This document shows, piece after piece, positions 1-32,167 of a DNA stretch of 32,167 nucleotides. This stretch comes from Patescibacteria group bacterium (lineage in GTDB: Bacteria > Patescibacteriota > Patescibacteriia > 2-12-FULL-60-25). The DNA lies in contig JAKLEH010000013.1 of NCBI GenBank assembly GCA_022703155.1, positions 1 through 32,167 on the forward strand, in the 5' to 3' direction. The translations under genes were made by a program, and so were the position numbers. Every line of letters starts with the position of its first letter. The stretch's first letter is position 1. The notes beneath the pieces were generated by a model that worked only from the letters and a program-made list of their open reading frames with translations, was not told the DNA's origin and searched no databases.

Positions 1-2
1 TG

Positions 3-401
3 CGGGATAGCTATGCAACTCGCGAAATAGACTTTATCCCTGAGGTTGAATTACCGACCAGGCTGTCCAAGGTGTTCGTTATGCTCTACAAAGCCTTTGA
101 AGTGATTGATAAGGACCCGGATGGCAATTATAAACTCGTTTATAGGATTGGCATGGATACCTTGCCTATACAGCGTAAATTGGCGCTGGAAGCCCTTATA
201 ACGGCTAATGACACATTGAGTATCGCCGAAGTGGCAAACGCCATGCGCTACCCCTTAAACAGCGCCAGGCGCGTATTGGAAGAATTACAGGTGCACGGCT
301 TGGTAATCAGGAATGTCGGCGGCAATGGCCGTGCAGACAAATGGTCGCTTTCAGAGTATGCAAAATATCTTCATGCAAAGGCTTTTCCAGAGCTAAAATA
401 A
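3..401 (+). CDS. C-terminal fragment of a winged-helix protein of the integrated element (partial)
   Basis: The frame is open from the first bases of the window, so this is the last ~132 codons of a longer gene whose start lies to the left. The visible part ends with what looks like a winged helix-turn-helix: a helix pair 'LSIAEVANAM' and 'NSARRVLEELQVHGLV', then a hairpin and 'KWSLSEY'. I do not recognise the family. Such C-terminal winged helices occur in plasmid and phage primase-helicases and in regulators, and the place beside a serine recombinase suits an element replication protein, but this is inference. An internal GTG (72) or ATG (81) could be mistaken for the start; the reading upstream of them is uninterrupted. 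Base composition is AT-richer than the chromosome to the right. The gene ends 249 nt before the recombinase. Confidence 0.6.
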   Translation, partial: RDSYATREIDFIPEVELPTRLSKVFVMLYKAFEVIDKDPDGNYKLVYRIGMDTLPIQRKLALEALITANDTLSIAEVANAMRYPLNSARRVLEELQVHGLVIRNVGGNGRADKWSLSEYAKYLHAKAFPELK

Positions 402-547
402 CAACCAAAAAACTACCGTACCCGAAATGTCGGGTGGGCCTATATGAGCATAGAGAAGTTACCAAAAGTCAAAAATCCAATTACGTTTCTTAATTGAGAG
501 AAAATATTGGAAAATTATGCTCAATGTTCACTTAACTATCTTAGTGT

Positions 548-576
548 TTTACTGCTTGTTAGGAGTCAACTATAAT
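548..576 (+). promoter_or_regulatory. Promoter of the serine recombinase gene
   Basis: A perfect -10 box TATAAT (571-576) stands 17 nt after a weaker -35 TTTACT (548-553). Transcription would begin near 583, leaving a leader of about 68 nt before the ATG at 651. The rest of the 402-650 gap holds a 6-bp hairpin (420-435) and nothing coding. Confidence 0.5.
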
Positions 577-650
577 AGGCATATTAAGCCCTCGCGTTAG
601 CAAGAAAACCAAACTTCTAAAGCGTATCCCTAAATGGGTCCCTTTGAGTT

Positions 651-2300
651 ATGAATGAAAAAATAAAATGGCTCGGGTACTGCCGGAAGAGTACCGAACA
701 AGATGACCGCCAAACCTTGAGCATCGAAGCTCAAGAAAGGGAAATTAAGGAATTGGCTAACAAGCAAGGCATCGGGGATGTCAGAATCATCTCTGAAAGC
801 AAAACGGCTTATAAAACTGGAAGGCAGGAATTCAATAGAATGATTTCCTTAATCGAGGAAGGGACAATAAACGCAATAATCGTTTACCATCTTAGTCGTT
901 TGGCTCGCAATACATCCGACGGTGGACGCTTAATCTACTTAATGGATGAGGGTAAGTTGCACGAAATACGCACTCCAACAAAAACATTTACGAATAACTC
1001 TGATGATAAGTTCATTTTAAGCATTGAGTTTGGGATGAATAAGAAATCATCAGATGATACGAGCCAGTACGTAAAAAGGGACATTCATTCAAAGCTCTTA
1101 AAAGGCGAGTACCCAGCGTTAGCGCCTATAGGATATTTGAATCTCGATAAGGACGATAAAATTGTGGGAAAATGCTTTTCAACGAAAAAGCAGATATTAC
1201 TTGAAGGTTATGGACGCAAGCTCAAAAGGATAGAACGAGACCCAATTATTGCCCCTCTGATAAGAAAGCTATTCGATTTGGCGCTTAGTGGTAATCGTAA
1301 CTTAAGAGAGCTTTGCGAGGATGCGCAGAATCTCGGCATCACTTCCAAGCGCTTTGAGAGAAAACTTGGAAAAAGTCAGGTCTACAAAATTCTTACAAAC
1401 CGATTCTATTTTGGGATGATTGATTATAACAATGAAAGCCATGAAGGCGTCCAAGACCCAATCATTTCCAAAGATGAATACGACCGCATCCAAGAGATAT
1501 TGCATTCACGTTCAAGGCCAAGACCAAAAGGCTTGGAATTTGCTTTCAGTGGGCAGATGAAATGCGGTGTTTGTGGCATGTCTATAGTCGCTTATACGAA
1601 GGTGAAACCATCAGGTCGTTCATATACTTACTACTCTTGCTCTAAGAGGTGTGGAAACTGTGGCCAACCGGGAATACGTGAAGAGGCGCTGCAATCACAA
1701 ATTGAGGATAAATTGAAATCAATCACAATTAGCGAAAGGTTATGGGAGGTCTCATTGAATCTTTTGAAGGAAAGCTACGGCGCCCAAATCGAAGCACAAG
1801 TTAAGGCAAAGAAGGAATGGGAGAATAGATATCGCACTATTGAAATGAAACTCAAGAGACTGCTTGATTTACGTATCGATGGCGTATTGGAAGACGCGGA
1901 GTATAAAGAGAAGCGTGAGGAGCTGGTTATGCAAAAGGCAAAACTTGAAGAAATGATTGCGGGAGCAAATATAAATAGCACCGAATGGCTCAAGCGTGCG
2001 GAAAACTTTTTTACAGATGCAAAAAGCATTTATCAAATTTTCAAAACAGGCGACTTAAAGACGAAAAAGGCAACCGTTGCACGTATCGGTTGGAACTTAA
2101 CCCTCAAGGACCAGATATTGCACTGGAACTATAAAGAACCGTTCCATTTCTTAATCGAAGTACCCAAATTAGAAAACTTGCCATCCTTTTCGGTTGGAAC
2201 CCTTAAAAATGACTTAACCACAAATAAAAACACCCCTATATCTCAAGGGATGTCTTTATGGCGGGCCCGAAGGGATTCGAACCCTCGATCTTCTCCGTGA
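651..2300 (+). CDS. Large serine recombinase (site-specific integrase) of the integrated element
   Basis: A 549-residue large serine recombinase. The N-terminal resolvase domain (about 5-150) has the motif 'YCRKS' with the likely nucleophile Ser14 and the 'HLSRLARN' block (80-87). A recombinase domain follows (about 150-290), then a zinc ribbon with Cys305, Cys308, Cys330 and Cys334 or Cys337, and a coiled coil (about 375-440). Such enzymes insert and excise elements between short att sites. The ATG at 651 has no clear SD. The 3' end is unusual: the last 13 residues (from Trp537) are read antisense through the tRNA-Asp gene, and the stop TGA (2298-2300) overlaps the tRNA anticodon complement. 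The enzyme probably cut at this tRNA, so the natural C-terminus is fixed by the attachment core. The gene is AT-rich compared with the DNA after 2336, marking recent acquisition. Confidence 0.93.
   Translation: MNEKIKWLGYCRKSTEQDDRQTLSIEAQEREIKELANKQGIGDVRIISESKTAYKTGRQEFNRMISLIEEGTINAIIVYHLSRLARNTSDGGRLIYLMDEGKLHEIRTPTKTFTNNSDDKFILSIEFGMNKKSSDDTSQYVKRDIHSKLLKGEYPALAPIGYLNLDKDDKIVGKCFSTKKQILLEGYGRKLKRIERDPIIAPLIRKLFDLALSGNRNLRELCEDAQNLGITSKRFERKLGKSQVYKILTNRFYFGMIDYNNESHEGVQDPIISKDEYDRIQEILHSRSRPRPKGLEFAFSGQMKCGVCGMSIVAYTKVKPSGRSYTYYSCSKRCGNCGQPGIREEALQSQIEDKLKSITISERLWEVSLNLLKESYGAQIEAQVKAKKEWENRYRTIEMKLKRLLDLRIDGVLEDAEYKEKREELVMQKAKLEEMIAGANINSTEWLKRAENFFTDAKSIYQIFKTGDLKTKKATVARIGWNLTLKDQILHWNYKEPFHFLIEVPKLENLPSFSVGTLKNDLTTNKNTPISQGMSLWRARRDSNPRSSP
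2223..2252 (-). terminator. Intrinsic terminator of tRNA-Asp, inside the recombinase gene
   Basis: On the minus strand a 7-bp stem (2246-2252 pairing with 2231-2237, one G-U) with an 8-nt loop is followed by TTTTTATT (2223-2230). It begins 6 nt after the encoded CCA of the tRNA, so it should end tRNA transcription. It lies within the coding sequence of the recombinase on the other strand, so the incoming element supplied or preserved it. Confidence 0.7.
2259..2300. other. Likely attachment site (att junction) of the integrated element
   Basis: The AT-rich element DNA ends at the tRNA-Asp 3' end, and the recombinase stop codon lies inside the tRNA gene. The shared core should therefore fall between the CCA end and the anticodon arm. 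The other att copy would lie left of the window as a partial repeat of the tRNA 3' half. The exact crossover dinucleotide cannot be read from one junction. Confidence 0.55.
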
Positions 2301-2336
2301 CAGGGAGACGTGTTAACCAGGCTACACCACGAGCCC
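2259..2336 (-). tRNA. tRNA-Asp (anticodon GTC), CCA encoded
   Basis: The minus strand folds into a full cloverleaf. The acceptor stem pairs GGGCTCG (2336-2330) with CGGGCCC (2269-2263), the D-arm contains AGCCTGGTTA, and the anticodon stem TCTCC/GGAGA encloses the loop CTGTCAC with anticodon GTC. The T-arm holds the invariant TTCGAAT. The discriminator is G and the 3' CCA is encoded (2261-2259). Asp is read from the anticodon. The gene has a near-consensus promoter upstream and a hairpin terminator just after CCA. The serine recombinase reads antisense into it from the 3' side, the usual picture when an element integrates at the 3' end of a tRNA gene. Confidence 0.96.
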
Positions 2337-2359
2337 AGACCGCCAAAAATTGTGGCGAA

Positions 2360-2388
2360 AATGTAGCACGGGCTTTTAAATCGTGCAA
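2360..2388 (-). promoter_or_regulatory. Promoter of tRNA-Asp
   Basis: On the minus strand a -35 TTGCAC (2388-2383) and a -10 TACATT (2365-2360) are separated by exactly 17 nt. The predicted start is near 2353, about 16 nt before the mature tRNA. A short inverted repeat (GCACG/CGTGC, 2366-2370 and 2382-2386) spans the spacer and the -35 edge. Confidence 0.75.
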
Positions 2389-2427
2389 GCCTGACGGGTT
2401 TGCGGCTTGGGGAATAAAAAGTCCTGG

Positions 2428-2919
2428 CTAGGAGCAGGGCAGGAGGCTGGGTATGTTCGGCGCGGGCCGCAGTACGTCGGACAACGTGTGGCGCAACAAC
2501 GTCAGGGCTTGGTCGAAAGTTTCGTATTCAAGTTCCTTGACGGCCGCGGGATTGCCGCGCAACAGGCGCGACACTTTTTTGCCGGCAGGAATCAGGATGA
2601 CGGCCGGGACGCCGCTCCGCTGCGCCATTTCGACTTCGATACCGCCCCATGAAGGCGCAATGGCCACGACGATGAGCAGGCTGGTCAATTCGCAGACCTG
2701 CCGTCGTTCGGCTTTGTCCACGTCCGCAGGCGTAAAAACCGCGTGTTTGATGGGGTCTTAGTGCTCGTGCGGCACGAAGGCGCGGTGGCCGAACACTTCG
2801 CCGCACAAATCGTCGATGCGCTCGTAGAAGGTTTTGACCTGGGCGTGGGTCTCGGGCGCGTGTTCGGTCAGCGGGCCGCAGACATACGGGACTTTGACGT
2901 GCATTTTGAGCGGATCCAT
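2428..2919 (-). pseudogene. Nucleoside 2-deoxyribosyltransferase-like gene interrupted by one in-frame TAA
   Basis: From the ATG at 2919, which has an AAGGA SD upstream, the frame reads 53 codons starting 'MDPLKMHVKVPYVCGPLTE' and ending 'FVPHEH'. It then meets TAA (2760-2758) and continues in the same frame as 'DPIKHAVFTPADVDKAERRQV...' to 2428. Joined, the 163 residues look like one complete nucleoside 2-deoxyribosyltransferase-like Rossmann protein: an N-terminal 'VYVCGPLT'-type strand and loop, a middle 'HxxDPIKH' segment, and a C-terminal 'GGIEVEMAQRSGVPAVIL' block typical of the family. A single base change, for example from TCA or TAC, explains the stop. The downstream piece alone (GTG at 2721) would lack the nucleotide-binding N-terminus. 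It is either a recent pseudogene, a sequence error or, less likely, readthrough. The family call is by motif memory. Confidence 0.6.
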
Positions 2920-3015
2920 TGGATTCCTTTCTGGAAAGGGCGCAGGGACCAGGGCTCTTTAATGTCCGGTGGCCTCAAAATCAACTTTCGGTCAAGGGAC
3001 GGCGCGCGGTTCGGG

Positions 3016-3044
3016 TTGCGCGGCGGTCGAATGTCCGCTAAAGT
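3016..3044 (+). promoter_or_regulatory. Likely lysS promoter close to the start codon
   Basis: TTGCGC (3016-3021), a 17-nt spacer and TAAAGT (3039-3044) lie so that the -10 ends 9 nt before the ATG at 3054. The same spacing recurs before several other genes here and implies a leaderless or nearly leaderless mRNA. The individual boxes are only moderate matches. Confidence 0.4.
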
Positions 3045-3053
3045 TACGTGCAT

Positions 3054-4529
3054 ATGGCAATCCAAACAGACGAACGGCAAGACCGTTTGGCGCGGCGCAA
3101 CGAACTCCTGTCACGCGGCGTCAACCCGCATCCGGCCAAGTTCGACCGCTCACACATGTTGGCCGAATTGGCAGGCCTGCCCGAGGATGTAGAGGTAAAG
3201 GTTTGCGGACGCATCGTGCTCAAGCGCGTCATCGGAAAACTGGCGTTTTTGCAGTTGCAGGACGCGAGCGGCAAGCATCAGGTCGGCATCAAGTCGGACG
3301 AAGCGGGCGAGGATTACGCTTTGGTCGAATTGTTGGACCGCGGCGACTTCATCGGCGTGGCCGGCTTATTGGGCGTCACCAAAACCGGCGAGCCCACGGT
3401 TTGGGCCACGTCGCTCCAGATTTTGGGCAAAGCCATCGCGCCGTTGCCGGAAAAATGGCACGGCGTGCAGGACGTGGAAAAAATTTACCGCCACCGTGAA
3501 CTGGACCTGATTGCCAACCGCGAATCTTTCGAACGATTCAAATTGCGTAGTGCGTTCATGTCCAATTGCCGCAAGTTTTTGGAAGGGCAAGGGTTTATGG
3601 AGGTCGAGACGCCGATCTTGACCGGCGTGGCCACGGGCGCGGCGGCCAAGCCGTTCCGCACGCACCATGAGACCGACGACATGGACATGGTGTTGCGCAT
3701 CTCGCCAGAAACGTACCTTAAGCGCCTCATTGGCGGCGGTTATGACCGCGTGTTTGAAGCGGCCAAATGTTTCCGCAATGAAGGTTCTGACCCCAGCCAC
3801 GTGCAGGAGTTCACGCAAATCGAATACTACGTGGCGTACCAGGATTATTTGTGGAACATGGATTTCACCGAACGCTTTTTGCGCCAGGTGTTGCTCGACA
3901 CGTTCGGCACGCTCAAATTCGAAGTCATCGGCAAGACGGGCAGCGTGCACGGCATCGATTTGGAACAGCCCATCCCGCGTTACCGCCTGACCGACCTCAT
4001 CGAGCAAAAGACCGGCATCGACGTGCTGAAGTTCGAACGCGCCGAGGATTTGCTCAAGGCCATGGAGGACAAAGGCATCGAAGTCGAAGACGCGAAGAAC
4101 AAGGGTTTGGGTACGTTAGTAGACGAATTGTACAAAAAGACCGTGAGGCCGGATTTGGTCGCCCCGTGTTTCCTGACCAACCATACGGCGGAAATGTTGC
4201 CGCTCGCGCGCCGCAACGACGCAGACCCGCGTTTGGTGGACAGCTTCCAACTGCTCATTGCGGGCTGGGAAACCATCAAGGCGTATTCCGAGCTGGTGGA
4301 TCCGGTTGACCAGCGCGCGCGCATGGAACAGCAAGCCGAGTACCGCGAGAAGGGCGATGAAGAAAGTTTCGAACTGGACGAAGAATTCATCCAGGCCATG
4401 GAAACCGGTTTTCCGCCCATCACGGGCTGGGGCATGGGCATCGACCGCATCTTCGCGCTTCTGACCGGACAACCGAATCTGCGCGACGTGATATTTTTTC
4501 CGATAATGAAACCGGAACAAGAGGATTGA
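3054..4529 (+). CDS. lysS: Lysyl-tRNA synthetase, class II
   Basis: Charges tRNA-Lys with lysine using ATP, in the cytoplasm. The 491-residue length matches the class II family. Residues about 48-140 form the OB-fold anticodon-binding domain ('VKVCGRIVLKRVIGKLAFLQ'). The catalytic domain carries motif 1 ('FMEVETPIL'), motif 2 ('KCFRNEGSDPSHVQEF') with the conserved Arg and Glu, the 'AGWETIKAYSELVDPVDQ' lysine and ATP segment, and motif 3 ('GWGMGIDRIFALLTG'). Motif 2 departs from the common 'RHNPEFT' form. I chose ATG 3054 over the in-frame GTG at 3048 because it is the stronger codon and sits 9 nt after a -10 box; there is no SD. The RNHCP gene follows after 82 nt containing a large inverted repeat. 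Confidence 0.97.
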   Translation: MAIQTDERQDRLARRNELLSRGVNPHPAKFDRSHMLAELAGLPEDVEVKVCGRIVLKRVIGKLAFLQLQDASGKHQVGIKSDEAGEDYALVELLDRGDFIGVAGLLGVTKTGEPTVWATSLQILGKAIAPLPEKWHGVQDVEKIYRHRELDLIANRESFERFKLRSAFMSNCRKFLEGQGFMEVETPILTGVATGAAAKPFRTHHETDDMDMVLRISPETYLKRLIGGGYDRVFEAAKCFRNEGSDPSHVQEFTQIEYYVAYQDYLWNMDFTERFLRQVLLDTFGTLKFEVIGKTGSVHGIDLEQPIPRYRLTDLIEQKTGIDVLKFERAEDLLKAMEDKGIEVEDAKNKGLGTLVDELYKKTVRPDLVAPCFLTNHTAEMLPLARRNDADPRLVDSFQLLIAGWETIKAYSELVDPVDQRARMEQQAEYREKGDEESFELDEEFIQAMETGFPPITGWGMGIDRIFALLTGQPNLRDVIFFPIMKPEQED

Positions 4530-4532
4530 AAA

Positions 4533-4603
4533 AACAAACAGCAAACTCCAAACAGCAAAGTGTTTTGAATTTTGCTGTTTGTTGTTTGAAAACTGGCGTT
4601 TTC
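4533..4603. repeat. Word-repeat inverted repeat between lysS and the RNHCP gene
   Basis: The spacer is built from the word CAAACAGCAAA and its complement. A perfect 11-bp stem pairs 4549-4559 with 4571-4581 around an 11-nt loop. A second perfect 6-bp hairpin with a 4-nt loop lies at 4588-4603. The same words return at 14905-14985. It may act as a lysS transcript end, but there is no clean U-tract. Confidence 0.7.
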
Positions 4604-4611
4604 AAAACCAT

Positions 4612-4926
4612 ATGCGACCTCAACACACCAAAGCCGTAAAAGAAGATTTCACGTGCGCGCATTGCGGCGCCCAAGTCAAAGGCAACGGACGGACCAACCA
4701 TTGTCCGGTTTGCCTATGGAGCCGGCACATGGACGAAGTGCCCGGGGATCGCGCTTCGACCTGCCAAGGCATGATGAAACCCGTGGGAGTGTGGGTGCAG
4801 CACGGCGAAATAACGCGCGTGGAACACGAATGCGAAAAATGTAAGTTCCGGCGTTACGGCCCGGTCATGCCAGAAGACGACCGTGAACTGCTGATAAAAA
4901 TTTCGGTGGCGGATATCAGGAAATAG
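4612..4926 (+). CDS. RNHCP-domain zinc-ribbon protein
   Basis: A 104-residue protein with the signature 'RTNHCPVCLWSRH', which defines the RNHCP domain family, a small group of bacterial proteins of unknown function. Cysteine pairs 'CAHC' and 'CPVC', a further Cys in 'STCQG' and 'CEKC' suggest one or two zinc sites. It has no signal peptide or membrane segment, so it is probably cytoplasmic. I chose ATG 4612 because upstream in-frame codons lie within the repeat hairpins and give an unlikely N-terminus. It has no SD and no good promoter of its own, so it may be transcribed with lysS. The function is unknown; the family call rests on the motif. Confidence 0.85.
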   Translation: MRPQHTKAVKEDFTCAHCGAQVKGNGRTNHCPVCLWSRHMDEVPGDRASTCQGMMKPVGVWVQHGEITRVEHECEKCKFRRYGPVMPEDDRELLIKISVADIRK

Positions 4927-4935
4927 CCGAGCGTC

Positions 4936-4956
4936 ATGCCGAATTTAGTTCGGCAT
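4936..4956. repeat. Palindrome ATGCCGAA/TTCGGCAT
   Basis: A perfect 8-bp inverted repeat with a 5-nt loop lies just after the RNHCP stop, preceded by GTC. The same GTCATGCCGAA and TTCGGCATCT ends flank the larger element at 14177-14243, so this looks like a short member of a dispersed palindromic family. Confidence 0.6.
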
Positions 4957-4991
4957 CTCGATGAATTGCGTCGATTGACCCGAATCGCAAT

Positions 4992-5023
4992 AAAAAACCT
5001 CCGAACGAGTGGTGTTGGAGGTT
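4992..5023 (-). terminator. Terminator of the 5031-6200 gene
   Basis: On the minus strand AACCTCC (5023-5017) pairs with GGAGGTT (5002-4996) around a 14-nt loop, then T4 follows (4995-4992). It starts 7 nt after the stop codon. Confidence 0.75.
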
Positions 5024-5030
5024 GGTCATA

Positions 5031-6200
5031 CTAGGGAACGATGATCGCGCACTTGCTGTAGTCGTAACAGCCTCGGTCCGCGATGTATTCGTAGTCCTTG
5101 CAATCCATGTCGATGCGCAGGCCGCGTCGCATGGTCTGCAGCGAGGGTTTGAAGGGCAGGGTCGGCTCTACGAAGCATGACGGGTCCTTCTGGAAGAACA
5201 TCTTTTCCAGGATGTCGGGCGTCATGGCGTACTTGCCGGGTTTGGAGTACTCGCCGGGGACGCAGATGCTGCACGCCGAGACATCAGAGGTCTTCTTGGC
5301 CGCGTCGTACGGCGGTTGCACGTTATCCCCGCAGTAGAAGCCCAAGTGGCCGTATCGGTAAGCGGAAACCTTGCCGACCAAGCGCTTGGGGTCGCTCTGC
5401 AGGAAGTAGCGCAGGACGTTGTAGTCCGAGGCCGGGATGCAGAACGGTTCGATCGCCTTCGGAGACGCGGACTGTTCCGAGGCCGAGGGCGACGGACCGA
5501 ACGGGCCGCCGATTCCGCTCGAAGCGCAGCGGTAGGCGTCGCCGCCAAACACCCCGAGGATGGCCACCACGGCAAACCCCAGCAGCACGCTGAACATGAG
5601 CTTGGGCCAGCGGCGCGGGGGAGGCGTGGCGCCCGGCATGGGGGGTGGGTCGGCTTTCTTGGCGAACGGCTTATTGGCCAGTCCGTACAACGTCCTGAAG
5701 ATGTTCGGCAGAAGAACGGTCGCCAACCAGCGCACAAAGCCCAGGGTCGCGTCCATCTTGAGCCAGCATTGGTCCCCGTTGTATTCCAAGCTCCAATCGT
5801 GGCACACGAGATGGATCGTCTTGTCGCCGTCCGTCACTTTGGCTTTGACGCCGCGATGGATGGTGTCGGTCGCGTAAACGAGACGTAAGCTGTCGGCGTC
5901 CCCGTCCACAACGGTCATGGGCTCGTCGTTGAAACGTACGAGTTTGCCGGGTTCGAGCTTGGGAAGGCCGTTGCCCGCGAGCGTGACCGTGGCCGTGAGC
6001 CGCCGGGCGCCCTTTTTGGATTCGACGTTAATGGCCGTGCAGTCGAATTCTTGCTTGTCCACGACCAGCTTGGCGATGACCATGTCCAAGTCCGGATAGC
6101 GGATACAGACGACGCCACTGAAGTCGTCATCCATAGCGTATTCGCCATCACCCACTTTCTCGAACGTGGAAAGCTTGATATTAGCGCGTCGCAATGCCAT
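5031..6200 (-). CDS. Single-pass membrane protein with Cys-rich exterior domain (paralogue of the 6387-8282 C-terminus)
   Basis: A protein of 389 residues. Residues 1-165 form a strand-rich cytoplasmic domain I do not recognise; a Pro-rich linker (184-196) leads to one membrane helix (about 201-219). The exterior part is a short Ser/Pro spacer and a Cys-rich domain (about 250-389) with Cys254, 290, 310, 313, 342, 367, 378 and 384. This domain aligns with the C-terminus of the next gene: 'YFLQSDPKRLVGKV', 'GFYCG', 'YAMTPDILEKMF', 'DPSCFVE', 'GLRI', 'CYDYSKCAIIVP'. I start at ATG 6200, which has AAGG 10 nt upstream; the longer frame to 6287 would run into the leader hairpin. Own promoter and terminator. 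The function is unknown; the even Cys count fits disulfides outside the cell. Confidence 0.8.
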   Translation of the reverse strand: MALRRANIKLSTFEKVGDGEYAMDDDFSGVVCIRYPDLDMVIAKLVVDKQEFDCTAINVESKKGARRLTATVTLAGNGLPKLEPGKLVRFNDEPMTVVDGDADSLRLVYATDTIHRGVKAKVTDGDKTIHLVCHDWSLEYNGDQCWLKMDATLGFVRWLATVLLPNIFRTLYGLANKPFAKKADPPPMPGATPPPRRWPKLMFSVLLGFAVVAILGVFGGDAYRCASSGIGGPFGPSPSASEQSASPKAIEPFCIPASDYNVLRYFLQSDPKRLVGKVSAYRYGHLGFYCGDNVQPPYDAAKKTSDVSACSICVPGEYSKPGKYAMTPDILEKMFFQKDPSCFVEPTLPFKPSLQTMRRGLRIDMDCKDYEYIADRGCYDYSKCAIIVP

Positions 6201-6254
6201 GGCGTTAGCCTTTCGTTTCTTTCCCTGTCGCTGAATAGGTTTGAGAGAGCGGTT

Positions 6255-6272
6255 ATTCCCAGACAAGGGAAT
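6255..6272 (-). promoter_or_regulatory. Leader hairpin with a 12-nt word shared with the 17501 HD gene
   Basis: ATTCCC/GGGAAT form a 6-bp stem with a 6-nt loop in the leader of the 5031-6200 gene. On the minus strand it contains TCCCTTGTCTGG (6270-6259), which recurs exactly at 17520-17509, next to the SD of the HD gene. Confidence 0.4.
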
Positions 6273-6277
6273 GTACA

Positions 6278-6306
6278 TGCTTAACACGGAAATCGTTATT
6301 TGTCAA
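6278..6306 (-). promoter_or_regulatory. Promoter of the 5031-6200 gene
   Basis: A perfect -35 TTGACA (6306-6301) with a 17-nt spacer is followed by TGT-TAAGCA (-10 at 6283-6278). The -10 itself is poor, but the TG extension is in place. The leader would be about 70 nt. Confidence 0.5.
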
Positions 6307-6340
6307 GGGTTTTTGGCGTTATTTTGGTTTTGTTGAAAAC

Positions 6341-6369
6341 AAAAAACCCCAACGTCACAGACGTTGGGG
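6341..6369 (-). terminator. Strong terminator of the 6387-8282 gene
   Basis: A perfect 10-bp stem CCCCAACGTC/GACGTTGGGG with a 3-nt loop is followed on the minus strand by T6 (6346-6341). Confidence 0.9.
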
Positions 6370-6386
6370 CGAGCGCTTGTCCCCCG

Positions 6387-8282
6387 TTAGTGTTCGGGGT
6401 TGATCAAGCAGAGTTCGGAATAATCCCAGCAATTGCGCACCGAATTGAAGCGCAAGCTGCCGGAATCGTTCTTTTGGCCCTTGCAAAAACCGATACGCAA
6501 GCCATTGTCGCCCGGTTTTTGGAACGCGGTCGCAACGGCCTCGGTCACGCAATGCGGGTCGTCGCCGTTCATGCGGAAGGCCCGCATGACGTCGGGCGTC
6601 AGCTGGTATTCGTCGGCCGCGGCATAATTGGACGGCAGCTGGATCTTGCATCCGCGCACGTCCGTGCAGCCGTTCTTGCTGACCGGGGTTTCTGGGCAAA
6701 CCAAGCCGAACGTGTCGCCGCTCGGCTGGTCCACGACGCCCTTGAGGCAAGCCGGATCGTCCTGCTGCAGGTACTTCTGCAGATTGGCCGCGCTCGTTTG
6801 GATCTGCTCGGGTTTGGCGAACAGCCCCAAGAACGGGCGCCAAGCGTAGGCGATGCCCAGGATGACGGCCAATGCAGCGAATCCGATCAGCAGCTTGTTG
6901 ACGTGCCGCGCCATCCAAGGATGGGACGCGATTTGGCCTTTGAGTTTGGCGATTTCGTCGTCCTTGACCTTGGTCTCGTCGGCGTGCTTGAGGTCGAGGG
7001 CGTCGCAAGCCTGATTGTACTTGCCTTCCCACTCGTTGCGCGCCGCTTGGTCGGCTTGGCTGAGCTTGTTGAGCGCCTCGTTGAGTTGGGTGCGGACTCT
7101 GTCGCGCTCCCACTTCACGCCGTCCAATTCGCCCTTGGCGTTGTCGCGTTGCACCGTGAGTTCGGCCAGCTTTTGGGTGTCGGCCAAACGCTGCTGCCTG
7201 GCCGCGTCAAGTTCCGACTGGGCCGCGGCGCACTTGGCGCGCAGGTCGGCGAGTTCGGCCGTCGCGGCCGAACCGGTTCCGCCCTTCAGCGACTGCATGG
7301 CCGCATCGAGTTGGGCGAGACGCGCGTTCAGATCGGCGATCGTCTTGTCGCGCTTGGAAACTTCCGCGTCCGTGAACGCCTTGGCGTCCTTGCGGAACTG
7401 TTCCAAGTTGGCGTTCGCAGTCGCGGCGTCGGCTTGCGCCTTGGCCAAATCGGCCCGGGCAGCGTCGAGCGCGGCCTTGGCGTCCGTGGCCAGTTTTTCC
7501 GCAGCTTCGAGTTTGCCGAGAAGGTCGTTGATTTCCTCGAAAGCCGCGTCGCGCGCTTGGGCCAGGGTTGCCGCCTGGGCTTCCGCGGCTTTGATTTCGT
7601 CCAAAGCCTTGGAGAGCTCGTCGGCCAACCGCTTGTCTTCGCGCGTAACCTTGGCCAGCGCATCGTTCAGGCGCAGGATCTCCGCGTCCTTGGACGCGTC
7701 ACCGGCACCCGAGGCCTGGAACGAAGCCAAGCGGCCCTTGGCCAGCTCGACTTCCGCATTGGCGGCCGCAAGTTCGCTTTGCAGGTTCGTGGTTTGGACG
7801 CCGAGATCCTTGATCTTGGCTTCCAGTTCGGCGATGCATCGAACCTTCTCGGAATTGCAGACCTCCATGTTCCGCACGTTGGCGGTCACGGCATTGATGG
7901 CTTGGACTTGGTCGTCCAAACGTTTCTGCAGGTCGTTGGCCTTAGCCTGCAACCTTGCGGACTCGTCGCGTGCGGCCTTAACGTCGGCCTCGGCTTGGAT
8001 GCGCAGGGATTCGAGGGCGCGCTTGGCTTCGGCCAGTTCGGCCTGCCGGGCAGCGTCGTCCACGGGCGCGTTCGGGTTCCCGAACGGGAAGAGATCGGTC
8101 TTCTCTTCGGGATGGCTGTGGCCCGCGAAAGGTTCGCGGCACGCAATGCAGAAGCGCGTGGCCAACGGGTTGCTGGCCCCGCACTTGCCGCAGTTCTTGG
8201 AAGGCAGATCGTCGTCGCCGGCCGCATTGGCTGCGGGGGTCGCGGCTGATCGTTTCTTGGCGTTACCAGAAATGCTACTCAT
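6387..8282 (-). CDS. Zinc-ribbon, long coiled-coil membrane protein with Cys-rich exterior domain
   Basis: A protein of 631 residues. It begins with a Ser/Ala-rich tail, then a zinc ribbon of two CxxC pairs (Cys31, 34, 45, 48). A very long Ala/Lys/Glu/Asp-rich coiled coil (about 76-450) leads to one membrane helix (about 464-481). The exterior domain (482-631) shares its pattern with the C-terminus of the 5031-6200 protein: 'YLQQDDPACLKGVV', 'YQLTPDVMRAF', 'DDPHCVTE', 'GLRI', 'CWDYSELCLINP'. With cytoplasmic zinc ribbon and coiled coil and an extracytoplasmic sensor-like end, it could link an outside signal or partner to an inner scaffold; this is inference. The start ATG 8282 has AAGGA 9 nt upstream. 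It has its own promoter and terminator. The long plus-strand frame opposite it (6300-8249) is a shadow. Not a family I can name. Confidence 0.85.
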   Translation of the reverse strand: MSSISGNAKKRSAATPAANAAGDDDLPSKNCGKCGASNPLATRFCIACREPFAGHSHPEEKTDLFPFGNPNAPVDDAARQAELAEAKRALESLRIQAEADVKAARDESARLQAKANDLQKRLDDQVQAINAVTANVRNMEVCNSEKVRCIAELEAKIKDLGVQTTNLQSELAAANAEVELAKGRLASFQASGAGDASKDAEILRLNDALAKVTREDKRLADELSKALDEIKAAEAQAATLAQARDAAFEEINDLLGKLEAAEKLATDAKAALDAARADLAKAQADAATANANLEQFRKDAKAFTDAEVSKRDKTIADLNARLAQLDAAMQSLKGGTGSAATAELADLRAKCAAAQSELDAARQQRLADTQKLAELTVQRDNAKGELDGVKWERDRVRTQLNEALNKLSQADQAARNEWEGKYNQACDALDLKHADETKVKDDEIAKLKGQIASHPWMARHVNKLLIGFAALAVILGIAYAWRPFLGLFAKPEQIQTSAANLQKYLQQDDPACLKGVVDQPSGDTFGLVCPETPVSKNGCTDVRGCKIQLPSNYAAADEYQLTPDVMRAFRMNGDDPHCVTEAVATAFQKPGDNGLRIGFCKGQKNDSGSLRFNSVRNCWDYSELCLINPEH

Positions 8283-8342
8283 CTCCGTTTTCCTTTCGAG
8301 GAGCGTTGTTTTGTGTTTTTGCGTCCTTAAGACGAATGGCTG

Positions 8343-8371
8343 AAATTAGCATAAAATACGGTTTTTGTCAA
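8343..8371 (-). promoter_or_regulatory. Promoter of the 6387-8282 gene
   Basis: A perfect -35 TTGACA (8371-8366), a 17-nt spacer ending in TGC, then -10 TAATTT (8348-8343). The extended -10 offsets the weak hexamer. Confidence 0.6.
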
Positions 8372-8444
8372 TGGTCTTTGACGTCTTATGGGCGTTCGGT
8401 TGCAGACTACCGATTCGATGGCCCAACAGAGCGAAAAAATCCAC

Positions 8445-8473
8445 TTGTGGCTCGTTAACGGACAATGTATCCT
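8445..8473 (+). promoter_or_regulatory. Possible promoter of the gpmI pair
   Basis: TTGTGG (8445-8450), 17 nt, TATCCT (8468-8473). If used, transcription starts near 8480, which favours ATG 8513 over the in-frame ATGs at 8465 and 8474. Confidence 0.35.
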
Positions 8474-8512
8474 ATGGCCAAAGACCGCGCTTTTGGCGGT
8501 ATTCATTCATTT

Positions 8513-10069
8513 ATGAAAAAAATAGCAGCCGAAAACCGCAAAGTGCCAGGTCCCGTGGTCTTGCTGATTTGGGACGGCTTTGGTTTTTCCAAACATACTT
8601 ACGGCAACGCGGTGCGGGACGCTAAGATGCCGACTTGGCACAAACTCCAGAAGGCATATCCCAACTCGTTATTGCGGGCGGACGCGGAAGCCGTGGGTTT
8701 GACTCCGGGCGAAGCCGGAAACAGCGAAGCCGGACACGCCACCATCGGCGCCGGCAGGCCGGTGTTGTCGGATAAGGTGTTGATCAATCGCGCCATCGAC
8801 AATTACACGTTCGACAACAATCCCGCGTTCTTGCACGCGGCGGCCCATGTCGTGCGGCGGGGCAGCGCGTTGCATCTGATGGGCTTGCTCACCAACCGCC
8901 AAAGCGGACACGCGTCGTTCCAGCAGATTGAGGCGTTGGTCAAGTGGGCCATGCGGCTCAAATTGCAAAAAGTTAACTTGCACGTCTTTACGGACGGTCG
9001 CGATACGGCGCCCTTCCATGCGGCCAAGCTGATTTCCGATTTGGAGCGCATCTTGCCGCCGTCGATCCGCATCGCCACCATTTGCGGGCGTTTTTACGCC
9101 ATGGACCGCGATCGCAACTGGAACCGCACGGCCCTGGCTTACCATGCGGTCGTGCACGGCGAAGGTTTGGTGGCGCGGTCGTCGCTCGAAGCCGTGGAAG
9201 CGGCGTACGCGCGCGGCGAAAGCGACGAATTCATTTTGCCCACCACCATCAGCGGTACCCAGGGCGTCATCAACGATCACGACGCCGTGATTTTCTGGAA
9301 CTTGCGTTCCGATCGGGCGCGCCAACTCATCAAGCCGTTCATCGAGCCGGATTTCGAACGCCGTGAAAAGCATGCCTTCAAACGTAAACGCAAGTTGCGC
9401 GATTTGTTCTTCGTCACCATGACTGAATTCGGACGCCAAATCGACGGCGCGGTCGCAGCTTTCCCGCACCAACCGCTTTCGGGCACCGTAGTAGAAGCTT
9501 TGCGTTCATTGAAACAGATATACATTTCGGAATCGGAAAAATACTCCCAGGTCACATACTTCATGAACGGGGGTTCGGATAGGCCGCGTTTTGGCGAGGA
9601 ACGTTTGCGCATTCCGTCGGCCAAAATATCTTCCTTCGACCGCATGCCGGTGATGCGCGCCCCGCAAGTCGCCCGGGCCATAGTCAATTCGGTCAACAAG
9701 GGTTATGATTTCGTCTGCGCCAATTTCGCCAATCCGGACATGGTCGGGCATACGGGCAATTACCAAGCCACCAAACTGGCATGCGAAGCCGTGGACGCGG
9801 TTTTGGAGCCGATCGTAAAAGCGGTGCGCAAGAAACGCGGCGCTTTATTGATCACTTCGGATCACGGCAATGCCGAAGAGGTTGTTGACGTGCATGGCGG
9901 CTTGGATACCCACCATAACGCCAATCCCGTTCCGTTTTTGGTGGCCATAGACGTTTTGAAGTCGGCCAAGGCGCGTAGCGGGAGTTTGGCCGACGTGGCC
10001 CCGACCGTGTTGTATCTGTTGGGGGTGGAGGCGCCGAAGGAAATGAAGGGACACAACCTGCTGAAGTGA
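8513..10069 (+). CDS. gpmI: 2,3-bisphosphoglycerate-independent phosphoglycerate mutase, copy 1
   Basis: Interconverts 3- and 2-phosphoglycerate in glycolysis through a phosphoserine intermediate, using two metal ions. From ATG 8513 it has 518 residues, the usual length. Visible motifs: 'LIWDGFG' (metal Asp), 'GNSEAGH' with nucleophile Ser71, 'TDGRD', 'GRFYAMDRD', 'NLRSDRAR', 'NPDMVGHTGN', 'TSDHGNAEE' and 'DTHHNANPVPF'. Where most enzymes have 'GGVHSH', this copy reads 'RQSGHASF', so the substrate pocket differs from copy 2. In-frame ATGs at 8474 and 8465 are possible starts, but their extra residues do not resemble the family. Copy 2 follows after 40 nt on the same strand, so the two form an operon. 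The overall likeness is clear but far from identical, so the duplication is old or the two came from different sources. Confidence 0.93.
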   Translation: MKKIAAENRKVPGPVVLLIWDGFGFSKHTYGNAVRDAKMPTWHKLQKAYPNSLLRADAEAVGLTPGEAGNSEAGHATIGAGRPVLSDKVLINRAIDNYTFDNNPAFLHAAAHVVRRGSALHLMGLLTNRQSGHASFQQIEALVKWAMRLKLQKVNLHVFTDGRDTAPFHAAKLISDLERILPPSIRIATICGRFYAMDRDRNWNRTALAYHAVVHGEGLVARSSLEAVEAAYARGESDEFILPTTISGTQGVINDHDAVIFWNLRSDRARQLIKPFIEPDFERREKHAFKRKRKLRDLFFVTMTEFGRQIDGAVAAFPHQPLSGTVVEALRSLKQIYISESEKYSQVTYFMNGGSDRPRFGEERLRIPSAKISSFDRMPVMRAPQVARAIVNSVNKGYDFVCANFANPDMVGHTGNYQATKLACEAVDAVLEPIVKAVRKKRGALLITSDHGNAEEVVDVHGGLDTHHNANPVPFLVAIDVLKSAKARSGSLADVAPTVLYLLGVEAPKEMKGHNLLK

Positions 10070-10109
10070 AAACAGACTCAAGAATCAAGATGCGAAATAG
10101 TTCCGATAT

Positions 10110-11681
10110 ATGAGGCCTAAACCTGTAGTCTTAATCGTCATAGACGGTTTCGGCATAGCGCCGGATGCGGAGGGCAATGCCGTCACACGGGCCGCGATGC
10201 CGGTTTTTAAGCGTCTTATAGAAACCTATCCCGCCATGACCGTACGCGCTTCCGGCGAGGCCGTGGGTTTGTCGTGGGGGCAAATGGGGAACTCGGAAGT
10301 GGGGCACTTGACCATCGGCGCGGGGCGCATCTTTTTCCAGAGTTTGCCGCGTATCAACATGTCCATCGAGGACGGGACGTTTTTTCAGAACACGGCTTTT
10401 TTGCACGCCATCGAACACGCCAAACAAACCGGCGGCACGCTGCACCTCATGGGCTTGTGTTCGCCTGGCGGCGTGCATGCGCATCTCGACCACCTGTACG
10501 CTTTGTTGGACTTGTGCAAACGCCAGCAATTCGAACGCGTGGCCATCCATGCCTTTTTGGACGGACGCGACACGATCTTCAACAGCGCGGCCGGTTTCGT
10601 CGGCGAACTCGAACAGAAGATTGCGGAACTTAAAGTCGGGGCCATCGCCACGCTCGGCGGCCGCTATTACGCCATGGACCGCGACAACCGTTGGGACCGC
10701 GTGCAAAAAGCGTACGACGCCATGGTCAAGGGCGAAGGCCCGCGCGCGGCCAGCGCCAACGACGCGGTCCAAAAATCATACGCGGCCGGGGTGTTCGACG
10801 AGGAGTTGGTGCCCGTGGTCATCGAACGCGACGGCCAACCCGTGGCTACGGTCAAGAACGGCGATTCGCTGATTTTCTTCAACTTCCGTCCGGACCGCGC
10901 CCGCGAAATCACCAAGGCCATGGCGTTGCCCGAGTTCGACAAATTCCCGCGCACGGCCATCGGCGACTTGCTTATGGTCACCATGATGGAATACGAAAAG
11001 GATTTGCCTGTCGAAGTGGCTTTTCCGCCGCAGGCCGTGGACACGTGTTTGGCCAAAGTCGTGTCGGACGCGGGCTTGCGCCAACTGCACATCGCGGAAA
11101 CGGAAAAATACGCGCACGTCACTTTCTTCATGAACGGCATGCGTGAAGAGGAGTATCCGGGCGAAGACCGCATCATCATCCCGTCGCCGCGCGTCTCCAC
11201 TTACGACAAGGCGCCGGAGATGGCCACGCCGCTTATCGCGGACCGCGTGGTCAAGGAAATCGCGGGCGCGCAATACGATTTGATCCTCATGAATTTGGCC
11301 AATCCGGACATGGTGGCGCACACGGGCAATATGGAAGCCACGGTCAAAGCCCACGAATCAGTGGATAAGGCCTTGGCCAAGATCTCTGACGCGGCGCTGG
11401 CCGTGGGCGGCGTGGTGCTTATCACGGCCGACCATGGAAATTCGGAGGAGGTGGTGAACCTGACGACGGGCGCGGTGGACAAGGAGCATTCGACCAATCC
11501 CGTGCCGTTCATCATCATCGGCAAGCAATTCGAAGGTTTGCGCGCGCCTTCGGGCGACGTAATCGGCGGGGATTTGAGCCTGACGCCGCCGGTCGGCATG
11601 TTGGCCGACGTGACTCCGACCATCCTCAAAATCATGGAGCTCCAACAGCCGGAGGTGATGATCGGCAGACCGCTTATTTGA
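10110..11681 (+). CDS. gpmI: 2,3-bisphosphoglycerate-independent phosphoglycerate mutase, copy 2
   Basis: The same reaction as copy 1. The 523 residues carry the full canonical set: 'VVLIVIDGFG', 'GNSEVGH' with Ser62, 'SPGGVHAHLDHL', 'DGRDT', 'GRYYAMDRD', 'FNFRPDRAREIT', 'NPDMVAHTGN', 'TADHGNSEE' and 'HSTNPVPFI'. This is the more conventional copy and probably the main glycolytic enzyme. The start ATG 10110 gives the typical N-terminus 'MRPKPVVLIV'; there is no clear SD. It lies 40 nt downstream of copy 1 and 135 nt before mutM, across a spacer filled by an inverted repeat. Why a small genome keeps both side by side is not evident from the sequence. Confidence 0.96.
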   Translation: MRPKPVVLIVIDGFGIAPDAEGNAVTRAAMPVFKRLIETYPAMTVRASGEAVGLSWGQMGNSEVGHLTIGAGRIFFQSLPRINMSIEDGTFFQNTAFLHAIEHAKQTGGTLHLMGLCSPGGVHAHLDHLYALLDLCKRQQFERVAIHAFLDGRDTIFNSAAGFVGELEQKIAELKVGAIATLGGRYYAMDRDNRWDRVQKAYDAMVKGEGPRAASANDAVQKSYAAGVFDEELVPVVIERDGQPVATVKNGDSLIFFNFRPDRAREITKAMALPEFDKFPRTAIGDLLMVTMMEYEKDLPVEVAFPPQAVDTCLAKVVSDAGLRQLHIAETEKYAHVTFFMNGMREEEYPGEDRIIIPSPRVSTYDKAPEMATPLIADRVVKEIAGAQYDLILMNLANPDMVAHTGNMEATVKAHESVDKALAKISDAALAVGGVVLITADHGNSEEVVNLTTGAVDKEHSTNPVPFIIIGKQFEGLRAPSGDVIGGDLSLTPPVGMLADVTPTILKIMELQQPEVMIGRPLI

Positions 11682-11683
11682 TT

Positions 11684-11809
11684 TTTAAGATTATAAGATT
11701 CATAAGATTTATAAGATTTGGGGTAGCGAATATCCAGGATTCTGAATTGAAGATTTCGGATTGCCGTAAATTTTATGAATCTTACAAATCTTATGAATTT
11801 TATGAATTA
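11684..11809. repeat. Large AT-rich word-repeat inverted repeat before mutM
   Basis: The left side repeats TAAGATT-type words and the right side their complements (TGAATCTTA). Segment 11698-11718 pairs with 11778-11798 over 21 positions with one mismatch, around a 59-nt centre. It fills nearly all of the gpmI-mutM gap and ends 8 nt before the mutM start. Confidence 0.8.
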
Positions 11810-11816
11810 AATCCGT

Positions 11817-12683
11817 ATGCCCGAACTTCCCGAAGTCGAGACCGTCGCCCGGCAATTGGACAAGAAGCTGCGCGGCACGAACGTCGCCTCGGTGGAGCTT
11901 TTGCAGACGGGGCGCGAGACGCCGACGGGCAAAAAATTCATCCACGCGTTGGTGGGCAAAAAAATCAAAAACATCGCGCGCCGCGCCAAACTGCTGGTGT
12001 GGAATTTCGAGGACGGCACGGCCATGCTCGCGCATCTCAAGATGACCGGCCGTTTTGTGTTCGTGGACGCGGACTACAAACCGGGCAAGCACGATCGGGC
12101 AATATTTATTTTCAAGCCGGTCGCAGTGTGCAGTCGCAGTCCAGGCCGGGCACTAGGCACTGGGCGCGATGCGCTTCCGCGCCTGGTCTGGTCCGACGTG
12201 CGCAAATTCGGTTTCGTTAAATTCGTGAAAGCGCCGGAGCTGAAAACGGTTTTGTCGTGTTACGGTCCCGAACCGCTCCAGACGCAAGCCCATGGGTTGG
12301 CCGAACGTTTAAAAACGCCAAAGGGAAGGAAGGTTAAGGCCGCGTTGCTGAACCAGGAGGTCATCGCGGGCGTGGGCAACATCTACGCGGACGAAGCTTT
12401 GCACCGCGCCAAGATCCGGCCAACGCGTCGACTCGGGACTTTGTCCGAAGACGAGCGTTTGCGGTTGGCCAAAGAAATCAAGAAAATTTTGTGCGAATCC
12501 ATCGACCAAGGCGGCACGAGCGCTAACGATTATGTGGACGCGAGCGGCAAGAAAGGCAACTTTTTGGGATTCTTGCGCGTGTACGGTCGCGGCGGTGAAA
12601 AGTGCCGCGATTGCGGAACGGAAATAAAACGTATCGTAATCGGTCAACGCGGGACGCATTATTGTCCGGGGTGCCAGAGATGA
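11817..12683 (+). CDS. mutM: Formamidopyrimidine-DNA glycosylase (Fpg)
   Basis: Removes oxidised purines such as 8-oxoguanine and nicks the abasic site. The 288 residues begin 'MPELPEVE', so after Met removal Pro2 is the catalytic nucleophile, with Glu3 beside it. Lys58 ('RRAKLL'), the helix-two-turn-helix ('NQEVIAGVGNIYADE', 179-193) and the zinc finger (Cys263, 266, 283, 286, with 'QRGTHYCPGC') are present. Residues about 102-121 are an extra segment ('VAVCSRSPGR...') encoded by word-repeat DNA, in frame, between 'FIFKP' and 'RLVWSDVRKFG', where the family has only a short hairpin. This explains the length excess of about 20 residues. All catalytic parts survive, so activity is plausible. 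ATG 11817 is fixed by the obligatory N-terminus. No SD. Confidence 0.95.
   Translation: MPELPEVETVARQLDKKLRGTNVASVELLQTGRETPTGKKFIHALVGKKIKNIARRAKLLVWNFEDGTAMLAHLKMTGRFVFVDADYKPGKHDRAIFIFKPVAVCSRSPGRALGTGRDALPRLVWSDVRKFGFVKFVKAPELKTVLSCYGPEPLQTQAHGLAERLKTPKGRKVKAALLNQEVIAGVGNIYADEALHRAKIRPTRRLGTLSEDERLRLAKEIKKILCESIDQGGTSANDYVDASGKKGNFLGFLRVYGRGGEKCRDCGTEIKRIVIGQRGTHYCPGCQR
12118..12177 (+). repeat. Word-repeat insertion inside mutM
   Basis: About 60 nt made of GCAGT-type words (GTCGCAGTGTGCAGTCGCAG) followed by GGCACT-type words (GGCACTAGGCACTGGGC), partly self-complementary. It is in frame and sits in a loop of the enzyme. Confidence 0.6.
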
Positions 12684-12686
12684 TAG

Positions 12687-12780
12687 CCGTCGGTCGACGG
12701 TACGGGACGGAGGAGATGGTCTCCGCCAAAGGCGGATGCGCCTCTGACGCAGACGGTCGACGGTCGGAAGTCGGGACGGT
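12687..12780. repeat. GC-rich word repeats after mutM
   Basis: Words such as GACGGTCGACGG and GGTCGGAAGTC are repeated. A palindrome CCGTCG/CGACGG lies at 12688-12701 and a TCCGCC-AAA-GGCGGA hairpin at 12722-12736. The word GGTCGGAAGTC also occurs at about 17594. Confidence 0.6.
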
Positions 12781-12789
12781 GTCGCGAGC

Positions 12790-12816
12790 AAACCCTTGAC
12801 ATAACGAGGGTTTTTT
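12790..12816 (+). terminator. Terminator after mutM that overlaps the next promoter
   Basis: AAACCCT (12790-12796) pairs with AGGGTTT (12807-12813) and is followed by further T. The -35 box of the RNA-gene promoter lies in its loop region. Confidence 0.55.
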
Positions 12817-12824
12817 GATATAAA
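12796..12824 (+). promoter_or_regulatory. Near-perfect sigma70 promoter of the structured RNA
   Basis: TTGACA (12796-12801), exactly 17 nt, then TATAAA (12819-12824). It is the best promoter in the window. Transcription should start near 12831. Confidence 0.85.
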
Positions 12825-12830
12825 AGCGCG

Positions 12831-13242
12831 CATGAGGTTTTTCCTCATGGTCGGGGGAAGGGTGCCCAGCCCCCATCTTATTCACCGCCACAGCGTGAAC
12901 GCCATCGCCGGCGGCCTCGTGGTGCACCGGTCGACCACCCTGTAGAAGGGCGTCGTCGGGTGTCCGTGGATACGCGAAAACATCGGTGACAAACCAAAGA
13001 GGCGGAGCGGGGGGAGGCGAAAGTCCAGAGGAGAGCGCCGGAGCCAAACCAACCGGCTTGGACCATCGCCGAAACCCGTGAAACCTTTTTTCGGCGGAAA
13101 CCGATGCGTCGCGCGTCTGCGGACGGTAACCTGGCAGGGGTCGGCTCTGCTCCCGGGTGCGGCCGGGTATGGGCAAGCCTGTGGCCACCGCTCTGGCCTA
13201 GGCACAATCTTCCGAAGTCCGACGCTTGTCGGCTTCTTTTTT
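12831..13242 (+). ncRNA. Structured RNA gene of about 410 nt, identity unknown
   Basis: The stretch has a near-consensus promoter, an intrinsic terminator and no convincing protein frame on either strand. It folds well by eye. A 5' hairpin ATGAGG/CCTCAT (12832-12848) is followed by a closing helix that pairs the two ends (12856-12860 with 13209-13213, and 12862-12866 with 13201-13205). Nested long-range helices follow: 12887-12893 with 13179-13185, 12962-12966 with 13120-13124, 12972-12976 with 13112-13116 and 12981-12987 with 13100-13106. Local hairpins include 13067-13074/13089-13096 and 13152-13156/13163-13167. The enclosed ~360 nt is the size of RNase P RNA and one block, GAAAGTCC (13019-13026), resembles its conserved region I. 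However, the other conserved blocks and their order do not fit. There is no tmRNA T-arm and no SRP core. I leave it unassigned. Confidence 0.6.
13214..13242 (+). terminator. Terminator of the structured RNA
   Basis: GAAG-T-CCGAC pairs with GTCGG-CTTC around GCTT with one bulged T, then T6 (13237-13242). Confidence 0.85.
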
Positions 13243-13247
13243 ATAAC

Positions 13248-13269
13248 AAAAACCCCGAAAGGTTCGGGG
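13248..13269 (-). terminator. Terminator of the 37-residue peptide gene
   Basis: On the minus strand CCCCGAA (13269-13263) pairs with TTCGGGG (13259-13253) around a 3-nt loop, followed by T5. Confidence 0.85.
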
Positions 13270-13290
13270 CATGTTTAAACTCCGGGGAGT

Positions 13291-13404
13291 TTATTGGGCG
13301 GCCTCGGTGGTTTCTTCCGGAGCCTGCACGGGTTCCTCCGTGGGTTGGGTTTCGACTTCCGGGGTTTCCTCCGGAGCCGGGTTCATAGTCTGTTGGTCGT
13401 CCAT
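13291..13404 (-). CDS. Small acidic Glu/Pro/Thr-rich peptide, 37 residues
   Basis: The reading runs from ATG 13404 to TAA 13291 and encodes a peptide beginning 'MDDQQTMNPAPEETPE' and ending 'APEETTEAAQ'. It has no Cys, Trp, Lys or Arg, and almost half its residues are Glu, Pro or Thr. That composition is unlikely to arise from random GC-rich DNA and suits a disordered acidic tail protein. A clear intrinsic terminator begins 22 nt after the stop. A weak AGAG precedes the ATG. Upstream, TTGCGC and CATCAT 17 nt apart form a possible divergent promoter with nth. No family is recognised. The main doubt is that the frame is short; the terminator in the right place is the best support. Confidence 0.55.
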   Translation of the reverse strand: MDDQQTMNPAPEETPEVETQPTEEPVQAPEETTEAAQ

Positions 13405-13502
13405 AGACTCTAAAAATGAACATGAATTAGTCGTTTAATGATGCACGGCAATACAAAAAAGCGCAAGTCTTCGATCCAATTTTTTTATTTTGCTACGGTG
13501 CA

Positions 13503-13511
13503 TGTTAAGAT
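13503..13511 (+). promoter_or_regulatory. Extended -10 of nth, placed for a leaderless mRNA
   Basis: TGT-TAAGAT (-10 at 13506-13511) ends 6 nt before the nth ATG, so the predicted start coincides with the start codon. No SD is present. Confidence 0.5.
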
Positions 13512-13517
13512 GACGCC

Positions 13518-14165
13518 ATGTCGACCAAACAAAATGCGATAAAAATCGTAGACGCATTGCGCAAACGCTATCCGCAGAAGCCGGACATGGATTTGGGCAA
13601 TGCGGACGATTCGCTCATCGCCACCATCATGAGCGCGCGCACCACGGACGCGCAGGTGCTCAAGATGTTCCCCGGATTCCGGCGCAAGTTTCCGACATGG
13701 AAAAAATTAGCGTCCGCGGATTTGCGCGACGTCGCGGCCGCCATGAACACCATTGGCCTGTACCGCAACAAGGCCAAGTCGCTCAAAGCGTTGGCGCGAA
13801 AAATCATCGCGGATTTCGACGGCAAGGTGCCGCGTACCATGGATGAATTGGTGACCTTGCCGGGCGTAGGCCGCAAAACTGCGAGTTGCGTTCTGGCGTA
13901 CGCTTACGGCGTTCCGGCAATCGCGGTGGACACTCACGTGTTCCGCATCGCGCACCGTCTCGGTTGGTCAAAAGGCAAGACTCCGGAAAAGGTTGAATAT
14001 GACATCAAAAAGATTTTGCCCGAAAAACTGTGGAACGACGTCAACCGCACCATGGTGCGTTTTGGACGCGAGATTTGCGTCGGCGGCAAGAAACCAAAAT
14101 GTTGGTTGTGTCCGGTGGCCAAATGGTGCGTGTTCGCGCCAAAGATAAACAAACCGTCACATTAA
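13518..14165 (+). CDS. nth: Endonuclease III (DNA glycosylase/AP lyase)
   Basis: Excises oxidised pyrimidines and cuts the abasic site. The 215 residues match the family length. The helix-hairpin-helix reads 'LPGVGRKTA' with catalytic Lys120, followed by 'VDTHV' with catalytic Asp138. The C-terminal iron-sulfur cluster motif uses Cys187, 195, 198 and 204. Its first gap is seven residues where the classic enzyme has six. The N-terminal 'MSARTTD' carries Arg where the E. coli enzyme has Gln41. The start ATG 13518 is set by the N-terminus and by the -10 box six nt upstream. With mutM and the uvrD-like helicase it gives the window a base-excision and repair flavour, but these genes are separately transcribed. 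Confidence 0.95.
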   Translation: MSTKQNAIKIVDALRKRYPQKPDMDLGNADDSLIATIMSARTTDAQVLKMFPGFRRKFPTWKKLASADLRDVAAAMNTIGLYRNKAKSLKALARKIIADFDGKVPRTMDELVTLPGVGRKTASCVLAYAYGVPAIAVDTHVFRIAHRLGWSKGKTPEKVEYDIKKILPEKLWNDVNRTMVRFGREICVGGKKPKCWLCPVAKWCVFAPKINKPSH

Positions 14166-14176
14166 CTTGGAATACG

Positions 14177-14326
14177 TCATGCCGAACTCGCGTCGCCCGC
14201 TGTGGTCGAGCTGAGCTCGACGAAAGAGGGTTTCGGCATCTACCACTTCAGATTGTAAACGAGATCCTGAAACTGGTTCAGGGTGAAGAATGGTCGAGGT
14301 CTGACAGTGGCGGCGCAAGAATGACA
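14177..14326. repeat. Composite dispersed palindromic repeat between nth and the PAP2 gene
   Basis: It starts GTCATGCCGAACTC, contains GAGCTGAGCTC, returns as TTTCGGCATCT, and continues with GATCCTGAAAC...GGTTCAGG, a 6-bp palindrome, ending AGAATGACA. The pieces match the style of widespread intergenic repeats built on GTCATGCCGAA and CCTGAA/TTCAGG palindromes. A short relative sits at 4936-4956. Confidence 0.55.
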
Positions 14327-14349
14327 AAAATTTTTTTTGGTGATAAAAT
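14321..14349 (+). promoter_or_regulatory. Promoter of the PAP2 gene, leaderless position
   Basis: ATGACA (14321-14326), 17 nt, TAAAAT (14344-14349). The -10 ends 6 nt before the ATG at 14356. Confidence 0.6.
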
Positions 14350-14355
14350 CCATAC

Positions 14356-14898
14356 ATGACCGAAGTTCAGGTCATTGAAACCGTTCAAAGGATCTTTTTG
14401 GCGTCAACGGCAGGAGAATGGGCCGCCATCGCGTTAGCGCGCGCGTGGATTTTTTTATACGCGCCGCTGGTGGCGTGGCTGTGGATTTCCGGAACCAAAC
14501 GCGAACGCCACGCGGCTAGCGAGGTCATGTGGTCGGTGTTGTGGGCGTTGCTGTTGGGTGAATTCCTTTCGTTGATCGTTTTGCGCGTGCGTCCGTTTTT
14601 GGACGTGCCAGAAATTATCGCTTTGATTCCGCCGCCGCTTACCAGTTCCTTTCCGTCGTTGCACACGGCCGCGTCCACGGCCGTCACGCTGACCATGTTT
14701 TCGGTCAACCGTATCGCGGGTTGGGCTGGCGTCATCGTGCTGATCGGAGTCGCCTTGGGCAGGATAGCCGCCGGCGCGCATTACCCGTCGGATATTCTGG
14801 GTGGCTTGTTGATCGGATTCTTAGGTTACGCTTTAGTCAGGTGGGGGCATCGGGCCGTGCGCACACGCATCGCGATGACACAGAGGCGACTTGGGTGA
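14356..14898 (+). CDS. PAP2-family membrane phosphatase (undecaprenyl-diphosphatase type)
   Basis: A 180-residue integral membrane protein with about five or six hydrophobic segments. PAP2 motifs are visible: 'RVRPF' (Arg79-Pro80), 'PSLHTA' (100-105, with His103) and 'GRIAAGAHYPSDILGG' with Arg136, His142 and Asp146. The family dephosphorylates lipid phosphates at the outer face of the membrane. In small bacteria a single copy of this size usually recycles undecaprenyl diphosphate (BcrC type) for peptidoglycan synthesis, which fits the neighbouring mltG. The Lys that normally starts motif 1 is not seen at the expected distance. The substrate is inferred. The ATG lies 6 nt after a -10 box, so the mRNA is probably leaderless. 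An inverted word repeat separates it from mltG. Confidence 0.88.
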   Translation: MTEVQVIETVQRIFLASTAGEWAAIALARAWIFLYAPLVAWLWISGTKRERHAASEVMWSVLWALLLGEFLSLIVLRVRPFLDVPEIIALIPPPLTSSFPSLHTAASTAVTLTMFSVNRIAGWAGVIVLIGVALGRIAAGAHYPSDILGGLLIGFLGYALVRWGHRAVRTRIAMTQRRLG

Positions 14899-14902
14899 AA
14901 AA

Positions 14903-14985
14903 TTCAAACAACAAACAGCAAGCGCTAGGGAGCGAAGATTGAGAGGAAAATTTTGCTGTTTGCTGTTTGGAATTTGTTGTTTTAC
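14903..14985. repeat. Word-repeat inverted repeat between the PAP2 gene and mltG
   Basis: AAACAGCAA (14913-14921) pairs with TTGCTGTTT (14953-14961), with further CAAACAACAAA and TTTGTTGTTT words outside. TTTGCTGTTTG occurs here and at 4571-4581, linking the two loci. Confidence 0.65.
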
Positions 14986-15003
14986 AGTATCGTTGATTGG
15001 TTT

Positions 15004-16026
15004 ATGAAATACTTTCTCTTGGCATTGGGCGTGTTGGTGGTTGGGGCGGGTCTTTTTTTGGCTTGGTTCGTGCCGGTCGCGTTTTTGGGTTCGCCCACGC
15101 AACAGACGGTCCATGTGGCCTTGGATGAAAACGCGACCGCTGACGACGCGTCCCGAATTTTGGCGAGCAAAGGAGCCATCGCTTCGGCCTGGGGCTATCG
15201 CGTTTACGCCGTGATCGACGCTACGGCCAAGCGTCCCAAGGCCGGCGAGTATGATTTGGCACTCGGTTCTTCGTACCGCAACATCGCGCGCCAATTGGCG
15301 CTCGGTCCGGCGCGCAACGAGACCGAATTCAGGTTGCTCGAGGGACAAACGCTGGACGACGAAAAGGCGCTGCTCATCGAACGCGGCGTGTCCGCGGTGT
15401 CGGTGGGGGATTTGATCGGCGATCCGGCGCGCGACAAACCGTTCGCCAAAGCGTTGCGCGAGCAATTCGCGTTCCTAAAGGATTTGCCGGAGGACGCCAC
15501 GCTCGAAGGCTATTTGTTCCCGGACACGTACCGCGTCTGGCAAGACCAATTGCCGCTCGGTTTGGTGTTGAAGCAACTCAACCGTTTTGCCGACATATCG
15601 GAAGGGTATGCGGACAAGGCCAAGGCCCAAGGCCGGAGCTTGTCAGAAGTGGTGACGTTGGCCTCCATCGTGGAAAAGGAAGGCCGGACGCTGGAAGAAA
15701 AAAAGGTCATCGCGGGCATTTTTCTGAACCGCATCAAGGGCAACATGCGCCTGCAGTCGGACGCCACGGTGAATTACGCGACCAAGGCCGGCCGCGCGCG
15801 GCCCACGCTCGACGACCTCGAGAACGATTCGCCATACAACACGTATCGCCACGACGGTTTGCCGCCCGGCCCCATCTGCAACCCGGGACAGGATTCGCTC
15901 GAGGCCGCGCTCAATCCCACGCCCAGCGAATATTATTATTATTTGCATGACGACACGGGAAAAATATATTACGCCAGAACCATCGAAGAACATCGGGTGA
16001 ACCGGTCCAAAGCGTATGGGGAGTGA
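15004..16026 (+). CDS. mltG: Endolytic murein transglycosylase MltG
   Basis: Cuts nascent glycan strands at the membrane and so sets their length. The 340 residues begin with a signal anchor (about 4-26). A LysM-like region follows and then the YceG catalytic domain: 'LEGYLFPDTYRV', 'TLASIVEKEG' with catalytic Glu224, 'IAGIFLNRI', 'MRLQSDATVNYA', 'SPYNTYRHDGLPPGPICNPG' and 'EYYYYLHDDTGKIYYARTIEEH'. All family blocks are intact, so it should be active outside the membrane. I use ATG 15004; an upstream TTG frame lies in the repeat hairpin. A TACAGT box (14983-14988) could be its -10. It probably works with the PAP2 phosphatase upstream in cell-wall synthesis. Confidence 0.95.
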   Translation: MKYFLLALGVLVVGAGLFLAWFVPVAFLGSPTQQTVHVALDENATADDASRILASKGAIASAWGYRVYAVIDATAKRPKAGEYDLALGSSYRNIARQLALGPARNETEFRLLEGQTLDDEKALLIERGVSAVSVGDLIGDPARDKPFAKALREQFAFLKDLPEDATLEGYLFPDTYRVWQDQLPLGLVLKQLNRFADISEGYADKAKAQGRSLSEVVTLASIVEKEGRTLEEKKVIAGIFLNRIKGNMRLQSDATVNYATKAGRARPTLDDLENDSPYNTYRHDGLPPGPICNPGQDSLEAALNPTPSEYYYYLHDDTGKIYYARTIEEHRVNRSKAYGE

Positions 16027-16032
16027 ACTTGA

Positions 16033-16136
16033 GTTGTTTGTAAAGTTGGAAAATCCATAAGGTTCGTAACGTTGAATGCAGCGCGAAACGTAGTAGACAT
16101 ACGAACTTTACGAACGTTATAAACGTTATGAACTTT
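16033..16136. repeat. Word-repeat region after mltG
   Basis: Words of the type AACGTT, GTTCGTAA and ACGAACTT are repeated and partly complementary between the left half (16043-16073) and the right half (16100-16136). There is no gene in it. It separates mltG from the convergent HD gene. Confidence 0.6.
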
Positions 16137-16157
16137 AAAAAAAGACCCTCTTGGGTC
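16137..16157 (-). terminator. Terminator of the first HD gene
   Basis: GACCC/GGGTC with a 4-nt loop, then T7 on the minus strand (16143-16137). The stop codon lies at the edge of the stem. Confidence 0.8.
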
Positions 16158-16785
16158 AGTTTTTGAGTAGGGCGGCGATGGAGTCCGGAATCGGGCCCAG
16201 ACGACGTTTGAGTTCGGCATGGTGCTCCAACAAGGTCGGCCATATGGGCAGGCCGGCTTGCGTGAAATATCGGTAGCTGAACGCGTCCAAAACAAGATTG
16301 GCCATGTTGAGTTCGCCGGCATGGAGCAGATGTTCCAGCACTTGGCGTCCGGGGTAGTCCGCGACCGGGCGCACAATGTCAGCTACGCGCAGTACGCGGG
16401 TGAGCGTGGGCAGATCCGGATCGTTCAACATGTGGCCGCGGATGGCGCTGAGCGTTTCCGCGTCCAAGCCGGGGAACAGGCGTTTGGCTAAGACGGCGCC
16501 CGCCGGGTCGTGCAGGTAGATTTCGTGCCGGCAATTTTCGGGCAAATCCCGCCACCAAACGGGGTCGTGGGCGCGAACCAGTTCGACCATGTTGGCGAAC
16601 GGTAGCTCCTTGCCGATGTCGTGCATCAAGCCCGCGAACGCGGCTTGGTTCTTGTCGAGGCCATACTGTTTGGCCACGCGGCCCATTTCTTCGGCCACGG
16701 CCAAGCTGTGTTTGGCGCGTTCTGGCGACAGGTTGTCTAAGACGTGCGTACGCGCGGCGGACATGGGATATGTGGAAAGGGCCAT
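16156..16785 (-). CDS. YqeK-like HD-domain hydrolase, copy 1
   Basis: A 209-residue HD phosphohydrolase. The metal-binding pattern reads His26 ('AKHSLAV'), His55-Asp56 ('LMHDIGKELP'), His92 ('LHDPAGA'), His118 ('RGHMLNDPD') and Asp136 ('RVADIVRPVADYPGR'). This order matches the YqeK family, which hydrolyses Ap4A symmetrically and binds a di-iron centre; the substrate here is inferred. The ATG at 16785 has AGGAG five nt upstream. The gene has its own promoter and terminator. The next minus-strand gene (16884-17501) is a diverged paralogue with the same motifs. No nadD neighbour, often seen with yqeK, is visible. Confidence 0.85.
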   Translation of the reverse strand: MALSTYPMSAARTHVLDNLSPERAKHSLAVAEEMGRVAKQYGLDKNQAAFAGLMHDIGKELPFANMVELVRAHDPVWWRDLPENCRHEIYLHDPAGAVLAKRLFPGLDAETLSAIRGHMLNDPDLPTLTRVLRVADIVRPVADYPGRQVLEHLLHAGELNMANLVLDAFSYRYFTQAGLPIWPTLLEHHAELKRRLGPIPDSIAALLKN

Positions 16786-16819
16786 GGCGTCTCCTGTTTG
16801 ACCGATTTGACGGCAAGAC

Positions 16820-16847
16820 ATAATCATGTTTTTTCCGGTTTTGTCAA
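16820..16847 (-). promoter_or_regulatory. Promoter of the first HD gene
   Basis: Perfect -35 TTGACA (16847-16842), 16 nt, GATTAT (16825-16820). The leader is about 27 nt and includes AGGAG. Confidence 0.65.
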
Positions 16848-16861
16848 TGGTGGCGCCAAAG

Positions 16862-16885
16862 AAAAACCCCCTGTATTGGGGGGTT
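16862..16885 (-). terminator. Terminator of the second HD gene
   Basis: AACCCCC/GGGGGTT, a 7-bp stem with a 7-nt loop, followed by T on the minus strand. It overlaps the stop codon, so the two HD genes are separate transcripts. Confidence 0.8.
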
Positions 16886-17501
16886 AGGCGAGCGATCGGA
16901 CGAAGAAGTCGCGCGTTGGGCGCACTTCCGCGCTCAGACGTCGAATTTTTTCCTGGTACACGGGATGCACGGGTATGTTCCGCTCCAAGAAATATTCGAC
17001 GGTCCAAGTGTCCGCCAGGAGTTCGGCGTGGTCCAGACGGCCGGCCATGAATTCGCGGTCGAGTTTGTCGCGGCCCGGGTAGTCGCAGACCGGTGCCGTC
17101 AAGTCCGCCACGTGCAAACACCGTGAAAGCAGCGACATGTCGAGATGGTTGCCCGCGTGCTGCTCTATGGCCAGGACCACGTCCCGGTTCGGATATTCCC
17201 AGAGTTTGCGCATAATGACCGCGCCTGCCGGGCCGTGCAGGTAGGTGTTGACGCGGTATTTTTCCGGCAACTTTTCCAGGGCTTCGGGATAGAACTTGCC
17301 TAAAAGGCGCAGCAGTTCTTGGTCCGGGAGTTCCTTGGCCACGTCGTGCATAAGGCCGGCCCAACGGGCGGCTTCGGCATCCAAGTCGTATACGGCGGCC
17401 GCGCGTTCCATGGCGCGGCACACGCCTTGGCAATGCATGAACCTATCGGTCGTCAGGTGTTGGTGAAGGTGCTGTCTGCAGGCTTCGAAGATTGGGGCCA
17501 T
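16884..17501 (-). CDS. YqeK-like HD-domain hydrolase, copy 2
   Basis: A 205-residue paralogue of copy 1 with the same metal ligands: His23, His52-Asp53 ('LMHDVAKELPD'), His89 ('LHGPAGA'), His115 ('QHAGNHLDM') and Asp133 ('VADLTAPVCDYPGR'). The shared 'PAGAV' and 'DYPGR' stretches and equal spacing show a tandem duplication that has diverged strongly. I start at ATG 17501 with GGAGGG 6-8 nt upstream; longer frames to 17612 run through the promoter and repeats. The SD lies in a leader that can fold (TGTTCCC with GGGACA) and contains a 12-nt word also found in the leader of the 5031-6200 gene. The substrate is unknown; a dinucleotide polyphosphate is the best guess. Confidence 0.82.
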   Translation of the reverse strand: MAPIFEACRQHLHQHLTTDRFMHCQGVCRAMERAAAVYDLDAEAARWAGLMHDVAKELPDQELLRLLGKFYPEALEKLPEKYRVNTYLHGPAGAVIMRKLWEYPNRDVVLAIEQHAGNHLDMSLLSRCLHVADLTAPVCDYPGRDKLDREFMAGRLDHAELLADTWTVEYFLERNIPVHPVYQEKIRRLSAEVRPTRDFFVRSLA

Positions 17502-17522
17502 GTTCCCTCCAGACAAGGGACA

Positions 17523-17551
17523 ATTGAAGCACCGGGCAAGTAAATTGTCCA
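17523..17551 (-). promoter_or_regulatory. Promoter of the second HD gene
   Basis: TGGACA (17551-17546), 17 nt, TTCAAT (17528-17523). The SD GGAGGG follows within the short leader. Confidence 0.6.
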
Positions 17552-17586
17552 GATTGTCGCTTGGCGAACGGGCTGGTATTCTCCGC

Positions 17587-17695
17587 GGTGCCGGTCGGAG
17601 GTCGGAAGTCATGAAATGGTAAGTCGTGCTCTCCAGATTACGAATTCCGGCCGTTGCAATCTCCGACCATCCGACTTCCGACGTCGGACTTTAGT
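17587..17695. repeat. GC-rich word repeats before the uvrD-like gene
   Basis: GGTCGGAGGTCGGAAGTC on the left faces GACCATCCGACTTCCGAC on the right, giving an imperfect inverted repeat. The word GGTCGGAAGTC is shared with the region after mutM. It ends 4 nt before the helicase start. Confidence 0.65.
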
Positions 17696-17699
17696 GCGT

Positions 17700-19916
17700 A
17701 TGTCCATCGATTTCCAAAAAGAATTGAACCAAGAACAGCTTGATGCCGTGCTGCACGGGGACGGGCCGTGTTTGGTGTTGGCCGGCGCGGGTTCGGGCAA
17801 GACGCGGACCGTCACGTACCGCGTGGCGCACCTTATCGAACGCGGCACTGACCCGGCGTCCATCCTGCTTTTGACTTTCACCAACAAAGCGGCGCGCGAA
17901 ATGTTGGACCGCATCGGCGCCCTGGCCGGACCTGCGGCCAACGGCATTTGGGGAGGCACGTTCCATGCCGTGGCCAACCGGCTTTTGCGCGCGTTCGCGC
18001 GCGATTTAGGATACACGCCGTCGTTTTCCATTTTGGACGAGGACGACGCGCGCAGCCTGATGAAAGCCGTGCTCAAGGACGCCAAAATCGACCCCAAGGC
18101 GCGACGTTTCCCGTCGCCGGCCGTGCTGCAATCCACGTACTCGTACGCGCGCAACACGGGATTGGCGTTCAAGGAGGCGGTGGAGGAGAAGTGCGGCAAT
18201 TTTTTGGATTGCCTGAACGACATGGAGTTCGTGTGGCGCATGTATCAGGAACGCAAAGCCCAGGCCAACGCCATGGATTTCGACGACCTGTTGTGGAATT
18301 GGTTGCGCCTCATGGAGACCAGGCCGGACGTGGCCGACCAGATTTCGTCGCGGTTCCGTTGGGTGTTGGTGGACGAATACCAGGACACGAACGCGCTTCA
18401 GGCGCGCGTGGTCGGGCATTTGGGCAAGACGCACGGCAACGTGTTCGTGGTGGGCGACGACGCCCAATCCATTTATTCGTTCCGCGGCGCGGACGTCAAA
18501 AACATTTTGGCCTTCCCCAAGCAATGGCCGGGCGCCAGGATTTTCAAGTTGCTCTCCAATTACCGCAGCACGCCCGAGATTCTGGACGTGGCCAACGCCA
18601 GCCTCAAGAACAACGCCTCGCAGTTCGAGAAGGACTTGATCGGCTTCAAGACCAACGGCGCCAAACCCACGATCATCGCGTGCCCGTCGGCCAAAAGCGA
18701 AGCCGAGTTCGTGGCCGACGCCATGTTGGCGCTGCGGCACAACGGCGTGGCGCTCGGCAACATGGCCGTGCTGTTCCGCGCCGCGTCGCACTCGCAGGCT
18801 TTGGAATTCGAACTCATGAAACGCGACATCCCGTTCGAGTACCGCGGCGGCGTCACGTTCTTCATGCGTGCCCACGTCAAGGACGCGCTCGCGTATCTGC
18901 GTTTGGTGGAAAACCCCAAGGACGAAGCCGCTTGGTTGCGCGTTTTGGGTTTGCAGCAAGGCATCGGCGCCGCGTCCGCCTCGCAAATACTGGCCAGCAT
19001 GCGCGCCTTGCCCGAGCCCGAACACGTGTGGCTCGAGGGTGCGGTGTCCGTGCCTACGCGCGCCGCGACCGGCTGGAGGTTGGCCTCGGGTTTGCTGGTT
19101 GATTTGCGCGCGGACGCGGCGCCCGGACGCATGGTGCGCGCCGTGCTGGCGCATGAACCGTACCGCGCGTATTTGGAAAGCGAGTATCCGGACTACAAGG
19201 ACCGCGTGGCCGACTTGGAACAACTGGCCGTGTTCGCGGACGGTTACCCTGACGTCAAATCCTTTTTGGCCGACATCACGCTGGACGACGCGGGTTTCGT
19301 CAAAGCCGGCGGCTCAAGGGACGCGGGACGTGCGACGCGGGACGAGGAAAAAGTGGTGCTGTCCACCATCCACCAAGCCAAAGGTTTGGAATGGGACACG
19401 GTGTTCGTCATCCATCTGACCAACATGGGCTTTCCCAATCCGCGCGCCCTGGAAGGCGACGGCAATATCGAGGAGGAGCGGCGGCTGTTTTACGTGGCCG
19501 TGACGCGCGCGCGCAACCGCCTTTACCTCTCGTATCCGCAGACCATGGGTTATGACGCGATGTCGTTTTGCCGGCCGTCCATGTTTTTGGACGAGATACC
19601 GCCGCACATGACCGACCGCCAAGCCGTGGCCCAACCGTCATGGGCGCAATCTTCGGGTTTCAGATCCGGACGCGCGTCAGGGGACGCGGAGTGGTCGGAC
19701 GACGGCGGGGAACAACGTTGGTCGGACGAGGGCGACGGCTACGGCGGCGAAGACGGCGTCATCAGCGTGGACCGATACGGCGAGCGGTCGTATGGAGGCG
19801 GACGTCCGGCTGTACGCGCCAGCGAGCCAAAGCCTTCGACTTCGATTTGGAAAAAATCCACACCCGCCAAACCGCAACCGCGGACGTCGTTTTTGCGCGA
19901 CGTGGACGATTTGTAG
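17700..19916 (+). CDS. UvrD/PcrA-type superfamily 1 DNA helicase
   Basis: A 738-residue 3'-5' DNA helicase for repair or replication restart. The motifs run in order: 'QLDAVLHGDGP' (Q motif area), Walker A 'GAGSGKT' (29-35), 'LTFTNKAAREM', 'GGTFHAVANRLLR', Walker B 'VDEYQDTN' (224-231), 'GDDAQSIYSFRGA' (252-264), 'LLSNYRST', 'STIHQAKGLEWDTVF' and 'RRLFYVAVTRAR'. The PcrA/UvrD group is clear, but whether it is the orthologue of either is not. A word-repeat segment encodes 'GGSRDAGRATRDE' (about 537-549) just before motif V, where related enzymes have only a short linker. The tail after 660 is low-complexity Gly/Asp/Ser/Arg and ends 'RTSFLRDVDDL'. I use ATG 17700; the longer GTG frame from 17616 lies in repeats. 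No SD. Confidence 0.93.
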   Translation: MSIDFQKELNQEQLDAVLHGDGPCLVLAGAGSGKTRTVTYRVAHLIERGTDPASILLLTFTNKAAREMLDRIGALAGPAANGIWGGTFHAVANRLLRAFARDLGYTPSFSILDEDDARSLMKAVLKDAKIDPKARRFPSPAVLQSTYSYARNTGLAFKEAVEEKCGNFLDCLNDMEFVWRMYQERKAQANAMDFDDLLWNWLRLMETRPDVADQISSRFRWVLVDEYQDTNALQARVVGHLGKTHGNVFVVGDDAQSIYSFRGADVKNILAFPKQWPGARIFKLLSNYRSTPEILDVANASLKNNASQFEKDLIGFKTNGAKPTIIACPSAKSEAEFVADAMLALRHNGVALGNMAVLFRAASHSQALEFELMKRDIPFEYRGGVTFFMRAHVKDALAYLRLVENPKDEAAWLRVLGLQQGIGAASASQILASMRALPEPEHVWLEGAVSVPTRAATGWRLASGLLVDLRADAAPGRMVRAVLAHEPYRAYLESEYPDYKDRVADLEQLAVFADGYPDVKSFLADITLDDAGFVKAGGSRDAGRATRDEEKVVLSTIHQAKGLEWDTVFVIHLTNMGFPNPRALEGDGNIEEERRLFYVAVTRARNRLYLSYPQTMGYDAMSFCRPSMFLDEIPPHMTDRQAVAQPSWAQSSGFRSGRASGDAEWSDDGGEQRWSDEGDGYGGEDGVISVDRYGERSYGGGRPAVRASEPKPSTSIWKKSTPAKPQPRTSFLRDVDDL
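19317..19344 (+). repeat. 28-nt word repeat inside the helicase gene, exact inverted copy at 23460-23487
   Basis: Built from GGGACG and GCGACG words, it sits in frame within the helicase. Its reverse complement occurs without mismatch at 23460-23487 in a spacer. The flanks do not match, so the repeat, not a larger duplication, is shared. Confidence 0.85.
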
Positions 19917-19944
19917 GGTGCGTTTGCGGTGTCCGGCCTTTGTT

Positions 19945-19953
19945 TGGTAACGT
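19945..19953 (+). promoter_or_regulatory. Extended -10 of the MetK-like gene
   Basis: TGG-TAACGT (-10 at 19948-19953) ends 9 nt before ATG 19963. There is no SD. Confidence 0.4.
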
Positions 19954-19962
19954 ACGGTCCGT

Positions 19963-20958
19963 ATGAATTTGGCGTACATGCCGCTCTCCGGGCAACCTGA
20001 CCGCCTGTGCGACCTGATCGCGGCCGGCATCAGCGACGAATATTTGAAGCGCGACGCGGAATCGCGCGTGCGCCTGTCCGTCTCCGGCGGGCACGGCGCG
20101 TTGTTCGTGTGCGGCGAAGTGGTCTCGGCCGCGGATTTTGACGTGACGCATCTGGTCCAGCGGCTGCTTGGCCAGCATTGCATCCACGAAGGCGTGGAGC
20201 CTTTCATCTCCATCGAAGCGGCCGACAGTTCGCAGGTCGGATGGTTGCGCGAAAAATGCCCGCGTCCGGTGGTGGGTTTTGGGTACGCCACCCACGAAAG
20301 CAAAACCGGTTTGCCGCGCGTGGCCCATGCGGCGCGTTTGGTCGCCAGGCTATTGTCCGACAAGCGTCTCGACGACCCGGATTGGTTTTGGTTGGGTGCG
20401 GCCGGGTCGGTGAGCGCGGAAGAGTTGTCCGGTCGCTTGTGGGTCAACGTTACCGTGGACGGCGGCAACCGGCCCGTGGAATCGATACGGGATTCGGTGC
20501 AAGGCTTGTGCGCGATCTGGCCTGAACTTACCGAAGCGCGGCTCGAAACCAATCCGTTGGGCGCATCAATCCAAGCCGGCCTCAAGACGTCTTTCGGCCA
20601 ATCTGGCATTGCGCTCCAACCTTACGGCCGCGCCTTGCCAGCGGTTTTCAACGCGGCGGGTTCGGATTGGCACGATGGCCGCTTTTTGGCCGACGCTTTG
20701 GCCAGGCAAACGGCGTTGCGCTTGGTGCGCAAAGGCAGCCGGGCGGCGTTCGTACGTTTACGTTACGACGCCGGGGAACGGCGGCCTTCCGGCATTTGGG
20801 CACGCGACGAGGCGGGGCGCGACCTGTCTCAAGCGACCAAAGAACTAATTGTGGATTTGGACCAACTGTCGCAGGAGTGGCGACGACCGGGTTTGATGAC
20901 CGAAGCGGTCCGTTGCCTCATGGTCGGCAATGAGGTTTTGCCGTGGGAAAACGCTTAA
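19963..20958 (+). CDS. Degenerate S-adenosylmethionine synthetase (MetK)-like protein
   Basis: The 331 residues follow the MetK fold: 'PDRLCDLIAAGISDEYL' (like PDKICDQISDAVLDA), 'ALFVCGEVVSAADFDV' (like the GE-containing strand), 'VVGFGYATHES' (like MFGYATDET), 'GQSGIALQPYG' (like GDTGLTGRK) and an end 'VLPWENA' (like FPWE). Key residues of the active enzyme have changed: the N-terminal 'GHPDK' reads 'GQPDR' (Gln11, Arg14), so the catalytic His is lost. 'GDQG' before the 'FGYAT' block is missing, and the 'GKDPxKVDRS' loop reads 'GSDWHDGRF', losing its Lys. It is also shorter than the usual ~385-400. I infer a non-catalytic or changed-function paralogue. The ATG 9 nt after a -10 box suggests a leaderless mRNA. 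Codon use looks like its neighbours, and the frame is intact, so it is under selection. Confidence 0.7.
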   Translation: MNLAYMPLSGQPDRLCDLIAAGISDEYLKRDAESRVRLSVSGGHGALFVCGEVVSAADFDVTHLVQRLLGQHCIHEGVEPFISIEAADSSQVGWLREKCPRPVVGFGYATHESKTGLPRVAHAARLVARLLSDKRLDDPDWFWLGAAGSVSAEELSGRLWVNVTVDGGNRPVESIRDSVQGLCAIWPELTEARLETNPLGASIQAGLKTSFGQSGIALQPYGRALPAVFNAAGSDWHDGRFLADALARQTALRLVRKGSRAAFVRLRYDAGERRPSGIWARDEAGRDLSQATKELIVDLDQLSQEWRRPGLMTEAVRCLMVGNEVLPWENA

Positions 20959-20966
20959 GATATTAT
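20938..20966 (+). promoter_or_regulatory. Promoter of the 20993 gene
   Basis: TTGCCG (20938-20943), 17 nt, TATTAT (20961-20966). An alternative extended -10, TGG-TATAAG, lies at 20969-20977. Either gives a leader of 9-20 nt. Confidence 0.5.
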
Positions 20967-20992
20967 TTTGGTATAAGTCATATAGCTTTATT

Positions 20993-21697
20993 ATGAGTAT
21001 AGAAAAAGCGGCGTTGGAACAAATGAAAAAACGCATACCTTCGAAAAAACCGACGCCCGGAGAAAAGGCCGAACTCAATAGCGTTGGCGAGACGGCCAAA
21101 ATCGCCGAACAGGCGGCTAAAGACAAGTTCGTGGTCAAAATGCTCAATAAATTCGTCGAACGCGCAGACGATACGGACAAGCTTGAAGGCAAAGCCACCA
21201 ATGCGGTACGTGCGGTTTGGGATAAATTACCGGCCCGACTCCAACGGGGTTTGATAGATCCAAGAACGCGCGGGGCGATTCATGTAACCGTCGGTGCGTG
21301 GACTGGATTAAGCCCGGTAGTCGAGGGGTTCGACACCTTGGTCAAGCTGGGTTTGTTGGACCTGAAAAAAGGCGCCATAGCCAACCAGAAAGAAATTGAA
21401 GAAATGATAAACGATGAACGAGTTATGAATAAGTATGTGGGTGAAATAGGCGCTTTGGTTACCGCAGGAGAAGGCAAGCCGATTTTTGATTTGATAGAGA
21501 AGGCCAAGGAGGCCGGGCGTGATTTGACGTCGGGCGCGCGAAAACACCTGGAAGAGGTTCGTCAACGCAGGGCGTCTAAAGAGAGCGTGCGCAAGCTTTC
21601 CGAAGTGGAAAAAGCGGAACAGTTGGATAAGCTTAGCAAAACGCGGGCCGATATAGCCGGGTCAAAAGCTTCACGCAGCAAGGGCGGATCCGTTTGA
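20993..21697 (+). CDS. Hypothetical, mostly helical, Lys/Glu-rich protein
   Basis: A 234-residue protein I do not recognise. It has charged helical ends rich in Lys, Glu and Ala ('EKAALEQMKKR', 'SVRKLSEVEKAEQLDKLSK') and a more hydrophobic middle (about 80-130: 'AIHVTVGAWTGLSPVVEGFDTLVKLGLL'). The middle may be an amphipathic helix bundle but is not a confident membrane segment, and there is no signal peptide. The start ATG 20993 follows a -10 box closely; the upstream in-frame part belongs to the end of the MetK-like gene. There is no SD. The next gene starts 50 nt downstream with its own -10, so this is probably a single-gene unit. Confidence 0.7.
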   Translation: MSIEKAALEQMKKRIPSKKPTPGEKAELNSVGETAKIAEQAAKDKFVVKMLNKFVERADDTDKLEGKATNAVRAVWDKLPARLQRGLIDPRTRGAIHVTVGAWTGLSPVVEGFDTLVKLGLLDLKKGAIANQKEIEEMINDERVMNKYVGEIGALVTAGEGKPIFDLIEKAKEAGRDLTSGARKHLEEVRQRRASKESVRKLSEVEKAEQLDKLSKTRADIAGSKASRSKGGSV

Positions 21698-21729
21698 TTT
21701 TTTATCCACTCCCGTTTTGCGCGGCCCGT

Positions 21730-21738
21730 TGTTACAAT
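21730..21738 (+). promoter_or_regulatory. Extended -10 of the cyclophilin gene
   Basis: TGT-TACAAT (-10 at 21733-21738) ends 9 nt before ATG 21748. No SD. Confidence 0.5.
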
Positions 21739-21747
21739 GCGGCGGCT

Positions 21748-22500
21748 ATGAGGAACACCACATACATCGCATTGGCAGGCGCCATGGCTGCGCTTGTCTC
21801 GTTCGGTTTGGGTTGCGGACCAACCGAATCCCCGGTTTCGCTCGACAAGTATCCGGTGCCGCAAGCTCCGGCGCAAAACGACCAACTGGTCCCGCCCGCC
21901 GGGCAAGAAACGTCGGCTGCGACATCGACCGAACAGACGGCGACCACCTCGCCCGCGGCTTTGCCCACGACGTCCACGCCGCCAGTGCCTCCTAACCCAC
22001 CAACCTCAACCACCATGACCCAACCAGAGACTTTGGCCTTCCCCGGTGTCTTGCCGGAATCTGAATTGGCCAACAAACAGATTCGCATCAAGACCGACAA
22101 AGGCGACATCGTGTTCGAATTGCTGCCCAAGGAAGGCCCCAAAGCCGCTTCGAATTTTTATTATCTGACCGGCAAGAGGTTTTATGACGGTTTGACGTTC
22201 CACCGCGTGGAACCCGGCTTCGTGATCCAAGGCGGCGATCCGCAGGGCACGGGCGTAGGCGGTCCGGGCTACCAATTCGAGGACGATAAGGTCAATTTGT
22301 CGTACAACGAAGGCATCGTGGCCATGGCCAACGCCGGACCCAACACCAACGGTTCGCAATTCTTCATCATGTTGGCCGACAACCCGCTGCCGCCCAAATA
22401 CAGCGTCTTCGGTAAGGTGGTTTCTGGCATGGACGTGGTCAAGAAGATCGCGGTCGGCGACAAGATGTTGAACGTGACGGTCGAGCCGTTGAAGAAATAG
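21748..22500 (+). CDS. Exported cyclophilin-type peptidyl-prolyl isomerase, probable lipoprotein
   Basis: Helps proline-containing proteins fold outside the membrane. The 250 residues start with a signal segment ending 'FGLGC'; Cys23 is the likely lipid anchor, though Gly at -3 makes the lipobox atypical. A Pro/Thr/Ser-rich linker (25-95) follows, then the cyclophilin domain (about 108-250): 'IRIKTDKGDIVFELL', 'FYDGLTFHRVEPGFVIQGGDPQGTG', 'NEGIVAMANAGPNTNGSQFFI' and 'YSVFGKVVSGMDVV'. The catalytic Arg of 'FHRV' and the 'QFFI' block are present. It opens a series of exported proteins on the same strand, each with its own -10 or spacer. The ATG is 9 nt after a -10 box. Confidence 0.93.
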   Translation: MRNTTYIALAGAMAALVSFGLGCGPTESPVSLDKYPVPQAPAQNDQLVPPAGQETSAATSTEQTATTSPAALPTTSTPPVPPNPPTSTTMTQPETLAFPGVLPESELANKQIRIKTDKGDIVFELLPKEGPKAASNFYYLTGKRFYDGLTFHRVEPGFVIQGGDPQGTGVGGPGYQFEDDKVNLSYNEGIVAMANAGPNTNGSQFFIMLADNPLPPKYSVFGKVVSGMDVVKKIAVGDKMLNVTVEPLKK

Positions 22501-22546
22501 GGGGAAGACGGTAGACGGTAGGGGCTATCAAATAAAGATAAGATGA

Positions 22547-22566
22547 ACGGCGCGGAAACGCGCCGT
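22547..22566. terminator. Perfect hairpin ACGGCGCG-GAAA-CGCGCCGT
   Basis: An 8-bp perfect stem with a GAAA tetraloop lies between the cyclophilin and peptidase genes. It is followed by TTG only, so it is at best a weak terminator of the cyclophilin mRNA. Confidence 0.5.
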
Positions 22567-22595
22567 TTGTGATGGGATTGAAATTTTGTTAAGAT
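22567..22595 (+). promoter_or_regulatory. Promoter of the C39-like peptidase gene
   Basis: TTGTGA (22567-22572), 17 nt, TAAGAT (22590-22595). The -10 ends 11 nt before the ATG. Confidence 0.5.
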
Positions 22596-22606
22596 GATGG
22601 GCAGTT

Positions 22607-23458
22607 ATGAAGAAGAAACTGATCGTCGTGGCCGCGGTGGCAATCGTGGCCGCAGGGGGATTGTATTTTTCTCGCCATTGGCTGGCCGACAGGTGGTACG
22701 AACTGAACCGGCCGACTTTGCCTTCGGCCAAGAACTTCGACCAGACGCCGACCGGCCAAGCCGGCCATTCGTCGGCTCCGCCTTCGCCCATCGAGGGCGG
22801 CATGGCGTCTTCCGAACACTACACTTTGGATTCGAACCCGCAGGACGCGTCCAGGCCTTTGGATCCGCTGGCCAACTTCGCGGCCATACCCGACGAAACC
22901 AATTTGGCCGTGCCTTGGATTAGCCAAGCGCCGTTCGCCAACTGGGACATGCCATACCAAGAAGCCTGCGAAGAGGCGAGCATGATCATGTTGGACGGGT
23001 TTTTCAAAAAAACGCCAAAAATCACTCCGCAACAGGCGGACGAGGCCATCCAGAAGCTCGTGACTTATCAAAATAAAGTCAGGGGCGATTACAAGGATAC
23101 GAACGCCGAGGAAACGGCCAAGATTTTGCGCGACTACTTCGGTTACAAGGACGTGCGCGTTTTGAGCTTTGACACGTCTGACGACATCCGCAACATCGTG
23201 GGGCGCAGCTTCCCGGTCATCATTCCTTTTTCGGGCAAAGATTTGGACAATCCAAACTTCAGGAACGGCGGACCTCTGTACCACATGCTGGTCGTGAAGG
23301 GTTATACACAAGACGGCTTGTTCATCACCAACGACCCGGGTACGCGCAAGGGCGAAGAGTACGTGTATACCTTCCAAAAAATCGTTGACGCGGCGCACGA
23401 CTGGAACGGCGGCGATGTGAAACAGGGCGAGAAGGTGATGATTGTGGTCGTAGAATAA
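22607..23458 (+). CDS. Membrane-anchored C39-like cysteine peptidase
   Basis: A 283-residue protein with an N-terminal signal anchor (about 4-21), a Pro/Ser-rich linker, and a papain-fold domain of the peptidase C39-like type (about 98-283). The block 'VPWISQAPFANWDMPYQEACEEAS' (described in parts: 'VPWISQAPF', 'QEACEEAS') places catalytic Cys121. 'YHMLVVKGY' supplies His226 and 'FITNDPGTR' the Asn/Asp pair (242-243). The domain should work outside the cell. C39-like proteins of this group may cut peptides or cell-wall cross-links; the target here is unknown. The ATG stands 11 nt after a -10 box, with no SD. Confidence 0.85.
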   Translation: MKKKLIVVAAVAIVAAGGLYFSRHWLADRWYELNRPTLPSAKNFDQTPTGQAGHSSAPPSPIEGGMASSEHYTLDSNPQDASRPLDPLANFAAIPDETNLAVPWISQAPFANWDMPYQEACEEASMIMLDGFFKKTPKITPQQADEAIQKLVTYQNKVRGDYKDTNAEETAKILRDYFGYKDVRVLSFDTSDDIRNIVGRSFPVIIPFSGKDLDNPNFRNGGPLYHMLVVKGYTQDGLFITNDPGTRKGEEYVYTFQKIVDAAHDWNGGDVKQGEKVMIVVVE

Positions 23459-23459
23459 A

Positions 23460-23520
23460 CGTCCCGCGTCGCACGTCCCGCGTCCCTGGGACGGTGCGAC
23501 GTTGCGACGAGCGACGATGC
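23460..23520. repeat. GC-rich word repeat, includes the exact inverted copy of the helicase repeat
   Basis: Positions 23460-23487 are the reverse complement of 19317-19344 without mismatch. The right half (GGGACGGTGCGACG...GCGACG) pairs back to the left, forming a large inverted repeat. Confidence 0.85.
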
Positions 23521-23530
23521 GATTTTGCAT

Positions 23531-24397
23531 ATGTCTCCTCAAAACAAAGTCTTATCCTTAACCGCGTTGATTTTGGTTTTGGCCGGCGCCATCGCCGGCA
23601 TCATGTATTTCAGGGGGAGGATGCAGAGCGACGATCGAAGGTCGAAGGTCGATGAGGTTGCGGACGGACTTTCGGACCATCGGACCGAGCCCTCGGACCT
23701 TCGGACGTCTGGCCCGTCATCAACTGACGAGATTTGGTCGAGCGTAGCCGTGGACCAAGAATTCGCCAATCCGTTCACTTTCAAGATGCAGACGCCGTTC
23801 AAGGCGGCTACTTGGAACCTGCAGGACGCCAAAGGCAACGTCGTGGCTTCGGGTTTCGTGTCGGCTACGGGCACGGTCGAAGTCGTGGCTTGGTATGACG
23901 AGGTCCCCAAATCAAAAACCGGATGGTTCAACATCGCGGACGCCTTATCGTCGGCCATGCCTCCATACAGGATTCCGGTGAGACTCAAGACGCAAACGGA
24001 AACCGTGGAAGCGTATTTTTTGAACGCGAACAAATCCGCAGGCCGGGATTGCGATCAGGTTTTTCCGGTCAAACGCCAAGTGGTCAGCACGGGTGGCAAT
24101 CTATTGGATCATTATCAAGCGGCCTTGGTCCAACTCCTTAAGGGTCCGACGGTTGAAGAGCGCGCCAAGGGTTATGCCACGGCTTTGCCGCAAGATGTCA
24201 CGGTGACGCGCGTCGGCCAAGACGAAAGCGGCAGGTATATCGGCGATTTTGACGGTAAGCTTTTTGCCGGCGCGGAAGACGCGTGCCGCCGCACTTCCAT
24301 CAAAGCCCAAATCCAAGAGACGTTGAAGACCGTGCCTTTGCAGGGCAGGACGCTGGACGGAAGGGTTTACGTCCAAGGCCAAGAGGTGGAGTTTTGA
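23531..24397 (+). CDS. Membrane-anchored GerMN-domain protein with a Gmad2-like domain
   Basis: A 288-residue protein with a signal anchor (about 8-27). Residues 33-62 are a charged insert encoded by word repeats. An Ig-like, Gmad2-type domain (about 78-155, 'TWNLQDAKGNVVASG') is followed by a GerMN domain (about 158-285): 'EAYFLNANKSAGRDCDQV', 'LLDHYQAALVQLLKGP', 'ALPQDVTVTRV', 'YIGDFDGKL' and 'QIQETLKTV'. These domains are named from spore germination and lipoprotein LpqB-like proteins but also occur in non-sporulating bacteria as envelope modules. The C-terminus continues the same Gmad2/GerMN theme as the next gene. I use ATG 23531, two codons after an in-frame TTG. No SD or clear -10; it may be read through from the peptidase gene. 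Confidence 0.85.
   Translation: MSPQNKVLSLTALILVLAGAIAGIMYFRGRMQSDDRRSKVDEVADGLSDHRTEPSDLRTSGPSSTDEIWSSVAVDQEFANPFTFKMQTPFKAATWNLQDAKGNVVASGFVSATGTVEVVAWYDEVPKSKTGWFNIADALSSAMPPYRIPVRLKTQTETVEAYFLNANKSAGRDCDQVFPVKRQVVSTGGNLLDHYQAALVQLLKGPTVEERAKGYATALPQDVTVTRVGQDESGRYIGDFDGKLFAGAEDACRRTSIKAQIQETLKTVPLQGRTLDGRVYVQGQEVEF
23626..23712 (+). repeat. Word repeats inside the GerMN gene
   Basis: GAAGGTCGAAGGTCG on the left faces CGGACCTTCGGAC on the right, an inverted repeat read in frame as a charged linker between the membrane anchor and the first domain. Confidence 0.7.
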
Positions 24398-24545
24398 GAC
24401 AATACTATTGTCCCCCGAGGGAAGTCGGAGCGACGAGGGATTTTCATGTCAGAACCCCTGCAGAGAGCATTAATAAAACAATACCACCATCCTTCGTCGG
24501 ACTTGGGGTCGGTCGTAATGGCATAAAGCGTTAAGGTTGATTATT

Positions 24546-24554
24546 TGTTATACT
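24546..24554 (+). promoter_or_regulatory. Extended -10 of the Gmad2 lipoprotein gene
   Basis: TGT-TATACT (-10 at 24549-24554) ends 9 nt before ATG 24564. The rest of the 24398-24563 gap has a small hairpin (GACAA/TTGTC near its start) and a CGAGGGA direct repeat, and nothing coding. Confidence 0.55.
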
Positions 24555-24563
24555 AGACCGGAT

Positions 24564-25373
24564 ATGAAACACACCAGTCTGATTTTGGGCATGGCGGTTT
24601 TGGCCATGCTGACTTTTAGCGGCTGTTCGTTGTTTCCCTCGGATACGAGCCGTCCGGTAATGCGCTATCCGGCACGGCCAGCGCCCGCTTATCCGGTGCC
24701 GGCTTATCCAAAAGAGACCCCGTCTGACACGTCGGTGACGTCATCGCCGGTAACGAACGGCGGCACGGACGTAATCGAACAAATCGCCATGGACAAGAAA
24801 GCTTGCGAAGCCGCGCGTGGGCATTGGAACGAATGCGCTTCACCCTGCCGCAACGATCCGGACGCCAAGGTCTGCGTCATGTCGTGCATGGCGGTCTGCG
24901 AATGCGGCGGTTTTCCGGGCTTCGGTTGTCCGGCTGGTTATGAATGCACGGATTTTGTGCCAAAAGGCGCGATTGACGCTTTGGGCATCTGCAAACCCCA
25001 AATCCCCATGACATTCAACGAATTTAAAAGTTCAAAATATACGCCAACATCCGTGGTCGTACAGGGTAGGCTGGAGAACGGCAACGTCAGCGTAAATAGC
25101 CCGAAGTTTCTTTTTTACGGAACGACTACGGTTTTCGAAAACCAGTTTTCGTGGCGCGTGAAGGACGGCGCGGGAAAAATTATCGCCCACGGGCAGGCTC
25201 AAACCGACAGTCCGGACATGGGCGTGCCGGGAGCTTTTAGGGTCACGGCTGAATTGAAGACCATTCCCACGGCCGATGGAGGAAAATTGGATATATATGA
25301 CAATTCCCCTAAAGATGGGGCGGAACAGATTCTGGTGTCGGTGCCGCTGAACTTTGAGGTTTTGATAAAATAA
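24564..25373 (+). CDS. Lipoprotein with a Cys-rich segment and a Gmad2 domain
   Basis: A 269-residue protein with a signal peptide ending 'LTFSGC', so Cys21 is the lipid anchor. A Pro/Tyr-rich linker leads to a segment (about 80-132) with eleven Cys, including 'CVMSCMAVCECGG' and 'FGCPAGYEC', probably disulfide-bonded like small extracellular knots. The C-terminal part (about 180-269) is a Gmad2-type Ig-like domain: 'FENQFSWRVKDGAGKIIAHG', 'MGVPGAFRVTAEL' and 'DNSPKDGAEQILVSVPL'. The domain pairs naturally with the GerMN protein upstream. Function unknown; surface adhesion or wall binding is a guess. The ATG is 9 nt after a -10 box. Confidence 0.85.
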   Translation: MKHTSLILGMAVLAMLTFSGCSLFPSDTSRPVMRYPARPAPAYPVPAYPKETPSDTSVTSSPVTNGGTDVIEQIAMDKKACEAARGHWNECASPCRNDPDAKVCVMSCMAVCECGGFPGFGCPAGYECTDFVPKGAIDALGICKPQIPMTFNEFKSSKYTPTSVVVQGRLENGNVSVNSPKFLFYGTTTVFENQFSWRVKDGAGKIIAHGQAQTDSPDMGVPGAFRVTAELKTIPTADGGKLDIYDNSPKDGAEQILVSVPLNFEVLIK

Positions 25374-25391
25374 CCATGGCGGGTTCGGCCA

Positions 25392-25420
25392 TTGAAAAAA
25401 TCCATTGAATGTGATATAGA
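25392..25420 (+). promoter_or_regulatory. Promoter of the MEMO-CapA gene
   Basis: TTGAAA (25392-25397), 17 nt, TATAGA (25415-25420). The -10 ends 9 nt before ATG 25430. Confidence 0.6.
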
Positions 25421-25429
25421 CATGCATCC

Positions 25430-27259
25430 ATGAACCGCAAAACTTTGGTCGCCGTCGCGCTGGTCGCGGGCCTTATCGTGGGCATTTGTGCCGCGATTTT
25501 GGCGTTGCCCCAATGGGCGCAAACGCAGATGGGCGCGGGCGTGGACGTTTCGGCTTACGTGCCTGACCATGGGCAGGGAGGGGATGGAGGCGATAATGAC
25601 CAATCACCAATAACCAATGACCAATCTGGGGGAGGGAATGACCAATCACCAATAACCAATAACCAAATTGGATCAGTGCCGAAGGAGATTTTGGATGCGG
25701 TGTTCAAAACCAAGGAAGAGTGGACCGTGCCGACGGGCACGCGCGTCCTGCTTATGCCGCACCATTTGGTGGCCGCGCGCGAAATCGCGTCCTTGGTTTC
25801 GGCCACGCCCAAACCCAAGGTCGTGCATCTGGTCGTGCCTGACCATTTTGGCGAATGCCGCGTGGCCGTATGCTCCGAATGGTTCGAAAAAGAGCACGCG
25901 CTTACGGGACTTATTCCGTTCATGCGCCGCGCGTGGGGCGACAACGTAGAGGTCGTGCCGTTCGTAGTCAGTCCGGACGCCGCTGACGCAAAGACCAAAG
26001 TTTTGACCGATTATCTGATTAACGAGTTGAAAAACAATCCGGACGCGTTATTGGTCGTGAGCATCGACGCGTCGCATTACCTGCCCGCGTGGTTGGCCGA
26101 TTTCCACGACGAGATGACGGCCGACGTCATCCAAGGTTTGGCGGACAGGGAAGCCGCGGAAACGGAAATCGACTCGCCGGCCGTGTTGCGCGTGGGTTTG
26201 AAAGCCGCGCGCGAGCTCGGCTTGGGTAACGTCACCGTCCACGCGCACACCAATTCTTTGCGCATCATGAAGGCCGAGATTTCACAGGATTCGACCAGCC
26301 ACTTTTTGGCGTCGTTCGCGCCGGGCTCCATCCAACCGCAAGACGCGACCACGCTGCTCGCGGTCGGCGACATCCAACTCGACCGTAACGTAGCCGCGCG
26401 CATCAAAAAATCAGGCGCGGACGGTTACGCTTTCCAGAAAATATTGGGTGCGGAAAACCGGGTATTCCGCGGACAGGACGCGGTGGTCGGGAATCTTGAG
26501 GGACCGATAGCCACCAAGAGAGGGGCGCCGAACAAAGGCGAAGTGGACTTCATGTTCGACCCCAAATTCGTCGGCGCCCTCAAGAAAGTCGGTTTCGACG
26601 CCGTTTCCCAGGCAAATAACCACACGGCCGACCAGGGCGGAGCGGCGGCCCGGGCTTCGGTGGACGCGTTGTCGACCGGCGGCCTTGCGGTCTTCGGCGG
26701 ACAATACGCCGACGGACCGGACGTGGCTTACACGGTCATCGAACGCCGCGGCAGAAAAATCGCGCTCGTAGGTTTTGATACGACGTCAAAAACTTTGGAC
26801 CGCCAGGCCGCTGCCAAAACCTTGGCCCAAGCGCGGGCCGCCGCGGATTTTGTGGTCGTGTTCCCGCATTGGGGCACCGAGTACCAAGCCAAACCCAACC
26901 AGGGGCAAATCGAGTTGGCGCATTGGTTCGTGGACAGTGGCGCGGACGCGGTCATCGGCGGTCACCCGCATTGGATGCAGTCGGTCGAGGTCTACAAGAA
27001 CCGTCCCATCGCGTATTCGCTGGGCAATTTCGTGTTCGACCAGGATTGGTCCGCGGAAACCAAATTGGGTTTGGCCGTGGGCTTGGTGCTGTCCAAGCAG
27101 GGTAGCGAGCTCCATCTTTTCCCCATCAAAATCGAAAAAAGCCAACCCAGCTTGCTGACCGGCAAGGACCGGCAAGCCCGTTTGGACCGTCTGGCCTCGA
27201 TTTCCGACAAAAGCCTGTCATCCCAGATAAAAAATGGCGTTTTAACGGCAACCGAGTGA
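25430..27259 (+). CDS. Membrane-anchored fusion of a MEMO (AmmeMemoRadiSam B)-like domain and a CapA-type metallophosphatase domain
   Basis: A 609-residue protein with a signal anchor (about 5-25), then a low-complexity linker (45-80) encoded by a direct repeat. Residues about 103-305 resemble the MEMO/AmmeMemoRadiSam B fold: 'VLLMPHHLVAAREIASLV', 'VVHLVVPDHF', 'LLVVSIDASHYLP' and 'VHAHTNS'. Residues about 308-585 are a CapA/PgsA-type calcineurin-like domain: 'AVGDIQLDRNV', 'VVGNLEGPI', 'AVSQANNHTADQGG', 'VVFPHWGTEY', 'VIGGHPHWMQ' and 'YSLGNFVFDQ', keeping the metal-binding Asp, Asn and His residues. CapA relatives take part in poly-gamma-glutamate capsule synthesis. The joint role is unknown; both halves should lie outside the membrane. 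The promoter gives a nearly leaderless mRNA. Confidence 0.85.
   Translation: MNRKTLVAVALVAGLIVGICAAILALPQWAQTQMGAGVDVSAYVPDHGQGGDGGDNDQSPITNDQSGGGNDQSPITNNQIGSVPKEILDAVFKTKEEWTVPTGTRVLLMPHHLVAAREIASLVSATPKPKVVHLVVPDHFGECRVAVCSEWFEKEHALTGLIPFMRRAWGDNVEVVPFVVSPDAADAKTKVLTDYLINELKNNPDALLVVSIDASHYLPAWLADFHDEMTADVIQGLADREAAETEIDSPAVLRVGLKAARELGLGNVTVHAHTNSLRIMKAEISQDSTSHFLASFAPGSIQPQDATTLLAVGDIQLDRNVAARIKKSGADGYAFQKILGAENRVFRGQDAVVGNLEGPIATKRGAPNKGEVDFMFDPKFVGALKKVGFDAVSQANNHTADQGGAAARASVDALSTGGLAVFGGQYADGPDVAYTVIERRGRKIALVGFDTTSKTLDRQAAAKTLAQARAAADFVVVFPHWGTEYQAKPNQGQIELAHWFVDSGADAVIGGHPHWMQSVEVYKNRPIAYSLGNFVFDQDWSAETKLGLAVGLVLSKQGSELHLFPIKIEKSQPSLLTGKDRQARLDRLASISDKSLSSQIKNGVLTATE
25595..25660 (+). 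repeat. 24-nt direct repeat in the MEMO-CapA linker
   Basis: Positions 25595-25618 and 25637-25660 are identical and start 42 nt apart, so the frame is kept (14 codons). Each copy is itself made of ACCAAT-type words and encodes 'NDQSPITN'. Confidence 0.85.
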
Positions 27260-27261
27260 AG

Positions 27262-27300
27262 GGAATCTCGAATCTAGAATCTCGAATCTAGAATCCCGAG
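27262..27300. repeat. GAATCT word repeats after the MEMO-CapA gene
   Basis: CTCGAATCTAGAAT is repeated in tandem with a period of about 15 nt and ends in a partly self-complementary copy. It fills half of the gap to the next gene. Confidence 0.7.
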
Positions 27301-27354
27301 TCCAGGTATATCAATAATCAATCATCAAACTCACTCGTAATTCGTTTCCCCCTT

Positions 27355-29277
27355 ATGCCCAATCCCTCCAAATCCGTGGCCCCCATGCCCGTGTGGGTCA
27401 TCCTGCTGGTGTTCCTGGCCGGCATTACGCTCGGCGGCGTGGTTTTTGCGGCCGCGTGGGTGATGATTTACGCGCCCCAACCCAAATCCCAAGGTTTGCC
27501 GCCCACGGTTAAGGTTTCCGACATCCTGCCAACGGACCAGGTTAAAGTGCCGACTTTTCCTGTCGTGACCAGCACGACGGACCAATCCGCCGAGAAGCGC
27601 AATCCATTCACCGCGCGTGTCGATGAACGGATCGTGGCTTTGGACGTCAAATGGACCGAACCGCGTTGGTTGACCAAAGCGGAAGCCATCGGCTTAATGA
27701 CCGCTGAGCCATCTCCCAACAAGCGGGATGATGTTGAAGGTGCATTATTCAATTATTACGATCCAGAGAATACAAACGAAGACGGGAGCGAAATAATTGT
27801 ACGGTCATTGGTTTGGGAAGCTGGAAAGGTAACGGCAGGTCCGGATAAAGATAACAAAATATTCATCGTGCAGAACGTTGACGAAGGTTTGGGTTATTGG
27901 TTTACGTACACATATCTCATGCAAGACGCAAAAGATCATTCGAAGGTTTACGCCATCGGTACGTCAACTTCAACTTACCAATCTTGGCAAGAAAATTTCG
28001 TCAATACATGGTCGTATGTCGGCTTTGCCGCCGACATGCCGAACGCGAGCATCAAAGGATTAGCTCTGCCCACAGAATTGATTTTGGACAACGGCAAAAC
28101 CATCGACCAAGACTTCAATGGATCGGATGAGTTCGGAACGCAAAATGCTGATTATAGATTTTTGATGGAACGCGTTTCCGGTAACGTATTTACCAAAGTC
28201 GCTGAAACACGAGACGGCCACGATGTGTATGAATTGACGAGCAGAGCCAATGGTTCTGACGAGGTAACGCACGTTGGTTGTTTGTACGCATTCGGCCCTG
28301 ACGGAAGGGTTTACCAATACGCATCAAACATTCCTGGCTCGCAAAGCGATTCGGAAAGTTATGGGCATGTCAAAGTCCAAAAAATAACCTGGAACGACGG
28401 TTCGGTTAACGACAAGGCTTATGACGTGCAGAAACGCACGGGTTGCGGCAGTTATGATTGCGCGGACGTCATTTCACCTTCGGTGATCGGACCCGAGGGC
28501 TCGCTCAAGGTCGTGGGAAAAACATCGGAGGGCGATAAGATTTACGAACCCGCCAATCCGGCCGAACACGATTTGGTCAAGCTGGCTTATGAGTCATGGT
28601 ATTATCCAGATGGGGATAAGCCTGATATACAGGCGTTTCTAAAACAAAAGACGCACGCGGTTATCTTCTGGAAAGATGCGGTCGGACGTTGGACGTTGCT
28701 CAAGCTTCAGGATTTGATACCGCCGGCCGAATGCGGCAAGCCGGTCATTTATCTGTATCCGGAAAAGACCACGGCCGTGTCCGTCAGATTGCCGAGTTTC
28801 ATCAAAGTTACGGTCAGCGAGCCGAGCTACCCGGCGATGGGCTGGAAGACTGTCGCGCAACCAAACGGCCAACTCACCATGGCCGACGGCAAGACTTACG
28901 GTTCGCTGTATTGGGAAGGTTTGGGCGTGAGTTACGAACCGCCCAAGCAAGGCTTCTTGGTCAAGGACGGCGAACAGGAATCCTTCCTTGCCGGCATCTT
29001 GCCCAAGTACGGGCTGAACGCGACCGAATCCAAAGAATTCATGGACTTCTGGTTGCCGCAGATGACGGGCGCGCCGTATTACCGCGTGTCGTTTTTGACC
29101 GACGAGTGGAGCCAAGCCGCGCCGCTCTACGTCAACCCCAAGCCCCAAACCAGCATCCGCATCTTCATGGATTGGCAAAAACTCAACGCGCCGCGCACGT
29201 TAGCCGAACCCTCGGTCGTCACCCCTGAGCGCAACGGTTTTACGCTCGTGGAGTGGGGCGGATTGCTGTATAAATGA
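27355..29277 (+). CDS. Membrane-anchored surface protein with the GKPVIYLYP C-terminal domain
   Basis: A 640-residue protein with an N-terminal membrane helix (about 12-40) and then an extracytoplasmic body. The middle (about 90-390) is not recognised. From Cys460 onward, 'CGKPVIYLYPEKTTAVSVRL', 'YGSLYWEGL', 'FLAGILPKYGLN', 'FMDFWLPQM' and a final 'NGFTLVEWGGLLYK' form a compact domain that I recall as common in hypothetical proteins of CPR bacteria, without a known function. The DNA for about 27700-28400 is visibly AT-richer than both ends, while the frame is unbroken, which suggests that the middle was exchanged or evolves differently. ATG 27355 has no SD; TAATTC 11 nt upstream may be its -10. 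A strong terminator follows. Confidence 0.8.
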   Translation: MPNPSKSVAPMPVWVILLVFLAGITLGGVVFAAAWVMIYAPQPKSQGLPPTVKVSDILPTDQVKVPTFPVVTSTTDQSAEKRNPFTARVDERIVALDVKWTEPRWLTKAEAIGLMTAEPSPNKRDDVEGALFNYYDPENTNEDGSEIIVRSLVWEAGKVTAGPDKDNKIFIVQNVDEGLGYWFTYTYLMQDAKDHSKVYAIGTSTSTYQSWQENFVNTWSYVGFAADMPNASIKGLALPTELILDNGKTIDQDFNGSDEFGTQNADYRFLMERVSGNVFTKVAETRDGHDVYELTSRANGSDEVTHVGCLYAFGPDGRVYQYASNIPGSQSDSESYGHVKVQKITWNDGSVNDKAYDVQKRTGCGSYDCADVISPSVIGPEGSLKVVGKTSEGDKIYEPANPAEHDLVKLAYESWYYPDGDKPDIQAFLKQKTHAVIFWKDAVGRWTLLKLQDLIPPAECGKPVIYLYPEKTTAVSVRLPSFIKVTVSEPSYPAMGWKTVAQPNGQLTMADGKTYGSLYWEGLGVSYEPPKQGFLVKDGEQESFLAGILPKYGLNATESKEFMDFWLPQMTGAPYYRVSFLTDEWSQAAPLYVNPKPQTSIRIFMDWQKLNAPRTLAEPSVVTPERNGFTLVEWGGLLYK

Positions 29278-29283
29278 TTTAAT

Positions 29284-29358
29284 CGTCATCGCGAGCGAGT
29301 CCGACGAACGTGGCATCAATAGATTGCTTCGGCTTTGATCTATTGCCTTGCAATGACA
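29284..29358. repeat. Dispersed palindromic repeat (CGTCATCGCGAG type)
   Basis: GTCAT...ATGAC close the element, with CAATAGAT/ATCTATTG (29317-29324, 29338-29345) as an inner perfect 8-bp stem. It resembles the widespread CGTCATTGCGAGC intergenic repeats. Confidence 0.55.
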
Positions 29359-29376
29359 TGAGAGTTGGTAAAGCAA

Positions 29377-29402
29377 AAGCGCCAAGTATGGCGCTTTTTT
29401 TT
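29377..29402 (+). terminator. Terminator of the GKPVIYLYP gene
   Basis: AAGCGCC/GGCGCTT, a 7-bp stem with a 6-nt loop, followed by a run of T to 29402. Confidence 0.9.
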
Positions 29403-29424
29403 GATGGTTAAGGCGGGTTTGGCG

Positions 29425-29433
29425 TGGTATAAT
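29425..29433 (+). promoter_or_regulatory. Extended -10 of the 29443 gene
   Basis: TGG-TATAAT with a perfect hexamer (29428-29433), ending 9 nt before ATG 29443. Confidence 0.7.
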
Positions 29434-29442
29434 TACCCGATT

Positions 29443-29910
29443 ATGGGCAATCCTTTCGAAACCCGTCTGCCGGAACTGGTGGAAAAACGCGAAGAGGCGT
29501 ACGCGCCGCGTGAGATGGCGTTGTTGCGCCGCATGTTTCCTGGATTGTCGGAAAAATCCCCCGAAGCGAAGAGCGAAAACGCCCTTGAGGACGCACGCCG
29601 GTCGCTGCTTAGGCGTTTGATTGCCCGTTTTGACCAGAGGGACATGGCATCGCTGGAAGCCCAAGGTTTGAATTATTTTTCCGTCAAGAATCTGCGCGAA
29701 CAAATACGGCGGCAGGACGGCCGTCGGGTCGGCCTTATGGCGTCCACGGATTTTGGGGTTGAGGTCTTCGTGCCCATGTCCAACGTCAGGGTCGCGCCTG
29801 GGGATTTGCGCCAAATCGATAAGTTGGAGATGCGCTTGCAAGCGAGCCATTCGAGCGACCGGGTGGTGGGCATCATCGAACGGGCCAATCCGTTCAGGGC
29901 CAGGGGTTGA
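29443..29910 (+). CDS. Hypothetical basic protein, 155 residues
   Basis: I do not recognise this protein. It is rich in Arg, Glu and Leu, with helical stretches 'RLPELVEKREEAY', 'EDARRSLLRRLIARFDQRD' and 'NLREQIRRQ', and a strand-like C-terminal part 'GLMASTDFGVEVFVPMSNVRVAPGDLRQIDKLEMRLQ' (about 97-133, cited in parts). There is no signal peptide or Cys. The start ATG 29443 follows a perfect TATAAT by 9 nt; a longer in-frame reading from 29365 begins within the terminator hairpin and is unlikely. The Cys-module operon follows with its own promoter. Confidence 0.7.
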   Translation: MGNPFETRLPELVEKREEAYAPREMALLRRMFPGLSEKSPEAKSENALEDARRSLLRRLIARFDQRDMASLEAQGLNYFSVKNLREQIRRQDGRRVGLMASTDFGVEVFVPMSNVRVAPGDLRQIDKLEMRLQASHSSDRVVGIIERANPFRARG

Positions 29911-29925
29911 AATCGGCCCCACCGC

Positions 29926-29954
29926 TGGACACTTCCGCCAGGACGTGATATCTT
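29926..29954 (+). promoter_or_regulatory. Promoter of the three-gene Cys-module operon
   Basis: TGGACA (29926-29931), a 17-nt spacer ending in TGA, TATCTT (29949-29954). Transcription should start near 29961. The leader carries a strong purine-rich SD (GGGAGGAG). Confidence 0.65.
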
Positions 29955-29988
29955 TCTGCGGCTCGTTGGTCCGGGAGGGAGGAGAGCC

Positions 29989-30174
29989 ATGGCCAAAACC
30001 GATGACGTATTGTGTTCTTTCCAACTGGCGCGCTTGGTCGCCAAACCGCTCAACGTTTGTCCGAAGTGCGGACATGAAATCGTCCGCATCTGCCATCGTT
30101 GCGGAGGGTGCGTTTTCTGTTGCGCGTGCCACCGGCGTGACCGGAGGAGGTGGGAATATGCCGCAGGACATTGA
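29989..30174 (+). CDS. Cys-module protein 1 (61 residues, one module)
   Basis: A small basic protein with nine Cys. After an N-terminal stretch it holds 'CPKC' (24-27), a 7-residue gap, and 'CHRCGGCVFCCACH' (35-48). This is the pattern C-x2-C-x7-C-x2-C-x2-C-x2-C-C-x-C, which recurs three times in the next protein and twice in the third, with a 9-residue gap there. The eight or nine Cys could bind two zinc ions or an iron-sulfur cluster. It ends in an Arg-rich tail ('HRRDRRRWEY'), which might touch nucleic acid. The ATG has a GGGAGGAG SD. The gene overlaps the next one by 17 nt in another frame, so translation is probably coupled. No signal peptide. No known family recognised. Confidence 0.75.
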   Translation: MAKTDDVLCSFQLARLVAKPLNVCPKCGHEIVRICHRCGGCVFCCACHRRDRRRWEYAAGH

Positions 30175-30490
30175 CGGTTCGTGCAGATGCACCGAATGCG
30201 GAAGCCGGGTCGACGACGAGGATTACTGCTTCGAATGCGAACAGTGCCTTGCCTGCTGTTCTTGCGATCCTGAAGTTTCGCGCATCAAGTGCCGCAATTG
30301 CAAAAGCGACATTTACGCTTCGCAGAAGTGCGAAGTCGACGGGTGCGGCGGTTGCGAGCTGTGTTGCAGCCACGCCTCTGCGCGCGACGCCGAGACCTCA
30401 GTCTGCGAATATTGCGAGAACGTTGTCGATCATGCGGACGTCTGTGGCATGTGCGGTAAGTGCAGAAGTTGTTGCGGGTGCGGTCAATGA
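30158..30490 (+). CDS. Cys-module protein 2 (110 residues, three modules)
   Basis: Of 110 residues, 24 are Cys. Three consecutive modules have near-equal spacing. Module 1: Cys11, 14, 24, 27, 30, 33, 34, 36. Module 2: Cys45, 48, 58, 63, 66, 69, 70 and His72. Module 3: Cys83, 86, 96, 99, 102, 105, 106, 108. The gap between the first pair and the cluster is always nine residues. Each module is about 26-28 residues and offers eight ligands, enough for two zinc ions. Between modules the protein is acidic. The start ATG 30158 has GGAGGAGGTG just upstream, inside the end of gene 1. The stop overlaps the start of gene 3 (ATGA). No signal peptide is present, so the cysteines are probably metal-bound in the cytoplasm rather than disulfides. 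Function unknown. Confidence 0.8.
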   Translation: MPQDIDGSCRCTECGSRVDDEDYCFECEQCLACCSCDPEVSRIKCRNCKSDIYASQKCEVDGCGGCELCCSHASARDAETSVCEYCENVVDHADVCGMCGKCRSCCGCGQ

Positions 30491-30723
30491 GCATGTCCAT
30501 GCCGCCGCCGCCAAAAGCATGCGCCGCGTGCCGCGCCCCCGCGGACAGCAAGCGTTTCTGCTATTCGTGCAACCGCTGTTTCGGCTGTTGCGCATGTGAA
30601 CCTTATTACTCCTGGGTGTGGTGCCCCGCGTGTCCGCGCGGCTTGCGCCGCAGCGAACTGTGCGCGACTTGCGGCAAGTGCCCGGAGTGTTGCGAACACG
30701 CGAGTCAAACCGCCGCTCAATAG
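30487..30723 (+). CDS. Cys-module protein 3 (78 residues, two modules)
   Basis: Two modules of the same kind: Cys12, 15, 25, 28, 31, 34, 35, 37 and Cys46, 49, 59, 62, 65, 68, 69 with His71. The nine-residue gap is kept in both. A Met/Pro-rich N-terminus precedes them and a short polar tail follows. The start ATG overlaps the stop of gene 2 in the sequence ATGA, typical of coupled translation. The stop TAG lies in the stem of the terminator, so the operon ends here. Together the three genes carry 1, 3 and 2 modules. They could form one metal-rich complex, act as metal stores, or serve as small adaptors for nucleic acid; nothing in the sequence decides between these. Confidence 0.78.
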   Translation: MSMSMPPPPKACAACRAPADSKRFCYSCNRCFGCCACEPYYSWVWCPACPRGLRRSELCATCGKCPECCEHASQTAAQ

Positions 30724-30742
30724 CCATTAAGGCTATTTTTTT
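30719..30742 (+). terminator. Terminator of the Cys-module operon
   Basis: AATAGCC/GGCTATT with a 5-nt loop, followed by a T run to 30742. Confidence 0.9.
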
Positions 30743-30748
30743 ATTACT

Positions 30749-30770
30749 AAAACACCGTCGAACGACGGTG
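30749..30770 (-). terminator. Terminator of the minus-strand small-protein pair
   Basis: On the minus strand CACCGTCG/CGACGGTG with a 2-nt loop is followed by T4 (30752-30749). A GCCCG-CGAA-CGGGC hairpin (30785-30798) lies between it and the gene. Confidence 0.75.
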
Positions 30771-30799
30771 CCAAGGTAGGTTGTGCCCGCGAACGGGCT

Positions 30800-31195
30800 T
30801 CAGGAGGCTTGGTTCAGGAAGGCGGCCAGGTCGTCCGCCTGCCGGGCTACGCGGTTGGCATAGGCCGTGCCGTTGCGTACGTCGATCCATTTGAGGACCT
30901 TGCGCGCCTGTTCGATGGTCATGTACAGGAATTCGCCTTCGTTGCCTTCTATTTGAAGCCCAAAGTCTTGGGCGTCGGCGAGTGCCTGCCCGAACCAGGC
31001 GAGTGCCGGGTCTTGGACTTGGCCGACCAACATGTCGTCAGTTTTGCCGGAATCTATCAGGTGCCGGATACCGGCGTGTAGACGCGAGACCGGCAGCCGG
31101 ATGACGCCATGGTTGATCCGGGTGGCGCTCATCAAGGCGGCCATCCAAAAGGCCATTTCATCGCGTTGGTTGTCGGTGATCATAGCGCTGACCAT
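30800..31195 (-). CDS. Small hypothetical protein, second gene of a paralogous pair
   Basis: A 131-residue protein with no signal peptide, probably cytoplasmic. It aligns along most of its length with the upstream protein: 'MAFWMAALM' with 'AVWLATVLG', 'WFGQALADAQDFGLQIEGNEGEFLYM' with 'FYDALLKSHTLGVDMDGESAEYVFV' (cited in parts), and 'AYANRVARQADDLAAFL' with 'GYIDVARRHAKRLCDIL'. The fold should be mixed alpha/beta. The start ATG 31195 has GAGG in the SD position and overlaps the upstream stop region (31201), so the two are co-translated. No family is recognised. Confidence 0.7.
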   Translation of the reverse strand: MVSAMITDNQRDEMAFWMAALMSATRINHGVIRLPVSRLHAGIRHLIDSGKTDDMLVGQVQDPALAWFGQALADAQDFGLQIEGNEGEFLYMTIEQARKVLKWIDVRNGTAYANRVARQADDLAAFLNQAS

Positions 31196-31200
31196 GTTCC

Positions 31201-31587
31201 TCACTCCTTTTGCAAGATGTCGCACAGGCGCTTGGCGTGGCGACGGGCGACGTCGATGTATCCCGGGCCCATGGCGGCCGTGGCGCGGCTCAGGATTTGT
31301 TCGGCCGTGCGCGAGTCCACGAATACGTACTCGGCCGATTCGCCGTCCATGTCCACGCCCAGGGTATGGGATTTGAGCAGGGCGTCGTAGAATCCGGGCA
31401 GGGACTGGGCGTTGGGCTGACCGTTGCCGTTGGCCGTGAAGGGCACGGTGTTGTCGTCCGAAATGAGTTGCGCGGCCCGGTAGAGATCCGAGTAGCGCAC
31501 TCGGAATATCCCATTTTCCAAACAGGCCGCGCCCAACACGGTCGCCAACCAAACCGCGCCATCGTCACGTCTCACGTCTTCCGTCAT
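31201..31587 (-). CDS. Small hypothetical protein, first gene of a paralogous pair
   Basis: A 128-residue protein, paralogue of the 30800-31195 product. It begins 'MTEDVRRDDGAVWLATVLGA' and ends in a helical 'YIDVARRHAKRLCDILQKE'. A Gly/Asn-rich loop ('TANGNGQPNAQ') is present only here. I use ATG 31587 with AGGAGG six nt upstream; the longer frame to 31656 runs through the promoter. Strong promoter, good SD and a shared terminator indicate efficient expression of the pair. Function unknown. A role as a toxin-antitoxin pair was considered, but the two products resemble each other, which is unusual for such pairs. Confidence 0.72.
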   Translation of the reverse strand: MTEDVRRDDGAVWLATVLGAACLENGIFRVRYSDLYRAAQLISDDNTVPFTANGNGQPNAQSLPGFYDALLKSHTLGVDMDGESAEYVFVDSRTAEQILSRATAAMGPGYIDVARRHAKRLCDILQKE

Positions 31588-31611
31588 TTTTGCCTCCTGG
31601 AAAGGACAGTC

Positions 31612-31627
31612 GTCCGACGAATCGGAC
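31612..31627 (-). promoter_or_regulatory. 5' leader hairpin of the paralogous pair
   Basis: GTCCGA/TCGGAC with a 4-nt loop (TTCG on the minus strand) lies at the very start of the predicted transcript, so it may stabilise the mRNA. Confidence 0.5.
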
Positions 31628-31635
31628 AGAGCGGT

Positions 31636-31664
31636 ATTATGGGACAAACCGGTCACGGGGTCAA
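31636..31664 (-). promoter_or_regulatory. Promoter of the paralogous small-protein pair
   Basis: TTGACC (31664-31659), 17 nt, CATAAT (31641-31636): five of six matches in both boxes. Confidence 0.8.
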
Positions 31665-31675
31665 GGAGGAGAGAA

Positions 31676-31709
31676 GGATGGAAAGATGGGATGGTGGAAA
31701 GGTGGAAGG
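31676..31709. repeat. GGATGG/GGTGGAAAG word repeats
   Basis: GGATGG, AGATGG and GGTGGAA words are repeated in tandem in the divergent gap before xseA. There is no obvious inverted arm nearby. Confidence 0.5.
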
Positions 31710-31800
31710 GGGGAGGCTTCCTGGGGGGCGGAACAGAGTGTATTATTCATACAATCAGGATTTCAGTCGATTTGAGTCACGCGATTCGCGTTACACGACC

Positions 31801-32167
31801 ATGGCCACAATCTTTTCGGTCAGCGACTTCATCGCGCACGTCAATGACGTGTTGGCGCGCTCTTGGAATTCCGAAGAGTTGGCCGTGGAGGGCGAAGTCT
31901 CTGGTTTTCGCGTGAGCCAAGGCCAGTGGGTGAGTTTTGATCTCAAAGACGCGCAGGGCACGGTCAATATCTTCATGACCGTGTGGCAGCTCCGGATTCC
32001 GCTCGAAGACGGCATGCGTGTCCAGGTTTACGGTGCGCCAAAAATCTATCCCAAGTTCGGCAAATTTTCGATTTCGGCCGCGCGCGTGGAGCCGGTGGGC
32101 GAGGGCGCGCTCAAAAAAGCTTTGGCCGCGCTCAAGGCCAGGTTGGAGGCTGAGGGCTTGTTCGACC
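31801..32167 (+). CDS. xseA: Exodeoxyribonuclease VII large subunit, N-terminal part (cut by the window end)
   Basis: The large subunit of the single-strand exonuclease that works with XseB in repair. The 122 visible residues contain the N-terminal OB-fold nucleic-acid-binding domain: 'FSVSDFIAHVNDVLA', 'LAVEGEVSGFRVSQGQWVSF', 'LKDAQGTVNIFM', 'GMRVQVYGAPKIYPKFGKFS' (cited in parts), and then the linker 'GALKKALAALKARLEAEGLFD' that leads to the catalytic domain. The gene runs beyond the window. ATG 31801 gives the standard start; there is no SD, and TACAAT at 31750-31755 or TTACAC at 31791-31796 may be the -10. Confidence 0.93.
   Translation, partial: MATIFSVSDFIAHVNDVLARSWNSEELAVEGEVSGFRVSQGQWVSFDLKDAQGTVNIFMTVWQLRIPLEDGMRVQVYGAPKIYPKFGKFSISAARVEPVGEGALKKALAALKARLEAEGLFD

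Follow-up and report, generated by a model that had tools for sequence, protein, structure and literature searches.

Among the closest described counterparts of the proteins studied here are the short zinc ribbons of Zn_Ribbon_1 (PF13240) and Zn_ribbon_3 (PF13248), in which a C-x2-C pair is followed by 9–10 residues with a hydrophobic position and then by a second C-x2-C pair, the third cysteine being preceded by a hydrophobic or aromatic residue. The haloarchaeal C(P)XCG microproteins HVO_0758 and HVO_2753 are likewise tiny and carry paired CxxC(G) motifs; HVO_2753, in which four are present, binds one zinc only (PMC11241148, PMC10716476). Cross-brace fingers (RING, B-box, ZZ, Nse1) place eight ligands in a small domain, and [4Fe-4S] ferredoxins are marked by the motif CxxCxxCxxxC.

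We analysed a stretch of 32,167 nucleotides (hereafter the window; contig 5 of a 1.23 Mb, 98% complete Patescibacteria group genome) in which three overlapping plus-strand genes encode tiny cysteine-rich proteins: A (29989–30174; 61 residues, pI 9.0), B (30158–30490; 110 residues, pI 4.4) and C (30487–30723; 78 residues, pI 8.4). The initial annotation had proposed that they repeat one cysteine module in 1, 3 and 2 copies, and gene calls together with pattern matching bear this out. The modules, all on the plus strand, are A1 (30058–30129) in gene A, B1 (30188–30265), B2 (30290–30373) and B3 (30404–30481) in gene B, and C1 (30520–30597) and C2 (30622–30699) in gene C, with the consensus C-x2-C-x9-C-x2-C-x2-C-x2-CC-x-[C/H]; we number its eight ligands L1–L8. 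As had been noted, the nine-residue gap is kept in five of the six modules and shortened to seven in A1, and B2 replaces its second pair by C-x4-C. L8 reads C, C, H, C, C, H from A1 to C2, the two histidines belonging to B2 and C2. When each protein's own residues were shuffled 100,000 times, the module count of A was reached once and those of B and C never. CPKCG and CHRCG occur in gene A; in the longer B and C, glycine follows CxxC in some places only.

The three reading frames are tightly packed. The proposed ATGA coupling holds for B and C, which share these four bases, but A and B instead share 17 nt, with the B start codon at ATG 30158. Similarly, strong Shine-Dalgarno sites precede gene A (AGGGAGGAG, 29976–29984, plus strand) and gene B, but none is obvious for gene C, whose translation probably depends on coupling.

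Comparing the module with the described systems reveals both shared and distinct features. Its first half (L1–L4) resembles a short zinc ribbon, also in the hydrophobic or aromatic residues that precede its third cysteine (positions 8 and 13). However, its scores against PF13240 and PF13248 stay under the curated cut-offs, and the module adds four further ligands, CxxCCx[C/H], directly after the ribbon. The haloarchaeal microproteins lack such a CC-x-[C/H] end, and the parts of PMC11241148 and PMC10716476 available describe no tandem multi-gene operon of them. Like the cross-brace fingers, the module offers eight ligands, yet at about 26 residues it is very short, and its L6 and L7 are adjacent. 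Matches to this group were weak (PML B-box, E = 0.04; CBP ZZ, E = 0.06; Nse1; RINGs), and no significant sequence or fold match to a RING or B-box cross-brace finger was found.

No model in Pfam, NCBIfam, PHROG or PADLOC matched the operon proteins above its cut-off; a match to a known domain had been named beforehand as the outcome that would speak against a new module. The libraries tested probably do not cover the module because its conserved information lies almost only in cysteines. The weak Pfam matches were nearly all to zinc fingers or ribbons: of the 17 modules compared, one reached E = 0.0009 for PF13240, below the curated cut-off of that family, and PF13248 reached E = 0.0011 on one relative, with a best score of 18.8 bits against a cut-off of 27. 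The earlier view that the module lies outside the named zinc-finger classes thus applies to the module as a whole, but not to its first half, which is short-zinc-ribbon-like below cut-off. A search of open-access papers turned up none that describes the motif.

Taken together, we favour the reading that the locus is a cytoplasmic zinc-finger microprotein operon whose tandem modules serve as adaptors or scaffolds with two zinc sites per module, and we give it about an even chance. Each module would consist of a short zinc ribbon (L1–L4, C-x2-C-x9-C-x2-C) running directly into C-x2-C-C-x-[C/H] (L5–L8), and its eight ligands would probably form two tetrahedral zinc sites. In tandem, the modules may build compact adaptors or scaffolds for other proteins or nucleic acid, and the three proteins (A and C basic, B acidic), co-made through overlapping translation, would probably act as one working set. 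The opposite charges of A and C versus B, the overlapping genes and the gene-specific residues all favour a set of distinct subunits. Zinc as the metal, the two sites per module, the fold, the partners, complex formation and the adaptor role are what we infer from these features; among possible roles, that of zinc-finger adaptor microproteins is the most likely. Rather unlikely is a bolder version, in which the module represents a mini-domain that has not been described before, binds two metals and has a coordination topology of its own (interleaved CxxC ... CxxCCx[C/H], possibly mixed Zn/Fe-S). It would serve phages, archaea and bacteria as an adaptor that stands alone, and in this genus of the candidate phyla radiation (CPR) it would have been built into a metal-rich assembly of several subunits under a promoter of its own.

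AlphaFold predicted most of a single-module relative with a pLDDT of about 90 and small strands, and protein C with a pLDDT of 81, so that confidence in the models is moderate; Foldseek searches with them returned no significant PDB match, which weighs against the favoured reading. AlphaFold gives tetrahedral cysteine geometry even for zinc-free fingers, as reported in PMC11241148. Because such geometry is drawn without metal, the models are no proof of a metal, and zinc is our interpretation of the ligand pattern.

The conservation of the ligands was examined across 17 modules from four species (the window genome and the congeneric genomes G004, G006 and G008). L2, L3, L4 and L5 are cysteine in all 17 modules, and L1 and L7 in 16 each, one module having a displaced L1 and one lacking L7. 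L6 is cysteine in 15 modules and histidine in two, and L8 is cysteine in 11 and histidine in four; in the two others a cysteine slightly downstream takes the place of L8. The expected conservation of ligand type is thus seen, with Cys-to-His exchanges at L6 and L8. Such exchanges are usual for zinc ligands. The module lacking L7 is 1b of G008, where the position is arginine, and this missing ligand counts against the favoured zinc-finger reading. Non-ligand positions drift, except for hydrophobic position 8, position 13, which is rich in F, Y and L, and a glycine after L4 in C-terminal modules.

The spacing of L3, L4, L5 and L7 is that of a ferredoxin motif, CxxCxxCxxxC, often with the core CxxCGxC. 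It is therefore conceivable, though improbable, that these four ligands hold a [4Fe-4S] cluster and that L1, L2, L6 and L8 hold zinc, or that the module is an iron-sulphur protein altogether. Histidine is accepted precisely at ligands that the ferredoxin motif leaves out, L6 and L8, and there is weak profile similarity to FwdF (E = 0.0007 and 0.018), with weak matches also to HmcF/DsrK/HdrC and ferredoxins. However, the proline that follows the last cysteine of ferredoxin motifs is missing, Fer4 is absent even from the weak Pfam matches of the 17 modules, and the module has an additional CxxC on the N-terminal side besides L6 and L8. Moreover, L3 is preceded by a hydrophobic or aromatic residue, as in ribbons, the arginine of G008 module 1b removes one of the four cluster ligands, and inserts shift the motif in G008 genes 2 and 3.

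With cysteine making up 15–22% of A, B and C, the tandem modules could also be a metallothionein-like store or buffer that sequesters Zn, Cd or Cu, which we consider unlikely. The accessory nature of the locus and a Magasanikbacterium (L219) in which two different tiny Cys-rich genes adjoin would fit such a store. Typical metallothioneins, however, have a higher cysteine content than the operon proteins, and the regular ribbon spacing, the conserved hydrophobic positions and the gene-specific residues are not what a store would be expected to show; no metal transporter or metal regulator was seen beside the locus. That C-terminal modules keep gene-specific residues is easier to square with subunits of distinct identity than with metal sponges that could replace one another. 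The basic character of A and C would suit small transcription or translation factors that bind nucleic acid through tandem modules, and archaea are known to have small regulatory zinc-finger proteins, such as Brz (PMC2253796). Against this quite unlikely alternative stand the strongly acidic B and the four similarly acidic single-module proteins of the Magasanikbacteria type (pI 4.1).

In addition to single ligands, the modules retain positional identities. The glycine after L4 occurs in seven of seven C-terminal modules and in none of seven N-terminal modules of two- and three-module proteins. With the ligands excluded, N-terminal modules resemble N-terminal and C-terminal modules resemble C-terminal ones (p = 0.0006). 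Individual modules also match across species, namely C2 with G006b (p = 0.0008) and G008_4b (p = 0.002), and G008_3b with G004b (p < 0.001) and A1 (p = 0.007), while B1, B2 and B3 match G008_1a, G008_1b and G008_2 in order (p = 0.02, 0.06 and 0.06); none of these values is corrected, and the pairs were selected with the scores already in view. Gene A thus corresponds to G008 gene 3, B to genes 1 and 2, and C to gene 4. These matches point to a cluster that already comprised several genes in an ancestor and later underwent loss, fusion (B) and reordering. On the simplest reading of the sequences, several ancestral genes were thinned and reordered, B was fused, and the duplications predate these species. 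The initial annotation had instead suggested a family growing by duplication; recent growth of this kind is not the simplest history, given that modules pair across species.

The initial annotation had also pointed to related genomes as the place where absence of the genes or of their cysteines would become apparent. Three of eight congeneric genomes (G004, G006, G008) carry the genes, with conserved cysteine ligands and at the same place, upstream of xseA. In these and in the window, the Cys genes occupy the interval from a membrane-protein gene, one that ends in GFTLVEWGG, to xseA. In G008 there are four of them, which overlap and have 2, 1, 2 and 2 modules (seven in total), and G004 and G006 have one two-module gene each. 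G001 and G003 have an intact locus without a Cys gene, with about 180 bp and 4 bp, respectively, from the membrane-protein gene to xseA; the presence/absence count leaves aside G002, G005 and G007, where xseA was not found or lies at a contig edge. In the other family genomes examined, a protein search found no Cys genes, and none lay within 1.5 kb of xseA. In an xseA tree, the genus forms one clade (100/100) and the non-carriers G001 and G003 group with the carrier G006 (82/74), which makes loss of the Cys genes in these two genomes likely but not certain.

No conserved neighbour of the locus explains a function, which counts against the zinc-finger adaptor reading, as does the lack of Cys genes at the intact locus of G001 and G003. 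The window alone has two minus-strand genes and one plus-strand gene in addition between the membrane-protein gene and xseA. In the window, 30803–31195 and 31204–31587 (both minus strand) are adjoining paralogs (24% identity, E = 1e-8) without a family match, found in this genome only among the nine of the genus. Directly 5' of the operon, a 155-residue gene (29443–29910, plus strand) has no family match and is single-copy in the genome.

The promoter and terminator proposed for the operon are both present. The promoter (29926–29954, plus strand) consists of TGGACA, a 17-nt spacer ending in TGn, and TATCTT, and lies 34 nt 5' of gene A; a stem-loop followed by a T run forms an intrinsic terminator at 30719–30737 (plus strand; −8 kcal/mol, z = −2.8). 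The consensus score of the promoter is only modest, but the pattern TGGACA-N17-TAnnnT with extended TG stands 5' of the Cys genes in the window genome, G004, G006 and G008. Each of these four carrier genomes has exactly one copy, always at the Cys locus, for an 11-base pattern with a chance expectation of about one match per 4.2 million positions on a strand; since the pattern was first derived from these very loci, it is a conserved feature rather than an independent prediction. The non-carriers G001 and G003 have extra matches to it, none of them 5' of Cys-rich genes. Downstream of the final Cys gene, candidate terminators judged by eye also occur in G008, G006 and G004. With locus, promoter and terminators conserved across carriers, the claim of a real transcription unit is upheld, and on sequence grounds the operon is a genuine, conserved and separately expressed unit, accessory to the cell.

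The module is no peculiarity of the CPR, as might have been supposed. A seven-Cys DNA pattern with glycine after L4 matched at least 117 stretches in GTDB genomes. Among the matches listed, and after removal of Cys-rich repeats, real-looking open reading frames occur in Magasanikbacteria, Acidobacteria, Elusimicrobia, Clostridia, Anaerolineae, Thaumarchaeota, Woesearchaeota and others, and about a dozen distinct viral proteins carry the module pattern. We adopted the glycine constraints and a frame-breaking control because the bare viral pattern scan returned mostly low-complexity repeats. Breaking the frame by one base left no viral-contig matches, compared with 37, 31 and 19 in frame; as many of the in-frame matches are low-complexity repeats, these numbers reflect coding periodicity, not a count of true members. 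A profile search across Patescibacteria yielded mostly plain four-Cys zinc ribbons, and tblastn of phage records with gene B and four relatives gave nothing useful.

A viral scan with L6 and L7 left free gave a yield mixed with repeats and tails like those of ribonucleotide reductases (RNR). In large viral proteins, the pattern of the first five cysteines stands at the C-terminus, followed by GC, and we take this to resemble the redox tail of class II ribonucleotide reductases. A thiol redox or chaperone function, with the CxxCCx[C/H] tail acting on a zinc-ribbon base, is nevertheless very unlikely for the module, as L5–L8 are nearly invariant or replaced by histidine, as expected of metal ligands, and no redox enzyme lies beside the locus.

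Its occurrence in phages, archaea and other bacteria makes the module look like a credible, unnamed and widespread mini-domain that probably binds zinc, not an oddity of one genome. With only 26 Cys-dominated residues to compare, common ancestry of all carriers would be one explanation and convergence a possible other. Its small size, its spread over phages and far-apart lineages, and its absence from the family libraries tested make the module a candidate for a new domain family; a name would offer one testable idea for many short hypothetical proteins. The CPR locus lends itself well to testing, because 0, 2, 6 or 7 modules stand at the same place within one genus and the carriers share a promoter.

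The simplest module form occurs in single-module proteins of 39–43 residues at a conserved position 3' of atpC (L153, 2917–3033; L218, 5173–5301; L309, 1501–1620), in Magasanikbacteria and in G339, a genome of the same class. In L218 (1–8000), the atpC region appears in mirror image within one contig, possibly an assembly artefact. The adjoining pair of Cys-rich genes in Magasanikbacterium L219 (4136–4444, minus strand) lies close to genes that look like a Kef antiporter and a carbonic anhydrase, both named by eye. Bryobacterales (L155, L157, L161, L168 and others) have a family with CSICxEP...CVYCTKDACxNHxCEKCGRCSDCCxC, which is an independent variant; it often adjoins a conserved gene that offers no functional clue. 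Far longer frames also carry the module: an elusimicrobial frame of 461 residues (L173, 1820–2095, minus strand) has many Cys modules in succession, and frames of 673–1430 residues in Oscillospiraceae (L156, L190, L211) have long arrays of CxxC units that include it.
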